From NCBI RefSeq assembly GCF_011064595.1, contig NZ_JAALJI010000003.1:248001-312000 (forward strand): DNA of 64,000 nt, given 5' to 3'. A program made the translations under genes and the position numbers. Below the pieces are notes generated by a model that saw nothing but the letters and a program-made list of their open reading frames with translations, ran no database searches and was not told where the DNA came from. The stretch is from Paludisphaera soli (lineage in GTDB: Bacteria > Planctomycetota > Planctomycetia > Isosphaerales > Isosphaeraceae). This document shows, piece by piece, positions 1 to 64,000 of this stretch (positions within the stretch are counted from its first letter, which is position 1; each line of letters opens with the position of its first letter).

Positions 1-87
1 ACGATCGGGTCGTGGGAGCGCAAGTCGCGGGAGGGGCCGATCGCGCCGATCTCGGGCGGATCGAGCCCCGAAATGGGCGGAATCGGC

Positions 88-732
88 TCAAGTCGAGGCC
101 GGTCGCGTTGGAGGCAGTTCGACGCCGTGCTCCCGGAGTTCGCGCGCGAGCTGGTCGGCGTCGCGATAGACGACCCCGATGAGCCCGGCGTCGCGCGCGC
201 CTTGTATGTTCTCCTCGACGTCGTCGATGAAGAGGCAGGACCCGGCGGGCGCCCCGACGGCTCGGGTGCAAGCGTCGAAGAACTCGCGCGAGGGCTTCAT
301 CGCCTGGACCTCGTGCGAGAGCACGAAGTGCTCGAAGTGGTCGAGGGTCTCGCGGAACTCCCGCCGGTAGAAGGCCGCGTGGATCGCGTTGGTGTTCGAG
401 CCCAGCAACAACGTATATCCGGCGGCCTTCAGGTCGACCGCCAGCCCGGCGACCGGCGCGTTCAGCTCGAAGATGTCCTGCCAGGACTCGGCGAATTCTT
501 CGAAGCTCATCTCAAGTCCGACCTCACGCTGGACGACGGCCGCGAAAGCCTCGGGGGTCAGGCGACCCGACTCGAAATCGGCGAGCAGCGCATTGAGGCC
601 GCGTTCTTCGGCGAGCGTCTGGAATTCGTCGGCTGAAAGTCCCAGTCGCTCGCCGAACCTGGAATAGATGAGGCGGTAGTCGAAGAAGGCGAGGACGTTT
701 CCAAAGTCGAACATGACGACCGGCGAACGCAT
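88..732 (-). CDS. HAD-superfamily phosphatase (YihX-like)
   Basis: This 214-residue protein looks like a soluble HAD-family phosphohydrolase. The N-terminal motif MFDFGNVL (residues 7-14) carries the nucleophile Asp, with Gly-Asn instead of a second Asp. That variant is typical of the YihX sugar-phosphatase branch. Motif II is LLLGSNTN near residue 110, the conserved Lys is in AMKPSREFF near 146, and the acidic motif is LFIDDVEENI near 170. The substrate cannot be read from the sequence. The ATG lies 4 bases after the stop of the DUF1559 gene, so the two are probably co-transcribed as the end of the 5.8-0.1 kb cluster. Confidence 0.85.
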   Translation of the reverse strand: MRSPVVMFDFGNVLAFFDYRLIYSRFGERLGLSADEFQTLAEERGLNALLADFESGRLTPEAFAAVVQREVGLEMSFEEFAESWQDIFELNAPVAGLAVDLKAAGYTLLLGSNTNAIHAAFYRREFRETLDHFEHFVLSHEVQAMKPSREFFDACTRAVGAPAGSCLFIDDVEENIQGARDAGLIGVVYRDADQLARELREHGVELPPTRPAST

Positions 733-736
733 TTTC

Positions 737-1696
737 TCAGTTCCTAGGTGCCTGGGGCGGGTCCGATTCGGATGGCGTGGACGTCTGGGGTCCGATCGTG
801 CCGTAAGCCTGCCAGACCTCGTGCGAGATCGTCGGGGCGACGAGTTTCGCCGAACCGTCCAGCATGAGCATGTTCACGCCCCGGACGTGGGCGCTCGACG
901 CGCCCATCGCGGCCGATCGTCCGTCGGGCGACACGCCCGAAAACGGCGAGGCCGGCGGTGAGGTGTGGTTGTAGAGCGTGTATCGAAAGTCGGCCGGTCT
1001 CCAGGTCATCCCGGCGTCGCCTCGGTAATCCAGCGGCTGGGGCGCCTGCACTGTCACGCGGCCGATCGGCCGGTCGAACCAATGTTCGGCGACGACATAG
1101 TTCTCCGGAGCGTCCACCGGTCGATCGTTCCCGATAAGGCGTTCCGCGAAGGCGGCCGTGAAGCTCGTCCCATCGCGACGTTCCACCTCGGCGAGCGTGG
1201 TCCGTCGGCCGATCGCGAACGGCCCGTCGCTCCCCCGAGGATCGCCCCCGGTCGCGGCTCGATAGCTGACCGGCGAAGGGAAAAGCCCCGCCATGGCCCT
1301 CCCGTCGCTGGGGCAGAGGAAACCCGCGACGGGGATGGCCTCGGGCGTCGGCGCCCGCAAGGCGGGGAGGTTCGACCCGTCGGGGTCGAGCCCGAGGAAG
1401 CTTGCGACCCCCAACGTCTCCAGCATCGCCCGAAGCGGCCCCGGGGGGGCGCCGTCGATCGGCGAATCGATCGCGACGGGGACGCCGACCGCGGGAAGCC
1501 CGGCGTACGCGTCGTCGTAGTACGCCAGCGCCTTGCCGATCTGCGCCAGGTTATTCTGGCACATCGCGAGCCGGGCCGACTCGCGGGCGCGAGTGAGACC
1601 CATGATGACGAAGAGCAGGACCACCAGGACGACGAAGAAGACGACGACCACGTCGGCCGGCGTCAGCCCGCTTCGGGATGCTTGCGACCGCCTCAC
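737..1696 (-). CDS. DUF1559-family pseudopilin-like protein
   Basis: A 319-residue protein of the family greatly expanded in Planctomycetes. A hydrophobic helix (about residues 15-37) is followed by ARESARLAMCQNNLAQIGKA, the hallmark start of DUF1559. The C-terminus carries the H-x9-DG signature (His of SAHVRG to MLMLDGSAK, near 285). The prepilin cleavage motif is degenerate: GLTPADVVVV stands where GFTLIELLVV is usual, keeping only an acidic residue at +5. It is probably anchored in the membrane; its function is unknown in the family. It starts 3 bases after the stop of the beta-propeller gene, indicating an operon. Confidence 0.88.
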   Translation of the reverse strand: MRRSQASRSGLTPADVVVVFFVVLVVLLFVIMGLTRARESARLAMCQNNLAQIGKALAYYDDAYAGLPAVGVPVAIDSPIDGAPPGPLRAMLETLGVASFLGLDPDGSNLPALRAPTPEAIPVAGFLCPSDGRAMAGLFPSPVSYRAATGGDPRGSDGPFAIGRRTTLAEVERRDGTSFTAAFAERLIGNDRPVDAPENYVVAEHWFDRPIGRVTVQAPQPLDYRGDAGMTWRPADFRYTLYNHTSPPASPFSGVSPDGRSAAMGASSAHVRGVNMLMLDGSAKLVAPTISHEVWQAYGTIGPQTSTPSESDPPQAPRN

Positions 1697-1699
1697 GAA

Positions 1700-3865
1700 T
1701 CAGTCCTTCACCGTCAGGAGTGCATCGCCCGAGCCGACGTTCCCGGCGGCGTCCGTGACGCGGATCATCAGCAGGTGGACGCCCGGTTTTAGATCGGGGA
1801 GCTTGAGGGAGAGCTTTTCCGTCGTGCCGTCGAACAGGCCGTCGGCGGGGAATATCGACGACCAGGCCCCGCCGTCGACCGCATACTCGGCCTTCACCAG
1901 CCGAGTCAAATCGTCGGCGAGATTAACGGCGGCCGAGCGGCCTTCGGGTGTGATCGTGACCTTCGGGGCCTCGTGGTCGACGAGGAAGCTCCGGCTCTCG
2001 CGTTCGCGGCCGAGGGCCTCCTCGGGGCTGTTCGAGGGACGATCGCTGGCGACGACCTTGACCTGATACCGACCCGAGGGGAAGCCCGAGGCGTCCCACG
2101 AATAGGTCTTCTCGGTGATCGGCGACTCCGTGAGGTCGATCCAGCCAGGCCAGCCCTCCTTGCGAACCTGGATCCGATAGTTCATCGAGTCGTCGTTGGG
2201 GTCGGCCACTTCCCATTTGAGGGCTAGCTTCGCCTGCTTCGCCGCCCCGTCCGCCGTGGACACGTCGGGCGTCTCCAGCTTCTCGATCTCGGGAGGGAGG
2301 TTCAAGGAGCGATAGGAGACGACCACCGATCGCAGATCCGGCGATCGTCTCGGGTCGCGGGTCGCGAGCTTCGCCCGATACTGGACGAACCGGCCGGTGG
2401 GAGCGTTCGCCTGCGCGGCCTTGGGGTCGGTCTGCTCGGCGGACCAGTCCGACCACGTACCGTCGGGTTCACCCACGTTGCCGGTCCGGACCTGGATCGC
2501 GATCGAGGCCCCTTCGGAGGTTTCGCCTTGCCACTCCAGCGAGCCGAATCGGCTGGGGAGCTTGGCGTCGAAGACGTCGGACACCAGTTCGCCCCGCTCC
2601 ACGAAACTGGACGAGAGCCGGACCACGGCCCCCGGATCGCCGGCGCCCAGCAGCAGGCCGCCGTCGGGCTCGGCCAGCAGGGCGAGGATCTGGCCGTTGT
2701 CGAGCTTGGCCAGCGGGGTGTGCTCCCCGTCCCCTTCACGGACCTCGTAAAGCACGCCCTCGGGCCCGGTGCCGATGAGGAGACGGTCCTCGACCACGGC
2801 GAGGGCGAAAAAGAGCGCCTTGGCCCGGAAGACCTCGCGCACGACGCCGGCCGGGTCGATGCGATAGACGGCGTTCTCGCCCGGGGCGGCCGGCTTGGGA
2901 GCCGCCGAGCCGCCTCCCGTGGAATCCTTCGCCGGTTCGGCCGGCGGCGTCTGCACCGCCACCGCTGCCACGGCGACGGCCTGCGACCTTGAAACCGTCG
3001 CGTCGGAGCCCGCGTCCGGTTCATTCCGCGAGAAGAGGTTCAGCCCGCGAAGGGGACCGCCCCCCGCCTCGGCCGCCGTCCCCGCGTAGAGCGAGCCTCC
3101 CGGTCCGGCCAGGAGGCAGCGGACCTCCGACTGGGGCGCGTCGTAGACGACGGTCGTTTTGCCGTCCGGGGCGATGCGGTAGATCAAGCCTTCGCCGTCG
3201 CTGCCGGCGTAGACCGAGCCGTCTGGGCCGACCGCCGTCGACAGCAGATGGGACGGCTTGGCGTCGTAAAGGATCGACCAGGCCCCCTCGACGCTCCGCT
3301 TCCAGAGCTGGCCGTCGGGCCCGGTGGCGGCGAGGAGGTTCCCATTCGCGTCGACGGCGAGGTCCCAGATGTAGAGGACGCCCGGATCGGGCCGCGACGC
3401 GGGACGCTTCGGATCGGTCAGCTCGACGACCTTGCCCGAAGGGCCGGTGCCCGCGAAGACCTTGCCGTCGGGCGTGGCGACCAGGCTGAGGACCTGGCCG
3501 TCGGAGTCGTCGAGGACTTGCTCCCAGGCCGCGGGCTTCTGGGGGTCCAGGCGGAAGACCTGGCCCGAGTCGCCCGTCGCCGCATAGATCGAGCCGTCGG
3601 CGGAGCGGGCGAGGTCCCAGACCCGCTCGGCGTTCAGCGGGGCCGTCGGGACGAGGGCCCGTCCCAGGCGGACGCGGCCCTGATCGGACACGACGACGCC
3701 CTCGCGGCGGTGCTTGGCGAAGGCCGATGCCGACTCCTGCCGCCAGGTTTCGAGCTTCGCGGAAAGCTCGATCGCGCCGGCCGCGGCGAGAAACGCCGCG
3801 AGCGACGCGATCGTGAGGAGCCTGCCGAAAGGTCGCCGACGCCGCGGGGGACAGAGATCCGTCAT
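1700..3865 (-). CDS. Exported beta-propeller / Ig-like protein
   Basis: A 721-residue protein with an N-terminal membrane or signal segment (LLTIASLAAFLAAAGAI, about 15-31). Residues 75-420 hold repeated units such as GSIYAATGDSGQVFRLD, GKVFAGTGPSGKVVELT and GSVYAGSDGEGLIYRI, which resemble blades of an NHL/WD40-like beta-propeller. A proline/alanine-rich insert sits near 290-330. The C-terminal third holds fibronectin/Ig-like segments (LALKWEVADPNDDSMNYRI; VDHEAPKVTITPEG; VTDAAGNVG). This suggests an extracytoplasmic binding or structural role; no enzymatic motif is visible. The gene lies 40 bases after the S55 peptidase gene and reads into the DUF1559 gene. Confidence 0.75.
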   Translation of the reverse strand: MTDLCPPRRRRPFGRLLTIASLAAFLAAAGAIELSAKLETWRQESASAFAKHRREGVVVSDQGRVRLGRALVPTAPLNAERVWDLARSADGSIYAATGDSGQVFRLDPQKPAAWEQVLDDSDGQVLSLVATPDGKVFAGTGPSGKVVELTDPKRPASRPDPGVLYIWDLAVDANGNLLAATGPDGQLWKRSVEGAWSILYDAKPSHLLSTAVGPDGSVYAGSDGEGLIYRIAPDGKTTVVYDAPQSEVRCLLAGPGGSLYAGTAAEAGGGPLRGLNLFSRNEPDAGSDATVSRSQAVAVAAVAVQTPPAEPAKDSTGGGSAAPKPAAPGENAVYRIDPAGVVREVFRAKALFFALAVVEDRLLIGTGPEGVLYEVREGDGEHTPLAKLDNGQILALLAEPDGGLLLGAGDPGAVVRLSSSFVERGELVSDVFDAKLPSRFGSLEWQGETSEGASIAIQVRTGNVGEPDGTWSDWSAEQTDPKAAQANAPTGRFVQYRAKLATRDPRRSPDLRSVVVSYRSLNLPPEIEKLETPDVSTADGAAKQAKLALKWEVADPNDDSMNYRIQVRKEGWPGWIDLTESPITEKTYSWDASGFPSGRYQVKVVASDRPSNSPEEALGRERESRSFLVDHEAPKVTITPEGRSAAVNLADDLTRLVKAEYAVDGGAWSSIFPADGLFDGTTEKLSLKLPDLKPGVHLLMIRVTDAAGNVGSGDALLTVKD

Positions 3866-3905
3866 GTCGATCCTCGTCGTTCGTGAAGTCGGGCGTCCGG
3901 CCCGG

Positions 3906-5801
3906 TCACTTCAACGATAACGAGAGCCCGGCGTCCTTGACCACGGTGAACTGGAGAGTCTGGCTCCCCTCGATCACCCAGGGGGTCGTCGCGGCCTGGA
4001 TCAGGTCCGAGCGGATCGCCGAGGCTGGGGCCTGCCGCTTCGAGCCGAAAGCGGCCCGGGCGCTGGCGGGAAGGTTCGGGAGCGCCACACCGTTGACGGC
4101 CAGGCCTCGCTCCGGGGTCTCGACGTGCAGGTAGACCTCGGTCCGCTTCGGCTCGGTCTGAATCTTCAGCGACTCGAGGATGCCGTCCAGGTCGCGCGGC
4201 TCGGCCAGGACCGGATCGTTGCGGAATCGTCGCTTGGCGCTCGTGTTCAGGTCGCAGACCACGGCCTCGTGGCTCCCCTCGGGGAAGTCGTCCGGGATGA
4301 GGATCGAGGCTTCGACGACCCGCCGCTCGCCCTTATAGGGCTTGAGGGTCGCGAGCGCCTTGAGCGTGCCGCCGGGCGCGACCTCGACCGACTGGAGCCG
4401 CACCGACTCGATCGTCGCGACCCGCCGACCGTCCTCGATCTCGACGTCGCAGTCGATCGACGCGATCCGTACCGGCCCCATCGGGTTCTTGACGAGGATG
4501 TTGACGATCGACGCCAGGGGGCCGAAGAGCGCCGAGGCGCCGGTCTGACCCGTGTAGCGGGGCCCGCTGAACGTATCTTGCAGGGTGATCGTCTCACGCC
4601 CCTCGATGTGGACGTCGGCCCGGAGTCGGGCGGTGAGCTCCTCGGGAAGATTCCCCTCGGTGTCGATCGCGCTGGTGAGGACCGACATGAGCAGTGCGGA
4701 GGTCAGCGAGGGCTCGCGGACCATCTGCACCTTGTAAGTCCGAGCGTCGGAGTACTTGCTCGTCTTGACCCGCACGGAGACCGGCAGCATGTCGGGCTTG
4801 GCCCCGATCCGGCCGGCGACGCCCGTGCTGACGTCGGCGTCCACCACGCCCACGACCTTCAACGGCGAGCCCATCTTCATGCTGACGCTGGCGCGGGGAT
4901 ACACCGTGTGGATGTAGCCGGTCATCATCGGGAACTGGCAGTTGCCCAGGCTGAACATCGGGTGGCCGAAGCCGTAGACCCGGTCCCCCTCGACGTGCGT
5001 CACCGTGCCGATGCCCGACAGGTCGAAGTCCCCCATCACCATGGCGATGCTCAGCGGCGAGCCCGGCTGGAAGGGCCGATCGCCCTCGGCCTCGACGACC
5101 TCGTCGGACGCGCGACCGCCGGACATGGGAGCCATCCCCAGCGGTCGAAGCCTCTCGTCCAGCATCGAGAGCGCCCGGGGGCTGAAGCCCGACGCCGCCA
5201 GCGGCGTGGCGATCGGAATCATCCCGGCGCCGCCGCCCGAGACCCGCAGCGGCATCTCGGAGCGATGGGCCGCGGGCTCCTCGCCCGTCAGGCCCTCGAT
5301 CTCCCTGAGGTAGGAGAGCGAGAGCGACGCCTGCATCGGCGCATCCCCCTTGTCGAGGGCCTCGGCGGCGAGCTTCCGGTCGCTGGCGCGGACGTACTTG
5401 ACCATCTGCTCGAACGGCGTGACGCCGGCGATCGGATCCTTGGCGAACTCCCAGGCGAAGGCCACCGCGCCGACCAGCTTCCCTTCGATGTAGATCGGGC
5501 TGCCGCTCATCCCCTGGATGATGCCGGCGTGCTCCAGATTGCAGCCGGTCAGGCGGCAAAGGACCATGTCCCTCCCCGGGCTGACGTCGCGCATGACGCC
5601 CAGGACCTCGGCCCCGAACTCCTCGAGCTTGGTGCCCACCATCACGGTCTGGCCCACGCCCTTCATGCCGGGCCGAAGATCCTTCACGTCCCAGTACATC
5701 TTGGCATCGGGCTCGCCGGCCGCGGCCGAGGCCGCGAGCATCGCCGAGATCCATCCAAGCCCCAACACGATCGCAACTCGCCGGACCGTCATGGATCGCA
5801 T
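3906..5801 (-). CDS. SpoIVB-type peptidase S55 domain protein
   Basis: A 631-residue exported protein with a signal peptide (hydrophobic residues 9-28, then ASAAAGE). The segment DLRPGMKGVGQTV leads to GIIQGMSGSPIYI (about 94-105), the serine motif of family S55. A second conserved motif, VYGFGHPMFSLG near residue 275, probably supplies the catalytic His. S55 was defined by the sporulation protease SpoIVB, but this organism type does not make endospores, so another extracytoplasmic proteolytic or regulatory role is likely. The motif order is Ser then His, opposite to SpoIVB as I remember it. It heads the minus-strand cluster down to position 88. Confidence 0.82.
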   Translation of the reverse strand: MRSMTVRRVAIVLGLGWISAMLAASAAAGEPDAKMYWDVKDLRPGMKGVGQTVMVGTKLEEFGAEVLGVMRDVSPGRDMVLCRLTGCNLEHAGIIQGMSGSPIYIEGKLVGAVAFAWEFAKDPIAGVTPFEQMVKYVRASDRKLAAEALDKGDAPMQASLSLSYLREIEGLTGEEPAAHRSEMPLRVSGGGAGMIPIATPLAASGFSPRALSMLDERLRPLGMAPMSGGRASDEVVEAEGDRPFQPGSPLSIAMVMGDFDLSGIGTVTHVEGDRVYGFGHPMFSLGNCQFPMMTGYIHTVYPRASVSMKMGSPLKVVGVVDADVSTGVAGRIGAKPDMLPVSVRVKTSKYSDARTYKVQMVREPSLTSALLMSVLTSAIDTEGNLPEELTARLRADVHIEGRETITLQDTFSGPRYTGQTGASALFGPLASIVNILVKNPMGPVRIASIDCDVEIEDGRRVATIESVRLQSVEVAPGGTLKALATLKPYKGERRVVEASILIPDDFPEGSHEAVVCDLNTSAKRRFRNDPVLAEPRDLDGILESLKIQTEPKRTEVYLHVETPERGLAVNGVALPNLPASARAAFGSKRQAPASAIRSDLIQAATTPWVIEGSQTLQFTVVKDAGLSLSLK

Positions 5802-6008
5802 GGCACGGGTTCTCCCTGGGACAGGGGCGGCCGAATGGTCACATCGTCGCGGGATCGAGCAAGGAGAGGGGAGACCCGGAATCGGGAGCGCAGGAGTCGC
5901 GAGAGGCGTCCATGATCCTGGCCGGGCCGCTTCGACCCGACCGCCACATCACAGACATCGACGTCCGGACGCTCGCCAGCTTGCAGATCGGAAAGGTTGC
6001 TCCATCCT

Positions 6009-6037
6009 GGATTCGTTCATAGGAACTTTACGAATCC
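6009..6037. promoter_or_regulatory. Inverted repeat, possible operator
   Basis: GGATTCGT (6009-6016) and ACGAATCC (6030-6037) form a perfect 8-bp inverted repeat with a 13-base spacer. It lies in the divergent region between the S55 and DUF1501 genes, so a regulator site is more plausible than a terminator. This is inference from symmetry and position only. Confidence 0.4.
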
Positions 6038-6187
6038 TGAATCATCGAGTCAACGAATACTCCCCGTTTCCTTTCATCGGCTTTTCCGATCATCAGTGCC
6101 ACCGGCGGCGAGGCTTCAAGGCGACGCGGAGCGATCCGAACGGCACAATCGGACGCGTCTCGAAGGTGCATCAATCGACGCGGGGGC

Positions 6188-6215
6188 TTGCAAATTGTTG
6201 GAGCAAGGTTAAACT
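6188..6215 (+). promoter_or_regulatory. Candidate sigma70-type promoter of the DUF1501 gene
   Basis: TTGCAA (6188-6193) and TAAACT (6210-6215) are 16 bases apart. Each matches the sigma70 consensus at four of six positions. Transcription would begin near 6222 and read the gene at 6271. Confidence 0.35.
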
Positions 6216-6216
6216 C

Positions 6217-6252
6217 CCGGTGATCGTGGGAGTCTTTCGTGACGATCGCCGG
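6217..6252 (+). promoter_or_regulatory. Leader hairpin before the DUF1501 gene
   Basis: CCGGTGATCG (6217-6226) pairs with CGATCGCCGG (6243-6252) through one G-U pair, giving a 10-bp stem with a 16-base loop. It ends two bases before the GAAGGA ribosome-binding site (6255-6260), so it could affect ribosome access. No riboswitch class is recognised. Confidence 0.35.
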
Positions 6253-6270
6253 GCGAAGGAGCCACCAGAG

Positions 6271-7650
6271 ATGTTGAACCACACGGCATCGGCATGCGGC
6301 CTGGGGACGGGGCTGTCGCGGCGGGCCCTCCTGCGGGCGGGGACGTTGGGCCTCTCTGGGCTCACGCTGGCGGACTTGCTCCGGGTCAAGGCGAGCGGTG
6401 GCGTCACAAGGCGCGGCGGCGACGACCCCTCGATCATCCTCATCTGGCTCGACGGCGGCCCCCCCCAGCACGAGACCTACGACCCCAAGCCCGACGCCAC
6501 CGCCGAGGTGCGAGGGCCGATCGGCTCGATCGCGACCGCAGTCCCCGGCATCCGGATCTCGGAACTCCTGCCCAGGCACGCGGCGATCCAGGACAAGATC
6601 GCCCTGCTCCGCTCGGTGCACCACGACAACGACGACCACTTCACGGCCGCGCACTGGATGCTGACCGGCTACGGCGGCCCCAACGGGATCAACCAGACGC
6701 CGATCAACCCCTCATTCGGCTCGATCATCTCGCGGGTGAAGGGGGTGAAGCGTTCGGGCATGCCTTCGTACGTCGGCCTGCCGAACACGCACACCGTCGG
6801 CCTGCCGATCGGCTACCACGGCGCGGCGTATCTCGGTCGGACCTTCGACCCGTTCAACGCCGACGGCGATCCCAACAACGAGGCCTACCACGCGACGAGC
6901 CTGGACCTCCCCCCCGGCGTCGACGCCGGCCGCCTGGGCTCGCGTCGCGACCTGCTCTCCCGGTTCGACGCCGCTCGGGCCGGCCTCGACCGCACCGCGG
7001 CGAGCGGGGACCTCGACGCATTCCAGGATGCGGCGCTGTCCATGATCAGCGGGCCGGAAGCCCGCGCGGCGTTCGACCTGGCCCGCGAGCCGAACCACCT
7101 CCGCGACCGCTACGGCCGCCACACCTGGGGCCAGAGCGCCTTGCTGGCGAGGAGGCTGGTCGAGGCCGGCGTCCGTTTCGTCACGCTGACCTTCGGTGGA
7201 TGGGACTGGCACGCGAGCATCGAGAAGGGCATGAAGTCGGTCCTCCCCGTGCTCGACGCCGCCGTGGCGACCCTCATCGAGGACCTGAATCAGCGCGGAT
7301 TGTTGGAGTCCACGATCGTCATGGTCATGGGCGAATTCGGCCGAACGCCCCGGCTCAATCAGGGCCTGCCGCAGGATCCGATCCCGGGCCGGGACCACAA
7401 CGGCCGCGTGATGAGCGTTCTGATGGCCGGCGGCGGCTTCCAGGGGGGCCAGACGATCGGGGCTTCGGACGCCCGAGGCGGCGCACCGGCCGAGCGTCCC
7501 ATCCGCCCGCAGGACATCATCGTCACGCTCTACGACCGGCTCGGGATCGACCCGGAGACCACGTTCCAGGACCGGAGCGGGCGGCCGATCACGGTCGGCT
7601 CGACCGGACTGATCATCCCCGAGCTGGGCGGGCGGATGGGCCTGGCCTGA
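6271..7650 (+). CDS. DUF1501 family protein, Tat-exported
   Basis: A 459-residue protein of the DUF1501 family, a branch of the alkaline-phosphatase/sulfatase superfamily very common in Planctomycetes. I chose the ATG at 6271 because it follows GAAGGA and opens directly into a twin-arginine signal (LSRRALLRAGTLGLSGLTLA, about 13-32). Family features include ILIWLDGGPPQHETYDPKP, LLRSVHHDNDDHFTAAHWM, GWDWHASIEKGM and VMGEFGRTPRLN...GRDHNGR. The protein probably acts outside the cytoplasm; the substrate is unknown. DUF1501 genes usually follow a DUF1549/DUF1553 cytochrome-like gene, but none is present here. The gene ends 8 bases from the convergent gene at 7659. Confidence 0.92.
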   Translation: MLNHTASACGLGTGLSRRALLRAGTLGLSGLTLADLLRVKASGGVTRRGGDDPSIILIWLDGGPPQHETYDPKPDATAEVRGPIGSIATAVPGIRISELLPRHAAIQDKIALLRSVHHDNDDHFTAAHWMLTGYGGPNGINQTPINPSFGSIISRVKGVKRSGMPSYVGLPNTHTVGLPIGYHGAAYLGRTFDPFNADGDPNNEAYHATSLDLPPGVDAGRLGSRRDLLSRFDAARAGLDRTAASGDLDAFQDAALSMISGPEARAAFDLAREPNHLRDRYGRHTWGQSALLARRLVEAGVRFVTLTFGGWDWHASIEKGMKSVLPVLDAAVATLIEDLNQRGLLESTIVMVMGEFGRTPRLNQGLPQDPIPGRDHNGRVMSVLMAGGGFQGGQTIGASDARGGAPAERPIRPQDIIVTLYDRLGIDPETTFQDRSGRPITVGSTGLIIPELGGRMGLA

Positions 7651-7658
7651 GCGGATCT

Positions 7659-8141
7659 TCAGTCGGACCCGTCGTTGGAAATCTCGAAGGACGGATCCTC
7701 TCCGTTTCTGTCGGGCCGCTTTGCGGCGGCCGCGATGACCCGGAGGTGGTGCGCCAGTTCGTCGACGTGATCCTTCATGAGGGCTCGACGCTTCTCGCGC
7801 GCAAACCGCCAGGTCGCAACCCAGTCCCACAAGGCGACGGCGAGCGTCGCCACCACCAGACCGAGCACGACCAGCCAGACGATGACGAAAGCCGGATTCC
7901 CCCGGCCCTCGACGCGGGGATGGACCCACGATCCGAAGAACACGACCGCGGCGAGCGTCGCCAGCACGGCGACGCCGATCCACCGTCGGACCTCCTGGCC
8001 GCCATAGAAGGTCTGGTCCTCGGCATCCCGATCCAGTCGACCCTGGCGATGGTACCACACGCTCAGGCCGAGGAAGGTCGCGATCATCGCGACGCCGATG
8101 GCGAGCCCCTGGCTCGCCGACTGCAGGTCGGTCGCCCCCAT
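7659..8141 (-). CDS. Small membrane protein of unknown function
   Basis: A 160-residue protein with three predicted membrane helices: about residues 10-28 (LAIGVAMIATFLGLSVWY), 52-71 (WIGVAVLATLAAVVFFGSWV) and 82-106 (PAFVIVWLVVLGLVVATLAVALWDW). A basic, charged cytoplasmic tail follows (WRFAREKRRALMKDHVDELAHHLRVIAAA). I do not recognise a family. It is co-directional with the kinase gene upstream (91-base gap) and may be part of that unit. Confidence 0.7.
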   Translation of the reverse strand: MGATDLQSASQGLAIGVAMIATFLGLSVWYHRQGRLDRDAEDQTFYGGQEVRRWIGVAVLATLAAVVFFGSWVHPRVEGRGNPAFVIVWLVVLGLVVATLAVALWDWVATWRFAREKRRALMKDHVDELAHHLRVIAAAAKRPDRNGEDPSFEISNDGSD

Positions 8142-8232
8142 GTCGCGAACTCCTGGATCCTTGGGGTCTCGGCGGGCGTCTCGACTCGTAACCAGGGGGG
8201 AAGGCGGGTCGGGCCGACGCCCGTCCCCGCGT

Positions 8233-9705
8233 TCAGTAGAGATCGAGCCGGGTCATCTTGGCCTCGATCCGGTCCGCGTTGTGGGCGATCTCCAGGATGG
8301 CGTCTCGAAGTTCGCCGATCCGCATCCGGTCGCGCACGAACGTCCTCGACATGACGAGCATCGGCGAGCCGAGCACGTAGCGGATCGAGAGGCTGCCGTA
8401 GGTCAGTCGACTGTTGAGGGCCAGGGCGTAGCCGTAATAGGAGGGCTCGGCCGGGCCGCAGACGGAGAAGACGGAGAGGTAGCGTTCGCCCTTCCCCTCC
8501 TCGCCGTCGTTGACCTCGATCATGACCTCCTGCAGGCGATCACCGGGCTGGGGCATGATCACGCGGAAGGTGTCGCGACTCCCCTGGATGAACGAGACCA
8601 CCCCCTGCAGGCTCTCGCGGACGATGCTCTCGGTGTCGCGAAGCTGGTGGATCAGCAGGTCCAGTTGCTCGACCATCTCCTCGGCCGAGGCGAACCGTTC
8701 GGCCGGCGACTTGGCCAGGCAGCGGCCGATCAGCTCGGCCAGCCGGGGGTGGAGGCCGGGGATCAGGTCGCGGAGATCCGGGGCCGCCTCGCTCTGATGG
8801 AGGTTGATCAACGCCCCGATGCGGTCGGCCGTGAACGGGAGACGCCCCGTGAGCAGGTAATAGAACATGACGCCGACGGCGTAGATGTCGGACTGGGGGC
8901 TCGCCGGGGTGCCGTTGAACAGCTCCGGGGCCATGAACGTCGGCGTCCCGGCGAGAGGCTGGTTGGCGCCGGTGAGCTTGGCCCGAGTCTGGGCCAGGCC
9001 GAAGTCCGCCAGCTTGGCGTTCCCTTCGGCCGTCATGAGGACGTTCGCGGGCTTCACGTCGCGGTGAATGATCCCCGCGTGGTGGGCCGCCCCGAGGGCG
9101 AGCAGGACCTGCCGGACCAACCTTGCGGCGCGCTGCGGCTCGAACGGCCCGTCCTTGACGAGCGAGTCGCGCAGGCTCACGCTGCCGGGGACGAACTCCA
9201 TCTCGATGAAGTGGAAGCCGGCGTCCGATCCCAGGTTGTGGATGGTGACCACCTGAGGGTGCACCAGGTTGGCGGCGGCCCGCGCCTCGGCCCAGAACTG
9301 ATCCCGGAGCATGGGCCGCCGGGTCACCAGTTCGGGATCGATGATTTTCAATGCGCAGGTGCGCTCCAGGCCCAGGTGCCAGGCCTTGTAGACGCGAGCC
9401 ATCGAGCCGCGTCCCAGATCTTCCAGGATCCGGTACTGGGAGAGCTTCCGACCGATGAGGTCGTCGTGCCACTCCCGCTCCGAAGCGGGTTCGACCGGCC
9501 TCATCACCGGTCGGGAGCCCTTGTGCGGCACGTGAAGCCGCGTGGCTTCCATGTCGAAGGGATTAAGACCCTCGTTCGAGATGGGATCGTCCTCCGGAGA
9601 CGATGACGAAGCGTCGTCGATCGCGGCCTCGGCCACGGCCGAAGCGGCGAGCACGCGGGGGTCCAGGACCGGCGCGGCGAGGTCCGCACGGGGGCCTTGG
9701 TTCAT
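8233..9705 (-). CDS. Ser/Thr protein kinase with C-terminal YbjN-like domain
   Basis: A 490-residue Hanks-type kinase starting at the ATG at 9705. The first ~85 residues are low-complexity and acidic. The kinase domain has LGRGSMARVYKAW (97-109), catalytic Lys120 in CALKII, IIHRDVKPANVLM (212-224) and ADFGLAQ (233-239), so it should be active. The C-terminal ~110 residues are not a membrane anchor. They contain GYALALNSRLTYGSLSIRYV and a helix ending NADRIEAKMTRLDLY, a pattern like the YbjN/secretion-chaperone fold. The enzyme should be cytoplasmic. A candidate promoter lies about 210 bases upstream. The 41-residue upstream extension is rejected because it is shadow sequence. Confidence 0.88.
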   Translation of the reverse strand: MNQGPRADLAAPVLDPRVLAASAVAEAAIDDASSSSPEDDPISNEGLNPFDMEATRLHVPHKGSRPVMRPVEPASEREWHDDLIGRKLSQYRILEDLGRGSMARVYKAWHLGLERTCALKIIDPELVTRRPMLRDQFWAEARAAANLVHPQVVTIHNLGSDAGFHFIEMEFVPGSVSLRDSLVKDGPFEPQRAARLVRQVLLALGAAHHAGIIHRDVKPANVLMTAEGNAKLADFGLAQTRAKLTGANQPLAGTPTFMAPELFNGTPASPQSDIYAVGVMFYYLLTGRLPFTADRIGALINLHQSEAAPDLRDLIPGLHPRLAELIGRCLAKSPAERFASAEEMVEQLDLLIHQLRDTESIVRESLQGVVSFIQGSRDTFRVIMPQPGDRLQEVMIEVNDGEEGKGERYLSVFSVCGPAEPSYYGYALALNSRLTYGSLSIRYVLGSPMLVMSRTFVRDRMRIGELRDAILEIAHNADRIEAKMTRLDLY

Positions 9706-10108
9706 GAGTCCTATCAACCTATTAGCATTCCAAAGGCCTGCAAGGGCAGGCGAACCTATCGCGACGGCCAGGATGAAGTCGAGAACTTCCCTGAAATGCC
9801 GACGGGCCTTCCCGTCGACGCCGACCATCGACCCGAGCCTGTCGAGTGCGGACGGTGCGAACTTTTCTTCGCCGTACGGACTTGAATCGAATCAGTGCGT
9901 GTAGCGTCTACAACTCATATTGTATTCATGAGTCGGCGTTTTTTCCAGTTCACTCCACAATTCCTATTTTTTCGTCGGATGCGTCGGACTCTGCGCGGCC
10001 CGTCGGGATCCGACGCATGGCCTTGCCACCGACGCCGACGGGGCGCCCGCGACGCAATTCACGCCGCGGACGCCCCGCCATGGACGATCGCCGGACTCGC
10101 CCCGGAAT
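9706..10108. other. Intergenic region upstream of the kinase gene
   Basis: These 403 bases between the gnd start side and the kinase start have no supported gene. An A+T-rich island at about 9890-9965 contains a candidate minus-strand promoter and two short palindromes. The remainder shows no clear signal. Confidence 0.5.
9913..9947 (-). promoter_or_regulatory. Candidate kinase promoter with overlapping inverted repeat
   Basis: On the minus strand TGGAAA (9947-9942) and TACAAT (9924-9919) are 17 bases apart. The -10 matches five of six consensus bases. The repeat ACTCAT (9913-9918) / ATGAGT (9928-9933) brackets the -10, so a repressor or activator site is possible. Transcription would start near 9912, leaving a leader of about 200 bases before the kinase ATG. 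Confidence 0.4.
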
Positions 10109-11575
10109 TCAGGCGTTGTAAGTCGTGGAAGCCGTGGTGCCGCCGCGGCCGGTCCAGTTGGTATGGAAGAACTCGCCGCGCGGCTTGTCGATGCGCTCGT
10201 AGGTGTGCGCCCCGAAGTAGTCGCGCTGAGCCTGGAGCAGGTTGGCGGGGAGGTCGGCGGTCCGGTAGCCGTCGAAATATGAGAGGGCCGAGGTCATCGC
10301 CGGGACGGGGATACCGTGCAGGATCGCGGCGGCGCAGACCCGGCGCCAGCCTTCCTCGGCGCGGGCGACTTCCTGGCTGAAGAAGGGGTCGATGAGGAGG
10401 TTCGTCAGGTTCGGGTCGCGGTCGAACGCCTCCTTGATCCGGCCGAGGAACGCGCTGCGGATGATGCAGCCCCCCCGCCACATCATGGCGACGGCCCCGT
10501 TGTTGATCTCCCAGCCCGAATCCTTCGCCATCGCCCGCATCAGGGCGAAGCCCTGTGCGTACGAGATGATCTTGCTGGCGTAGAGCGCCTGCTCGATGTC
10601 GTCGACCATCGTCTGGCGGTTGCCGGTGAACGAGGTCGGGTGGACCTTGAGGATCTTCGAGGCCGCGACTCGCTCATCCTTCTGGGAGGAGAGGATTCGG
10701 GCGAAGACGGCCTCGGTGATCAGGGTCAGGGGCACCCCCAGGTCGCAGGCCGAGACGACCGTCCACTTACCGGTCCCCTTCTGGCCGGCGGCGTCGAGGA
10801 TGACGTCGACGGTGGCCTTGCCGGTCTCCTCGTCCTTGTGGGCGAGGATGTCGCGGGTGATCTCGATCAGGTAACTGTCCAGCGGGCCCTTGTTCCAGCG
10901 GTCGAAGACGGTGTGCAGGGCGGGCGGCTCCATCCCCAGCAGCTTCCGCATGACGAAGTAGGCTTCGCAGATGAGCTGCATGTCGCCGTACTCGATGCCG
11001 TTGTGCACCATCTTGACGTAGTGCCCGGCCCCTTCGGGCCCGACCCAGTCGCAGCAGGGGGTGCCGTCGGGGGCCTTGGCGGCGATGGCCTGGAAAATGG
11101 GCTTCACAAGCGGCCAGGCGTCGGGGTTGCCGCCGGGCATGATCGAGGGGCCCTTGAGCGCCCCCTCCTCGCCGCCCGAGACGCCGGCGCCGACGAACAG
11201 GATCCCCTTCTCCTTCAGGGCCCGGGTCCGACGGGTCGAGTCGGGGTAGTGCGAGTTGCCGCCGTCGATCAGGACGTCGCCCGGCTCCAGCAAGGGGACC
11301 AGCTCGTCGATGACCTGGTCGACCGGCGGGCCCGCCTTGACCATGATCATGATCTTGCGAGGCCGCTTCAGACGAGCGACGAGTTCCTCCACCGAGTGTG
11401 CGCCGACGATCGGATGGCCCTGGGCCCGATCGGCGAGGAAGGCGTCGACCTTCGCGGTCGTCCGGTTGTAGACGGCGACCGTGTACCCGTGGCTGGCCAT
11501 GTTCAGCACGAGGTTCTCGCCCATCACGGCGAGGCCCACGAGGCCGATATCGGCGGTCGGTTGGATGGAGGCCAT
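10109..11575 (-). CDS. gnd: 6-phosphogluconate dehydrogenase, decarboxylating
   Basis: This 488-residue protein oxidises 6-phosphogluconate to ribulose 5-phosphate and CO2 in the pentose phosphate pathway, making NADPH. It has the N-terminal Rossmann fold start DIGLVGLAVMGENLVLNMASHG (9-30), NADP-side motif VYNRTTAKVD, the active-site signature VGAGVSGGEEGALKGPS, the substrate segment HNGIEYGDMQLI, and ILDAAGQKGTGKWT (residues ~259-272). The C-terminus (DYFGAHTYERID...FHTNW) matches full-length family members. It lies 127 bases downstream of the phosphofructokinase gene on the same strand, a sensible pairing of central carbon enzymes. Confidence 0.97.
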   Translation of the reverse strand: MASIQPTADIGLVGLAVMGENLVLNMASHGYTVAVYNRTTAKVDAFLADRAQGHPIVGAHSVEELVARLKRPRKIMIMVKAGPPVDQVIDELVPLLEPGDVLIDGGNSHYPDSTRRTRALKEKGILFVGAGVSGGEEGALKGPSIMPGGNPDAWPLVKPIFQAIAAKAPDGTPCCDWVGPEGAGHYVKMVHNGIEYGDMQLICEAYFVMRKLLGMEPPALHTVFDRWNKGPLDSYLIEITRDILAHKDEETGKATVDVILDAAGQKGTGKWTVVSACDLGVPLTLITEAVFARILSSQKDERVAASKILKVHPTSFTGNRQTMVDDIEQALYASKIISYAQGFALMRAMAKDSGWEINNGAVAMMWRGGCIIRSAFLGRIKEAFDRDPNLTNLLIDPFFSQEVARAEEGWRRVCAAAILHGIPVPAMTSALSYFDGYRTADLPANLLQAQRDYFGAHTYERIDKPRGEFFHTNWTGRGGTTASTTYNA

Positions 11576-11702
11576 GTGCGTCGATTCCCAGGGTCTTGCG
11601 GACGGCCTTGCGGCCGGGCGGGCGATCAGTCAGGAGAGTTACGGACGTGATTCTACCACAGGCCGCGAGGGTGGCCACCGGCCGCCCCCAACGGCCCGGG
11701 GG

Positions 11703-12995
11703 TCACTTGCGGTAGGTCTGCGGAGTGTAGGCGGGCAGCTTCCGCTCCGCGAGGACGGGGGCGATCCGGGCGAACCGGGGGAGGCCGCCGACGGTCGGCA
11801 CGCTCGCCCAGTCCTCGCCGATCAGGGGCCGGGCGTAATCCAGGAAGGCGTCGGTCACGTCGATTCGGTTCGGGGCGAGCCATTCCTTCGGGAAGAACCG
11901 CTCCGAGTTCGCGACCTTCTCCAGCGGGGCCTTGTCGAACCGGACGTTGTACGCCGAGCCGGACCGGTCCCGCAGGATCGTCGCCATCCAGCCGTTCCCC
12001 TCCTTGAGCGCGATCTCGACCGCGTGGCAGCCCACGCCGTAGGCCTCGTCGAGGTCGACCACGCTGGCGTAGGCGATCGCGTTGCGCTGGTCCGTCCCCG
12101 GGACCTGCCCGCGAGCCTTGCCGGGGACCGGGAACTTCAGGGTGTTCAGGTAGTTGACCACGATCTGCGCCACCGTCTGCTGGCTGGAGCTGAACTGCAC
12201 GTGGCCGAAGTTATCGCGGATCGTCCCCAACTCGCCGACGTCGAACCCCTCGCTGACGACGACGATGCAGCGGCCGTCGGACTCCAGCTGGCGGATCACG
12301 TTCTCGCCCAGCTGTTCGAGGGTCAGGCCCGACTCGGTGAGATAGATCTGCAGCGGCATCTTCCGCTCGGGGTCGGCCAGTCGGGCGGCGGCGGGGATGT
12401 AGCCGATCTTCCGGCCCATCGCCTGAATCACCAGGACCGGGTCGGCGGGCGACGATCCGGCGTTCTCCTCGTTCGCCTGGCTGACGTAATGCGCGAAGTA
12501 GCGGGCGACCGAGCCGTAGCCGGGCGAGTGGTCCAGCAGCTGGAACTCGGCGTCGCCCAGGTCATTGTCGATCGTCTTGGGGACGCCGACCGCCACGAGG
12601 TCCAGGCCGGCATCGCCCGCCAGGACGCTGATCTTGTGGGCCGTGTCCTGGGAGTCGTTGCCGCCGATGTAGAAGAACGTGCCGACGTCATGGGCCTTGA
12701 AGACCTCGACGACGCGGGCGAAGTCCTCGTCCTGCCCCTTCTTGAGCTTGTACCGGCAGGTGCCGATGCTCCCTGCGGCCGGCGAGGTCCGCAGCAGGGC
12801 GATCTCCTCGGCGGGCGTCGCCGAGAGGTCGATCAGCTCCTCCTTGAGCACGCCCTCGATGCCGAACCGCCCGCCGTAGACCTTGCCGAAGACCTCGGGA
12901 CGGCGGCGGCAGGACTCGATAATCCCCCGCAGCGAGTTGTTGATGACGCAGGTCGGCCCGCCGGACTGGGCCACGACGACGTTGCGGGGAGGCAT
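11703..12995 (-). CDS. pfp: PPi-type 6-phosphofructokinase
   Basis: A 430-residue phosphofructokinase-family enzyme that phosphorylates fructose 6-phosphate in glycolysis. The ATG at 12995 follows a GAGAGAGGA purine-rich site and opens with PRNVVVAQSGGPTCVINNSL. The motif GGNDSQDT (near 110) has Asp where ATP enzymes have Gly, and PKTIDNDL (near 139) has Lys where ATP enzymes have Gly. Both residues are the known marks of pyrophosphate-dependent enzymes, which run the step reversibly. AMGRKIGYIPAAARL follows. The 39-residue upstream extension is shadow sequence. PPi specificity is inference from these residues. Confidence 0.9.
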   Translation of the reverse strand: MPPRNVVVAQSGGPTCVINNSLRGIIESCRRRPEVFGKVYGGRFGIEGVLKEELIDLSATPAEEIALLRTSPAAGSIGTCRYKLKKGQDEDFARVVEVFKAHDVGTFFYIGGNDSQDTAHKISVLAGDAGLDLVAVGVPKTIDNDLGDAEFQLLDHSPGYGSVARYFAHYVSQANEENAGSSPADPVLVIQAMGRKIGYIPAAARLADPERKMPLQIYLTESGLTLEQLGENVIRQLESDGRCIVVVSEGFDVGELGTIRDNFGHVQFSSSQQTVAQIVVNYLNTLKFPVPGKARGQVPGTDQRNAIAYASVVDLDEAYGVGCHAVEIALKEGNGWMATILRDRSGSAYNVRFDKAPLEKVANSERFFPKEWLAPNRIDVTDAFLDYARPLIGEDWASVPTVGGLPRFARIAPVLAERKLPAYTPQTYRK

Positions 12996-13178
12996 GGCGC
13001 GTACGATCCTCTCTCGGGGCGACGGATCCAGGACACCTGCCCGATCGTCGCCCGAACCGATTCCCTCCCGATTCCAACACGCGAATCCCAGATCCACAAG
13101 GCCTCGGCGCATCGCCCTCCCGGTTCGCGACCCCGGCCGTTCGTCGCCCGACGGCTCGCGGCCCCTCGCATTCTCGCG

Positions 13179-14561
13179 TCAGGGGGCCGGGAGAGCGACT
13201 CGCGAAACCTCCTCGATCGTCTCGGCGAGGTCGTCCAACTCGGAGGAATCGTCCGGAAGCCTATCGAGATAGGCCCCGACCAGCTCCTCCTCGTCGGCGT
13301 GGGGCCGGCCCTTCTCCCGACGGTACAGCTCCCCGGCCAGGGCGATCAGGATCTCCCGATGCCGCCGGCGCTCCGCATGCCGCAACGCCCCCCAGTGCCA
13401 TCGATCTTCGAGCCGACGGAGGTCCGGCGCCGACAGCATCCATTCCGCAAGCGCCTTCGGGGCGAGCGGTTGCTCCGAGGAAGGCTCGACCGCGTAGAGG
13501 AACAGCCCCGAATCCCGGCCCTCGTTCTCAAGCCGTACGCGGACGACGGGCTTCGCGCCGCGACGGTCGGGAGACTCGACGTGGTCGAGCCAGTTCGCGA
13601 ACGCCAGCCGGAGGATCCGGCGCGTGCGTTCCGGCTCGCGGATCAGGAACCGACGCACCGAATGCGCCCATTGAATCAGGCCGGGCGGCGACGGCTCCCC
13701 GAGAATGCGGTCGTTGAAATCGCGATCGTCACCCTGGCCCAGCACGCCATCGGGCCGATCCAGCTCACGCATCGCCAGCAGGTACTCGACCTTGAGCGAC
13801 GAGGCTTCCCACTCGGGACGAGGTTCGAGGGCGATCGTCTCCTCGATGGCCCGCCGAATGAGTTCGGCGGTCGTCATCCGGTCCGAGGCCCAGGTGGCGA
13901 TTCGAGCCGGGATCATCCGGCTGTCCTGGTTCGCCACCCCCCGCTCGATCGCCGTCCCGCCCTGCATGAGGTGCGCGAGCATTGCGAGGATCGCCCGATA
14001 GCGCTCCCAGGCGCCCCCGCTGTCCCCGGCGTCCTCCAGCCGAGCCGCGTCGAGCATCGCGAGTTGGACGAGCGGCTCCATGTAGAAGCGATCGTAGTGG
14101 AAAGTACTCTCGTCCTCGGCCTGGCGAGCCCAGCTCTCGGTCCGCCGGGAGCCCTCCAGGAAAAGGGCGATCGCCTCCCGATTCGACTCCGCCCAGGCGC
14201 GCAGCGCCGGGTCGACTTCCGCCCACCGGAGGGTCGGGATCGCGTCGAGCGCCGGCCTCGGGAGCTGCGGTCGCGGGCCTCGACCTTCCATGGCCCGCCG
14301 ATAGAAGGCGAAGGCGTTCCGGCCGTCAGGGACGCGTCCGGATTCGAACGCCGCGACGTCGAACGGATCGCCCACGTCCGGGAGTCCGATCAGGCAAGTC
14401 GCCCGCTTGGCGTAGGCGGCGACCAGCGCCAGGGCGAGCCCCGCGCCGAGCGCCACCGAGACCAGCAGGAGCTGACGCCCACGCCGCATCGCCCATCGTC
14501 GCCATCGGGTCGCCACGGCCGGCGGGGACGCCGACCCGCTCTCCGCAGGATCGCCTCTCAT
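13179..14561 (-). CDS. Membrane-anchored protein of unknown function
   Basis: A 460-residue protein with one N-terminal membrane helix (LLLVSVALGAGLALALVAAYA, about 31-51) after a basic segment RWRRWAMRRGRQ. The rest is mainly helical and rich in Arg, Glu and Leu. A planctomycete-type segment is visible (GRNAFAFYRRAMEG, WAESNREAIALFLEG, RLEDAGDSGGAWERYRAILAM), which recalls large unnamed helical families in this phylum. No catalytic motif is recognised. It lies between the phosphofructokinase and a HAD gene on the same strand, with gaps of 183 and 208 bases. Confidence 0.7.
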   Translation of the reverse strand: MRGDPAESGSASPPAVATRWRRWAMRRGRQLLLVSVALGAGLALALVAAYAKRATCLIGLPDVGDPFDVAAFESGRVPDGRNAFAFYRRAMEGRGPRPQLPRPALDAIPTLRWAEVDPALRAWAESNREAIALFLEGSRRTESWARQAEDESTFHYDRFYMEPLVQLAMLDAARLEDAGDSGGAWERYRAILAMLAHLMQGGTAIERGVANQDSRMIPARIATWASDRMTTAELIRRAIEETIALEPRPEWEASSLKVEYLLAMRELDRPDGVLGQGDDRDFNDRILGEPSPPGLIQWAHSVRRFLIREPERTRRILRLAFANWLDHVESPDRRGAKPVVRVRLENEGRDSGLFLYAVEPSSEQPLAPKALAEWMLSAPDLRRLEDRWHWGALRHAERRRHREILIALAGELYRREKGRPHADEEELVGAYLDRLPDDSSELDDLAETIEEVSRVALPAP

Positions 14562-14769
14562 GGAATCTCGCTCCGATCACCGGGACCGAGGCCGACAGCC
14601 TACGACACTAGTCCAAGGCTATCGCGCCGTTCGTCCCGGGTCGAGGCGTTCGCGTCGACCGAGGCCGATTGCGGCGACGGTCGACGGGGCTGCCCGCCGC
14701 GGATGCGGGGCGATCGAGGGCCGGCCGGGCCCCGGGCGAGGCGCCGGCCGACGGGCGGCCCGGCGCGCT

Positions 14770-15669
14770 TCAGTTGGACTTCCAGGGGGGCTCGCTGGGC
14801 AGGAGCGCCTGGAATCGGGCGACCTGGGCGTCCATGTAGGAGCCCGCGTACTCGCCGTTGAGGAACCTGGGGAGCGACTCCTCGAAGAAGCGCTGCCAGG
14901 ACTCGTCCTCGTGGCCGGGGTCGATCGGGTAGAACAGCACGCCGTTGTCGACGGCCGCCTTCATGTCGCCCGGGGCGTCGCCGATCATGAGGATCTTGTC
15001 GAGGTCGTACTTGCCGACGGCCGCGAGCGCCAGGTGTTCCTTCTTGCTCCCCAGCTCCTGGCCGGCGATCAGCCCGACGCAGGATTTCAGGCCGTTCTCC
15101 TCCCACTCGCGCTCGAGCGCCTCGCCGGGGGTGGCCGAGACGACCATGACGTCGGCCTTGTCCTGGAGGCATTCCAGGGACTCGCGGACGTAGGGGAACG
15201 GCGGGACGTCGTGCACCATCTCGCCGATCGTCCGGTTCACGGCCTCGCTCCAGGCGAGGGCCAGGGCCAGATCGGGGTCGTTCGTCGTCTCGACCTCGTG
15301 CTTGAGGGTCGGGTTCGCCAGCTTCGACTCCCGCTGGATCCAGTCGCGGACGCCCTTGAGGGCGGGGACGCGGAACCGTCGGGCGGCGACCTCCGGCCGG
15401 GCCGTGACGAGGTCGAACGCCATGACGAGGGCGGGAAAGCGATTGATCCCCCGCCACTTCGAGTAGAGGTTCACGAACTCCGCCGCCTCGCGGACGTACT
15501 TCGAGATCGCCGCGAGGTCGTAGGAGTTGATGATATTGGGGATGAAGCATTCCTTGTGCTTCACCTCCATCGTGTCGAAGGCGCACCCGTCGCTGTCCAC
15601 GCCGACGAAGAACTTGTGCCGCTTCGAGAACTGGCGTAAAGCAAGCTGGGGGTCGCTCGGCGCCGCCAT
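14770..15669 (-). CDS. HAD-superfamily hydrolase
   Basis: A 299-residue soluble protein. I chose the ATG at 15669 because a strong GGAAGGA ribosome site lies 8-9 bases upstream; the 66 residues encoded before it look like noise. FFVGVDSDGCAFDTMEVKH (20-38) carries the HAD nucleophile Asp followed by D-x-D-G. Motif II is VMVVSATPGEAL, a Lys follows in LGSKKEHL, and LMIGDAPGDMKAA is motif IV. The large insertion between motifs I and II (about 120 residues) is a helical cap domain. Phosphatase activity is likely; the substrate is unknown. Its upstream region is shared with the divergent kinase gene at 16057. Confidence 0.85.
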   Translation of the reverse strand: MAAPSDPQLALRQFSKRHKFFVGVDSDGCAFDTMEVKHKECFIPNIINSYDLAAISKYVREAAEFVNLYSKWRGINRFPALVMAFDLVTARPEVAARRFRVPALKGVRDWIQRESKLANPTLKHEVETTNDPDLALALAWSEAVNRTIGEMVHDVPPFPYVRESLECLQDKADVMVVSATPGEALEREWEENGLKSCVGLIAGQELGSKKEHLALAAVGKYDLDKILMIGDAPGDMKAAVDNGVLFYPIDPGHEDESWQRFFEESLPRFLNGEYAGSYMDAQVARFQALLPSEPPWKSN

Positions 15670-16056
15670 ATCCGAATTTCCTTCCGTCCGGGGGACGATG
15701 TCTCTAACCGTGTCGCGATGGACGCCCGGCCCCCAGCCTCGCACGCGCGTCGCCGATCTTTGCGGAGAGTTGTAAATCCGCGGCGGACGCGTCGGAACGG
15801 GGAGCGGGGCGGCGTATTGTCTTCCACGGATGGTAGCCCCTGAGGGAACGAGCGTCCAGGGGAGCACCGCGTGCCGAACCCGCTTTCAAGACCGAGGTCG
15901 TGGCCCGAGCCGAAGGTCGGCGATCGGCCGATTGAGTCAGTGCTGCACGTTTGATACCATAAGACTTACGTTCCATCGAGCGGGCGACGGCTGCGGACGG
16001 CAGGCCTCCACGGAGGTCGCCAGGATGGACGAGTCCCTGGGGGGTGGACATCGGCG
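15670..16056. other. Divergent intergenic region, HAD gene / kinase gene
   Basis: These 387 bases contain no supported gene. A candidate plus-strand promoter lies at 15932-15960. Nothing else is clear. Confidence 0.5.
15932..15960 (+). promoter_or_regulatory. Candidate promoter of the kinase gene at 16057
   Basis: TTGAGT (15932-15937) and TACCAT (15955-15960) are 17 bases apart, each matching the sigma70 consensus at four of six positions. The spacing is ideal, but the match is only moderate. Confidence 0.35.
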
Positions 16057-17352
16057 ATGGCGAGCCCTGACAAGATCCGATCGGAAGGCAAGACCCCTGC
16101 GGACCTCCTCCCGGTCCTGCAAAGCTCGGGCGTGCTCAGCGATCGCCTGTTCGAGGAGATCGCCAGCCGCGTCGAGCGCGGCGAGTATCCCGCCGAGCCC
16201 GCCTCGCTCGCCGAGCGGCTGGTCCGCGATCGCCTGATCACCGCCTACCAGGCGAAACGCCTGTTGGCCAACAAGTCGTACGGCATGCTCGTCGGCCGCT
16301 ACGTCATCCTCGACCGGATCGGGTCGGGGTCCATGGGACGCGTCTATAAGGCCCACCACCAGATGATGGACCGCGTGGTCGCGCTCAAGATCATCGCCCC
16401 GGAGATCGCCAGCAACGAGCGCGTGGTCGCCCGGTTCCAGCGCGAGATGAAGCTGGTGGGGCGGCTGGACCACCCCAATGTCGTCCGGGCCTATGACGCC
16501 GATCGGGCCAACCGCGTGCTCTACATCGTGATGGAGTACGTCAACGGCGAGAGCCTCGGCGACCGCCTGCGACGCGGGCCGATCCCGGCGGCCGAGATGA
16601 TCGAATACGCGGCCCAGGCCGCCCTCGGTCTGGCCCACGCCCACGATCAGGGGATGGTGCATCGGGATATCAAGCCGTCGAACATCCTCCTGAGCGAGGA
16701 CAAGAAGGTCAAGATCCTCGACCTCGGCCTCGGGGTGCTGATGGAGGCGGACGACGGCGCCACGTTCGCCACGGCCGACGGGATCGCGGTGGGGACCGTC
16801 GACTACATGTCCCCCGAACAGGCCCTCGGCCGCGACGTCGACGGCCGCAGCGACCTGTTCAGCCTCGGCTGCTCCATGTACCACCTCATCACCGGCAAAC
16901 TGGCCTTCCCCGGAGAGTCTCCCATCGACCGCCTCGGGCGTCGGATCAACAACCGGCACGTCCCGATCACCGACCACATCCCCGACTTCCCGGCGAGCGC
17001 CCAGCGCGTCCTCGACAAGCTGATGGCCTACAAGCCGCAGGACCGTTTCCAGAACGCCGCCGAGGCCGCCGAGGCGCTCCAGGCCCTCGTCCGCCCTCGT
17101 TCCCGCAAGCCCGCGCCCGCCGCCCCCCCCACCCCTCCGGTCCAGCCCGCCGAGGTCCCGGTAGAGGCTGTCGCCGCCCGTCCGCTGGTGAACCTCGCCC
17201 CCCTCGCCCCGGCGAAGCCGAGCTACCCGGGATGGTTCGCCCCCCTCGCCTCCGTCGCGGCCGACAGCCCCAATATGCTGCTGACGATGACGCTCGCCGC
17301 CTTCGCCCTCACGTTCGCGGCCGGGGCCGTCGCCGGCTATCTGCTGAAGTAG
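16057..17352 (+). CDS. Ser/Thr protein kinase, C-terminal membrane anchor
   Basis: A 431-residue Hanks-type kinase. An N-terminal helical segment ends in RLITAYQAKRLLANKSYG (59-76), a pre-kinase motif also present in the kinase at 54458. The kinase domain has IGSGSMGRVYKAH (88-100), Lys111 in VALKII, VHRDIKPSNILL (201-212) and DLGLG in place of DFG (222-226). DLG still holds the metal-binding Asp, so activity is expected. VGTVDYMSPEQ marks the activation segment. A proline-rich linker (about 350-400) leads to a single C-terminal helix (LLTMTLAAFALTFAAGAVAGYLL). The enzyme is probably membrane-tethered with the kinase domain in the cytoplasm. Confidence 0.92.
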   Translation: MASPDKIRSEGKTPADLLPVLQSSGVLSDRLFEEIASRVERGEYPAEPASLAERLVRDRLITAYQAKRLLANKSYGMLVGRYVILDRIGSGSMGRVYKAHHQMMDRVVALKIIAPEIASNERVVARFQREMKLVGRLDHPNVVRAYDADRANRVLYIVMEYVNGESLGDRLRRGPIPAAEMIEYAAQAALGLAHAHDQGMVHRDIKPSNILLSEDKKVKILDLGLGVLMEADDGATFATADGIAVGTVDYMSPEQALGRDVDGRSDLFSLGCSMYHLITGKLAFPGESPIDRLGRRINNRHVPITDHIPDFPASAQRVLDKLMAYKPQDRFQNAAEAAEALQALVRPRSRKPAPAAPPTPPVQPAEVPVEAVAARPLVNLAPLAPAKPSYPGWFAPLASVAADSPNMLLTMTLAAFALTFAAGAVAGYLLK

Positions 17353-17545
17353 TCGCGTCCCTGCGCCCGAGTTCGACGATCCGGGACCATTGTCCAACTG
17401 GCGGATTCCGTCCGTCGGCCTCGTTTCGCGCCTTCATGGAGTTGGGACGGGTGAGACAATCCACAACCGCACGCGGAAAGCGCGCCGAACGAAGCCAATC
17501 GCCAGCCAGGATTAACCGTGACATGGCAAGGACTTACGCCAAGAA

Positions 17546-17578
17546 AATTGGGTTCGCACGCCGCGAACGAACCCAATT
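17546..17578 (-). terminator. Intrinsic terminator of the TIGR01777 gene
   Basis: AATTGGGTTCG (17546-17556) and CGAACCCAATT (17568-17578) form a perfect 11-bp stem with an 11-base loop. It lies 7 bases past the stop of the minus-strand gene at 17586. Read on the minus strand it ends in AATTTTCTT, a U-rich tail. It also separates this gene from the convergent kinase gene. Confidence 0.7.
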
Positions 17579-17585
17579 CGAGGCT

Positions 17586-18602
17586 TCAGCGGCCGGCTTC
17601 CTTCCGGGCGGCTTCGGGACGCTGGGAGCTGGCGTCGGGAGGATTCTGAAAGAGCGAGGCGAGGGCTTTCGTCAGCTCGGGGTGACGAAAATCATAGCCG
17701 AGCTGGAGGGCCTTCCGGGGCACGACCCGCTGGCCCTTGGCGATGACGTCGGCGACCTCGCCGAGGGTCAGGCGGAGCAGGATGTCGGGTGGGCCGAACG
17801 GGAGGAAGATCCGCCACGGGGCGTAAGGCTTCCAGAGGGCCCGAGAGAGGGCCCGCGAGAAATCGGCGTTCCGGACGGGGTTCGGGGCGACTCCATTGAT
17901 CGGGCCGCGCGCCTCCGGATTGCGGAGGGCCAGGTCCAGGATGCCGACGATGTCCTCGATGTGGATCCAGCTCATCCATTGGCGGCCTCGCGCGGGGGCG
18001 AGGCCGCCGTTCCCCCCCACCGGGACCCCGGGCCCGATCTTGAACAGGGGCGTCATGATCTTCAACGCCCCGTCGCCGGGCGCCAGGACGACGCCGATCC
18101 TCACGACGGCCCGGCGGACGCCCAGGCCGTCGACCGGCGCCGAGGCGTCCTCCCACTCGCGGCAGACGACCGCCAGGAAATCGGACCCGGACGGCGCCCC
18201 TTCATCGAGTTCCTGATCCTCGCAGGGCCCGTAGTAGCCGATCGCCGATCCCTGCACCAGCACGCGGGGCCGGACCTTCGCGGCCGCGATCGCCGCGACG
18301 ACGTGCTCCGTGCCGTAGACCCGGCTGTCGCGGATCTTTCGCTTCACCCCCGCGTTCCAACGCTCGGCGAACACGTTGTGGCCGACGAGGTTGACCACCG
18401 CGTCGCAGCCGTCGACCGCCTCTTGCCAGTGCCCGGTGGTGGTCGGGTCGCCCTGGACGACTTCGTACTCGCGAGTCGCCGGGTCGCGGCGCAGCGCATC
18501 GGCGCGGCGGGAGACGACGACGGGCGTGTCTCCCGCCGCCAGGAGCCGACGCACCAGATGGCCACCGATGAGCCCGGAACCTCCCGTGATCAAGACGCGC
18601 AT
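17586..18602 (-). CDS. TIGR01777 family epimerase-like SDR protein
   Basis: A 338-residue extended short-chain dehydrogenase/reductase relative. MRVLITGGSGLIGGHLVRRL (1-20) is the NAD(P)-binding TGGxGxxG motif. CDAVVNLVGHNVFAERW and the family blocks VLVQGSAIGYYGPCEDQELDE, RIGVVLAPGDGALKIM and GGRGQWMSWIHIEDI-like (here GRQWMSWIHIEDIVGI) follow. FGPPDILLRLTLGEVADVIAKGQRVVPRKALQLGY is the C-terminal DUF1731 part. The family (E. coli YfcH, human SDR39U1) has no firmly assigned reaction. It is divergent from the alpha/beta hydrolase gene at 18810. Confidence 0.93.
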   Translation of the reverse strand: MRVLITGGSGLIGGHLVRRLLAAGDTPVVVSRRADALRRDPATREYEVVQGDPTTTGHWQEAVDGCDAVVNLVGHNVFAERWNAGVKRKIRDSRVYGTEHVVAAIAAAKVRPRVLVQGSAIGYYGPCEDQELDEGAPSGSDFLAVVCREWEDASAPVDGLGVRRAVVRIGVVLAPGDGALKIMTPLFKIGPGVPVGGNGGLAPARGRQWMSWIHIEDIVGILDLALRNPEARGPINGVAPNPVRNADFSRALSRALWKPYAPWRIFLPFGPPDILLRLTLGEVADVIAKGQRVVPRKALQLGYDFRHPELTKALASLFQNPPDASSQRPEAARKEAGR

Positions 18603-18809
18603 GGGGATCCTACTCGCAGTCTCGGCCGATGGATTGAACCTGGTACCTGGAGTTCATCGTTCCGGCGCCGGCCGGCGCGGTCAAGCGCCGGAGCCTCGGC
18701 GCGTGGGGATTTCCTCGCCGTGAGCATCGCGCGAATTCGCGGTGAACGAGGCCCTGTCCGTGTTGGCCTCAGCACGGGGTTCGTGTTAGGTTCGACGCAG
18801 ACGACCCCG

Positions 18810-19736
18810 ATGGATCCCCTGGAGTCCTCCCCCGCCATGCCCCGCCGCGTGCTCAAGTGGCTCGACCTCCCCCGCGTTCGCCCCCGCCTCGGCGGCGAGG
18901 GCCGCAAGCCCTTGATCCTGGTCAACGGCCTGGCCGAGCAATCCGAGAGCTGGTTCGCCAACGAGCGGAGCCTGGGCCGTCGATTCGACGTCAAGCTGCC
19001 GGAGATCCTCGTCTACGGCGGCGACGCCCTCCACCGATGGATCGACGCCGGCCACGACGTCACGGTCGGCTACCTCGCCCGTCGACTCGAATCCTACCTG
19101 GACGAGTTCGTCCAGCGCCCCCCATACCACTTCGCGGCGTCGAGCCTGGGCTGCCAGGTCGTGCTGACCTACGCCGTCGCCAATCCGGGGAAGGTGGACC
19201 GGCTCGTCCTGATCTGCCCGTCGGGCTTCCACGGCGACGAGAACCTGCCGATGATCGACGGCGTGAGGCGCAGCCGGTACGACAGCCTGGTCGGCTCCGT
19301 CTTCCACGAGGCCCGGTTCGCGGACGAACGCCTGGTCGGGGCCTTCGAGCGCAAATTCCAGGACCGTCGCTGGAAGAAGGGGGTCCTGCGGACGCTTCGC
19401 GGGACGGTGGGCCATTCCGTGGAACACCTGCTGCACCGGGTCGACGTACCGACCCTCCTGATCTGGGGCGCCGAGGACCAGGTGATCTCGGACGTCCCCG
19501 GCTCGATCCGCGCCGGCTCGCGGATCCCGGACGTCCGCCAGGTCGTGATCCCTCGATGCGGACACGCGCCGCAGATCGAAAAATCGAGACTCGTGAATCA
19601 GTTGATCGACCGCTTCCTGATCGATCGGCTCCACGCCCTCCCCCGGGCCCTCGACGTGGGACGCTTCCTGAACGCGGCCGCGGGGACTTCCGCGACCCCG
19701 CGTCTCGCCGCGACTTCCCCCGCCCTCCCCTCCTGA
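18810..19736 (+). CDS. Alpha/beta hydrolase
   Basis: A 308-residue hydrolase. The nucleophile elbow is AASSLGCQV (about 109-117), where the first Gly of GxSxG is Ala. The acid is in IWGAEDQVISDV (about 218-229) and the His in RCGHAPQIEKS (249-259). KPLILVNGLAEQSESWF is the oxyanion strand. A second ATG at 18837 (MPRRVLKW) is an equally plausible start because its upstream GGAG is better placed. Fifteen bases separate it from the methyltransferase gene, so it probably heads a three-gene operon. The substrate is unknown; a lipid or ester substrate is an inference from the neighbours. Confidence 0.85.
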   Translation: MDPLESSPAMPRRVLKWLDLPRVRPRLGGEGRKPLILVNGLAEQSESWFANERSLGRRFDVKLPEILVYGGDALHRWIDAGHDVTVGYLARRLESYLDEFVQRPPYHFAASSLGCQVVLTYAVANPGKVDRLVLICPSGFHGDENLPMIDGVRRSRYDSLVGSVFHEARFADERLVGAFERKFQDRRWKKGVLRTLRGTVGHSVEHLLHRVDVPTLLIWGAEDQVISDVPGSIRAGSRIPDVRQVVIPRCGHAPQIEKSRLVNQLIDRFLIDRLHALPRALDVGRFLNAAAGTSATPRLAATSPALPS

Positions 19737-19751
19737 TCGATCCGGCGGACC

Positions 19752-20339
19752 ATGAGCGACTTCACCCTGTTCCTCGGCAAGTTCCTGCGGCAAGGGACCG
19801 CGATCGCGAGCCTCGCCCCCAGCAGCCGTTGGCTCTCGCGGGCGACCGTCTCGAACATCGACTGGACGCGCCCCAACGTGGTCGTGGAGCTTGGCGCCGG
19901 CACCGGGCCGATCACCCGCGTCCTGGCCGAGCGGGCCGCCGGCCGCAGCCGCATCCTGGTGGTGGAGCGCGACCCCGATTTCGCGAGGATCCTCCGCGAT
20001 CGGCACGGCGACCATCCCGACGTCGAGGTGGTCGAGGGGGACGTGCGCGACCTGGATGCGATGCTCCGAGATCGGGGCGTCGCGCAGGTCGACCACATCG
20101 TCTCCGGGCTGCCGACCCCGTCGTTCCCGAAGGAATCGCAGCTCGACCTCTTCCGGGTCGTGCGGCGGGTCTTGAAACCCGAGGGGTCGTTCAATCAGAT
20201 CACGGAGATGCCGCTCGTGTATCGGGGGCTCTATCGCCGCTTCTTCGAAGAGGTGCGATTCGTCTTCGAGCCCCGCAACTTCCCCCCGGCCGGGGTCTAC
20301 CTCTGTCGACGGATCAAGCCGGCGGCCGACCGGTCATGA
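19752..20339 (+). CDS. PmtA-like phospholipid N-methyltransferase
   Basis: A 195-residue class I SAM-dependent methyltransferase. The opening FTLFLGKFLRQGTAIASLAPSS resembles the membrane-contacting N-terminus of Rhizobium-type phosphatidylethanolamine methyltransferase. SAM motif I is VVVELGAGTGPITRVL (residues ~43-58). Motif II ends in VVERD, the acidic motif is VVEGDVRD, and motif IV is VSGLPTPSFP, corresponding to the GLPF block of PmtA. It probably methylates a phospholipid or other amine-bearing lipid at the membrane, but rRNA-methylase relatives share the fold. Its stop overlaps the GH3 start (ATGA), indicating translational coupling. Confidence 0.8.
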   Translation: MSDFTLFLGKFLRQGTAIASLAPSSRWLSRATVSNIDWTRPNVVVELGAGTGPITRVLAERAAGRSRILVVERDPDFARILRDRHGDHPDVEVVEGDVRDLDAMLRDRGVAQVDHIVSGLPTPSFPKESQLDLFRVVRRVLKPEGSFNQITEMPLVYRGLYRRFFEEVRFVFEPRNFPPAGVYLCRRIKPAADRS

Positions 20340-21931
20340 TCGGGGAGTCCTGGCTCCCGGCCCTCGCCGGCTCGGCCCCGGCTAGACGACTGGTCAACGC
20401 CGGCTTTCATCTGCATGCAAAGCGTCGTATGGGGCGGCTCGCGAGCCTCGACCCGGTCCGCGAACAGCAGCGGATCCTGCGGCGCCTGGTCGACCACGCT
20501 CGGGGCACGCGCTTCGGCCGGGACCATGGGTTCGACGCCATCCGGACGGTCGAGAACTACCAACGACGCGTCCCGATCCGCACCTATGAGTCTCTCTGGG
20601 ACGAATACCTGCGCGACCGATATCCCGTCTTCGAGGACCTGACCTGGCCCGGCCGAATCCCCTACCTCGCGCTGACGAGCGGAACCACGCAGGGGGCGAC
20701 CAAGTACATCCCGGTCTCGCGCGAGATGGTCCGCTCGAACCGCAAGGCCGCCCAGACGGTGACGGCCGCCCATCTGGCCTCCCGGCCCGATTCGAAGCTC
20801 TTCCTGGGTCGGGTGTTCTTCCTCGGCGGGACGATCAGGCAGGAGGAGCCCGCCCCCGGCGTGCGGCAAGGCGACCTGAGCGGCGTGGCGGCGATCGAGC
20901 TTCCTCCGGCGCTCAGGCCCTACACGTTCCCGCCCCTCGACCTGGCGTTGGAGTCGGACTGGGACCGGAAGCTGGCGCGACTGGCCGAACGCAGCCTCGA
21001 TCGCCGGATCACGCTGGTCAGCGGCGTGCCGAGCTGGCTGCTCATGCTCTTCCGGCGCGTGCTGGAGTTGGCCGACAAATCGACGATCGCCGAGGTCTGG
21101 CCGCACCTGGAGATGGTCGTACACGGCGGGGTCAAGTTCGACCCCTACGAGGCCGCTTTCCGCGAGGCGATCGGCTCGGACGCGGTGCGACTCCAGGAGA
21201 CCTACCCCTGCTCCGAGGGCTTCATCGCGTTCGGAGACGCCGAGACGGGATTGCTCCGGCTCCTCGTCGACCACGGGATCTTTTACGAATTCGTCCCGAT
21301 CGCCGATTACGACGCGAACCCTGACGCCGCCGACCGCTGCTGGCTGGGCGACGCGAAGATCGGAGTGGACTACGTGCTCGTCGTCTCGACCTGCGCGGGC
21401 ATGTGGTCCCACGTCATCGGCGACACGATCCGCTTCGAGTCGCTCGACCCTCCCCTGCTCCGCTTCACGGGACGCACCAAGTACTCGCTCTCGGCGTTCG
21501 GTGAGCACCTGATTCAGGAGGAAGTCGAGGCCGCGCTCGCCGCAGCCGCCGAGGCCACCGGCTCATCGATCCGGGAATGGCACGTCGGCCCGACGTTCAG
21601 CGGAACGCTGGGGTTCCATCAATATGTGATCGAATTCCAGCAGCTTGCGCCGGACCTGTCGCGGTACCGCTCTCTCCTCGACGAGGTCCTGCGGCGACGC
21701 AACGCCGACTACGACGCCCACCGCAATCCCGGCTCCGGCATCCCCGCACCGGCGATCCTCGCGGCCCGCCCGGGGGCTTTCGAGGGCTGGATGCGGCGGC
21801 GCGGAAAGCTCGGCGGCCAGAACAAGGTCCCGCGCATGGACGCGGGGGGCGCCGCGACGCGGGACCTCGTCGACTACCTCCGCGGCGCGGAACTGGTCGT
21901 CGACGAGGTTCGGCCGGGCGATCCCCCCTGA
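20336..21931 (+). CDS. GH3-family acyl-adenylate-forming enzyme
   Basis: A 531-residue protein of the GH3 family, best known from plants for conjugating jasmonate or auxin to amino acids through acyl-adenylates. Visible blocks are YLALTSGTTQGATKYIPVSREM (ATP-binding motif), GVPSWLLMLFRRVLE, YPCSEGFIAFGD (second nucleotide motif), FYEFVPI and FTGRTKYSLSAFGEHL (C-terminal hinge). Bacterial members are common but mostly uncharacterised. It should activate a carboxylic acid with ATP and pass it to an amine or thiol. The ATG at 20336 overlaps the methyltransferase stop. A stand-alone acyl carrier protein gene ends only 24 bases away on the opposite strand. Confidence 0.88.
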   Translation: MIGESWLPALAGSAPARRLVNAGFHLHAKRRMGRLASLDPVREQQRILRRLVDHARGTRFGRDHGFDAIRTVENYQRRVPIRTYESLWDEYLRDRYPVFEDLTWPGRIPYLALTSGTTQGATKYIPVSREMVRSNRKAAQTVTAAHLASRPDSKLFLGRVFFLGGTIRQEEPAPGVRQGDLSGVAAIELPPALRPYTFPPLDLALESDWDRKLARLAERSLDRRITLVSGVPSWLLMLFRRVLELADKSTIAEVWPHLEMVVHGGVKFDPYEAAFREAIGSDAVRLQETYPCSEGFIAFGDAETGLLRLLVDHGIFYEFVPIADYDANPDAADRCWLGDAKIGVDYVLVVSTCAGMWSHVIGDTIRFESLDPPLLRFTGRTKYSLSAFGEHLIQEEVEAALAAAAEATGSSIREWHVGPTFSGTLGFHQYVIEFQQLAPDLSRYRSLLDEVLRRRNADYDAHRNPGSGIPAPAILAARPGAFEGWMRRRGKLGGQNKVPRMDAGGAATRDLVDYLRGAELVVDEVRPGDPP

Positions 21932-21955
21932 TCCCTCACGCGGCGTCCCGGCCCG

Positions 21956-22210
21956 TCAGGCGGCCTGCTTCTTGTCGGCCACGAGGTCGGCGATCTGGCG
22001 GATGGAATCCAGGTGCTCGACGCCCGCCTCGTGGGCCTCGACGGTGATCCCGAACCGCTCCTCAAGGTAGACGACCAGCTTCAGGGTCGTGATCGAGTCG
22101 AGGATGCCGCCGGTGATGAGCGGGGTGGAATCGGTCAGCTCGGAGGGATCCTCGCCGGGGAGGAACTCGTTCAGGATGAACGAGTGGACGTCCTTCTGGA
22201 TATCTTCCAT
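21956..22210 (-). CDS. Stand-alone acyl carrier protein
   Basis: An 84-residue acidic protein with the carrier-protein motif GGILDSITTLKLV. Ser39 of the DSI motif would accept 4'-phosphopantetheine. Helices on both sides (DVHSFILNEFLPGE; LDSIRQIADLVADKK) fit the four-helix carrier fold. There is no fatty-acid synthase gene nearby, so it is likely a specialised carrier and not the housekeeping AcpP. It lies 63 bases downstream of the phosphodiesterase gene on the same strand and converges on the GH3 gene. Carrier of an acyl group made or used by these neighbours is an inference. Confidence 0.93.
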   Translation of the reverse strand: MEDIQKDVHSFILNEFLPGEDPSELTDSTPLITGGILDSITTLKLVVYLEERFGITVEAHEAGVEHLDSIRQIADLVADKKQAA

Positions 22211-22273
22211 GAAATCCTCTTGTTGAGTCGGGGTGCGGGGAACTTACGGGACGGGGGATTCCTTCGCGGGTCT

Positions 22274-23851
22274 TCACTCGACGCCCGCCGCGACGACGTC
22301 GCCGACGGGCTCGGCCTCGGTCGCGATGCGGGGCGGCGTCTCGGAGCGATGAACGATGATGGTCGTCTCGAAGGCCTCCTGGAGGACCCGGCCTTCCATG
22401 TATCGGGGGACGTCCAGGCCGAGCAACGCCAGCGACGTCGGCGCCAGGTCCGGAAGCTGGGCTTCGAGGCGACGGCCCGGCTGGACGCCCGGCGCGTCGA
22501 TCGCGACGACGCCGTTGAGCCAGTGGGTCGCCGGGAGTCCGGGATCGGGCCGGAGGATCGTGTTGCGGTAACGCTCCGACCACTTGGCCTGGGCCTGATA
22601 ACCGTCGGCGGAGAGCGCGAAGACGTCGGGCATGCCCTCGCGGGCCGGGTCCACGTCGAGGCGATCGGCCGTCGCGTAGACGTCCGCAAACAGCCTCTCG
22701 CCGCGCTCGGGGTCTCGGGCGTCTCGCAGGAGGGCGACGACCTCGTCGAGGGCGCGGTCGGCCGACGCGCCGGAGACGGCGTCGCGGTTCAGGAAGACGT
22801 TGCCGCAAAGCTGGCCGAAGGGGGCGAAGGCGAGGGTGCGGCCCCAGTCGCACGAGATCTGGCCGTCGATCGGGCGCACCTTCGCTGGGGCCGACGCGCC
22901 CGGCTCGCGCAGGGCCCGCCATCGGCGGAGCCGCTCCAGGACCCGGATCGCGCGATAGCGGAACCGCGTCCCATAGACTCTCGTCCGCTGGAGGCCCGCG
23001 GCCCGGAGCATCCCGTTGACGTTGACCAGGGAGCGGCAGGGGCCGAAGCCGTGGTCGGAGGCCACGACGACCGCCGCGTCGCGATCCGCGGCCAGTTCCA
23101 GGAGCCGGCCGATCGAGTCGTCGAGCGCCCGGACGCAGCGCTCGACCGCGTCGGTGAAACCGGCCTCACGGAGCCCGGTGTCGTCCACGTCGAAGTAGGG
23201 CCACATCCGATGCTGGAGGCTGTCCAGGTTGTGATAGTGGACCATCATCGCGGTCCAGTCGACCTGCTGATCGGCCTTGCCGGCCGCGTCGGCCTGGGCC
23301 CGGAAGATCCTCGCGCAGCGGTCGGCCTGCTCGGCGGCCTCCTCGGCCGTGCGAGGGCGTCGCTTCCAAACGAGCTTGTTCGTGTAGTCCGGGACTTCCA
23401 GTCGGAGCCGACGGCCGAACTCGGGGCACTGGTCGAAGGCCCGGACGGGGTCGGGGGCGTCGGCACCGGCGACGAACAGGCCGCGGACCGGCGGCGCGGG
23501 ATAGGTGAGCGGCAGCCCCAGGCTGACCACCGAGCCCCCCAGGCCGCTGACGATCTCCCAGAGGGTCGGCACCCGGACGGTCGTCGCGTCGTGCTCGCGG
23601 ACCGTCCGGTCCGAGTGGTCCAGGTAGTTGAAGTCGTGGACGCCGTGGGTGAGGGGCGTGCACCCGGTGCTGAACGAAGTCCAGGCCACCGGCGTCACCA
23701 TGGGGTCGGTCGACCTCAGGTCGCCGACGGCGCAACGTCGCCAGAGGCTCGCCAGGTTCGGCGCCCACCCGCGATCGAAGAGCGGATCGAGGATGGCGCG
23801 CGTCCCCCCGTCGAGTCCTACGAAGAGCACGCGCGATGGAATCGTCGCCAT
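22274..23851 (-). CDS. Alkaline-phosphatase-superfamily phosphodiesterase
   Basis: A 525-residue protein of the type I phosphodiesterase/nucleotide pyrophosphatase branch. I start it at the ATG at 23851 (MATIPSRVLFVGLDGGT); an ATG nine codons earlier is possible. VLFVGLDGG (8-16) gives the first metal-binding Asp, PVAWTSFSTG supplies the nucleophile Thr, HYHNLDSLQHR gives Asp/His ligands, and VVASDHGFGPCRS gives the second Asp-His pair. The enzyme should hydrolyse a phosphodiester or transfer a phospho group. No signal peptide is evident. It sits upstream of the acyl carrier protein gene, so a phosphopantetheine- or lipid-linked substrate is conceivable. Confidence 0.87.
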   Translation of the reverse strand: MATIPSRVLFVGLDGGTRAILDPLFDRGWAPNLASLWRRCAVGDLRSTDPMVTPVAWTSFSTGCTPLTHGVHDFNYLDHSDRTVREHDATTVRVPTLWEIVSGLGGSVVSLGLPLTYPAPPVRGLFVAGADAPDPVRAFDQCPEFGRRLRLEVPDYTNKLVWKRRPRTAEEAAEQADRCARIFRAQADAAGKADQQVDWTAMMVHYHNLDSLQHRMWPYFDVDDTGLREAGFTDAVERCVRALDDSIGRLLELAADRDAAVVVASDHGFGPCRSLVNVNGMLRAAGLQRTRVYGTRFRYRAIRVLERLRRWRALREPGASAPAKVRPIDGQISCDWGRTLAFAPFGQLCGNVFLNRDAVSGASADRALDEVVALLRDARDPERGERLFADVYATADRLDVDPAREGMPDVFALSADGYQAQAKWSERYRNTILRPDPGLPATHWLNGVVAIDAPGVQPGRRLEAQLPDLAPTSLALLGLDVPRYMEGRVLQEAFETTIIVHRSETPPRIATEAEPVGDVVAAGVE

Positions 23852-23962
23852 GGGCAAGCGCCTCTGCCGCCTCGTCATCCCGCCCGGCATGGTCCCAAGG
23901 AATCCGCCGAAATCGCCGTCCTTGCCGATTCGACGGGCCGGAATACGGAATCGAGGCGACGG

Positions 23963-24048
23963 GACACTAGCTTTTGGGGAATCTTTGGTCAATCTCGACT
24001 TTCCATCGAGACCCGCGTCGTTTTCTGCCGATTCCGAAGTCTAGTGTC
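23963..24048. promoter_or_regulatory. Nested inverted repeats in a divergent control region
   Basis: GACACTAG (23963-23970) and CTAGTGTC (24041-24048) form a perfect inverted repeat. Inside it, TCTCGA (23993-23998) and TCGAGA (24006-24011) form a second one with almost the same centre. The region lies between the phosphodiesterase gene (-) and the export-like gene (+). Operator sites or DNA looping are possible; this is inferred from symmetry alone. Confidence 0.4.
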
Positions 24049-24131
24049 GCTCGACCGCCGGCATCGGGATCCTCCGTGCGCCGTCGGGCGAGGTCGGACC
24101 CGTGTCCCCGTGTCCCCGAGGTGCCAGGCTC

Positions 24132-24878
24132 ATGACCGCACGGACGCCGACAGCCGCCTCCTGCTCGCGCAGGACGATGATGCTCGCGGGGCTGTCCTCC
24201 GCCCTCCTGATGGCGGGGCCGGGTTGCGCGGGGAAGCGCCTGCGCAGGGAGGCCGACCGCGTCCCCGTCCGCGGCATGATCGACCCCGAGCAGGCTCGCG
24301 AGCTGGACAAGACCACGATGCCGAAATACGTGGTCGAACCGCCCGACGAGCTGGACGTCGCGATCAAGCCCGTGCCGGCCGACTGGAGCCCGGCGTCCTT
24401 CGTCGTCCAGTCCGACGGCCTGGTCGACCTTGGCCTCTACGGCGACGTCTACGTGGTCGGCCTGACGCTCGACCAGGTGGAGGAGAAGATCGCCCAGCAG
24501 CTCACGCTCGACGCGCTCCGGCGCGGTCAGAAGCCGTCGGAGCCCTATCGGGTGTCGGTCCGCCTGAGCAACTCCCAGAGCAAATACTATTACGTCCTCG
24601 GGACGGTGGGCACCGAGGGAAAGTTCCCGATCAAGGGGAATGAGACGGCGCTCGACGCCATCCTTCAGGCGGGGCTCAAGTCCAACAGCTTGCCGGAGAA
24701 AGCCTACCTCGTCCGGCCCCACCCGGCCGGCGAGCCCGACCAGGTCCTCCGCATCGATTGGTGCGCGATCAAGGAACGGGGCGACACGCTCACCAACTAC
24801 CAGCTCTTCCCCGGCGACCGCATCGTGGTCCCCGGCACCCGCCCGCCCAGCCTGATCGCGACCTTGCTGGGCCGCTGA
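24132..24878 (+). CDS. Polysaccharide export-like (Wza-type) lipoprotein
   Basis: A 248-residue protein starting at the ATG at 24132. A signal segment (TMMLAGLSSALLMAGPGC) ends in a Cys with an imperfect lipobox. KYVVEPPDELDVAIKPVPADW, VQSDGLVDLGLYGDVYVVGLTLDQVEEKIAQQL and YYYVLGTVGTEGKFPIKGNETALDAILQAGL match the Poly_export and SLBB modules. LFPGDRIVVPGT closes it. Such proteins usually form the outer-membrane exit for capsular or exopolysaccharide. No glycosyltransferase or Wzc-like gene is adjacent, so its role here is unknown. An ATG at 24102 is possible but would place ten extra residues before the signal. Confidence 0.82.
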   Translation: MTARTPTAASCSRRTMMLAGLSSALLMAGPGCAGKRLRREADRVPVRGMIDPEQARELDKTTMPKYVVEPPDELDVAIKPVPADWSPASFVVQSDGLVDLGLYGDVYVVGLTLDQVEEKIAQQLTLDALRRGQKPSEPYRVSVRLSNSQSKYYYVLGTVGTEGKFPIKGNETALDAILQAGLKSNSLPEKAYLVRPHPAGEPDQVLRIDWCAIKERGDTLTNYQLFPGDRIVVPGTRPPSLIATLLGR

Positions 24879-24888
24879 GCGCATGCGA

Positions 24889-24920
24889 AAGGGCCGGAGG
24901 AGCAATCTCCCCCGGCCCTT
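24889..24920. terminator. Terminator hairpin between convergent genes
   Basis: AAGGGCCGG (24889-24897) pairs with CCGGCCCTT (24912-24920). GGAG/CTCC extends the stem across one mismatch to a CAAT loop. It lies 11 bases after the export-like gene and 35 bases from the end of the permease gene. The minus strand reads into TTT, so it may serve both genes. Confidence 0.65.
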
Positions 24921-24955
24921 GAACGTTCAGATCCCGCGCGACGCCGAGTCGACGA

Positions 24956-26341
24956 TCAGACGTCGATCCGCTGCGGCATGTGGAGCACGGCCGTCTTCAG
25001 GCCCGCCTTGTACAAGAGGGCGTAGAGCACGAAGCCGACGACGTACGCGGCCACGGGGGCGGCGGGGATCGCCGGGATCGAGGCGAGGGCGGGGAACCGG
25101 TCGCCGAGGGCGTTCAATTGGGGCGTTACGCCGACGAGAAAGCCCACGGCCCAGGACACCCAACCGGCCGGGTTGAAGCCGGCGCGCGGACCGCTCCAGC
25201 GACGGCCATTCAGCAGGTAGTCGGCGGTCATGGCCCCGCAAATCGGCCCGAAGGACGCCCCGATGATCCCGAAGACGCTGGCTAGCTGACCGGCGTAGCC
25301 ACTAACGGCAAGGATGATGCTAACGACCGTGCCCACGCCGACCGAGATGACCGGATTGATCCTCGGCATGACCGTCTTGAAGCTGTTGGCCGCGATGAAC
25401 GAGGAGAAGCAGGCCGACGGAAATGCGGCGATCGGCAGGCCGATCATGATTGCGCGATAGAGGTTCGTTGGAAGCTTGGCCTTGAGGGCGTCGGTCGCCA
25501 GGACGATATCTTCGCCGATCGCTCCCGAGGCCCTCGCACCGGCCACGATCAGCAAGGAGGCCGAGGCTGTGATGAGGATCGCGATGATCACTCCCACGAC
25601 GCCCCCCATCTTGACGTCCCGTGCGTCCCGGCTGTTCGTGCCAAAGTCGACGCCCGCCGCTCCAGCTGTCCCGAAGAATCCGACGATCGCCCCGATGATC
25701 CCGAAGAAAGCCGCCTGGGCCCCGCCGGCCGCGGTGACGTCGACCTTGGGCGTATAGCTGAACGCTGAGGCTCCAAAGTAGTAGAGGCCGATCAGCAAGA
25801 CGGCCAGAGGAATGATCGGCAGGTAGGTGGCGATCCCCGCGACATACTGGATCCCCTTCAGGCCGACGAAAGCCGCAGCGACCGCCCAGAGAACGGCCAG
25901 GATGTAGAACATCGTCTCGTCGCCCGCGAATGCCTCGCGGAGTGCCTGCGCCGACCCATAGGCGTTGACGCCCAGCCAGCCGAACTGCAGCGCCCCCATC
26001 AGAAACCCCGGCATGATGAGGCCGCCGGTCGAGCCGAAGGTCGACGTTCCCACCACATAGAGGGGCATCCCCGTCTTCATCCCGAGCAGGCCGGGCGACA
26101 GGTAGAACAGGAAGTGACAGATTAGCGCCCCGACCGCAATTCCGGCCAGGCTCGCCATGAGCCCACCGACCCCCAGCGTGTTCTTGGACATCTCGTTCCA
26201 AAAGATGAACCAGAGGAAGATGCCGGCGAACGTCGGCGCGGTGTTCTTGTACCAGGGCGCCCGATTCGCCATCGGGTTGGGGGTCGCGCTGGCGAGGTAG
26301 TCCGGGAGCGGGCTGGAAGCCGGGATCGTTTGTGTGCTCAT
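24956..26341 (-). CDS. NCS1-family purine/cytosine permease
   Basis: A 461-residue inner-membrane transporter of the nucleobase:cation symporter-1 family. The ATG at 26341 opens MSTQTIPASSPLPDYL, and the transporter starts at NRAPWYKNTAPTFAGIFLW (about 25-43). About twelve hydrophobic helices follow. Family features include GVDFGTNSRDARDVKMGG, IGLPIAAFPSACFSSFIAANSF and IIGASFGPICGAMTADYLL. It probably imports a nucleobase or related heterocycle with a cation; the substrate cannot be assigned. The 147 residues encoded upstream of this ATG are shadow sequence overlapping the next gene. A diverged paralogue lies at 27094. Confidence 0.9.
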   Translation of the reverse strand: MSTQTIPASSPLPDYLASATPNPMANRAPWYKNTAPTFAGIFLWFIFWNEMSKNTLGVGGLMASLAGIAVGALICHFLFYLSPGLLGMKTGMPLYVVGTSTFGSTGGLIMPGFLMGALQFGWLGVNAYGSAQALREAFAGDETMFYILAVLWAVAAAFVGLKGIQYVAGIATYLPIIPLAVLLIGLYYFGASAFSYTPKVDVTAAGGAQAAFFGIIGAIVGFFGTAGAAGVDFGTNSRDARDVKMGGVVGVIIAILITASASLLIVAGARASGAIGEDIVLATDALKAKLPTNLYRAIMIGLPIAAFPSACFSSFIAANSFKTVMPRINPVISVGVGTVVSIILAVSGYAGQLASVFGIIGASFGPICGAMTADYLLNGRRWSGPRAGFNPAGWVSWAVGFLVGVTPQLNALGDRFPALASIPAIPAAPVAAYVVGFVLYALLYKAGLKTAVLHMPQRIDV

Positions 26342-26579
26342 GGCGTCGTTGGGATCGTCTGGCGAGGAGAGGCGGACGGGGTTGGGACGACGCTGCAGTA
26401 GACGACGCCCGGAAAGCGCTGTCAAGGGACTACCCGACGCCCGCCACGATCCCGCGGAGCGGCTGCGGAAAGGCTTAAAATCCCGGCGAGACGCCGCGTT
26501 CGAGGGCTCGACGGCACCCTCTGTTCGGCGGCTCCAGACCCCGCTTGAAACGATCCGTCGTCGGGGAACCGGCCCCTTT

Positions 26580-26999
26580 TCAGGCTCCAGGCCCCTCGAC
26601 CTGGCCGGAACGGGCGCGGGCGTCGCGTTCGAACCAGTTGTCGTGATAGTAGTGCCCGCCGGCCCGCCAGGCCAGGACGCTCGCGGCGAGGTAGGCCGGC
26701 AGGAATGCGATCCCCCAGCGCTCGACCTGGCGAACGTGGACCTGCTCGTGAGGGCGAAGCTCGTCGAGCCACCAGGCGTCATATCCCACGATCACGTGGC
26801 CCAGCGTCATGGCGCCGAAGCCGACGCGTCGGGCCATCCAGGTCGCGAAGCCGCCGTGGAACTCCAACGCCCCTTCTCGGATGCGGCCCCGGCCCCCCGT
26901 GGCCAAGGTGAGCGCCCCGGCGAGGAGGCCGACGGACGTCGTCGGCGAGGCCCACGCATAGACCACGATTCGGGACGCCAGGCTGCGGGACCTTCTCAT
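26580..26999 (-). CDS. Small membrane protein with HEXXH motif
   Basis: A 139-residue protein starting at the ATG at 26999, preceded by GGAG; an ATG ten codons earlier has no ribosome site. Three hydrophobic segments are visible: IVVYAWASPTTSVGLLAGALTLA (about 10-32), ARRVGFGAMTLGHVIVGY (53-70) and WGIAFLPAYLAASVLAW (91-107). RPHEQVHVRQVERWG (about 78-92) carries a zinc-protease-like HEXXH. YYHDNWFERDAR (about 111-122) could provide a third Glu ligand. I recall similar uncharacterised bacterial proteins but no named function. It is divergent from the permease-like gene. Confidence 0.75.
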   Translation of the reverse strand: MRRSRSLASRIVVYAWASPTTSVGLLAGALTLATGGRGRIREGALEFHGGFATWMARRVGFGAMTLGHVIVGYDAWWLDELRPHEQVHVRQVERWGIAFLPAYLAASVLAWRAGGHYYHDNWFERDARARSGQVEGPGA

Positions 27000-27093
27000 C
27001 GTCGTGACTCCGGCCGTGTCGGCGGACATGGTAGACTATGGTCCTTCGAACGCGACGACTCAAGGCCCCGCACGCATCGGATTGCGAACCAAC

Positions 27094-28521
27094 GTGAGCC
27101 CTCCTCCCACGATCGACGCGAATGCCGCCGCGCTCCCCCCCGTGGTGCGAGCCCAGTCGGACGCCGCAATCCCCCCGCCCCGCAGCTGGGCGGCGACGAT
27201 CGCCCCGGCGTACCTCGGCGTCCTCGCCTGGTTCCCCCTGCTCGATCGACTGCCGGCCGCGGCGCCGACGGGTGCCGGCGTGCTCGCCCGCTTCGCGAGC
27301 GCGTGCCTGGGTCTGATCGGCTGCTACGGGCTGCTCTACCTCCCGCAGGCGATGCTCGGGCTGCGAACGCGTCGGCGGCTGGGGACCCTCGCCGCGGAGG
27401 TTTTCGGAGCCGATGGCTCGGAATGGATCGCCGGCATCCTCTACGGGGCTTTCGCGGCCGTCTGGGGATCGGTCGCGATCGCCTATTCGGTCCGGCTGAC
27501 GCTCGACGGCCTGGTGGTTTGGGGGCTCCTGGGCGCGGATACGTTGCGATCGACGTCCTTGGGCGGGCTCGCCCTGGAAGGGCCGCTCGCCCTCGTCGCG
27601 CTGGCATTCTGGACGTTCATCATCGCGTCGGCCAACGGGCTCGGGTTGATGGGGGTTATCACGGCGATGATGAAGGTGTACTCGCCGTTCGCCGCGTGCT
27701 TGCTGGTGGGAGCCGCGTTTTGGTCCTGGCTGGCTCCGCACCCCGGGATCGGGCCGGGCGTTCGAGGAGCGTCGATGAGCCTGGAGCCGAGGACCTTCCA
27801 GTACGTCTTCTCGGCCTTCGCCTTCGCGGGGGTGTTGGGAGTCGAGTGGGGAGGCGTAGTCCGCGATCGCCGCGACGTGAGGCTCGGCGGCTGGATGGGG
27901 ATCCTCGTACCGGGAGCGGCGACATGCCTCTCTGCACTGGTGCTGGCTGCCTCGGGGCCTTACGGCTCGATTCGCGACGCCCTCCGCGACGGTCTGGGCG
28001 GGGCGATCGGGCCTCGCCCGGCCGGCGGCCTGTTGCTGCTGTTCGGGCTCGCCTCGCTCGCCCCGGCTTGCTACGCCGCGCCGGTGTTCACCGAACGGTT
28101 TCGAGGTCACTGGCCCGCGTTGTCGCGATGGAAGGGCGTGGGCGTGGGCTCGCTGCTCCTCTTCCTGCCCGGGGCGACCGGCCTGGCCTGGCGAGTGGAA
28201 TCGATCGCCACGATCTCAGGAGCGGTTTTCGCGTCGCTGGCCGGCGTCTTGACGGTACTCGGGATACGTCGACGAGGGTCGCGGCCGCTCGCCCGAGGCT
28301 TGAAGTGTCCGGGGGTCGCGGCCTGGGGTCTCGGCGTGCTGGTCGGACTCGCCCCCTTGGCGGGTGAGATCGCCGAGGTCGCCTGGTTGCAGACGCTCCA
28401 GCCCGCGGCGCTATTGGCCTACCTGACCTCGGGGCTCGCTTCCCTGGCAGCGATCCCGTTCAGCCCGGAGGGATCCTCGATCGGGTCGAGCCCGGCCGCG
28501 GTCGCTGAGACGCCTTCATGA
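27094..28521 (+). CDS. Diverged NCS1 permease-like membrane protein
   Basis: A 475-residue polytopic protein if it starts at the GTG at 27094 (VSPPPTIDANAAAL); ATGs at 27004 and 27028 are alternatives but leave no room for a promoter against the divergent gene at 26999. It has about twelve helices. It aligns by eye with the permease at 24956: SWAATIAPAYLGVLAWF with NTAPTFAGIFLWF, GVEWGGVVRDRRDVRLGG with GVDFGTNSRDARDVKMGG, and GVGVGSLLLFL with GVGVGTVVSII. Substrate-site residues differ, so it may carry something else or act as a sensor. Its stop overlaps the MFS gene start (ATGA). Confidence 0.78.
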   Translation: MSPPPTIDANAAALPPVVRAQSDAAIPPPRSWAATIAPAYLGVLAWFPLLDRLPAAAPTGAGVLARFASACLGLIGCYGLLYLPQAMLGLRTRRRLGTLAAEVFGADGSEWIAGILYGAFAAVWGSVAIAYSVRLTLDGLVVWGLLGADTLRSTSLGGLALEGPLALVALAFWTFIIASANGLGLMGVITAMMKVYSPFAACLLVGAAFWSWLAPHPGIGPGVRGASMSLEPRTFQYVFSAFAFAGVLGVEWGGVVRDRRDVRLGGWMGILVPGAATCLSALVLAASGPYGSIRDALRDGLGGAIGPRPAGGLLLLFGLASLAPACYAAPVFTERFRGHWPALSRWKGVGVGSLLLFLPGATGLAWRVESIATISGAVFASLAGVLTVLGIRRRGSRPLARGLKCPGVAAWGLGVLVGLAPLAGEIAEVAWLQTLQPAALLAYLTSGLASLAAIPFSPEGSSIGSSPAAVAETPS

Positions 28522-29819
28522 CGACCGATGGCTTGCCGGGAGAAACTCGGGGCGGCCCGGACGGGGGCACCTTCCGATCGCTCTCGAACCGGAACTACCG
28601 GTTGTACATCAGCGGCCAGGGCGTCAGCCTGATCGGCACCTGGCTCCAGGCTGCGGCCGTGCGGTGGCTGGTGTACGAGCAGACGGGGTCGGCCGAACGG
28701 CTCGGCGTCATCGAGATGGCGAACCTGATGCCGGGGCTGGTCGTGGGCCTCTTCGCCGGCGCGATCTCGGACCGGGTCGCGCCCCGGGCGATGATCCTGG
28801 CGATGGAGGTGGGGCAGATGGCCTGCGCCTTCGTCTTGGCCGGACTGGTCGCGACGGGTGTCATCCAGTTCTGGCAGATGGCCGTGATCCTGGCGACCGC
28901 TCGCGTCTGCGTGACGTTCGAGCTGCCCAGCCGCCAGGTGTTTCTCTACGAATTGGTGGGCCCCGAGAGCCTGACCAACGCCATCGCCCTGAACGCCGGG
29001 CTGTTCAACGCCACGCGCGTGATCGGCCCGGCGCTGGCGGGGCTGGGATTCGCGATCCTGGGGGCGGCGGGGTGCTTCGCCCTCAACGCCGTCAGCTACC
29101 TCGCGGCGATCGGTACCGTCCTGGCGATTCGGATCCCGACGCGGGCCCAGTCGGTATCGGGCCGGGGGGCGGCGCTCGGCGACCTGCTGGCCGGTCTGGA
29201 TTATCTGCGGAGCGAGCGGGGCCTCTCGGGACACCTGGCCCTGATGGGATTCTTCGGCCTGATGGGGATGGGCTACGAGGCCATGACGCCTGTCTTCGCC
29301 AGGACGGTTCTCGGCGTGGGGGTCGGGGGATACAGCCTGCTGCTCGCCAGCGGCGGCGCGGGCGCGACCTTCGGGGCGCTGATGGTGGCGCGGCTGGGGG
29401 ACGGCGTCCGCAAGGAGCGGATGGTGATCTACGGGATGCTCTGCTTCTCGACGTTCCTGCTGACCGCCTCGCTCTTCCCTCTCTGGTCGTCTCCGGAGTG
29501 GCCGTCGCTCGTGAGGCTCGGCCTCGGCGCGGTTTGCCTGTTCGGGGCCTGGTTCGGAGCGGCGTTCTTCTACTCGTCCACCCAAACGCTGATCCAGCTC
29601 CGGATCCCGGCACGCCTGCGGGGCCGGATCATGGGGGTCTGGATGGTCGTCTTCTCGGGCTCGGTGCCGCTCGGCGCCCTGTGGACTGGTCGGGCGGCGA
29701 CGGTCTGGGGCGTCTGTCCCGTCATGGCCTTCTCGGCCGTAGTCTGCCTCGTCGCGGGATTCCTCCTCATCCTGGCCCAGGGGCCGGGACGTCCCGCGTC
29801 GGAGGCTGCGTCGGCCTGA
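28518..29819 (+). CDS. MFS transporter (EntS-like)
   Basis: A 433-residue major facilitator superfamily protein with about twelve helices. It begins FRSLSNRNYRLYISGQGVSLIGTWLQAAAVRWLVYEQTGSAERLG, typical of the MFS_3 branch that includes the enterobactin exporter EntS. The loop 2-3 signature reads GLFAGAISDRVAPRAMI. FELPSRQVFLYELVGPESLTNAIALNAGLFNATRVIGPALAG is another conserved block. Drug or siderophore export is usual for this branch; the substrate here is unknown. The ATG overlaps the stop of the permease-like gene, so the two are translationally coupled. Confidence 0.92.
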   Translation: MTTDGLPGETRGGPDGGTFRSLSNRNYRLYISGQGVSLIGTWLQAAAVRWLVYEQTGSAERLGVIEMANLMPGLVVGLFAGAISDRVAPRAMILAMEVGQMACAFVLAGLVATGVIQFWQMAVILATARVCVTFELPSRQVFLYELVGPESLTNAIALNAGLFNATRVIGPALAGLGFAILGAAGCFALNAVSYLAAIGTVLAIRIPTRAQSVSGRGAALGDLLAGLDYLRSERGLSGHLALMGFFGLMGMGYEAMTPVFARTVLGVGVGGYSLLLASGGAGATFGALMVARLGDGVRKERMVIYGMLCFSTFLLTASLFPLWSSPEWPSLVRLGLGAVCLFGAWFGAAFFYSSTQTLIQLRIPARLRGRIMGVWMVVFSGSVPLGALWTGRAATVWGVCPVMAFSAVVCLVAGFLLILAQGPGRPASEAASA

Positions 29820-29828
29820 GAAACGAAA

Positions 29829-29851
29829 AACCCCGGGGGTCGCCCGGGGTT
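29829..29851 (-). terminator. Intrinsic terminator of the ferredoxin gene
   Basis: AACCCCGGG (29829-29837) and CCCGGGGTT (29843-29851) form a perfect 9-bp stem with a 5-base loop. On the minus strand the stem is followed by TTTTTCGTTT, a clear U tract. It lies 51 bases past the ferredoxin stop and also faces the end of the MFS gene. Confidence 0.85.
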
Positions 29852-29901
29852 CATTCGACTCGTCGCGAGCTTCCGGTCTTTCCGACCGGCGGCCCTGGGC
29901 G

Positions 29902-30207
29902 TCAGCTTCGCTTGCGGCTCTTGTCGCAGGACTCGGCTTCGAGAGCGTCCTTCTTTTCGTTGATGTTCGGGCTCTGCGGCGACATCTCGGCGTTCAGGGC
30001 GGTGAAGTCCTTCCACTCCTCGGGGAGGTTGTCCTCGAGGAAGATCGCCTCGACCGGACATTCGGGGACGCAGGCCTCGCAGTCGATGCATTCGTCCGGA
30101 TGGATGTAAAGCATCTGGGCGCCCTCGTAGAAGCAGTCGACGGGGCAGACCACGACGCAATCCGTGTACTTGCAATCGAAGCAGGGCTCTGCGACGACGT
30201 GAGCCAT
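29902..30207 (-). CDS. fdxA: 7Fe ferredoxin (FdxA type)
   Basis: A 101-residue ferredoxin close in pattern to Azotobacter ferredoxin [24 protein letters not shown] (7-29) supplies cysteines for the [3Fe-4S] and part of the [4Fe-4S] cluster. [21 protein letters not shown] supplies the remainder. [27 protein letters not shown] is the usual family tail. It is a soluble electron carrier. The ATG at 30207 follows GAGGAG at a spacing of about 7; the 29-residue upstream extension is rejected. A promoter and a terminator flank it, so it is probably monocistronic. Confidence 0.95.
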
Positions 30208-30293
30208 GACCAGACTCCTCAAACGTTCGATCGTATCGATCCAGCCAGGAGTACGCCGGCCGCGCAGCCGCAACCCCTGAAGCGAAGAAAGCA

Positions 30294-30322
30294 ATCTTAG
30301 GGTCGTCTCATCGAGGGGTCAA
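30294..30322 (-). promoter_or_regulatory. Sigma70-type promoter of the ferredoxin gene
   Basis: On the minus strand TTGACC (30322-30317) and TAAGAT (30299-30294) are exactly 17 bases apart. They match the consensus at five and four of six positions. Transcription would start near 30287, giving a leader of about 80 bases. Confidence 0.55.
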
Positions 30323-30384
30323 GGGAAGGTGAGGGGGGCACCGGGGCCGAGTCCGCCCCGCCACCTCCGCGATCGCCCCAGCCC

Positions 30385-30993
30385 TCAAGACTTGACGCGC
30401 TTGATGGCCTTGATCGTGATCGGCTTGACCGGGACGTTCTGGAGACCGCCGCGGTCCTGGACCGGCGTCTTGGCGATGGCGTCCACGACGTCCATGCCCT
30501 CGACGACCTTGCCGAAGACCGTGTAGCCGCCGCCGTAGGTGTCGAGCGGGGCGTTGTCGGCGTGGTTGATGTAGAACTGGCAGGTGGCCGAGTTCGGGTC
30601 GTTCTTCCGGGCCATGGCGACGGTGCCTCGCTTGTTGGAGAGGCCGTTGCTCGACTCGTTCTTGATCGAGGCCCGGACGCCTTCCGACTTCTCGCGGAGC
30701 GTGGCGTCGTGGCCGCCGCCCTGGATCATGAAGCCGGAGATGACACGATGGAAGACGAGGCCGTTGTAGAAGCCGTCGTCGGCGTACTTGAGGAAGTTCT
30801 CGACGGTGATCGGAGCCTTGGCGGGGTCGAGTTCGAGGACGATGTTGCCCTCGGTGGTCTCGATCTCCACGCGGGGGTTCGCCCCTCCGTCCTGGGCGCC
30901 GGCCGGCGTGCTGAACGCCAGGCAGGCCCCGAGGCCGAGGAACATCCCGCAAAGCAAGCTCGTCGAAATCATGGTGCGTCCTGACGTCGTCAC
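30385..30993 (-). CDS. Secreted cyclophilin-type peptidyl-prolyl isomerase
   Basis: A 202-residue peptidyl-prolyl cis-trans isomerase with an export signal (LLCGMFLGLGACLAFSTPAGA). The catalytic fold is marked by VEIETTEGNIVLELDPAKAPITVENFLKY, YNGLVFHRVISGFMIQGGG (active-site FHR and QGG), ATCQFYINHADN and YTVFGKVVEGMDVVDAIA. It should fold proteins outside the cytoplasm. The start shown is a GTG with GGAGA eight bases upstream; the ATG at 30972, with AGGA at a good distance, is an equally good choice. It lies downstream of the TPR gene on the same strand, beyond a strong terminator hairpin. Confidence 0.95.
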   Translation of the reverse strand: MTTSGRTMISTSLLCGMFLGLGACLAFSTPAGAQDGGANPRVEIETTEGNIVLELDPAKAPITVENFLKYADDGFYNGLVFHRVISGFMIQGGGHDATLREKSEGVRASIKNESSNGLSNKRGTVAMARKNDPNSATCQFYINHADNAPLDTYGGGYTVFGKVVEGMDVVDAIAKTPVQDRGGLQNVPVKPITIKAIKRVKS

Positions 30994-31170
30994 GTCGTTC
31001 TCTCCGTGTCTGCCTGCACGAAAACGTCGCTCGAGGGCCGGGTCGAGGCCCGAACCTCGCGCGTGAAAAATTCATCACGACACCCTAACACGGCGGCTAA
31101 CGGCTGTCGAGCGACCGCGAGCCTTCGCGAAAATGCCTCCATCGGCGTCTCGATCGGTGACTACGAAACG

Positions 31171-31209
31171 CCGGGGGGCGGCGGGGGGAGTCCCCCCGCC
31201 GCCCCCCGG
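31171..31209. terminator. Very stable 18-bp G+C hairpin
   Basis: Bases 31171-31188 and 31192-31209 are a perfect 18-bp inverted repeat made almost entirely of G and C, with a 3-base AGT loop. It starts 31 bases past the TPR gene stop (minus strand) and lies upstream of the cyclophilin gene. It probably ends TPR transcription, although only a short CGTTTCG follows on the minus strand. Confidence 0.65.
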
Positions 31210-31239
31210 GCGACGATCGCGACGATCCGGACGGCCGAC

Positions 31240-34200
31240 TCAGCGGCCGTCGTCGATCTGGTTGACCAGCCGGACGGCCTCCTCGGCCATCACCGGGCTG
31301 AGCTGATCCTTCGAGGCGATGGCCCTCGACAGGTGGTCCTTGGCCCGGGTGCCTCGGGACTTGTCGGCGGCGATCAGCTTGCCGTAGTGGTAGTGGAGCA
31401 CGGCGAGGTCCGGCGCCCGCTTCAGGCCTTCCTGGTAGGACTGCTCGGCGTCGTCGGCGCGGCCGACCGACTCCTGGATCGCGCCCAGGGTGTCATAGAA
31501 CTCGCCGGGGAGGGCGGCGGAATTGGCCCGGGCGACGAGGTCCTGGGCCAGTTCCAGCGCCTCCTGGCTCCGTCCGAGCGAGCTGTGGAGGACCCAGGCC
31601 TTGTTGTTGACGGCCTCGATCGACCCGGGCTGGAGCGTGAGCACGCGGTCGTACTCGGCGACCGCCCGCTCGAAATGGGGACGGGCTTTTTCGGGGTCGG
31701 GCTGGCTCTCGGCGATCGAGAGCAGCAGGTCGCCCAGGTTGAGGTGCGCGACCGGAGAGTCGAGCATCCCGGCGGCCTTCTCGGAGAGCGGCAGGGCCAG
31801 CTCGAGGCGGCGGGCCTTGTGGAACCCGACGGCGACGGCGAGGATCGTGGAGCCCTTCTGGTCGCGGGCGAGGATCTCGGTCGCGAGCCGCTTGGCCTCG
31901 TCGAGGCCCGCCGGGCGCGAGGCCGGGCTCGCCGGATCGGGCTCGGACAGGAGCTGGACGTACTGGGCGACGATCGAGGCGTCGGACGGGTCGGCGGCGA
32001 GCCCGCGCTTGAGGGCGGCGATGGCGGCCGGGCGACGGTTCCGCTTCAGCTCGATGTCGGCCATCGCCTGGAAGGCGTCGGCGAACGCGGGGTCGGCCGC
32101 GACGGCCGCCTCGAGCTGGGCGACGGCCTTCGACCGGGCGGCCTCGCGCTGGGCGTCGCTGACGCCCGAGGCGTCGAGGGCTCGGGCCTGAAGGAGGACG
32201 CCCTCGCGGCTCTTCTTCTCGACGTTCAGGACGTAGCTCGCCTGCTGGAGGGCCTCGTCGACCTGGCCGACCTTGAGCGCCGCCTTGCCGTGCGAGACGC
32301 GGACGTCGAGGCGGCGGGGCTCACGCTCGACCGCCTCGGCGTAGGCCTTGGCGACGTCGACCGGCCGGTTCTGGGCGGCGAACAGCCGGGCCCGGAGCAG
32401 AGGGCCGACCGACGAATTCTTGGCGACCTTGTCGATCTCCTCGGTGATGCCGACGGCCTGGGTGTAGTCGCCGCGTCGGGCGGCCTGGTCGCACTCGGCC
32501 TGGAGGATCGCCAGGTTCGTGGGAAACTTGGTGCGGTACTCGCGGATCAGGCTCGAGGCCTTCTCGTCGAGCGAGCGGAGCTTGGCCGCATCGCCCGCGG
32601 ACATCGCGTCGGCCGTCGCGAGGGAGACGACCTCGACCAGCCCGGCCGCCAGGTTGCCGTCTTCCGGCGACTCCGCGACGAGGCTTCGGAGGAGCCGCTC
32701 GGCGCCTTCGTAGTTTTTCTGGTGCCGATAGACGTCGACCAGCATCCGCCGGTAGACGCCCGTCGTGTCATCCTTGGCCTTCGACTCGACGAACTCCAAC
32801 GCCCTGGCCGGGTCCCCCCCCTTGGCGAGGATGAGATACTTCGCCTGGACCAGAGGGATCGAGGCGGGCTGGGCCTGGAGCCCCTGATCGACGACGTCGA
32901 GGGTGCGATCGGCGGCGGTCTCCAGCGGCGGGGTCTCATTCTCGACCGCGGCCATCATCAAGAAGAAGACCTCGGGGGCCTTCTGGCCCTCGGCCCCGAT
33001 CAGCTCGACGGCCTTTTTCAGCAAGGCCGAGGCCTCCGCGAAGTGCTTGTCCTGCATGTGCAGGAAGGCGCGGGTGACGACGGCCGAGGCGTTGGTAGGA
33101 TTGCTCTGGAGCACGAGGTCGAGTTGCTGAAGGGCGGCGGCGACCTCGCCGTTCTCCCGGAAGAGGTTCGCGGCCCGGACGCGCTCGTCCGGGTTGGGCG
33201 GGTTCTTCTCGTCGGCCAGCAGGGCGGCCATCTCGGCCTTGGCGACTGGCCACTGCTTCTTGGCGACGTGGGCCGTGATGAGCTGCCAGCGGTCGCCGCG
33301 CGTCAGGGCCCCGGCCTCGTTGTTCCGCTTCAGCTCCTCGAAGCGGCGGATCGCGTCGTCGACGTTGCCGCTCTGGAGCGAGAGGTTCGCGAGCGCGGAC
33401 TGGGCGGCCGACATCAGCGTGACGCCCGTCTCGACCTCCTTGCTCGGCCGGTCGCGGACGATGTCTTCCAGCGCCTTGGCGGCCTCGGCGACCGAGCCCG
33501 AGCGGCCGTCGAGCTGGGCCTTCCAGAAGGCGACGATCTTGTTCTCCGGGTCCTTCTTGAGGGCCTCGTCGAAGTGGGCGATGGCCGCGGGGACCTCGCC
33601 CCGCTTGAGCGCGAGCTGACCTTCGAGGATGTCGCCGGTGGCGCCTTCCTTCCAGCGGCTCCGGACCTTGGCGACGACGGCGGCGGCGCCTTCCAGGTTG
33701 TTCCGAGCCATCTCCAGCTGGGCGAGCTGCACCCAGGGGGCGGAGCTTTCGGTCCGCTCGCCCAGCTCGGCGAGGACCTTGCGGGCGTCGTCGGGGCGGT
33801 CGAGCGAATCGTTGAGGATTTGGGCCCGCATCATCGCCATCGTGACGTCGTCGGGCTGCTCGGCGAGGAACTCGGCCAGGATCTTCTCGGCGGCGGCGGG
33901 GTCGCCGTCCTTGGTGCGGAAGGCGGCGTCGAGCCCCACGATCTCGGAGGCGCGCGGGAACTTCTGGCGGGCCGCGGCCAGTTGCTTGCGGGCTTCTTCC
34001 TTCTTGCCCTGCTGCTCTAGGATCAGCACGGCCAGGTTCTCGGCCGCCGGGGGCGCCTGGCCGGTATTGCGGAGCGCGTCGACCCGGGCCAGGGCGTCGT
34101 CGAGCTTGCCCCGCTGGACGTCGATCTGGGCGAGGCGGAGCGCCGAGCCGCCGTCGGACTTGTCGCCGAGCTTGGCGACCTTCTCGAACTCCTGGGCGGC

Positions 34201-35865
34201 GAGGTCGAGGTCGCCGGGGCCCCGGCGGGCCTGGTACAGCTCGCCGGTGAGCTGGTGGAGGACGACCTTCATCTCCCCGGGGATGGTCCCCTGGGCGAGC
34301 TGCTGCGAGAGCGACTCGATGATCGGCGCGGCCTCTTCCGGATAGCCGGCCTGGAGGATCGTCCAGGCGGCCCAGAACTCGTATTGCGGGTCGAGGCTGG
34401 ACATCCGGAGGGCGTTCTGGAGGTACTGGCGGCCCAGCCCCTGCTCCTGGTTGAGCACCAGGGCCACGCCGTAGCGGGCCTGGGCCTCGGCGACCTCGGG
34501 GAGCTGCTGGGCGGCGGCCTTGAGGTGGGCGAGGGCGCTGGCGCGGAGCTTGGGCTGCGAATTGGCCGGCGCGTCGGACTTCTCGGGCTTGCGGGTGACC
34601 GAGGTGATGACGCCGGCCTCCTCAAGCTCGACGGCGCCCTGGAACAGGTGGCCGAGTCCCTGGTAGCGAGGCTCGGCGGCGGCCAGCAACGCCTGGATGT
34701 GCGGCGAGGCCTTCGGGAGCCGGGCCGAGTCGTCGGTCTGGGCCAGGGCCATCTCGGCCCCGACGGTGTGGAGGCCCAGGACGATCAGCGAGGAGCTGGG
34801 ACGCGTCGCAAGGGGCGAGGCCAGGGCCTCGTTGACGACCTGGAGGCAGCGATCGCGCTGGCGACGGAACCGCAGGTGGTCGGCGTAAGTGAGGAAGATC
34901 TGGTAATCGACGTGCTCGCCGGCCTGGCGGCTCTTCTCGAAGAGGCTCGCGAGCTGCTCCTCGATCGTCTCGATGAGCGCGTCCGTCGCCGGGTCGCCTC
35001 CGGCCTGCGACTGCCGGATGAGCGAGCGCTGGGTCTGTTCGAGCAGGTAGCTCAGGCGGGTCGCCCGCTGCGAGCCGGGCTCGGCCGAGGCCAGGAAGCG
35101 GTCGGAGAGGCCGACCATGCCCTTGACGATCTCGGCGCGTCGGGCCGGGTCGGTCTGGTTCTCCACGTCGAGAGCGTCGAGTCGGAGCTTGGCCATGAGG
35201 TCGGTCGGGTCGGCGTCGTCCGCCGGGGCGATCTTGCGACCGGCTTCCAGGGCGGCGTCGCGGCCGGGATCGTCGTTGGTCGCGATCGCCAGGCGCGCCT
35301 GGATGAGCAGCCGGCGGACCTCGGGGGCGGCGCCGGCGACCAGGCGGTCGTGCAGCTTGCGGACCTCGGCCAGGTTGGGCGTGCGGGACTCCAGGCCGTG
35401 GAAGGCCAGGACGTAGGCGGCGTCGAGGTTCTCGGGGTCGATGGTCGAGACCTCTTTCGCCCAGTAGACCGCGTCCGGGGCCACGTCGTCGGCCATGGCC
35501 TGGCGGAGCAGCCGGAGGCGGGGGCCCTTCAGGTTCTTATCGAACTTGACGGCCTTGATCAGGTGGTCGGTGCGCTCGGTCCGCAGGGCGTCGCGGCGCT
35601 CGGCGGGCGCGGACTTGAGCATGTCGTCGTAGAGGCCCGCGAACTCCTCGTGGATCGCGGCGTCGCGGCTCTCGGCCTGGAGGGCCTGCTTGTAGTAGAT
35701 CTCGGCGTCGGCCAGCCGCCCGGCGTCGCGCGACGCCCGAGCCTGCTTCAGCACGCTCTGCGCGGAGGGAGGCGCCAGGGTGGACGAGATCGCGATCACG
35801 CCGACCACGGCGACCGCGACGAAGAGTCCCGAGAGGATCAACAGAGGCTTCCAGCGGACGGTCAT
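31240..35865 (-). CDS. Giant membrane-anchored TPR protein
   Basis: A 1541-residue protein starting at the ATG at 35865, which follows AAGGAG. One N-terminal helix (LLILSGLFVAVAVVGVIAI, about 8-26) anchors it. Almost all the rest is degenerate tetratricopeptide repeats, for example ASRDAGRLADAEIYYKQALQ near 46, AIAHFDEALKKDPENKIVAF, AIAALKRGLAADPSDASIV and AVAEYDRVLTLQPGSIEAVNNKAW near 1450. Such solenoids scaffold protein complexes; the size and anchor suggest a cell-envelope assembly role, as in exopolysaccharide or exosortase loci. No enzyme motif is visible. The stretch 35866-36193 upstream holds its control region. Confidence 0.88.
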   Translation of the reverse strand: MTVRWKPLLILSGLFVAVAVVGVIAISSTLAPPSAQSVLKQARASRDAGRLADAEIYYKQALQAESRDAAIHEEFAGLYDDMLKSAPAERRDALRTERTDHLIKAVKFDKNLKGPRLRLLRQAMADDVAPDAVYWAKEVSTIDPENLDAAYVLAFHGLESRTPNLAEVRKLHDRLVAGAAPEVRRLLIQARLAIATNDDPGRDAALEAGRKIAPADDADPTDLMAKLRLDALDVENQTDPARRAEIVKGMVGLSDRFLASAEPGSQRATRLSYLLEQTQRSLIRQSQAGGDPATDALIETIEEQLASLFEKSRQAGEHVDYQIFLTYADHLRFRRQRDRCLQVVNEALASPLATRPSSSLIVLGLHTVGAEMALAQTDDSARLPKASPHIQALLAAAEPRYQGLGHLFQGAVELEEAGVITSVTRKPEKSDAPANSQPKLRASALAHLKAAAQQLPEVAEAQARYGVALVLNQEQGLGRQYLQNALRMSSLDPQYEFWAAWTILQAGYPEEAAPIIESLSQQLAQGTIPGEMKVVLHQLTGELYQARRGPGDLDLAAQEFEKVAKLGDKSDGGSALRLAQIDVQRGKLDDALARVDALRNTGQAPPAAENLAVLILEQQGKKEEARKQLAAARQKFPRASEIVGLDAAFRTKDGDPAAAEKILAEFLAEQPDDVTMAMMRAQILNDSLDRPDDARKVLAELGERTESSAPWVQLAQLEMARNNLEGAAAVVAKVRSRWKEGATGDILEGQLALKRGEVPAAIAHFDEALKKDPENKIVAFWKAQLDGRSGSVAEAAKALEDIVRDRPSKEVETGVTLMSAAQSALANLSLQSGNVDDAIRRFEELKRNNEAGALTRGDRWQLITAHVAKKQWPVAKAEMAALLADEKNPPNPDERVRAANLFRENGEVAAALQQLDLVLQSNPTNASAVVTRAFLHMQDKHFAEASALLKKAVELIGAEGQKAPEVFFLMMAAVENETPPLETAADRTLDVVDQGLQAQPASIPLVQAKYLILAKGGDPARALEFVESKAKDDTTGVYRRMLVDVYRHQKNYEGAERLLRSLVAESPEDGNLAAGLVEVVSLATADAMSAGDAAKLRSLDEKASSLIREYRTKFPTNLAILQAECDQAARRGDYTQAVGITEEIDKVAKNSSVGPLLRARLFAAQNRPVDVAKAYAEAVEREPRRLDVRVSHGKAALKVGQVDEALQQASYVLNVEKKSREGVLLQARALDASGVSDAQREAARSKAVAQLEAAVAADPAFADAFQAMADIELKRNRRPAAIAALKRGLAADPSDASIVAQYVQLLSEPDPASPASRPAGLDEAKRLATEILARDQKGSTILAVAVGFHKARRLELALPLSEKAAGMLDSPVAHLNLGDLLLSIAESQPDPEKARPHFERAVAEYDRVLTLQPGSIEAVNNKAWVLHSSLGRSQEALELAQDLVARANSAALPGEFYDTLGAIQESVGRADDAEQSYQEGLKRAPDLAVLHYHYGKLIAADKSRGTRAKDHLSRAIASKDQLSPVMAEEAVRLVNQIDDGR

Positions 35866-36193
35866 CGGGCCATTCTCCTTCAGCTCGAGATGCCGAGCCG
35901 GCCCGCGGGCTTGATCCACGACGCGGAACCTTCCGGGTTCGCGCGTGGCGCCGTGCGGGACGGGTGTTGTAGTTCAGAGGAGATCGAGATCGGCGTCTTC
36001 AGGGCGACGCGAGATCCGCCCGCCGGCGGGACGGGGGCGAGGTGCGATGTGGGGCGAGGGGAGGGTGGCGATGCCGCGAGCCCTTCCTGGTCTCAAAGTC
36101 GCAATCCATTGCCGCATCGTCCTGCATTCAGGCAATGGACAAAATAGGGCTTCTTCGCCCCGAGGACAAGGCGATTTTCCTCAAGCCGAGCAC
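35866..36193. other. Intergenic region upstream of the TPR gene
   Basis: These 328 bases separate the BrkB-like gene end from the TPR start. Apart from the inverted repeat at 36105-36139 no gene or clear promoter is visible. Confidence 0.5.
36105..36139. repeat. Inverted repeat, terminator or operator
   Basis: TCCATTGCC (36105-36113) and GGCAATGGA (36131-36139) form a perfect 9-bp inverted repeat with a 17-base loop. It is 55 bases past the BrkB-like stop and about 240 bases before the TPR start. No U tract follows, so a terminator is less certain than an operator. Confidence 0.4.
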
Positions 36194-37279
36194 TCATGAA
36201 CCCGCGTCGACCGGCTCGGCCCCATTCGGCCCCGGCTCGCCGGCGCGATCTTGCTTCGCGACGGGATCGGCGTTGGACTTCCCGGGTGCGAGGATGGGCG
36301 AACGCATCCGGCCCGCGGGCTCCTTGAGCGGGCCGCGCTTGAAGAACGCCCGCAGGTAACCCGCCGCCCGCGCCCGCGTGCCGGGGCCCTCGCGTCGCTC
36401 GCCGTAATCCTTCCCGTACGGCGAGGCGTCCTCGATCACCTTGTTGAACTCGGCCGCGACGAGCAGTTCCACGGAACAGAGCCAGATCCAGGACATCAGG
36501 ACCACGACCCCCGCGAGCGAGCCGTACGTCGCGCTGTAGTCCCCGAACCGCTGGACGTAAAACCGGAACAGGTAGCTCACGGAGACCAGCAGGAGGGCGC
36601 CCAGGAGGCTCCCGGGCGTGATCCACTCCCAGCGCTGTTCGGCGTCGGGCGCGAAGTACATCGCCGCCGCGAAACTCACCAGGATCAGGGCGAACACGGA
36701 GAGCCCGTGCGCGATCGTCACGAAAAACGCCGTCACACCCTCCAATCCCAGGAGGCCCATGATCTGGGGCCAAAGCAAGGTGCTGGCCAGGACCAGGATC
36801 AGCAGCATCGCCTCCAGAACGGCCATGAACAGGGCGACCAGCCGCTGCTTCCAGTACGGCCGACGCTCCGCGACGCCCATGATCTGGTTCACCGCGTCCA
36901 TGACCGACATGAACAGGCTGGAATTCAGCCAGAGCAACGCGATGGTGCCGAACGAGACAAGACCCGTGCTGGGTCGACTGCGAACGTTGTCCAACTCGCC
37001 GATCAGCAGAGAAGCGGCTTCTGCGGGGAGGATGTCTCCCAGCACCTGCATCGGGTCGACGTTCTTGGAGCTGGAAATCCAGGGGAGGACATGCGCGGCG
37101 ATCTGCACGACCAGGGCGAGGAACGGCACGAGAGACGCAACCGCGTAGAACGTGATCGCCGCCGCGCGGGTCATCAGCTCATGTTCATTTAGCTTGATCC
37201 AGGTCCTGTGGAGCGCCTCGCGGAGCGTCAGGCCTCCGAGATCCATCGCAGACAGGAACCTTCGCTTCGATGCTTCCAT
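36194..37279 (-). CDS. YihY/BrkB family membrane protein
   Basis: A 361-residue inner-membrane protein. I use the ATG at 37279 (MEASKRRFLSAMDLGG); the 45-residue extension runs into the next gene and is rejected. The conserved block NEHELMTRAAAITFYAVASLVPFLALVV (about 32-59) identifies the family. Five more helices follow, with FVQRFGDYSATYGSLAGVVVLMSWIWLCSVELLVAAEFNKV-like blocks (here FYVQRFGDYSATYGSLAGVV). The last ~75 residues are charged and proline-rich. The family's function is unsettled; early claims of RNase BN activity were withdrawn. It is 76 bases downstream of the thioredoxin-YHS gene. Confidence 0.92.
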   Translation of the reverse strand: MEASKRRFLSAMDLGGLTLREALHRTWIKLNEHELMTRAAAITFYAVASLVPFLALVVQIAAHVLPWISSSKNVDPMQVLGDILPAEAASLLIGELDNVRSRPSTGLVSFGTIALLWLNSSLFMSVMDAVNQIMGVAERRPYWKQRLVALFMAVLEAMLLILVLASTLLWPQIMGLLGLEGVTAFFVTIAHGLSVFALILVSFAAAMYFAPDAEQRWEWITPGSLLGALLLVSVSYLFRFYVQRFGDYSATYGSLAGVVVLMSWIWLCSVELLVAAEFNKVIEDASPYGKDYGERREGPGTRARAAGYLRAFFKRGPLKEPAGRMRSPILAPGKSNADPVAKQDRAGEPGPNGAEPVDAGS

Positions 37280-37355
37280 CGTCGACCGCCTCGTCGTCTT
37301 GCGTACAGACTTTAACCAGCTTCTCCGCACGCAAACGCGATGCCCATGGCTCGCC

Positions 37356-38420
37356 TCAGCGGCGGATCGTCTGGGAGGGGGCCAGCGACATGAAGGCGTC
37401 GCGGTGGGATTCATCGGGGAACCAGTAGCGGCGGCCGCCTTGGGTCAGGCTGAAGCGCGGGTCCCCAGGCACGGCCAGCCCCTCGGCGTCGAGACAGTGC
37501 GGGCAGTTCCCCTGGGCCTCCACCCCGACGGTCGAATACCGCTCGGGATCCTGGACGAACCGGAGACGATCCTCGACCGACGCGCACAGGTAAAGCCGGC
37601 CTTTGTAGAGGGCGCCGTAGCGCGGATCGCCGGGGGCCTCTCGCCCTTGCTCAAGCTGCTCGACGGGGCATCGGCCGTCGTTCGCCGGGACGTAACGCTC
37701 GGGATCGCGTCGGAAGAGATTGAACGTCACGAGATTGGCGAACTTGTAGACACGCCCCTCATGGGAGACCGCGTATTCCGCCTGGCCCTCGACGAGCTTC
37801 TTCTCCGCGACGAGGCTGACCGGGCAGTAGCCCGACAACTCGACGTGGTCCTCCCTCTTCAGCGGCCTGGCGACGTCCGCCGTGCGATCGCGGGCGAGTT
37901 GGGGAGGGCCGACCGGCTCCGACGCGATTCGAGTGTCGTCGACGAGGTCCTCCGGGTTGAAACGGGGCGTGCGCGCGGCGACGGCTCGCCCGAGCACGCC
38001 GTCGAGGTCGTCCGGGCCCAGATAACCCTGGTGGACCGCCAGCACCGTGCGCGAGGGGTCGACGAGCACGGTCGCGGGCAGCCCGGTCAGGTTGAAGCCC
38101 AGGGCCAGTTCCTCGTCGACGTCGGCGCGAAGCTTGACGGCGACGAAGTCCGAGCGGGTGCGAGCCACCACGTCCGGGGCCGGGAAACTCTCCTGCTCCA
38201 TCCGCAGGCAATTCGGGCACCACGGTCCGGTGAACTGGATCCAGAGCAGGCGATCCGCCGCTCGGGCCTCTTCCAGGGCCGAGGCGTAATCGGTGCGCCA
38301 GGGGACCCCGGGTTCCGGCGAGGGTTCGTCGCACCGGGCGGCGACGGATTGAGACGTCCCGGCCAGGGCGAGCAGCAGGCACCGATGGACGAAGCGCATG
38401 GCGGATCGTTGGGGAGTCAT
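37356..38420 (-). CDS. Exported thioredoxin-like protein with tandem YHS repeats
   Basis: A 354-residue protein starting at the ATG at 38420, which has GAGGAG a few bases upstream. A signal segment (CLLLALAGTSQSVAA) is followed by a thioredoxin fold with redox site GPWCPNCLRME (about 65-75) and LTGLPATVLVDP with the cis-Pro. After residue ~190 come three copies of a YHS-type metal-binding module: YCPVSLVAEKKLVEG...VYKFANLVTFNLFRRDPERY, RCPVEQLEQGREAPG...LYLCASVEDRLRFVQDPERY and a degenerate NCPHCLDAEGLAVPG...YWFPDESHRDAFM. A periplasmic redox or metal-handling role is inferred. Confidence 0.85.
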   Translation of the reverse strand: MTPQRSAMRFVHRCLLLALAGTSQSVAARCDEPSPEPGVPWRTDYASALEEARAADRLLWIQFTGPWCPNCLRMEQESFPAPDVVARTRSDFVAVKLRADVDEELALGFNLTGLPATVLVDPSRTVLAVHQGYLGPDDLDGVLGRAVAARTPRFNPEDLVDDTRIASEPVGPPQLARDRTADVARPLKREDHVELSGYCPVSLVAEKKLVEGQAEYAVSHEGRVYKFANLVTFNLFRRDPERYVPANDGRCPVEQLEQGREAPGDPRYGALYKGRLYLCASVEDRLRFVQDPERYSTVGVEAQGNCPHCLDAEGLAVPGDPRFSLTQGGRRYWFPDESHRDAFMSLAPSQTIRR

Positions 38421-38722
38421 CGCATCTCCTCGTCGACGGGCGATTCGCAATGGTGTCGTGATTGAGTGAACGTCCGGGAACCGGACGCACTCCATCCGTG
38501 GAGATGCCGCTCAGCTATTCGAGAGGCGCCATGCCTTTGGCGACGGACCCGGTCTCTCTCCGAGTCCAGGGTCGATTATCGACTCGACGGCAGCCCGGCT
38601 GGAGCGGTTTTCCGCCGATACGGGGGTCGCGTCGAACCTCGCCCGGCGCGACGCTTACAGGCCGAGTGACGCGCGAGGGCCGCACATCCCGAACCGGACC
38701 GGGGTCGGACCGAGGGCGAGCC
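38421..38722. other. Intergenic region without a supported gene
   Basis: These 302 bases lie upstream of the thioredoxin-YHS gene and past the end of the floA operon. I see no convincing promoter, terminator or coding sequence. Confidence 0.45.
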
Positions 38723-39538
38723 TCAGCGACCACGCCTCGACTGGCGAAGGCTGAGGGGGGGCTGGAGGAGTTCGGTCAGCAGGGCCATCTCTCGGAGACG
38801 GGGCGTGTCGGCGAACATATCCCGGACCTGGGTCGCCGAGAGGGCGGGCGGGGCGATCGACGAGGCGACGGTGGCCGCCGTCGAGGTCGCGTTGCGCAGG
38901 GAGGCGCCGCCCAGAGAGGTGAGTTTCGAGGTCAGCGGCGCGAGGTCCAGGGGCTGGCCGCGGTTCAGCGACATGGACTGGCCGACCTGCTCCGAGAGCA
39001 CGCGCTGGGTCCCAGGATCTTCATGGCGCTCCCGACCCCCAGGGTGTTCCGAGCGTCGTCCTCGGGCGGGCTTCCTCGCGACCTGGCGCGAGGGGTTTCG
39101 GGCCCCCCCCAATCCGGGGGCGGGCGCGGAACCGATCTGCATCCGGCTGACGGGGTCGACGAAGATCAGCTCGTCGTCGATGACGTAGACGTCGGCCTCG
39201 GCCATGCCGTCTCCGGCCGGCCGGCGTCCCAGCCGGAGGCCGGGGGGCTGCGCCGGCCGCTCCTGAGGCCTGGACGCGACCGGACTCGGAGTCGACTCGG
39301 TCCCAAGCCGCCTGGGCGGCGGGGCGGAGGCGGCGGCCACTTCGCGTTCGCGAATGGCGCCGGTGGCCGCCTGCCCCCGCGCGGCGGGGCCGAGGGCGTT
39401 CGGCCCGGGCCGGTTTCCCGGCCGGGCGGGACGTTGCGGCAACGGCTGGGCGTCGCGGTTCAGGATCGAGGTCAGCGCCCAGATCGCCAGGAAGATCAGG
39501 GGCACGATGAACTGAGAGAGGGCTTCGATCCGGCCCAT
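38723..39538 (-). CDS. Membrane-anchored protein of unknown function in the floA operon
   Basis: A 271-residue protein with one N-terminal helix (FIVPLIFLAIWALTSIL, about 10-26). A Pro/Arg/Ala-rich linker (about 30-110) follows. A short ordered stretch ADVYVIDDELIFVDPVSRMQI lies near 115-135, then Ser/Thr/Leu-rich helices (LAPLTSKLTSLGGASL; ALSATQVRDMFADTP). No family is recognised. It starts 50 bases after floA and is co-directional with nfeD and floA, so it may be a membrane-microdomain accessory factor. That role is an inference from position. Confidence 0.7.
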   Translation of the reverse strand: MGRIEALSQFIVPLIFLAIWALTSILNRDAQPLPQRPARPGNRPGPNALGPAARGQAATGAIREREVAAASAPPPRRLGTESTPSPVASRPQERPAQPPGLRLGRRPAGDGMAEADVYVIDDELIFVDPVSRMQIGSAPAPGLGGARNPSRQVARKPARGRRSEHPGGRERHEDPGTQRVLSEQVGQSMSLNRGQPLDLAPLTSKLTSLGGASLRNATSTAATVASSIAPPALSATQVRDMFADTPRLREMALLTELLQPPLSLRQSRRGR

Positions 39539-39588
39539 GGGCGACTCCTGCGATCACGAGGGGACGAGACGGCCGCTGGGAGTTCGGC

Positions 39589-40662
39589 TCAGGGGGTCGA
39601 GACCACGGGCTGACGCGTGTTGCTGCCGGTGCCGGCGATGGCCGAACGCATCTCGGTGTCGGCCTGGACGTTCCGCAAGTTGTAGTAGTCGGTGATCCCC
39701 AGGTGGCCCTGCCGAAACGCCTCGGCGATCGCCAGCGGCACCTCGGCCTCGGCCTCGACCACCTTGGCCCGGTTCTCCTGGACGGCCGCCTGCATCTCCT
39801 GCTCCTTGGCGACGGCGAAGGCCCGGCGCTCCTCGGCCTTGGCCCGGGCGACGCGGGTGTCCGCCTCGGCCTGGAGCGCCTGGAGGTTGGCGCCGATGTT
39901 GTCGCCCACGTCGATGTCGGCGATGTCGATCGACAGGATCTCATACGCCGTGCCGGCGTCGAGCCCCTTCTCCAGCACTCGCTTGGAGATCGAGTCCGGC
40001 TTGCCGAGGACCTGGAGGTGGGTCTCGGCCGATCCGATGGCGTTGACGATGCCCTCGCCGACGCGGGCGATGATCGTCTCATCGGTCGCCCCGCCGACCA
40101 GGCGGTCGAGGTTCGTCCGCACGGTCACCTTGGCCTTCACCTTGAGCTGGATGCCGTTGCGCGCTACACCGTCGATGGTGTTGCGGCCCTGGGTCGGGTC
40201 CGGGCAGGGGATGACCTTCGGATTCACGCTCGTCTGGACGGCCTCCAGCACGTTGCGGCCCGCCAGGTCGATGGCGGTCGCCTGCTTGTACGAGAGCGGG
40301 ATGTCGGCGCGGTTGGCGGCGATCAGGGCGCGGACCACGTTCGGGACGTTGCCGCCCGCGAGGTAGTGCGACTCCAGGGCCCGGGTGGTGAGGCCGTCCT
40401 TCTCGGTCAGCCCCGCCTGATACGCCATGATCTTGGAACGGACGATGATGTTCGGATTCACCTTCCGGAACGACATTCCGACCAGGTCGACGATGGTGAC
40501 GTTGGCCTGGGTGAGGAAGGCCTGGATCCAGAGGTTGAAGTACTTCGTGATGAAGATGCCGCCCAGCAGCGCGATCACGCCGAGCGTGACCACCCCCAGC
40601 CAGAACATCGTCGGGCCGGGCATCGCGACCGGGTTCGCTTGGGCGAGTATCATGGCTGTCAT
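39589..40662 (-). CDS. floA: Flotillin-like protein FloA
   Basis: A 357-residue homologue of FloA (YqfA), which organises lipid-raft-like membrane microdomains. It has an N-terminal membrane hairpin ([20 protein letters not shown], about 20-39), then the PHB/SPFH domain with [28 protein letters not shown]. The blocks [34 protein letters not shown] and [26 protein letters not shown] are highly conserved. A coiled coil of EA-rich repeats (about 275-320) precedes the tail. It starts 46 bases after nfeD, the classical partner arrangement. Confidence 0.97.
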
Positions 40663-40708
40663 GGAGGATCCTCGAGGTTCGTGGGTGATTCTCAGTGGAC
40701 GGGCGATG

Positions 40709-41275
40709 CTAGGTCCCGGCCCCGACGTCGACGCGAGGCGGCGACGGGGCCGGATCCTCGGACGTCGAGGTCCGATCCGCCGAGCCGGGGACTTCGATGG
40801 TTCGGACCACCACCTGGCCGGATCGGACGCGGATCACGCGGACCCGGTCGCCCTCGGCGATCAGGCCGGACTCGGCCATCCCATCGTAGCGACGCCCCTG
40901 AATTTCGACGTGGCCGCAGGGATGAAGCGGCGTGAGGGCCCGTCCGTCGGCGCCGACGAGGTCTCGGACGCGACGGTCGCGGTGCGAGACGTCGATCTCT
41001 TCCGGCTCCGGGGGCGCCAGCGAGAGGCGACGGCCCATGGGCGACCGCACCCACAGCCGGAACGCCACGATCGCCGTCGTGGGGACCGCGACGAAGTCGA
41101 CCATGAGGAACGTGATCCCGAGCCTTCGCGAGCTCTGGAAGGCGTTCCACAGCCCCAGGCCGAGGCACACCACCGCGCTGAAGCCGATGAACCCGCCCGA
41201 GGGCACGAACAATTCCAGCGTCAGGAGCAGCAGGCCCATCGCCAGGAAGACGATCGGCCAGAAAGCCTCGTTCAC
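40709..41275 (-). CDS. NfeD-like protein, short form
   Basis: A 188-residue protein of the NfeD family. I assign the GTG at 41275 because GGAGGG lies five bases upstream and the next codons read [31 protein letters not shown], the family's first helix. Two further helices follow to about residue 70. The C-terminal part (about 95-165: [39 protein letters not shown]) is the OB-fold NfeD domain. The family partners flotillins; the gene immediately precedes floA. Confidence 0.9.
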
Positions 41276-41521
41276 GATCACCCTCCGCGGTCGAGCCTCG
41301 CGGCGCACGGCCCGGCGGCCGATTCCGCCCCGGCCTCGCAATTCGCCTCATTGTACCATGCCGTGATTCTACGCAAACGAGGGAGACGATCTCGAAAAGA
41401 TCCGGCGACCTCGCCCGGGGCGACCTCCCCTCGTCGATGTGATAGGCTAATCCACGTCGCCCTCGCGGACGCCCGGACCGCCCCGCGCATCCCGTTGCAA
41501 GAGGGCGGCGGGGGGCACGCC

Positions 41522-42760
41522 TTGGCTGAAACGACCCGCGACTCGAATCTCTCGCTCGCCGCGACGCGCCGGGGCGGTCCCGCGATCCGCCGGCTCGTCT
41601 TGCTCCGCGTGCAGGTGCCGCTGAAGAAGCCGATCAAGCACGCCTCCCACGAGCGCTCGTCGAGCGAGAATCTGGTCGTCCGCGTCGACCTCGACGATGG
41701 GTCGGTCGGCTACGGCGAGGGCGTCCCCCGAGCCTACGTCACCGGCGAGACCATCGAGACGACCTTCCAGGCCCTCGCGAAGTGTGAATGGCCCCGCGCG
41801 ATCGGTCGCCCCGGCTCGTTCGCCGACGTCGTCTCGACCCTCGAACGGCTGACCCTGCCGGAGATCGACGACGATCCCCGCGGCATGCGCGGGAACGCCG
41901 CCCGGTGCGCCCTGGAGTTGGCGGTCCTCGACGCTTACGGCCGGTCGTTCGGGGCCTCGCTCGGCGAGGCGGTCGACCTTTCCACGGCCGAAGGCCTGGA
42001 ACGCAACTCGAGGCCGCTCTCCGTCCGCTACAGCGCGGCGATCACGGCCGAATCGCGACGGAAGGAGCGGATCTCGGCGATCAAGTTCCGCATCTACGGC
42101 TTCCGCGACGTGAAGGCGAAGGTCGGCGTCGCGGGCCAAGACGACGAGCGTCGGATGGAGGGCCTGCGGCGGATCCTCGGCCGCAGGATGGACCTGCGAC
42201 TCGACGCCAACGAGGCCTGGCGATCGGACGAGCTGCTCGCGAAGGTCGCCCCCCTGCTCCGCTTCCGGCCCTCGCTCCTGGAACAGCCGCTCGCGCACGC
42301 CGAGGTCGACGCGCTCGCCGAGCTACGTCCTCGGCTCGGCGTGTCGGTGATGCTCGACGAGTCGCTCTGCGGCTGGCCGGACGGCGTGGCGGCGATCGAA
42401 CGGAGGACGACCGACTTCTTCAACGTCAGGCTCTCCAAGTGCGGGGGCCTCCTGCCCTCGCTCCGGCTGATCGGCCTGGCGCGTCGGCACGGCCTGGGCG
42501 TGCAGTTGGGCTGCCATCCGGGGGAGACGGCGATCCTCTCGGCCGCCGGTCGCCACGTGGCTTCTCGAGTGGGGGGGGTCCGTTACCTCGAAGGATCCTA
42601 CGACCGCCACATCCTCGCTGCCAACGTGACCGCCGACGACCTCACCTTCGGCTACGGGGGTCGAGCCAGGCCCATCGCGGGCCCCGGATCGGGCGTGCTC
42701 GTCGACGCCGGCCTGCTCGCGGCGATGACGACGGAGACGCTGGAGATCGACCATGTCTGA
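41522..42760 (+). CDS. Enolase-superfamily epimerase (muconate-lactonizing subgroup)
   Basis: A 412-residue protein of the enolase superfamily, probably a dipeptide epimerase or o-succinylbenzoate-synthase-like enzyme. No ATG fits; the TTG at 41522 is the best start. The general base is in FRDVKAKVG (K-x-K). The Mg ligands are in DLRLDANEAW, LLEQPLAHAEVDAL and VMLDESLCGW, and the second base Lys is in VRLSKCGGLLPS. The capping domain PLKKPIKHASHERSSSENLVVRV is N-terminal. Substrate choice among dipeptides or other carboxylates is not readable. Its stop overlaps the next gene by eight bases, so it is coupled to the hydrolase. Confidence 0.85.
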   Translation: MAETTRDSNLSLAATRRGGPAIRRLVLLRVQVPLKKPIKHASHERSSSENLVVRVDLDDGSVGYGEGVPRAYVTGETIETTFQALAKCEWPRAIGRPGSFADVVSTLERLTLPEIDDDPRGMRGNAARCALELAVLDAYGRSFGASLGEAVDLSTAEGLERNSRPLSVRYSAAITAESRRKERISAIKFRIYGFRDVKAKVGVAGQDDERRMEGLRRILGRRMDLRLDANEAWRSDELLAKVAPLLRFRPSLLEQPLAHAEVDALAELRPRLGVSVMLDESLCGWPDGVAAIERRTTDFFNVRLSKCGGLLPSLRLIGLARRHGLGVQLGCHPGETAILSAAGRHVASRVGGVRYLEGSYDRHILAANVTADDLTFGYGGRARPIAGPGSGVLVDAGLLAAMTTETLEIDHV

Positions 42761-43622
42761 GGTTTCGCCGAACGAGGAGATCTTCACCGCGTCCGACGGC
42801 TATGGCTGCCTCGTGGCTCGCTGGCCGGCCGTGGGCGACGTCCGAGGCCGCGTCGTCGTCCTGCATGGGGTGCAGAGCCATTCGGGGTGGTATCCCGGCC
42901 TCGGGACGCGACTCGCGGAAGCGGGGTACGATGTCTCCTTCCCGAATCGTCGCGGCTCGGGGCCGAATCGCGAGGAGCGCGGGCACGCCCCGTCGGCACG
43001 ACGGCTGATCGCGGACGTGTCCGAATGGATCGAGCGGCTGAAGGCCGAGGATCCCGCCCTGCCGGTCGCTCTGGCGGGGATCAGCTGGGGGGGGAAGATC
43101 GCCCTACTCACGGCCGCCCGACGCCCGGAACTGGTGGACGTCCTCGCGCTCATCTGCCCTGGGCTGGAGCCGCAGGTCGGCGTGACTTTCGGGGAGAAGC
43201 TTCGGATCGCCAAGGCGGTTCTCACCGACCTCCGCAAGACTTTCCCGATTCCCCTGGCCGACCCGGCGCTCTTCACCGACGATCCCGTGAAGCAAGAATT
43301 CATCCGCCGCGACCCCATGAGCCTGCGACAGGGGACGGCGGGGCTGCTGCTCGCCAGCTTCCTGATCGACCGGATGATCAAGCGTTCGCCCGGAAAGCTG
43401 CTCCAGCCGACGCTGTTGATGCTGGGGGGGAGGGATCGGATCGTAGACAACACGCGGACCCGAGCGTATTTCCAGAAGATCGCCGCCGCGGACCGCGAGA
43501 TCATCGAGTACCCGGAAGGCTGCCACACCTTCGAGTTCGACCCGCGCCCGGAAATCTATGCTCGCGACCTAGCAGCCTGGCTGAAACCCAGGCTGGAGGC
43601 GAGACGGCGCCATCCTGGCTGA
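42753..43622 (+). CDS. Alpha/beta hydrolase (serine aminopeptidase/lipase S33 type)
   Basis: A 289-residue hydrolase with the nucleophile motif VALAGISWGGKIALL (Ser in GISWGG, about 112-117). The acid is in MLGGRDRIVDN and the His in YPEGCHTFEF. VVVLHGVQSHSGWYPGLGTRLAEAGYDVSFPNRRGSG is the monoglyceride-lipase-like oxyanion region. It starts within the epimerase gene, which suggests a shared pathway. The stop codon is immediately followed by the msrB stop on the other strand (TGATCA at 43620-43625). The substrate is unknown. Confidence 0.9.
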   Translation: MSEVSPNEEIFTASDGYGCLVARWPAVGDVRGRVVVLHGVQSHSGWYPGLGTRLAEAGYDVSFPNRRGSGPNREERGHAPSARRLIADVSEWIERLKAEDPALPVALAGISWGGKIALLTAARRPELVDVLALICPGLEPQVGVTFGEKLRIAKAVLTDLRKTFPIPLADPALFTDDPVKQEFIRRDPMSLRQGTAGLLLASFLIDRMIKRSPGKLLQPTLLMLGGRDRIVDNTRTRAYFQKIAAADREIIEYPEGCHTFEFDPRPEIYARDLAAWLKPRLEARRRHPG

Positions 43623-44363
43623 TCAGGGCCGACGGGGAGCCTTCGTCCCGGCGCTCTCCCCGGTCGGGGCCGTGGATTCCGACGATTCCGGGCGATCGTC
43701 GCGCGTGGCGCCCGAGCGTCGCCGGGGTGTGGCCTTGCGTGTCGCGGTCTCCGGGCGGGTCGGCTCGGAGTCCAGTTTGAGCGCCAGCGAGTTGATGCAG
43801 TAGCGAAGGCCGGTGGGGGCTGGGCCGTCGTTGAAGACGTGCCCCAGGTGCGCGCCGCAGCGGGTGCAGGTGACCTCGATGCGGGGCTCAGCCTCGCTGC
43901 GATCCAGGCTCTCCTCCAGCGCCTGGGGGGCCATCGGCCGCCAGAAGCTCGGCCAGCCGGTGCCTGAGTCGAACTTGTGGCGAGAGTCGAAAAGCTTGGC
44001 CCCGCAGCAGACGCAGAGGAACGTCCCCTTGAAGCGGCCGTGCGCGTAACGCCCGGAGAAGGCCGGCTCGGTCGCCTTCATCCGAGTGACGAGGTACTGG
44101 TCGTAAGTCAAGAGCCGACGCCATTCCGCGTCGGTCTTCACGACCCGCTCGGGCTCCTTCGCGGACGCCTCATTCGACTCGGGTTTCGGTGCCGGGTCTT
44201 TCGCGTCGTCGCCGGCCGCGATCGTTTCCCCGGCCGGGGCTTCCGGCTTGGCCTCGGTCTTCTTCTGGACCTCCTGCGCGCGGACATGTGAGGTGAGGAT
44301 GAGCAACCCCATGACCGCCAGGAGGATCCGAGGAGGGGCCAGCGCCGGGAGGAGGGTTCGCAT
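43623..44363 (-). CDS. msrB: Peptide-methionine (R)-S-oxide reductase, exported
   Basis: A 246-residue protein that should reduce methionine-R-sulfoxide in proteins. I use the ATG at 44363 because a signal segment follows (RILLAVMGLLILTSHVRA), so the enzyme is probably exported. A Lys/Glu/Pro linker leads to the MsrB domain: VKTDAEWRRLLTYDQYLVTR, zinc Cys pairs in LCVCCGAKLF and TCTRCGAHLGHVF, GTGWPSFW, and catalytic Cys in RYCINSLAL. A C-terminal basic tail of about 40 residues is extra relative to the usual family length. The 90-residue upstream extension is shadow sequence. Confidence 0.95.
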   Translation of the reverse strand: MRTLLPALAPPRILLAVMGLLILTSHVRAQEVQKKTEAKPEAPAGETIAAGDDAKDPAPKPESNEASAKEPERVVKTDAEWRRLLTYDQYLVTRMKATEPAFSGRYAHGRFKGTFLCVCCGAKLFDSRHKFDSGTGWPSFWRPMAPQALEESLDRSEAEPRIEVTCTRCGAHLGHVFNDGPAPTGLRYCINSLALKLDSEPTRPETATRKATPRRRSGATRDDRPESSESTAPTGESAGTKAPRRP

Positions 44364-44476
44364 GGACCAGTCGCCTTGAAGGGGGTGTCGGTCCGAGTCG
44401 GCGCCGCCACGCTGCGACGCCGAAAACATATGACCTCGCATCCATTCTACAGCGACGTCTAGTGCCCTGTCGGCAC

Positions 44477-45931
44477 TTAATCCTGGTTCGGCCCGGGGAC
44501 CGGCTTCATCTCGGACCTCTCGGACTTGAACGCCGCCTCCAAGAGCAGGCCGGCCGTGCTCCCCGGAAAGCCTTCGACCACGGCCACATCGGTCCCCCGT
44601 CGCTCGACGATCCGGCAGACGTCGTCCACGCACCGCCAGAGCGAGTCGGGGATCTCCACGGGTTGGAACTTCTTGTCGCCCATCCGATCGGTCTGGTAAC
44701 GAATCATGCCCTGGGCGAATTCCTTCGCGTCCGATTCACCGTCCCAGGTCGTCATCCAGACCAGGCCGAGCCGCCCGTCGGGCCCCTCGAATGCGGCGTA
44801 CCGATCGCCGTCCCAGCCGGCCGCGGCGGCGGCGCCGCCGTTGCGACGGAGGAGGACCGCCGTCTGCATCTCGCCCAGGACGTTGCGGCCGACTTCCTTC
44901 CACCCCTGGCCGGGATCGAGTACGCCGAGGTCGATCAACGTCGGGACGTCGGGCTTCGCCCGGTACTTCTCGGGGTGGAGGATCTGCTCGGTCGACAGCG
45001 GCGGGTTGCGGTAGGCGTCGTCCACCCCCTTCCAGCCGTCGTCGTTGGCGAGCTTCGCGCAGAAGACCATGCCCCGCAGATAGGGGAAGAGCATCGATTC
45101 GGCGATGATCGGCGGCGCGCCTTTCAGGCTCTTGCCCCCTCCCAGCGAGGTCAGGAACGGCGCCATCAGGCTCAGCCCCCGGCCCAGGTTCTCGGCGGGG
45201 GTCTTGATGATCTGGTCCCCCTCCCAGTCGTCCATCCCGGCCGCCATCATGGCCAGGGTCGCCTCGCCTTCGATGAGCGCCGACACAGCCAGCGAGTGGT
45301 CGTCGTTCTTCTTCGAGAGCTGGTGCAGGGCGTCGAGGTCGAAGTGCTGGTCGGACAGGGCGTGGGTCATCTCGTGGGCGATGACGGTCTTGTTCTCGTC
45401 CTTGTCGAAGCCGCCGGTCTTGCCCAGGAATCGTTCGAAGAACGTCGGCGGCTCGTTCTTCTTCGCCTCCGGCTCCTCGATCATGAACATGGTCTTGGTC
45501 TTTGGATCGTAGTAGGCGGCGATCTCCTCGGAGTAGACGTCGACGAGCAGCTTCTTCAGGTCCATCTCGACCGGAAGCATCCCGAACGCCTTCAGGGCCT
45601 TCTCGTTCGCCTCGAACTCGGCCGGGGTCATGTCCTCCTCGAACTCCTTGAGGAGCATGTCCTGGAGCTTATCGCGCTTCGTCACGTCGCGCTTCACTTC
45701 ATGCTTGAAAGGGATGCGACGCAGCCGGGGGAGGATCTTCTCGAAGGCTTCCTTGTAGCGGAGTTGGGCGTCGTTGGGCTTTCCCTCGTCGGCGAGGCCG
45801 TCGCCCGTCTGCAGCAGGTCGGTCCCGGCCTTCACGTCGGGATGAACGTCGCCGCCGCGGGATGGGCTACCGGCGAGGAACACGAGCGCCAGGAGGAGCG
45901 GCGCAGCGGAGTTGATGGCGAAGGAGTGCAT
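44477..45931 (-). CDS. Secreted HEXXH zinc metalloprotease-like protein
   Basis: A 484-residue protein with a signal peptide (PLLLALVFLAGSPSRGG). Residues ~110-185 contain EIAAYYDPKTKTMFMIEE and TVIAHEMTHALSDQHFDLD, a zinc-binding HEMTH. A Glu in ALIEGEATLAMMAAG, about 30 residues later, could be the third ligand, a gluzincin-like layout. The rest includes LSTEQILHPEKYRAKPD, a segment I recall beside such domains in other bacteria. The protease is probably secreted or envelope-bound; the substrate is unknown. It lies 113 bases upstream of msrB on the same strand. Confidence 0.82.
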   Translation of the reverse strand: MHSFAINSAAPLLLALVFLAGSPSRGGDVHPDVKAGTDLLQTGDGLADEGKPNDAQLRYKEAFEKILPRLRRIPFKHEVKRDVTKRDKLQDMLLKEFEEDMTPAEFEANEKALKAFGMLPVEMDLKKLLVDVYSEEIAAYYDPKTKTMFMIEEPEAKKNEPPTFFERFLGKTGGFDKDENKTVIAHEMTHALSDQHFDLDALHQLSKKNDDHSLAVSALIEGEATLAMMAAGMDDWEGDQIIKTPAENLGRGLSLMAPFLTSLGGGKSLKGAPPIIAESMLFPYLRGMVFCAKLANDDGWKGVDDAYRNPPLSTEQILHPEKYRAKPDVPTLIDLGVLDPGQGWKEVGRNVLGEMQTAVLLRRNGGAAAAAGWDGDRYAAFEGPDGRLGLVWMTTWDGESDAKEFAQGMIRYQTDRMGDKKFQPVEIPDSLWRCVDDVCRIVERRGTDVAVVEGFPGSTAGLLLEAAFKSERSEMKPVPGPNQD

Positions 45932-46007
45932 GGGGCGCTTCCCTGGTCGACGGGGCTGGTGATGGGGATGAGGTCGCTTCGGACGACGTCCGGGGCTTGT
46001 GGGCGGA

Positions 46008-47234
46008 TCAGGGGCGGCGGACGTTCGTCGTCCGACGGACCGAGGCCGGCTTGCGGTCGGTCGACGTTGCGGGGGCCGGAGCCGGAACGGCCGAGGGGTC
46101 GACCTTGATCCGAAGGAGTTGGCGGGCCGCGAACAGCCGGACCTCCCCGGGATCGCGGGGACCGTTCCGGGATTTCATCGAGCGGTGGAGTCGATTGGCC
46201 AGGTAATCGAGGATGCCCGCCTCGGGTACGCCGATGGCGCGGAGCATCTGCACCTCGCCCTCGCGGGAGAGCTTTCCCTTGTAGTGGGCCAGGCTCCCAT
46301 ACGCCCGATTCTTGACGTCCTCGTTATAGCCGCGACCGAACCGATTGCAGAGGTCGTCGATCGCCTCGCCGGCGTCCTGCCCCCCCGAGGCGACGATATC
46401 CTGGAGCGCCTGGCGGAACTCGACTCGCTCGTTCTCGACCCGCTCCAGGGCCTCCGCCTCGACCGCACCCCGCGCCTCCGACTTGCGGCGTTCGATCTCC
46501 TCCTCCCGCGCCTGCTTGAGGAGCCCCTCCTGCCGGATGCGCTCCATCAACTCCTCGCGGGTCGGCGGCGGGGGGTCGACGACGGGCTCGGGATCGGCGG
46601 CCGCCGGCTCGGGCTGGAAGGGGAAAGACCTGGCCCGGTCGGGGGCCGCGGACGCGATCGAGATCGGCGCAGGGCCTTCCGGCTCGGCCCCGACGATCGG
46701 GGTCGCCGGCGCGGGGGGCGGCGCCGGGTCGGCGGGAGGCTCGGCCGAGGCCGCGGGCGTGACCTCGTCCCGGTTCGCGACGGAGTCGGTCTCGGCTCGT
46801 TCCGCAACCTTGGGATCGGCGCCGATCGTCGGCGGCAGGAAGAAGCCGGAAGGAAGCGGCTGACTCTCCAGGGTCAAGGGCATCGGGATCGACTGGAGTT
46901 CGGCGGGCATCGCCGCCGCCACCCTCGCCAGCGCCTCATCCGGGTTCACCATGGGGCGAGCGGGAGGTGCGGCCGTGGGCTGGGCGAGTGCCTCGGCGCG
47001 CGAGGTGATCGGCTCGACGAAAAAGTGATGGTAGCCGATGAACAGGGCCAAAGAGGCCAGCAGGGTGAGGGGGAAGAGCAGGACGGGCGACATCCCCCGG
47101 TTCCGGTACTGGATCACCACCACGGGCTCGGCCGGTTGGGATCCCTCCGGGGCGTTCGCTCCTCCAGCCGGCCCGGGGACGGGGGGGAGGTCGGTCCACT
47201 CCGAGTCGAGGTTGATGTCGGCATCGTCCGTCAT
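46008..47234 (-). CDS. Single-pass membrane protein with coiled coil, unknown function
   Basis: A 408-residue protein. After an acidic/proline cytoplasmic leader, one helix spans about 49-70 (PVLLFPLTLLASLALFIGYHHFF). A long Pro/Ala/Glu-rich linker (about 80-225) leads to a predicted coiled coil (TREELMERIRQEGLLKQAREEEIERRKSEARG and on to ~280). A helical domain follows with ASGGQDAGEAIDDLCNRFGRGYNEDVKNRAYGSLAHY and an Arg-rich tail. No family is recognised. Gaps to the neighbours are 76 and 94 bases, so an operon with the metalloprotease is possible. Confidence 0.72.
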   Translation of the reverse strand: MTDDADINLDSEWTDLPPVPGPAGGANAPEGSQPAEPVVVIQYRNRGMSPVLLFPLTLLASLALFIGYHHFFVEPITSRAEALAQPTAAPPARPMVNPDEALARVAAAMPAELQSIPMPLTLESQPLPSGFFLPPTIGADPKVAERAETDSVANRDEVTPAASAEPPADPAPPPAPATPIVGAEPEGPAPISIASAAPDRARSFPFQPEPAAADPEPVVDPPPPTREELMERIRQEGLLKQAREEEIERRKSEARGAVEAEALERVENERVEFRQALQDIVASGGQDAGEAIDDLCNRFGRGYNEDVKNRAYGSLAHYKGKLSREGEVQMLRAIGVPEAGILDYLANRLHRSMKSRNGPRDPGEVRLFAARQLLRIKVDPSAVPAPAPATSTDRKPASVRRTTNVRRP

Positions 47235-47328
47235 GGGAGGTCGCCCTCGTGGTCGCGTGCTTCGATCACCTCTCCATTCTCCCCGATAGCACGCCTGGAC
47301 TCCCAGAGAAGTTTCATCGAAACCACGA

Positions 47329-48864
47329 TTATCCCCCGCCGCCGCCCCCTTCGAGCCCCCTCCGGGTTTGACGCATCGGGTCGAGCAGACGGTCGACCTC
47401 GGCGCGTGCGGGGAAGCCGCCGTGTTCGCGGAGCGAGTCCTCGGACGCCGGCGGGCCGAGCCTCCGGACGATCTCGGCCGGGGACTGCCCCTCCAGGGTT
47501 CGTGCGACCTCGCGAATGGTCAGGTCCTCGCGGTAGGCGGCCTTGGCCATGGCGGAGGCGTTGTCGTAGCCGATCCGGGGAGCGAGCGCGGTGCACATCG
47601 CCAGGCTCTGCTCCACATGCTCGCGACAGCGGGCCTCGTCGGCCTCGATCCGCGTCGCGCCTTGCGCCTTCTGGCCTTCCAGGAACGCCCGGGCGTCGAT
47701 GCACTTCCGGTCGAGGTGCTCCGCGGCGGCGGTCAGCAGCTCGATCGACTGCAGGAGGTTGTAGCCCATGACGGGCATCATGACGTTGAGGTCGAAGTTC
47801 GACCCCAGGGCGTTCGCCCAGGCGATCGTGGCGTCGTTCCCCACGACCTGCGCGGCGACCATCATGACGGCCTCGGGGATCACCGGGTTCACCTTGCCGG
47901 GCATGATGGAGCTGCCGGGCTGAAGCTCGGGGATGAGGATCTCGCCGATCCCGCAGCGCGGGCCGCTACCCAGCAGCCGCAGGTTATTGGCGATGTTAGA
48001 GAGGCTTACCGCGACGGTCCGCAACATGGCGGATGCCTCGACGACCGCGTCGCGGTTGGCCATCGCCTCGAAGAAATCGGCGGCCGGGCGGAAGGCCAGC
48101 CCCGTCTCGCGACTCAGGGCTTCGGCCATCCTGGCGGGAGACTCGGCGTGGGTGTTCACGCCGGTCCCCAGCGCGGTGCCGCCGATCGGCAACTCGCCGA
48201 GGGCCTCGGAGGCGATGCCGACCCTCCGCAGCCCGTGCTCGACCTGCGCGGCGTATCCCGAAAACTCCTGGCCGAGCCGGACCGGCACCGCGTCTTGCAG
48301 GTGGGTCCGGCCGATCTTGACCACGCCGTCGAAGGCCCGGGCGCGCTCGCCGAGGGCGTCGCGGAGCCGGCTCAGCGCGGGGATGAGCCGCTTCTCCAAC
48401 TCCTCGCGGGCCGCGACGTGGATCGCGGTCGGGATCACGTCGTTGGAGGACTGGCCCAGGTTCACCGCGTCGTTGGGGTGGACCGGCGAGCGACCGCCTC
48501 GAGTCCCTGCGGCCTTCTCATTCGCTCGCCCGGCGATGACCTCGTTGACGTTCATGTTCGTCGAGGTCCCGCTCCCCGTCTGGAACACGACCAGGGGGAA
48601 GTGGTCGTCGAGGAGGCCGTCGGCGACCTCCTGGGCCGCTTCCTCGATCCAGGCGCCGAGCCCGGGGTCGAGCAGATCGAGCCCGACGTTGACCGTCGCC
48701 GCGCTCTTCTTGATGAGCCCGAGCGCCCGGAGGAACGCCCGGGGGAACCGGAGCGAGCCGATCTCGAAATTCCGCCGCGCCCGCTCGGTCTGCGCCCCGT
48801 AGTAGGCGTCGATCGGCACCTGCATCTCGCCCATCGAATCGCGTTCGGTCCGGGTCTCCGCCAT
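47329..48864 (-). CDS. fumC: Class II fumarate hydratase
   Basis: A 511-residue enzyme that interconverts fumarate and malate in the TCA cycle. The signature GSSIMPGKVNPVIPE (residues ~320) is intact. Other active-site blocks are QTGSGTSTNMNVNEVI, HPNDAVNLGQSSNDVIPTA and the catalytic-base region KIGRTHLQDAVPV. It is longer than the usual ~460 residues because of a C-terminal extension that ends in a run of six Gly (EGGGGGG). A related aspartase is possible, but GTALGTGVN favours fumarase. It is 104 bases downstream of the convergent-free gap with the phosphoesterase. Confidence 0.93.
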   Translation of the reverse strand: MAETRTERDSMGEMQVPIDAYYGAQTERARRNFEIGSLRFPRAFLRALGLIKKSAATVNVGLDLLDPGLGAWIEEAAQEVADGLLDDHFPLVVFQTGSGTSTNMNVNEVIAGRANEKAAGTRGGRSPVHPNDAVNLGQSSNDVIPTAIHVAAREELEKRLIPALSRLRDALGERARAFDGVVKIGRTHLQDAVPVRLGQEFSGYAAQVEHGLRRVGIASEALGELPIGGTALGTGVNTHAESPARMAEALSRETGLAFRPAADFFEAMANRDAVVEASAMLRTVAVSLSNIANNLRLLGSGPRCGIGEILIPELQPGSSIMPGKVNPVIPEAVMMVAAQVVGNDATIAWANALGSNFDLNVMMPVMGYNLLQSIELLTAAAEHLDRKCIDARAFLEGQKAQGATRIEADEARCREHVEQSLAMCTALAPRIGYDNASAMAKAAYREDLTIREVARTLEGQSPAEIVRRLGPPASEDSLREHGGFPARAEVDRLLDPMRQTRRGLEGGGGGG

Positions 48865-48968
48865 GGCACGCTCCAGCTGAGCTCGGTTCGAGGGAGATCG
48901 GGAGGGTCGATTTGCCGTCGACGTGCGGGCCCTCCCGGCGGATCCCTAACAAGGAAACCCCGTGCCGA

Positions 48969-49778
48969 TCAGCCGATCGCCGGGATGATCGGGAAGTTCG
49001 CCCCGGGCGATGGGCCCGGCGCCTCCGCCTCAGGCCTCGTCGGGGGATCGAGGACGAAGGCCGGGAGCGGCCAGAATTCCAGGCGGACTTCTTCGCCCTC
49101 CACGACGACGAAAGGGCAAGGCGGGGCCTCGGTCCAGGTCCCGCTGTTGATGTAGGTCACCCCATCGCACTCGGCGGTCAGCGGCAGGTGGGTATGGCCG
49201 CAGGTGACGTATCGGAAGCCCCGGCTCCGGGCGTACTCGGTCGCCCGATGCTCGATCAGCTGGCTGTTGCGCTGGAACTTCTTCACGAGGCGGCGGATCC
49301 CCCGGGCGGCCTGGTGCGGCACCCACTTCTGGATGTAATAGAAGGCCCCGCAGGCCAGGTCGGTGATCCAGGGATAGTCGCTGACGATCGTGTCGAACTG
49401 GTCGCCGTGGAAGATCAGGAGTTGGAGCCGCCCGTTGTCGTAGACGTACTCGTCCAGGATCTCGACGCCGACGATGTGGCTCACGATGTCGGCCGGCCCG
49501 TCGTGGTTGCCCCGCACCCAGACCACGCGGACGTCGTCGCGATCGCTGTTGCGTCGGATCTGCTTGAGGCAGGCGAAGTGCCGCTTGCTCAGGCGTTTGA
49601 AGTTGAGATCGTCGAAGATGTCGCCGTTGATGACCATCGTTCGGCAATGGTCGAACGCCCAGATCAGGAACTCCTCCAGCAACCTCGCCTGGCAGACCGC
49701 GCTGCCGAGGTGCAGGTCGCTGATGACGATGCAGTCGTAGATCCGGTTCTCGGGGCTGGCGGGCGAGTTCTCGGCCAT
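48969..49778 (-). CDS. LpxH-like metallophosphoesterase
   Basis: A 269-residue calcineurin-like phosphoesterase starting at the ATG at 49778. All five metal-binding motifs are present: ISDLHLGS (20-27), INGDIFDD, RGNHDG, FHGDQFD and CGHTHLPL. The pattern resembles UDP-2,3-diacylglucosamine diphosphatases (LpxH and relatives), which act in lipid A synthesis. No other lipid A gene lies nearby. The 35 residues encoded upstream are shadow sequence. It follows the Lhr gene end by about 110 bases in the opposite reading order of the strand, so it has its own promoter region. Confidence 0.88.
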   Translation of the reverse strand: MAENSPASPENRIYDCIVISDLHLGSAVCQARLLEEFLIWAFDHCRTMVINGDIFDDLNFKRLSKRHFACLKQIRRNSDRDDVRVVWVRGNHDGPADIVSHIVGVEILDEYVYDNGRLQLLIFHGDQFDTIVSDYPWITDLACGAFYYIQKWVPHQAARGIRRLVKKFQRNSQLIEHRATEYARSRGFRYVTCGHTHLPLTAECDGVTYINSGTWTEAPPCPFVVVEGEEVRLEFWPLPAFVLDPPTRPEAEAPGPSPGANFPIIPAIG

Positions 49779-49890
49779 CGTGCTCTGTCGACTCCATCGG
49801 GACTCCGCGGGTCGATCGGCGTCTTCCGCATCGAGCCTACAGCCGACGCGGGGGGGCTGCCAACCACCGGCCGCCGTCGCCACGAAATCT

Positions 49891-52800
49891 TCAAGGACCG
49901 CCCGGAGACCAGGCGGCGTAGTAGGTCATGGCCGGATAGTCGCGGACGAACCCCAGCGCGGCCAGCCGGCCCGCCGCCGGGCTCGCCAGGGTCGGCTGGC
50001 CGTTGAAGGTCTCGACCTTGAACACCCGTCGATCCGGCGACACCAGGTCCAGCACCCGGCCCAGCGCCGAATCGAGTTCGGCCTGGGACGCCGAGGCCAG
50101 CCCCGTGAGCCGCTTCCCGTGGCCTTCCAGGATCAGGATCGGGCGCCCCCCCTTCAGCACGAGGAAGTTGCCCGGCGAGCGGAGGAGCCGGGCCGAGCCG
50201 CCCTCGAGCAGCGGGATGTCGAGCGGAGCCCCCGCCCCGTAGAGGTTGGCCGGGTCGCCCGCGGCCAGCAGGATCTCGGGGCCGTCGCCGATCGCGCCGG
50301 CCGACATCGACGCCAGCGCCTCGGCCGCCTCCTCGGTCGCGTACTGGACCCCCGAGAGCCCCTCCACGAAGTAGCCGCGGCGGATCTCGCCACGGAGTTC
50401 CAGGCGGGCCAGGTGGGGATACAGCCCGGACCAGGGCGGAGCCCAGGGATCCATCCCGGTCGTCTCTCGCGTGAGCACGCCGTAACGTGCGAACAGGGCG
50501 TCGATCCACGCCAGCGTCCGTTCTTCGGATTCGACCGCCGTCGCCACGACCTCCCACCGCCCCTCGGGCCGAGAGGACTCGGCGCGACGGGAACGCCCGC
50601 CCCGACGCCCCGCGCGTGAGGCCCCCGCGACGGCTCGATCGACCACGTCGAGCACCTCGAAAGCCCCCGGCCGCAGCGGATCGAAGCGGTCGTTCGCGAT
50701 CGCGCCACGACGCATGAGCGCCCTCAGCGTCCGACGCGCTGCGAGCAGGTCGACGCCCACGGCCCGCGAAAGGTCGGCGGCGAACGACGCCCCGCGCCGC
50801 TCCAGGGCTTCGAGGATCCCGCGCTCGTCGTCCGACCAGGGCGCCGGCTCGGCGGCCTCGGGCCACGCCCCGGCGAATTCGCGTGCGACGATCGCGACGA
50901 GGGCTTCCTCTCGTCCTTCGGCGGACGCACGCCAGGTCCAACCCCCCCGGGCGAGAGCCTCGTCGAGCCAGGCCGATTGGAAACCCGCCACGCGGCGAGG
51001 GAGCAACTCCTCCTCCCAGGACGCCGCCGTCGCGGCGAAACCCTGGAGCTGCTCCAGCACCGACTCGACCCCTTCGACGCCGGAGCCTCGCGACAGGGGA
51101 TGCACGCGCTGGCGACGGGCGACGAAGTCGGCGAACACCTCGGGCGACACGGCCACGCTCTCGCGACGACGCTGCGCCAGCGTGAGGCGCTGGATCTCGG
51201 CGAGGTTCTCCCGTTCGGCCCAGCGCGGACCGTCCTCCCCTTCCTCGACCCGCACGACGTCGCTCGACTCCACCCAGGCTTCAAGCAGGGTGCGGGCGGT
51301 CTCGGGGGCGATGGGGTACCTGCGGATCACGTCGCCAAGTCCCACGAGGGCGTGGGTTCGCAGGTGACGCCGGACGATCGTCTCGACGGCTTGGGGCTCG
51401 GCCCTGTCCGGCGCGGCGAAGGCCGAATCATAAAGCTCGCGCTCCTCGGCCGAGATCCAGCGGCCGGGTTCCGCGACGCCCTCCAGAGTGATCCAAGCGG
51501 CCCTCCCCTGCCCGGCCAGGTCCTTCGCGAAGGCCTCCATCGGGCCGGCCAGCTCGGACGACGCGAGGTCGCCCAGCATGCGCAGCGTCTCGGCCATCTC
51601 GTCGACGGACCGTGGCGGACGTCCTCGTTGCCGGAGCCGGCTATCCACCCGACCCACGGCTTGCTCGTCCAGACCTCGACCGGCGTCCAGGCCGTGCAAG
51701 AGCCCGTCCAGCAAGTCCTCGTCGACCTTCGTGGATGACGACGGTTCGGGCTTGCGCCGGGGCTCGTCCCACTCGTAGAGATAGGCCATGGTGAACTGGA
51801 AGACCAGGTCGGAGGCGAACGGCGAGGCCAGTTCGGCGGCTCGCTTCTCGACGCGGATCTCGCCGGCGTCGATCGCGTCCAGGAATTCCCGCAGTTTCGG
51901 GACCTGGAGATCGTCGTCGAGGCACTCCCGGTAAGTCTCGACGACGATCGGATGGTCGGGGAACTCTCCGACGACGCCGAGCAGGTCCTTCGCCCGGAGC
52001 CGTTGGAGCCAGAGCGGCGTCCGTTTCGAGGGGTCGGGGCGAGGCATGAGCAGGGCCCGGCCGGCGTTCTGTCGGAACCTCAGGCCGAACAGGGAGGTGT
52101 CGGGCAAAACCCGCCGGATGAGCCGCTCGGCCTCGGCCCCGTCGAGCCCGTCCAGCAGGTCGAGCGGCGGCTCATCGGTCTGGGGCAGTCGGAACAGGAG
52201 GCCGTCGTCGCCGTGCAGGCACGACGCCGTGAATCCGTACCGGTCCTGGATCCGCGCCAGGAGCGCGAGCTTCAGCCCCAGGTGCATCCGCCCATAAGGC
52301 GAGAGCACCGCCAGCGCGATCTCGCCGGTCGGATCGCGGAAGCTCTCCACCAGGATCGTGCGGTCGTCGGGGACCACCCCAGCAAGCCTCTGCTGCCTGG
52401 CGACCCGCCGGATCAGCAGGCGGGCGGCGGCGGGTTCGAGCCGACATTCCTCCTCAAGCCAGGCGGGGAGGCCGGGATCGTCCAGCCCGGCCGCGATCTG
52501 ACGGGAAAGCACTCCCACCGCGCGTCCGAGTTCCAGCGATCGAGGGTTCGTCTCGCCTCGCCAGAAGGGCATGACGACCTGGCTCCCCTCGGCCGGGGCG
52601 ACGATCACCTTGTGGACGTCGATGACCTCGATCCGCCAGGCGCTGTTGCCGAGCATGAAGCTCTCGCCGACCCGGCGTTCGAAGACGAACTCCTCGTCCA
52701 GCTCGCCCAACCTCGGCCCCCCTTCCCCCAGGTAGACCGGATAATGCCCCACGTCGGGGATCGTGCCGCCGCCGGTGAGCGCCAGCCGTGAGGTGCCGGG

Positions 52801-54363
52801 GAGGGCCCCCAGCCGGTTGTGGACGCGGTCCCAGGCCACTCGCGCGCGCAGGTCGCGGATCGAGCCGGTCGAGTACCGACCCGAGACGAGCCGGAGGACG
52901 CGCTCGAAGGCGTCCGCCGAAAGCTCGCGGAACGGGTACGCCCGACGCACGAGGTTGTACAGCTCGGAGGCGTCCCATCGGTCCATCGCTACGCAGGCGA
53001 TCACCTGCTGCGCCAGGACGTCCAGGCAGTTCCTCGGCACGCGAAGCGGCTCGATGTCCCCCGCGAGCATCGCCCGGGCGAGCGCCGCCGATTCCAGCAA
53101 GTCGCCCGGCGTCTTGGCGATCAACCGGCCGCGACTCGTCCCACCGACGAGGTGGCCCGACCGACCCACGCGCTGGAGCCCTCGCGCGACGTTCCCCGGC
53201 GATTCCACCTGGCAGACCAGGTCCACCTCGCCCATGTCGATGCCCAGTTCCAGCGAGGCTGTGGAGACGACCGCCTTCAACTCGGCCCGCTTGAGCATCT
53301 CCTCAGTCGTCCGGCGCTCGTCCAGGCTCAGGCTTCCGTGATGAGCCCGGAACGGCGGAGCGGTAAGCTCCTCGGCGTCGGCGGGGGCCTCGCGCTCGAC
53401 GTCTCGGGTCGCCAGCTCGTTGAGCCGGGCCGTGAGCTTCTCGACCGTCCGCCGATTGTTGGCGAAGACCAGGGTCGAACGATGCTCCTCCACCAGGCCG
53501 AGGATCCGGTCCTCGATCGCCGGCCAGATGGAGCCGGGGGGCCCGAGGGCCGCGTCGCGGTCGGCCGAAGGCCAGATCACGCTCAGGTCGATCGGCTTGC
53601 GGGCCGTGGCGTCGACGATCTCGACCGGGCGGAACACGTCGCCGCCGTCAGCGTGCCGCAGGCCCCCCAAATAGCGCGCGACTTCTTCCAACGGCTTCTG
53701 CGTCGCGGAGAGGCCGATGCGTACGAACGGCCTGCCCGACCCGATGGCTTCGAGGCGTTCGAGGAGGAGTGCCAGGAAGACCCCGCGCTTGTCGCCGCAG
53801 AGGGCGTGGATCTCGTCGACGACGACGTGCGACACCTCGCGGAGGGTCTCGCGGGCCCGCGAGGTCAGCATCAGGTGGAGCGACTCGGGGGTGATGATGA
53901 GGATCTCGGGCGGCTTGCGGAGGATCCGCGCCCGCTCGCTGGCCGGCGTGTCGCCGCTCCGGACGGCCGTGGACAGGGCGCGGAGAGGGGTCCCGGACGC
54001 CTCGGCCTCCTCCAGGATGCCCTGCAGCGGCACGCGCAGGTTGCGGTGCACGTCGGCGTTGAGGGCCTTGAGCGGCGAGATGTAGAGGATCCGCACGCCT
54101 CGCGAGCGTTCGGGGGAACGCCAGAGCAGGTCCAGCGCGGCGAGGAACGCCGCCAGGCTCTTGCCCGATCCCGTGGGAGCGGCGATCAGGGTGTTGCGTC
54201 CCGAGGCGATCGAACGCCAGCCGAGGCGTTGGGGGAGCGTGGGCTCGCCGAGGTTCGTCTGGAACCAGGTCGCGACGGGGGGCAGGAATAGGTCCAGGAC
54301 GTCGGCGTCCTCGTCCGGGTCGGCCTTGGCTCGACCGCCTGGCTGCTTGCGTCCCGACGTCAT
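49891..54363 (-). CDS. lhr: Lhr-type ATP-dependent DNA helicase, full length
   Basis: A 1490-residue superfamily 2 helicase matching long bacterial Lhr. Motif I is IAAPTGSGKSLAAFLAAL (about 59-76), the Q-like region is PTLPQRLGWRSIASGRNTL, motif II is VVVDEIHALCGDKRG (DEIH), motif III is IGLSATQKPLEEV, and motif VI is QRVGRSGH. GQVESPGNVARGLQ-like sequence (here VCQVESPGNVARGL) precedes it. The C-terminal region (HLARLELRGEIRRGYFVEGLSGVQYA...SQAELDSALGRVL) is the Lhr C-terminal domain, reported to have uracil-DNA glycosylase activity in E. coli Lhr. It unwinds DNA with 3'-5' polarity in that family. Confidence 0.94.
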   Translation of the reverse strand: MTSGRKQPGGRAKADPDEDADVLDLFLPPVATWFQTNLGEPTLPQRLGWRSIASGRNTLIAAPTGSGKSLAAFLAALDLLWRSPERSRGVRILYISPLKALNADVHRNLRVPLQGILEEAEASGTPLRALSTAVRSGDTPASERARILRKPPEILIITPESLHLMLTSRARETLREVSHVVVDEIHALCGDKRGVFLALLLERLEAIGSGRPFVRIGLSATQKPLEEVARYLGGLRHADGGDVFRPVEIVDATARKPIDLSVIWPSADRDAALGPPGSIWPAIEDRILGLVEEHRSTLVFANNRRTVEKLTARLNELATRDVEREAPADAEELTAPPFRAHHGSLSLDERRTTEEMLKRAELKAVVSTASLELGIDMGEVDLVCQVESPGNVARGLQRVGRSGHLVGGTSRGRLIAKTPGDLLESAALARAMLAGDIEPLRVPRNCLDVLAQQVIACVAMDRWDASELYNLVRRAYPFRELSADAFERVLRLVSGRYSTGSIRDLRARVAWDRVHNRLGALPGTSRLALTGGGTIPDVGHYPVYLGEGGPRLGELDEEFVFERRVGESFMLGNSAWRIEVIDVHKVIVAPAEGSQVVMPFWRGETNPRSLELGRAVGVLSRQIAAGLDDPGLPAWLEEECRLEPAAARLLIRRVARQQRLAGVVPDDRTILVESFRDPTGEIALAVLSPYGRMHLGLKLALLARIQDRYGFTASCLHGDDGLLFRLPQTDEPPLDLLDGLDGAEAERLIRRVLPDTSLFGLRFRQNAGRALLMPRPDPSKRTPLWLQRLRAKDLLGVVGEFPDHPIVVETYRECLDDDLQVPKLREFLDAIDAGEIRVEKRAAELASPFASDLVFQFTMAYLYEWDEPRRKPEPSSSTKVDEDLLDGLLHGLDAGRGLDEQAVGRVDSRLRQRGRPPRSVDEMAETLRMLGDLASSELAGPMEAFAKDLAGQGRAAWITLEGVAEPGRWISAEERELYDSAFAAPDRAEPQAVETIVRRHLRTHALVGLGDVIRRYPIAPETARTLLEAWVESSDVVRVEEGEDGPRWAERENLAEIQRLTLAQRRRESVAVSPEVFADFVARRQRVHPLSRGSGVEGVESVLEQLQGFAATAASWEEELLPRRVAGFQSAWLDEALARGGWTWRASAEGREEALVAIVAREFAGAWPEAAEPAPWSDDERGILEALERRGASFAADLSRAVGVDLLAARRTLRALMRRGAIANDRFDPLRPGAFEVLDVVDRAVAGASRAGRRGGRSRRAESSRPEGRWEVVATAVESEERTLAWIDALFARYGVLTRETTGMDPWAPPWSGLYPHLARLELRGEIRRGYFVEGLSGVQYATEEAAEALASMSAGAIGDGPEILLAAGDPANLYGAGAPLDIPLLEGGSARLLRSPGNFLVLKGGRPILILEGHGKRLTGLASASQAELDSALGRVLDLVSPDRRVFKVETFNGQPTLASPAAGRLAALGFVRDYPAMTYYAAWSPGGP

Positions 54364-54457
54364 GGCGCCTCGCGATGCTCGTACCCGATCGGCCTCGTCG
54401 TTCGGACTTCCGCACCAACTATGATACGGAAGTCCACCGCCTGGTCCATCGGGGGCG

Positions 54458-55795
54458 TCAGGAATGCAGGAAGAGCGCGATCGCGAGCACGGCGATAAGC
54501 CCCACCGCCAGGACGACCAGCGAGAAGTGGATCAACCAGCGATTGTCCTCCCCGTCGCCTCGGGCCGCGTCCGTCGGGGCGGGCCGGACGCGGGCCGCGA
54601 TCGGCAGGGGGGCCTTGCGATGGCGCGGGGCCGGGGAGGGCTCGGCCTCCCCGAGATCGCGGATCGAGATCACGCTGGGGCTGGTGTCGGGGGCGAGGAG
54701 CCGCAGGTCGTCCTCCTCCAGCACGGGCGGCGGGGGGTGGAAGGCCTGCGCCGTCTCGGCGGCGGAGCCGAGCAAGGACCGGACGCGAAGCGGGTCGGTC
54801 CAGCGTTCGAGGTCGACGCGAAGCTCGGCGCAGTTCTGATACCGATCGGCAGGGTCCTTCGCCATCAGCTTGCGAATGATCGCGGCGAAGGCCGCCGGGA
54901 CCCCTTTCGCGACCCGCTCGATCGGCTCCGGGTCTTCCATGCGCTGCTTGAAGATCTTATTGATGGCGTCGCCCCCCTCGAACGGGGGATCGCCCGCGAG
55001 GGCGAAATAGAGCGTGCAGCCGAAGCTGTAGAGGTCGCTGCGGGCGTCGGCGCGACTGGCGTCGCTGAGCTGCTCCGGGCTGGCGTAGTCGAGCGTCCCC
55101 AGGAGCGTGTTCGCGCGGGTCAGCCCCCCTTCCTCGCCGAGCGCCTTGGCCAGGCCGAGGTCGAGGACCTTGGCGTCCCCCTCGGGCGTGATCATGATGT
55201 TCGACGGCTTGATGTCGCGGTGGACGAGCCCCGCCGCGTGCGCCGCCTCCAGTCCGTTGAGGATCCGGAGGAACAGTCGGGAGGCCGCCGCGACCCGGAG
55301 CGGACCGAAACGCTCGCTCTTGATCATGTCGTACAGGCTGAGGCCCGGGATGAACTCCAGGACCATGAAGTGGACGTCGCCGTCGTTGCCGAAATCGAGC
55401 GTGCGAGCGACGTTCGGATGGTCGCAACGCATCGAGAGTTCCATCTCCCGCTTGAATCGCGCCAGGCTGTTCACCTCCTCCTGGGCGCGTCGCGGGGGGA
55501 GGACCTTGATCGCGACCTTGCGGCCGTCTTCCTCGTGAGCGGCGAGGAAGACCTTGCCCATGCCCCCCTCGCCCAGCGGGCGGAGGATGCGATACCCCCC
55601 GAGGAAGAATCCTCGGGTCGCCCCGGCCAGGAGCTTGCGGGCCTGGTATTGGGTGAGAAGACCCTGCTGGACGAGGCGGCGGGCGAGGGCCGCCGCGTCG
55701 TCGCGATCGTTCGCCGCGCAGAGAGGCTGGACCGTCGCACGGGGGATCAGGCCCGAGCGGTCGACGCACTCCAGGAACTCGTCGAGACCGATCAT
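54458..55795 (-). CDS. Ser/Thr protein kinase, tail-anchored
   Basis: A 445-residue Hanks-type kinase. Its N-terminal segment (RLVQQGLLTQYQARKLLAG, about 40-58) parallels that of the kinase at 16057. Then come LGEGGMGKVFLA (74-85), Lys97 in VAIKVL, VHRDIKPSNIMI (191-202), DLGLAK (212-217) in place of DFG, and GTLDYASPEQ. A Pro/Asp-rich linker leads to a single C-terminal helix (LIHFSLVVLAVGLIAVLAIALFL, about 422-444), so the kinase domain should face the cytoplasm. It lies 84 bases downstream of the PP2C phosphatase gene, an antagonistic kinase-phosphatase pair. Confidence 0.93.
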   Translation of the reverse strand: MIGLDEFLECVDRSGLIPRATVQPLCAANDRDDAAALARRLVQQGLLTQYQARKLLAGATRGFFLGGYRILRPLGEGGMGKVFLAAHEEDGRKVAIKVLPPRRAQEEVNSLARFKREMELSMRCDHPNVARTLDFGNDGDVHFMVLEFIPGLSLYDMIKSERFGPLRVAAASRLFLRILNGLEAAHAAGLVHRDIKPSNIMITPEGDAKVLDLGLAKALGEEGGLTRANTLLGTLDYASPEQLSDASRADARSDLYSFGCTLYFALAGDPPFEGGDAINKIFKQRMEDPEPIERVAKGVPAAFAAIIRKLMAKDPADRYQNCAELRVDLERWTDPLRVRSLLGSAAETAQAFHPPPPVLEEDDLRLLAPDTSPSVISIRDLGEAEPSPAPRHRKAPLPIAARVRPAPTDAARGDGEDNRWLIHFSLVVLAVGLIAVLAIALFLHS

Positions 55796-55879
55796 CGCCC
55801 GACCTTTATCGCCCAGGATCGTGGGAGCTCGCCCGGAGTCGCCCGCCGCCCCCCGTCGCCTCGCGACGCCCGCGCCCGC

Positions 55880-56815
55880 TCAGGATTGCGCGACGACATG
55901 GACGATCAGGCACGTGACGTTGTCCTTGGAGTCGTTGGCGAGGGCCAGGTTCTTGAGCAGCACGGCCGCCTCCTGCGGGTCTTCGACCTGGCCCAGCACG
56001 CGGCCGATCTCCTCGTCCGAGACGACCCCGGTCAGTCCGTCGCTGGCCATGAGGAAGCGGTCCCCCAGCCGAACGTCCATCACCCGGAAGTCTTCGGGGC
56101 CGCTCCTGGCGTCCTTGCTCCCCAGGTAGAGATAGAGGACGTTCTTGAACTTATGGTTGCGAAGCTCGTCCGGGGTTATGGTGCCGGCGTCGAGGAGGGC
56201 GTCGGCCAGCGAGTGGTCCTTGGTCAGCCGTTCCAGGACTCCGTCGCGAAGCCGATACGCGCGGGAGTCGCCGATCCCGGCCACATAGACCTTGTCCGGC
56301 CGGAATTGCGCGAGGACCACGGTGGTCCCCATGTTCGAGAACTCGGTGATCGCGCCTGAACTCCCCAGGATCTCCTGATTGACGTGGGCGACCGCCTCGC
56401 GGATCGCTTCCTGGACGTACCGGGGCTCGGCCTGGTCGGGCGCCAGCCGCTTGGCGACCTCGCGGGGGATCAGTTCGACGGCCATGAGGCTGGCCTGCTC
56501 GCCCCCCTGCTGGCCCCCCATGCCATCGGCCACGATGAACAGGTTCGAGGGTTCCAGCGTCATCGTCGGGTGCTCGCCGCTCTCGTTCAGCACGTCGTGC
56601 CGGACGGGTCGTCGGCCGGGGACGAAATAGTTGTCTTCGTTGTGATCGCGGTAATTGCCGCGGACCGACACCACCCCGACCCGAAGGCGGAGCTTCCCCG
56701 GGTCGAGCGTCAGGGACGACAGCGTGGCGAACTCGTCGGTCGCCTCCGGGTCGTGGCCGGAAGGGCCGCCGAACGTGCGCCGCCACCATCGCTTCAGGTT
56801 CGATAACACGGCCAC
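55880..56815 (-). CDS. PP2C-family Ser/Thr protein phosphatase
   Basis: A 311-residue phosphatase of the PPM family. Metal-binding motifs are RDHNEDNYFV (about 55-64), VADGMGGQQGGEQAS, GIGDSRAYRL, LMASDGLTGV and DSKDNVTCLIV. All acidic residues expected for a two-metal centre are present, so it should be active. A basic N-terminal stretch (NLKRWWRRTF) precedes the domain. It probably reverses phosphorylation by the kinase whose gene follows 84 bases downstream, and perhaps by the other kinases of the window. It lies 123 bases downstream of the BshB1-like gene. Confidence 0.95.
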   Translation of the reverse strand: MAVLSNLKRWWRRTFGGPSGHDPEATDEFATLSSLTLDPGKLRLRVGVVSVRGNYRDHNEDNYFVPGRRPVRHDVLNESGEHPTMTLEPSNLFIVADGMGGQQGGEQASLMAVELIPREVAKRLAPDQAEPRYVQEAIREAVAHVNQEILGSSGAITEFSNMGTTVVLAQFRPDKVYVAGIGDSRAYRLRDGVLERLTKDHSLADALLDAGTITPDELRNHKFKNVLYLYLGSKDARSGPEDFRVMDVRLGDRFLMASDGLTGVVSDEEIGRVLGQVEDPQEAAVLLKNLALANDSKDNVTCLIVHVVAQS

Positions 56816-56938
56816 GAGAACCGCCTTCGTCTATCTTGCGACCGCCGTCCCGGTCACCCCGCCGACGTCCCCGCCGCCGCCCGTGGCGCATCGACGCGCT
56901 CGTGGAGGGCTCCACAAACCCCACGCCGCCCCTCGGGC

Positions 56939-57706
56939 TCAGGAGCGGACGTGGGCCGGGCTGGCCCATCGCATGAGGTCGTCGACGCCGACCGACCTGT
57001 AGGTGAGGAACAATTCGCCGGCCTCGAAACCGGCCGTCAGACCGTGGTAGCGATTCATGGTCTCGACGGCCTTGAAGATACCTACCTTGCTCGCCGGAAA
57101 CTGTGTCTGGTAACACCGCACCGCTTCGAGCTTTTGCTCGAGCGTGCTCCCCATCTCGGCGATGATGAATCCCGACGCCTCGGGCAAGTCTAACCCATGA
57201 AGGGCCAGCGGAAAACTCAATTGGTTCTGGATCGTGTGGGGGGCCAAGCCGTCGAAGTGCTCGTCCCATTTCGTGAGCCGGCTGTAGAAGACGGCGGCGT
57301 CGGTGATCAGCATCGCCTGATAGTGGTCGGGCGAGGCCATCACCGTCTTGCCGCCGAACCCCAGCACGACCTTGGGGCGGTGGCGGCGGAAGACCTTGGC
57401 GAGCGCCACCCGCGACTCGAACCCGTCGAACAGCCGACGGTTGGGCAGGTTCAGGTTGATGCGCGTGTGGACCCCCAGGATCTCGGCCGCCTTGCGGGCC
57501 TCCTCCAGGCGGACGTCGGGGCCGGGCGACCCCGGCGTCGGCTCGCCGTCGGTCAGGTCCACGATCCCTACCGCGTAGCCCTTCCGGGCCAGCTTCGCGA
57601 GCGTCCCGCCGCAGGCGATCTCCACGTCGTCGGGATGCGCCCCCACGGCGATCAGGTCCAGCTCCACATCGTCGGGGACGGCCATACCTTGATCCATCTT
57701 TCGCAT
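56939..57706 (-). CDS. bshB1: BshB1-like PIG-L family N-acetyl-sugar deacetylase
   Basis: A 255-residue zinc-dependent deacetylase of the LmbE/PIG-L family. [18 protein letters not shown] (about 13-30) is the zinc and active-site motif [39 protein letters not shown] and [11 protein letters not shown] follow, and [18 protein letters not shown] holds the second zinc ligand region. This blockwise pattern resembles BshB1, which removes acetate from GlcNAc-malate in bacillithiol synthesis. The partner genes bshA and bshC are not in this window, so another deacetylase role is possible. A GAGG site lies upstream of the ATG at 57706. Confidence 0.85.
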
Positions 57707-57818
57707 CGAACCTCGTGAACCCGACGCCGCGCCGTCGATCGACCCCGCCTCGCGAAGACCTCACGCCGGGGAGGATCATTGTAGCCCTCGCGACGGCCGG
57801 GGGCCAGGGACGAGGGCC

Positions 57819-59132
57819 TTACGCCCGGGCGGGTTCGGCCTCGCGGAAGATCATGCTGGCGAACGAGACGCAGCCCCGCCCCCGTTCATCGACGGCCTGA
57901 TCATACCGGAGGACCTCCCCCTTCGACGGCCCGATCGCATGGAGCATCGTGTAGGTCGCGGCCAGGCCACAGACCCGCCAGCGGTCGCCCACCTCGGCAG
58001 CGGTCCGAAACCAACCTTCCGGGTCGACCGCCTCGGCACGGTCGAGCAAACTCCGGTCGAATTCGCGGATCGTCGCCCGCATCGTCCTGTCCACCCGTTC
58101 GGGGTCGCCGAACTCGGGGCCGACGTGGCAGAGATCCACGCCGCCGATGTACGCCACCTTCCGCCCGCTCGCGCGCTCGGCCTCCCGAAGCGCGGCGATG
58201 AACCGCGCGATCTCCGGGTCGGCGAGCGGGTCCGACCGCCGCAGGAGCAGGTCGTGGAACGAGCCCACCAGGATCGGCACGATCGTGAACGGACGGTCCT
58301 TGAGGACGTGCTTCAGGAAGACGGCCTGGAACTCGATCGAGTGTTCGGTGCGGTGCGTCAGTTCGTCGGCGAACAGATGGTCCCCGCACTCGCGGACGAG
58401 GGCGTCCACGAACGCCTGGTCCGTCCGTGCCGCGCCCAACGGCGTGGCGAAGTCTTTTCGCGTCAGCACGAACCGACTCCGACAGTACTGGTGGGCCACC
58501 CCCAAGATCACGAAGACCTCGGCGTCGCTCTCCTCGACGAGATGCTTGTAGGCCCAGGTGTAGACGGGCCCGCCGCGCTCGAAGTCGATGTGCGGGCTCA
58601 CCACGGCCCGGAGCCGGGGCCTCGTCGCGGCACCACCAGCGGCGGGCCTGGGCGCGGGCAAGGCGAGACGCCCGGCACCTCCGCGAGATCGGAAGAGCCG
58701 GTCCAACTCGGCGGCCAGCCGCCTCGGTTCCGAATCGTAGGATCTTCCCGCCAGCGCCGCGGGACGTTCTTCGGCGTCGCGGAACCTCTGGACGACGGCG
58801 TCGAACGTGGAGCCTTCCAAGGCCAGCGACCGATCCAGTTCGGCGATCAGCCCGCGCAGGAAACCGACGTCGACGCTCAGCGACGTCGCTTGGCGGATCA
58901 GGCGCTGGAGGTCCTCCACCGTATTGGTGCCGTCGAGACGGCGGGCGACATGTTCATAAACGTCGGAGGGAAGGACGATCGGGGCCGGACAGAATCGCTG
59001 GGGGTCGACCAGCACGACGACCGACTGGCCCTCGGTATCATGCCGTCGCGCGGAAAGAGGGCGAAGACGGGGTCGTTCGGGTACGGCCATGGGGCGTCCA
59101 GATCTCGATGCGGATGGAGGATGCGTCGACAT
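57819..59132 (-). CDS. PqqD-like / MEMO fusion protein
   Basis: A 437-residue protein from the ATG at 59132; the ATG at 59090 (MAVPERPRLRP) is an alternative and neither has a strong ribosome site. The N-terminal ~150 residues (VVLVDPQRFCPAPIVLPSDVYEHVARRLDGTNTVEDLQRLI) resemble a PqqD-like winged-helix peptide-binding module. The remainder is a MEMO domain: RAVVSPHIDFERGGPVYTWAYKHL, VFVILGVAHQYCRSRFV, EHSIEFQAVFLKHVL and VAYIGGVDLCHVGPEFG. MEMO proteins form part of the AmmeMemoRadiSam set with AMMECR1 and a radical SAM protein, but neither is in this window. The biochemical role is unknown. Confidence 0.88.
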   Translation of the reverse strand: MSTHPPSASRSGRPMAVPERPRLRPLSARRHDTEGQSVVVLVDPQRFCPAPIVLPSDVYEHVARRLDGTNTVEDLQRLIRQATSLSVDVGFLRGLIAELDRSLALEGSTFDAVVQRFRDAEERPAALAGRSYDSEPRRLAAELDRLFRSRGGAGRLALPAPRPAAGGAATRPRLRAVVSPHIDFERGGPVYTWAYKHLVEESDAEVFVILGVAHQYCRSRFVLTRKDFATPLGAARTDQAFVDALVRECGDHLFADELTHRTEHSIEFQAVFLKHVLKDRPFTIVPILVGSFHDLLLRRSDPLADPEIARFIAALREAERASGRKVAYIGGVDLCHVGPEFGDPERVDRTMRATIREFDRSLLDRAEAVDPEGWFRTAAEVGDRWRVCGLAATYTMLHAIGPSKGEVLRYDQAVDERGRGCVSFASMIFREAEPARA

Positions 59133-59680
59133 CGCGTCCGACTTCGAGATTTTCGAGGCCCCGCCGGCTTCGGTCAAGCCGTCGGCCTCAATCGCCCTTT
59201 CGCGGACCTCTCGGCTCGATTGCAATCAAGGGGAGCGGCCACGTCGGGGGTGCCATTTCCTGGATGGGATGAGGTCGCATCTCTTGCTCCTCCCTCGTTT
59301 GAAAGTCCGAGCCGCCCGGTGAAGGCGGCCGACCAAAGCGTCCGGATGGGCCGGCGGCTGAAATCTTTGCAAATCCTGGTCCACCAACAGCCGATTCACC
59401 CAAGATTAAATCAGGACTTGGTTTACATCCCGGATCACCCTTCCGACGGCCAGGCGTGGGCCGGAGATTCGCGCCTCCTTCAGGCGGCTTGATGGGAAAA
59501 ACGACAATGGCGGGTTTCGCCCTGGAAGACCTCGCCGGCTGCTCTGGTGGGAATTCGAGGTCTTTGGTAGTTAGATTCCTCAAGGAACGGGACGACGCGC
59601 GCCGAGAGGGCGGCGGGTCCTTCGGATCGGAGGGCCGGAGTCGGCCGGGACGTGTCGCAAGGATGGGGAGGCATTTCCAG
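59133..59680. other. Divergent intergenic region, MEMO gene / TIGR03009 gene
   Basis: These 548 bases lie between divergent genes. The stretch 59360-59440 is A+T-richer and holds TTGCAA (59367) and TTAAAT (59406), but their spacing is not that of a standard promoter. I see no gene in it. Confidence 0.45.
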
Positions 59681-60571
59681 ATGGGACGAGGACTGATCAA
59701 CGGGGCGGGCGGATGGCTGGCGGCCTGGGCCGTCGGAGGGACGCTCGCGTTCGGACAGGCCGCGCAGCCGCCCGCCGCGCCTCGCCAGGCCCAGGACGCC
59801 TCCCAGCCCGCGCCCGTCGCGGCCGGGACCGACGTCGAAACCTTGCTCAAGCGATGGGAGGAGCAGAGCACCAAGCTCAAGACTCTCGACGTCACCATCT
59901 TCCGGACCGACGTCATCCCCGCCTGGGACGAGATCGAATACTATGAAGGCCGGGCCATCTTCAAGAGCCCGAACCTGGCCTTCATCGACTTCAAGAAGAT
60001 CAAGCAGGACGACGGCAAGAAGCCCGTCAAGAAGGCCGACGACTCGTGGGACAGCACCCATGAGGAGCGGATCGTCTGCACCGGCAGCGAGGTCTGGCAG
60101 TACAAGAGCGATACCACCCAAATCTTCATCTTCCCCTTGGAGAAGGACCAGGCCGAGAAGGCGATCGAGGAGGGGCCGCTCCCGTTCCTCTTCAACATGA
60201 AGGCCGAGGAGGCCAAGCAGCGCTATCAGATCGGCCTCGTCGCCACGAAGGACGACAAGACCTACGGCGTGAACATCAAGCCCAAGCTCGATGTGGACAA
60301 GGAGAGCTTCAGCCAAGCCTTCGTCCAGCTCGATCGCCGGTACATGCTGCCGATCCGGATCGTCCTGATCTCGCCCGACGGCAAGAGCCGGAAAGACTTC
60401 CAGCTCGACCCGGTAAAGCCGAACGCCGCGGTGAAGGACGAAAACTTCCAGGGGAAAGAGTTCCCCAAATGGAAGGTGGTCCGCAATCCGGCGGGCGAGG
60501 ATCGTCCCCGGAACGCACCGCCCGCGAGCGCCGCGCGGCCCGCCCCCGCCCAGTCGGCCCCCCGACGCTGA
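59681..60571 (+). CDS. TIGR03009 family secreted protein
   Basis: A 296-residue protein of a planctomycete-restricted family. The ATG at 59681 follows GGGGAGG at good spacing and begins a signal peptide (LINGAGGWLAAWAVGGTLAFGQAAQ). A Pro/Ala/Gln-rich stretch is followed by the family core: LLKRWEEQSTKLKTLDVTIFRTDV, YYEGRAIFKSPNLAFIDF, IVCTGSEVWQYKSDTTQIFIFPLEKD and LPFLFNMKAEEAKQRY. This pattern recalls the LolA/LolB-like half-barrel of lipoprotein carriers, but the family's function is unknown. It is probably monocistronic: a terminator hairpin follows. Confidence 0.88.
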   Translation: MGRGLINGAGGWLAAWAVGGTLAFGQAAQPPAAPRQAQDASQPAPVAAGTDVETLLKRWEEQSTKLKTLDVTIFRTDVIPAWDEIEYYEGRAIFKSPNLAFIDFKKIKQDDGKKPVKKADDSWDSTHEERIVCTGSEVWQYKSDTTQIFIFPLEKDQAEKAIEEGPLPFLFNMKAEEAKQRYQIGLVATKDDKTYGVNIKPKLDVDKESFSQAFVQLDRRYMLPIRIVLISPDGKSRKDFQLDPVKPNAAVKDENFQGKEFPKWKVVRNPAGEDRPRNAPPASAARPAPAQSAPRR

Positions 60572-60599
60572 AAACTCGGCCGCGCCCTGAACTCCCGTC

Positions 60600-60622
60600 G
60601 AGCCCTCCGCCGCGGAGGGCTC
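60600..60622 (+). terminator. Terminator hairpin after the TIGR03009 gene
   Basis: GAGCCCTCCG (60600-60609) and CGGAGGGCTC (60613-60622) form a perfect 10-bp stem with a 3-base loop, 29 bases after the stop. The following T stretch is short (TT), so termination may not be complete. Confidence 0.65.
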
Positions 60623-60685
60623 TTCGCTGCGCCGCGGTGCACCGAGGACGACCGGCCGGCGGCCCGAGTGGCGAGCCGTCGCGGT

Positions 60686-60714
60686 TTGACGGTCATTTCG
60701 CCCGGCCCTATAAT
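60686..60714 (+). promoter_or_regulatory. Near-consensus sigma70 promoter of the long nfeD gene
   Basis: TTGACG (60686-60691) and a perfect TATAAT (60709-60714) are 17 bases apart. This is the best promoter match in the window. Transcription should begin near 60721, giving a leader of about 175 bases before the ATG at 60896. Confidence 0.8.
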
Positions 60715-60895
60715 CAGCGCGGTCGAACGGTCAGGGACGCATCCGAGGCGACCCGCTGCTTCTTCGACCTGCCGAGGACGTCCTGCGGGGCCTGAACGGC
60801 CCCCACCAGATCCGTCCCCTTCCTCGGCGGTCGATCGGACGCGCGATCCTCCCCAATGCCCGGCGTCGACGCTTCGCGGAGGGAGTCCGACTTCG

Positions 60896-63145
60896 ATGAC
60901 ACGCCCCCTTGTGGTCTCCTGGCTCGCGACGGCTCTCGGTTGCTGGATCGCCGGCGGAGCGGCGGCTCGCGCCGAGGCCCCGAACGTCCAGGACGAGGCG
61001 ACCCCCGGCCAGTTCTTCACCATCGTCGAGCCGATCACCCACGAGACGATCGCGAAGGTCCGCGCCAAGACGAAGAGCCTCGTGGATAAGGCGTCCGGCG
61101 GCGCCCAGGGCCGCAGCCCGATCCTGATCTTTCAATTTCTTCCCGGCGAGTCCGCCCCGGGCACGAGCGACTTCGGCGCCTCCTACGACCTCGCGAACTA
61201 TATCGCCAAGGATCTCGGCGGCGCGCGGCTCACCGTGGCCTACGTGCCCGAGCCTTTGACGGGATACGCCGTCCTGCCGGTGGTCGCCTGCACCGAGATC
61301 GTGATGGCCTCGCGCGCCAGCCTGGGCCCGATCACCCCGGAGAACCAGTCGTTCGACCCCGCCCTGCGCGAGCCGGTCCGTTTCCTCGCCGTCCGCAAGA
61401 CCCGCGACCCGGACCTCATCCTGGGGATGCTCGAGCCCGACGCCGACCTTCGCCTGGTCCGCACCGCCGACAAGGGGGTGCATTACGTCCTCGCCGATCA
61501 CATGCCCGACTTCCTCCGGGCGCACCAGGTCGTCGACCAACCGCCGGCCTGGGAGGGAGGACGTCGAGGCGTCCTCACGTCCGAGCGGGCGCGTGAAGAG
61601 GGATTCTGCAAGCGCGTGGCGGAGACCCCCGCCGACGTCGCGCATCTCTATCGCATCGACGGCGGGTCGACGATCGACGACCCGACCCTGGGGAGCCTCC
61701 TGCGTCCGGTCTGGATCAAGATCGAAGGCCCGATCGAGGGGGCGAAGCTCTCGTATCTCGGCCGCCGGATCCAGCAGGCTCGCCAGGAGCAGGCGAACCT
61801 GGTCTTCTTCGAAATCGACAGCCCCGGCGGCATGGTCGAGGCCGCCGACTCCGTAGCCGACCTCATCGCCGGGGTCGAGGATATGAAGACCGTCGCCTAC
61901 ATCAGCGACCGCGCGCAAGGCGTCGCGGCGCTTCTCCCCCTGGCCTGCCGCGACATCGTCTTCAAGGATGGCGCCTCGCTGGGCGACGTCCGCCAGCTCA
62001 TCACGACGCGCGGGAGGCTCGAAGCCCTTTCCGACGAGCAGGTCGCCGGCCTAGCCGAGAAGGCCGCGATGCTCGCCTCCAGGAAGGGCCATCCCGAGGC
62101 CGTCGCCCGCGCCATGGTCGATCCGACGACCGAACTTGTCGAGGCGCTCGATCAGACGACCGGGGCCACGCGCCTGCTCCTTCGGCGTGAGGCCGAGGCG
62201 GACCGAGTGCGGTTCGCCAACGTACAGCCCCGCAACGAGCCGGGCCGCCCTTTGCTCGTCGAGGCCGAGCGGGCCTCCTCGTTCGACCTGGGCCAGACGG
62301 TGCGCGACGTCGAGGAGTTGAAGGCCGTCTACGGCCTGCAGGGAGTCGCGATCCGCGTGGAAGGGCCGGGGTGGGTGGACTCGCTCGTGACCGTCCTGAC
62401 CGACCCTTATGTGAGCTGGCTCCTCCTGTTCATCGGCCTCTTCATGATGGTCCTGGAACTCAAGCTCCCCGGCATCGGGCTCCCCGCGATCACCTCGGCC
62501 ACCGCCTTCATGCTGTTCTTCTGGAGCCATTACCTCAGCGGGACCGCGGATCAGCTCGAAATCATCCTGTTCCTCATGGGGCTGCTCTCGCTGGCCGTCG
62601 AGCTCTTCGTGCTCCCCGGTTTCGGCGTGTTCGGCATGTCGGGCATCCTGATGATGCTGGCCAGCATCGTCATGGCAAGCCATACCTTCACATGGCCGAC
62701 CCAGGAGTACGAGTATCGCGAGATGGGCCTGACGCTCATCCAGCTCACGCTCTCGCTCGTCGGCGTCTCCATCGGGGCGATGGTCCTTGCCCGGTACTTC
62801 CCGGTCATCCCCATCTTCAACAGGCTGATCCTCAAGCCGGAACCCTGGGTCGCTGTCGAGGCCGCGGACCCCGCCATCAAGCCCTCGATGGAGGGCTACG
62901 AGTCTCTGGCCTTCCTGATCGGCGAAACCGGACGCACCACCTCGCCGCTGCGTCCGACGGGCAAGGCGCGGTTCGGCAACCTGCTGATCGACGTCACCGC
63001 CGACAACTTCTACATCGAGCCGGACAGTCTCGTCGAAGTCATCGACGTCCAGGGCTCGCGCGTGATCGTCAAGCAGTGGAGCGCGCCCGAGAACACGACC
63101 GAGTCGGGGCCGAGCCTCGATTTCGACGCCGACCCGCTGGCCTGA
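60896..63145 (+). CDS. nfeD: NfeD-family protein, long form with ClpP-like domains
   Basis: A 749-residue membrane protein with a signal-like start (residues 4-26). Two ClpP/crotonase-like halves follow: about 73-250 (RLTVAYVPEPLTGYAVLPVV...RASLGPITPEN) and about 272-410 (NLVFFEIDSPGGMVEAADSV...TVAYISDRAQGVAALLPLA...GASLGDV). Helices lie around 502-545, 553-595 and 612-632. A C-terminal OB-fold (about 690-745: GKARFGNLLIDVTADNFYIEPDSLVEVIDVQGSRVIV) closes it. Long NfeD proteins normally use a Ser in a SAGA-like turn; here both turns lack it (LTGYA and QGVAA), so protease activity is doubtful. The ATG at 60896 is chosen for the signal and the GGGAG upstream. Confidence 0.9.
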   Translation: MTRPLVVSWLATALGCWIAGGAAARAEAPNVQDEATPGQFFTIVEPITHETIAKVRAKTKSLVDKASGGAQGRSPILIFQFLPGESAPGTSDFGASYDLANYIAKDLGGARLTVAYVPEPLTGYAVLPVVACTEIVMASRASLGPITPENQSFDPALREPVRFLAVRKTRDPDLILGMLEPDADLRLVRTADKGVHYVLADHMPDFLRAHQVVDQPPAWEGGRRGVLTSERAREEGFCKRVAETPADVAHLYRIDGGSTIDDPTLGSLLRPVWIKIEGPIEGAKLSYLGRRIQQARQEQANLVFFEIDSPGGMVEAADSVADLIAGVEDMKTVAYISDRAQGVAALLPLACRDIVFKDGASLGDVRQLITTRGRLEALSDEQVAGLAEKAAMLASRKGHPEAVARAMVDPTTELVEALDQTTGATRLLLRREAEADRVRFANVQPRNEPGRPLLVEAERASSFDLGQTVRDVEELKAVYGLQGVAIRVEGPGWVDSLVTVLTDPYVSWLLLFIGLFMMVLELKLPGIGLPAITSATAFMLFFWSHYLSGTADQLEIILFLMGLLSLAVELFVLPGFGVFGMSGILMMLASIVMASHTFTWPTQEYEYREMGLTLIQLTLSLVGVSIGAMVLARYFPVIPIFNRLILKPEPWVAVEAADPAIKPSMEGYESLAFLIGETGRTTSPLRPTGKARFGNLLIDVTADNFYIEPDSLVEVIDVQGSRVIVKQWSAPENTTESGPSLDFDADPLA

Positions 63146-63191
63146 GAGTGGAGATAGGCGGGACGATCCGCCGGACCATCCCGGCCCCGCG

Positions 63192-63584
63192 TCAGTTGTC
63201 GTAGAACTTGCGCAGGGCCTTGTGGACCACGTGGACGACCACATGGCGGCTGACCGGCTTCTCCAGCACGCAGAAGGCGTGTTCGGAAAGCGCTCGCCGA
63301 AGCAAGCTCTCGTCACAGGCCCCGGAGATCAGGATCGCCGGCAGGGCCCCGCGCATCTGGCGGAAGACCGCGAGGGTCTCCAAACCGGATAGGCGGGGGA
63401 GGTGCATGTCGAGCAGGGCGATGTGGACCTGATTGTCGCGAACGATGTCGATCGCCTCCTCGCCGCTCTCGGCGAGGAACGTCCGATAGCCGTGCGGGAT
63501 CAGGATGTCGCGGAGGGTTTCGCGCACGCCCGCATCATCGTCCGTGATGAGGATCGAGTAATCGTGTACTGCTGGTGACGGCAT
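63192..63584 (-). CDS. Stand-alone response-regulator receiver protein
   Basis: A 130-residue CheY-like protein with only a receiver domain. The acidic pocket is in LITDDDAGVRE (13-23), the phosphoacceptor is Asp59 in IALLDMHLPRLSG, the Ser/Thr switch is in ILISGACDESL and the conserved Lys is in CVLEKPVSRHVVV (near 111). No output domain or sensor kinase is adjacent, so it likely acts by protein contact in a phosphorelay. It converges on the long nfeD gene (46 bases between stops). Confidence 0.94.
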   Translation of the reverse strand: MPSPAVHDYSILITDDDAGVRETLRDILIPHGYRTFLAESGEEAIDIVRDNQVHIALLDMHLPRLSGLETLAVFRQMRGALPAILISGACDESLLRRALSEHAFCVLEKPVSRHVVVHVVHKALRKFYDN

Positions 63585-63788
63585 ATTCCCGACCCACGTT
63601 TGATCCGCTCCGAGGATTCTATCCGGAAGATCGCACGCAAAGGGCGGGCCAATCTCACGACCGGCCCTCCAACCGTCCTTCGTGATCGCAGCAAGCCGAT
63701 CGAAGATCAGACGTTAAGTCATCGGATCCTCAGGCTTTCGTGTCACGAGCCGATTCTCAAGGCGTCAGGGTGCCGGCCGTTTTGGCAG

Positions 63789-64000
63789 TCAACGCTGCGT
63801 GGTAGGCGCGGCGGAATCGGACCCTCCGGCCGCCGCCCTGGCGAAACGGGAGAAGAGACCCTTGGCCTCGCCCCAGCGCTTGTCGGGATCGAACGCGTCG
63901 GCGGAGGCCAACTCGGTGGGATCGGTCTTCAGGCCCTCATAACGGTAGGACTCAAGAAGCCCGCCGTCGGCCTGATGGGCCGTGACCACGACGGGCATCA
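63789..64000 (-). CDS. C-terminal fragment of a possible DUF1571-type protein
   Basis: This reading frame runs off the right edge; only the last ~70 residues are visible. VVVTAHQADGGLLESYRYEGLKTD...ADAFDPDKRW recalls the end of planctomycete DUF1571 proteins, where a LLESYEYxDLK stretch precedes a DADFDP motif. The ATG at 63998 is probably internal. A short Ala/Ser-rich tail follows. The assignment rests on memory of the family pattern alone. Confidence 0.45.
   Translation of the reverse strand, partial: MPVVVTAHQADGGLLESYRYEGLKTDPTELASADAFDPDKRWGEAKGLFSRFARAAAGGSDSAAPTTQR

Follow-up and report, generated by a model that had tools for sequence, protein, structure and literature searches.

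The closest described counterpart of the locus considered here is the OlsH-OlsI-OlsG pathway published for Singulisphaera acidiphila by Rivera-Najera et al. 2025 (PMC12493201), in which OlsH couples a fatty acid to ornithine using ATP, OlsI attaches the second acyl chain, and OlsG catalyzes the N-methylation of the head group. In that species, S115 is required for OlsH activity and the deletion of olsH leads to the loss of the trimethylornithine lipid; in E. coli extracts, ornithine lipid is formed by OlsH and OlsI (PMC12493201). As described in the same source, OlsH requires neither ACP nor CoA and uses free fatty acids, free hydroxypalmitate is a poor substrate, and the acyl donor of OlsI is given as "X" in the published scheme; a term search of its main text returned no mention of the carrier gene considered here or of a phosphodiesterase (PMC12493201).

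Gene organization

The window, that is, the whole stretch of 64,000 nucleotides of Paludisphaera soli DNA that was analysed, contains the genes listed in Table 1. The first-pass annotation had described five of them as two facing units, and the spacing that it gave is borne out by the sequence: olsI and olsG are separated by a 15-base gap (19737-19751), olsG and olsH share an ATGA overlap (20336-20339), and a 24-base gap (21932-21955) lies between the end of olsH and the carrier gene, which is in turn 63 bases from the phosphodiesterase gene on the same strand. All five proteins exceed curated family cut-offs and are therefore the products of real genes and not of chance open reading frames. 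The gene for the export protein is divergent from the carrier/phosphodiesterase pair. A promoter and terminator scan of 21800-22300 returned no promoter and one minus-strand terminator-like site, located within olsH, with 0.3 such sites expected by chance, and is uninformative.

Table 1. Genes of the locus, with positions in the window and the model or domain matched
Gene product	Position	Strand	Model or domain
TIGR01777-family SDR, kept upstream neighbour of olsI	17586..18602	-	TIGR01777
olsI, alpha/beta-hydrolase-fold O-acyltransferase	18810..19736	+	NF052614 OlsI, Abhydrolase_1
olsG, ornithine lipid N-methyltransferase	19752..20339	+	NF041658
olsH, GH3-type lyso-ornithine lipid synthetase	20336..21931	+	NF052613
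Stand-alone carrier protein, phosphopantetheine site GGILDSI	21956..22210	-	NF052616
Alkaline-phosphatase-superfamily type I phosphodiesterase	22274..23851	-	PF01663 Phosphodiest
Polysaccharide-export (OPX/Wza-type) protein	24132..24878	+	PF02563 Poly_export

The ornithine-lipid operon

The three proteins of the plus unit score above the cut-offs of their NCBIfam models, with 447.5 bits for OlsI (cut-off 385), 366 bits for OlsG (350), and 988.5 bits for OlsH (620), and the equivalogs OlsI and OlsG form one operon-like run with OlsH; OlsI also matches Abhydrolase_1. OlsH is 63% identical (331/526) to its S. acidiphila counterpart, and S115 and S293 of the latter are conserved with unchanged numbering. 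Of the 24 fetched loci with an OlsH identity of at least 51%, 22 have both olsI and olsG on the upstream side of olsH. PmtA was rejected as the identity of the methyltransferase, since its model gives 64.5 bits (cut-off 250); the earlier label "PmtA-like" is thus valid at the superfamily level only, whereas the OlsG cut-off is exceeded.

Judged by sequence, the plus unit is a new member of the known olsI-olsG-olsH ornithine-lipid pathway. Reasoning from the S. acidiphila orthologues, OlsH would use ATP to activate a fatty acid, presumably through the acyl-adenylate known from plant GH3 enzymes, and would couple it to the ornithine alpha-amine; OlsI would add the second acyl chain through an ester bond, and OlsG would methylate the delta-nitrogen. 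The expectation that the GH3 enzyme, the methyltransferase, and the hydrolase lead to an acylated lipid is in this way upheld for the plus unit, but not for the carrier and phosphodiesterase that had been added to it. Bacterial GH3 partners had been regarded as poorly known; the partners found here belong to an experimentally established lipid pathway, published in 2025 (PMC12493201). The olsIGH part is therefore already known, and the carrier/phosphodiesterase pair poses a modest question.

The carrier protein and its relation to OlsH

The carrier reaches 169.2 bits (cut-off 130) with NF052616, named "ornithine lipid biosynthesis acyl carrier protein", and the serine of its LDS phosphopantetheine motif is present in 46 of 46 aligned rows. 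It was not retained as a housekeeping ACP; a regular ACP is located on another contig (C101; 113.1 bits, cut-off 70.45). The family name, together with the convergent side-by-side arrangement of the carrier and olsH seen in 26 of the 36 genomes that could be assessed (tblastn, own genome added), would agree with a carrier serving ornithine-lipid synthesis in one pathway with olsIGH, either as the donor "X" that the published scheme leaves to OlsI or as the supplier of the 3-hydroxyacyl chains of the lyso-ornithine lipid, for which the poor activity of OlsH on free hydroxypalmitate might leave room (PMC12493201). Such a role nevertheless appears rather unlikely. OlsH uses free fatty acids without an ACP, and OlsI is active in an E. 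coli extract devoid of this carrier, where the ACP and CoA of E. coli itself are present (PMC12493201); in addition, the nearest solved relatives of the carrier are peptidyl carrier proteins.

The distribution of the two genes points in the same direction. The carrier was found in all 45 genomes of Isosphaeraceae, five of them without detectable OlsH, and persists in genomes that yielded neither OlsH nor OlsG, but it was detected in none of the 35 OlsH-bearing members of the class outside this family in a search at E up to 1e-10; these genomes could employ a different ACP, or have a carrier that has diverged beyond the reach of the search. Three genomes without detected OlsH likewise have carriers above the NF052616 cut-off (135.3, 131.7, and 141.9 bits; cut-off 130), and the name of this model is consequently wider than its evidence, extending by presence and absence to genomes without OlsH or OlsG found. 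For OlsB-type enzymes, of which PF13444 is taken here as the marker, no match was obtained in the OlsH-less G004, G005, and G011, and G055 alone matched among the six genomes searched.

Adjacency alone is weak evidence, since the SDR gene, which served as the synteny control, keeps its place upstream of olsI just as consistently (21 of the 22 loci showing enough flank). A kinase is also conserved on this far side, in fewer genomes than the SDR. The neighbourhood counts rest on tblastn, as the simple gene caller missed or misjudged genes, and exclude the second, partial carrier of G013 (L132). In 16 of 44 assessable genomes, the carrier has no phosphodiesterase next to it. That the two units act in one pathway, as the first-pass annotation had proposed, is not supported as stated, OlsH having no need of an ACP and the carrier and OlsH each occurring alone, although genes kept side by side can belong to one pathway even if one of them is dispensable.

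The phosphodiesterase and the export protein

The phosphodiesterase matches PF01663 over residues 8-427 of 525 (102.6 bits, cut-off 23) and reaches the cut-off of no NCBIfam model; no signal peptide is evident by eye, and its best solved relative by sequence, phosphonoacetate hydrolase, is a weak match. D14, T58, D210, H214, D266, H267, and H443, presumably the catalytic metal/nucleophile residues, are all present. An AlphaFold2 model built on an eight-row alignment (the window protein and 7/7 related-locus orthologues) had a mean pLDDT of 49.5, too low for a fold search. The export protein, scanned on the longer frame 24102-24878, scores 43.7 bits with PF02563 (cut-off 28), stays under the thresholds of all NCBIfam models that it hit, and has a start that is lipobox-like by eye; the SDR scores 280.9 bits with TIGR01777 (cut-off 207.35).

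In 28 of 44 assessable genomes the phosphodiesterase directly adjoins the carrier on the same strand, being divergent in four, and in the tree these 28 proteins fall on one side of one branch, opposite to 11 paralogues (100/98). The residues named above are intact in all 24 carrier-adjoining phosphodiesterases outside the genus g18. Enzymes such as AcpH remove the phosphopantetheine arm from carriers. PptH does so for other carriers (PMC8557913), and by analogy the phosphodiesterase might strip the arm of its neighbour and thereby control carrier activity. This possibility is improbable, considering that 16 of the 44 genomes lack the enzyme beside the carrier, that the named residues are partly or wholly lost in the four g18 neighbours, that most of the 45 genomes hold a 40-44% identical paralogue elsewhere, and that the best solved relative, albeit weakly matching, is the phosphonoacetate hydrolase; no carrier phosphodiesterase of the AP superfamily is evident among the matches listed in the literature search.

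Inheritance of the neighbourhood

The whole arrangement could also reflect nothing but inherited synteny in a slowly rearranging family, with the carrier, the phosphodiesterase, and olsIGH mutually unrelated. The conservation of the SDR and, in fewer genomes, of the kinase on the far side would fit this explanation, as would the variable distance from the carrier to olsH, which is 2.8 kb in S. acidiphila and about 1.5 Mb in G012; even so, it remains doubtful in view of the links on the other side of the carrier. Of 41 genomes that could be assessed, 40 have the export protein next to the carrier on that side (tblastn, own genome added), a more constant association than that of the carrier with OlsH (26 of 36). 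Ten genomes show 5.5 kb or more of sequence next to the carrier with no olsH in it; among them, 7 of the 8 that could be assessed retain the export protein, and 8 of 10 have a phosphodiesterase-like neighbour, which is divergent in three. These two links mostly persist where the olsH link does not, and part of the neighbourhood is therefore held together. In G004 and G005, the SDR is followed by the carrier and phosphodiesterase without olsIGH in between; their phosphodiesterase tips are long (0.54 and 0.93; median 0.19), which could reflect relaxed constraint, although tips of 0.54 and 0.63 are seen in the OlsH-bearing G015 and G026. In G005, the export protein is also absent from the vicinity.

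The inheritance of the carrier and phosphodiesterase suggests a unit separate from olsIGH. The locus is thus probably best explained by two tail-to-tail units, of which olsIGH would make an N-methylated ornithine lipid, and the carrier and phosphodiesterase, facing the export protein, would form an independent unit of Isosphaeraceae. The carrier would most likely present an amino-acyl or acyl group to a process of the cell envelope; in the same process, a phosphodiester may be the substrate of the phosphodiesterase, which would act in the cytosol. A further proposal, advanced tentatively, is that the carrier, phosphodiesterase, and export protein constitute an undescribed envelope system of Isosphaeraceae outside ornithine-lipid synthesis, in which an AP-superfamily enzyme would control a peptidyl-carrier-like protein and for which the database name would be wrong. 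The function of the conserved carrier and phosphodiesterase is open to a simple genetic test.

Comparison with described systems

The plus unit and the S. acidiphila pathway consist of the same three genes in identical order, with OlsH 63% identical and both tested serines kept, whereas the distance between the carrier and olsH is 24 bases in the window and 2.8 kb in S. acidiphila. With the type I phosphodiesterases/nucleotide pyrophosphatases of PF01663, the window enzyme shares the domain and the conserved residues of the superfamily. The carrier can further be compared with stand-alone carrier proteins of the peptidyl and D-alanyl type (2my5, PltL, DltC), among which are its nearest solved sequences; the DltC model gives a weak match of 30.9 bits, under its cut-off of 68.

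Identity of the genes and distribution of OlsH

The plus unit is the OlsH–OlsI–OlsG operon published for Singulisphaera acidiphila (main text of PMC12493201). Direct reading of the sequence bore out all five genes where the first-pass annotation had placed them; its core interpretation, a pathway making or tailoring an acylated lipid, proved right, though already published, while the extension of that pathway to all five genes is unsupported as stated. In curated family models, the window proteins exceed the cut-offs for OlsI (447.5 bits vs 385), OlsG (366 vs 350), and OlsH (988.5 vs 620), and the carrier passes the model 'ornithine lipid biosynthesis acyl carrier protein' (169.2 vs 130). The fifth gene encodes a type I phosphodiesterase (PF01663 match), for which the NCBIfam scan returned none of its models at cut-off.

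Relatives of OlsH were sought in one genome per species, and the best 80 of 288 loci were kept. OlsH is at least 51% identical in 24 of these (23 titled planctomycete and one titled only 'bacterium'), and in 22 of the 24 olsH is preceded by olsI and olsG; of the remaining two, one (L009) stops at a contig end and one (L026) has neither gene in its 3.2 kb of upstream flank. The rest of the 80 are 56 loci from Proteobacteria, Bacteroidota, and further groups, with flanks of varying length in which OlsI, OlsG, the carrier, and the phosphodiesterase were unmatched at 1e-4. Genome G043 has two OlsH copies, on different contigs; G055, outside Isosphaeraceae, has OlsH together with an OlsB-type PF13444 domain, and possibly has two routes to N-acyl amino acids.

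Coordinates of loci discussed in the text
Feature	Locus coordinates	Genome coordinates	Remarks
OlsH-like gene without olsI or olsG upstream	L026:3237-4787		
Second OlsH copy		G043:C366:241-1788	
PF13444 domain	L153	G055:C1:5289672-5289977	
Carrier amid phosphodiesterase genes	L130:605-8247	G006	all same strand
Second-GH3 run	L154:5385-13171	G000:C121:313384-321170 (window's own genome)	all one strand; window ends at C121:312000

Presence and absence of the carrier and OlsH

Among the 45 genomes of the family that includes S. acidiphila, which we take to be Isosphaeraceae, the carrier is present in all 45 (E up to 1e-12) and OlsH in 40 (E up to 1e-30); OlsH is missing from G004, G005, G011, G027, and G035 (93%, 99%, 99%, 77%, and 64% complete, respectively), and OlsG from the same five plus G006. 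In the class-wide set of 198 genomes at least 85% complete, OlsH (E up to 1e-60) was found in 68, of which 33 are among the 36 Isosphaeraceae and 35 lie outside the family, and the carrier (E up to 1e-10) in 43, namely 36/36 Isosphaeraceae plus seven members of a single further genus; both counts are assumed, from their identical settings, to come from the same 198 genomes, those without a match being partly listed. The seven outside carriers are 35–36% identical and none of their genomes has a detected OlsH; conversely, the carrier was found in none of the 35 OlsH genomes outside Isosphaeraceae (E up to 1e-10), and in three good genomes of the class set the carrier was found and OlsH was not. 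The minus unit cannot be clearly assigned to the ornithine-lipid pathway.

The carrier serine is conserved in 46/46 aligned rows, OlsH-less genomes included, and among solved relatives peptidyl carrier proteins come closest (2my5, 3.9e-11), with D-alanyl and acyl carriers ranking behind them; a regular ACP is located elsewhere in the window's genome. The carriers of G004, G005, and G011 also pass the 'ornithine lipid' model (135.3, 131.7, and 141.9 bits; cut-off 130), so that this name reaches genomes with no detectable olsH.

Neighbourhood of the carrier and the phosphodiesterase

Neighbourhoods were counted in 44 other genomes and the window's own. The polysaccharide-export protein is on the same side of the carrier as the phosphodiesterase in 40 of 41 assessable genomes (absent in G005; four contigs end too early), and a phosphodiesterase directly adjoins the carrier in 28 of 44, with 16 lacking it and one further genome not assessable. 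On the other side, OlsH ends within 3.7 kb in 26 genomes (2.8 kb in S. acidiphila), ten have no OlsH in at least 5.5 kb, and nine have too little flank; with the same 5.5 kb rule applied to the 26, the two are neighbours in 22/32. The ten comprise three without any OlsH and seven with OlsH elsewhere, and they keep the export protein in 7/8 assessable cases and a phosphodiesterase-like neighbour in 8/10. In G012, about 1.5 Mb of a single contig separates carrier and OlsH. G004 keeps the SDR, a kinase, and another conserved gene upstream, with no olsIGH before the carrier, phosphodiesterase, and export protein that come next; G005 is arranged alike, minus the export protein. Adjacency alone proves little, since the SDR beyond olsI, used as a control because we know of no tie between it and the ornithine-lipid pathway, is in place in 21/22 assessable loci. 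In G006, the carrier lies amid three phosphodiesterase genes and a sulfatase-family gene.

In the phosphodiesterase tree, read as unrooted and carrying a long-branch warning for L126, L139, and L131, the 28 carrier-adjoining proteins and 11 tested paralogues fall on opposite sides of a branch (support 100/98). Residues D14, T58, D210, H214, D266, H267, and H443 are intact in 24/24 neighbours outside genus g18 and in 11/11 paralogues, and not in the four g18 neighbours (L126, L127, L128, and L129), which are only 32–38% identical. The latter have lost active-site residues and kept their place beside the carrier: the first Asp is lost in 3/3 rows showing that position and the Thr in 3/4 rows, and L126 lacks all seven, at 32% identity and with a less sure alignment.

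That the carrier donates the acyl group to OlsI seems unlikely; this role is retained as a rival because the carrier and olsH adjoin each other in most assessable genomes, the curated database name ties the carrier to ornithine lipid, and the phosphodiesterase tips of G004 and G005 are long (0.54 and 0.93), which could reflect relaxed constraint after olsIGH loss, although comparable values (0.54 and 0.63) occur in G015 and G026, both with OlsH.

A second GH3 operon

A better GH3–carrier operon than olsH and the facing carrier is the run around a second GH3 gene, about 43 kb downstream of olsH and 1.4 kb beyond the window end, with an alpha/beta hydrolase, two FabF-like synthases, two FabZ-like dehydratases, and a carrier protein. 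Two stretches of this GH3 align with OlsH at 26–28% identity, and it scores 96.3 bits in the OlsH model (cut-off 620); a relative of it was found in 141/198 class genomes (E up to 1e-60). The hydrolase and first synthase adjoin it in 20 of 24 short loci, all Isosphaeraceae; the complete seven-gene order occurs in eight of 18 hand-picked longer loci (11–17 kb), the other ten having the GH3 without that order. No description of this operon was evident among the literature matches listed in a narrow search.

Comparison with the operon of Singulisphaera acidiphila

According to the main text of PMC12493201, in which term searches turned up neither the carrier gene nor a phosphodiesterase, S. acidiphila OlsH forms N-acyl ornithine from free fatty acid and ornithine with ATP and magnesium, ACP or CoA not being required, and OlsI, in extracts, attaches the second acyl chain, whose donor is left open there; deletion of olsH eliminates the trimethylornithine lipid. 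Of the OlsH serines mutated in that work, S115 is essential and S293 is not; the window OlsH is 63% identical to this enzyme (331/526 positions), and both serines align at the same numbers.
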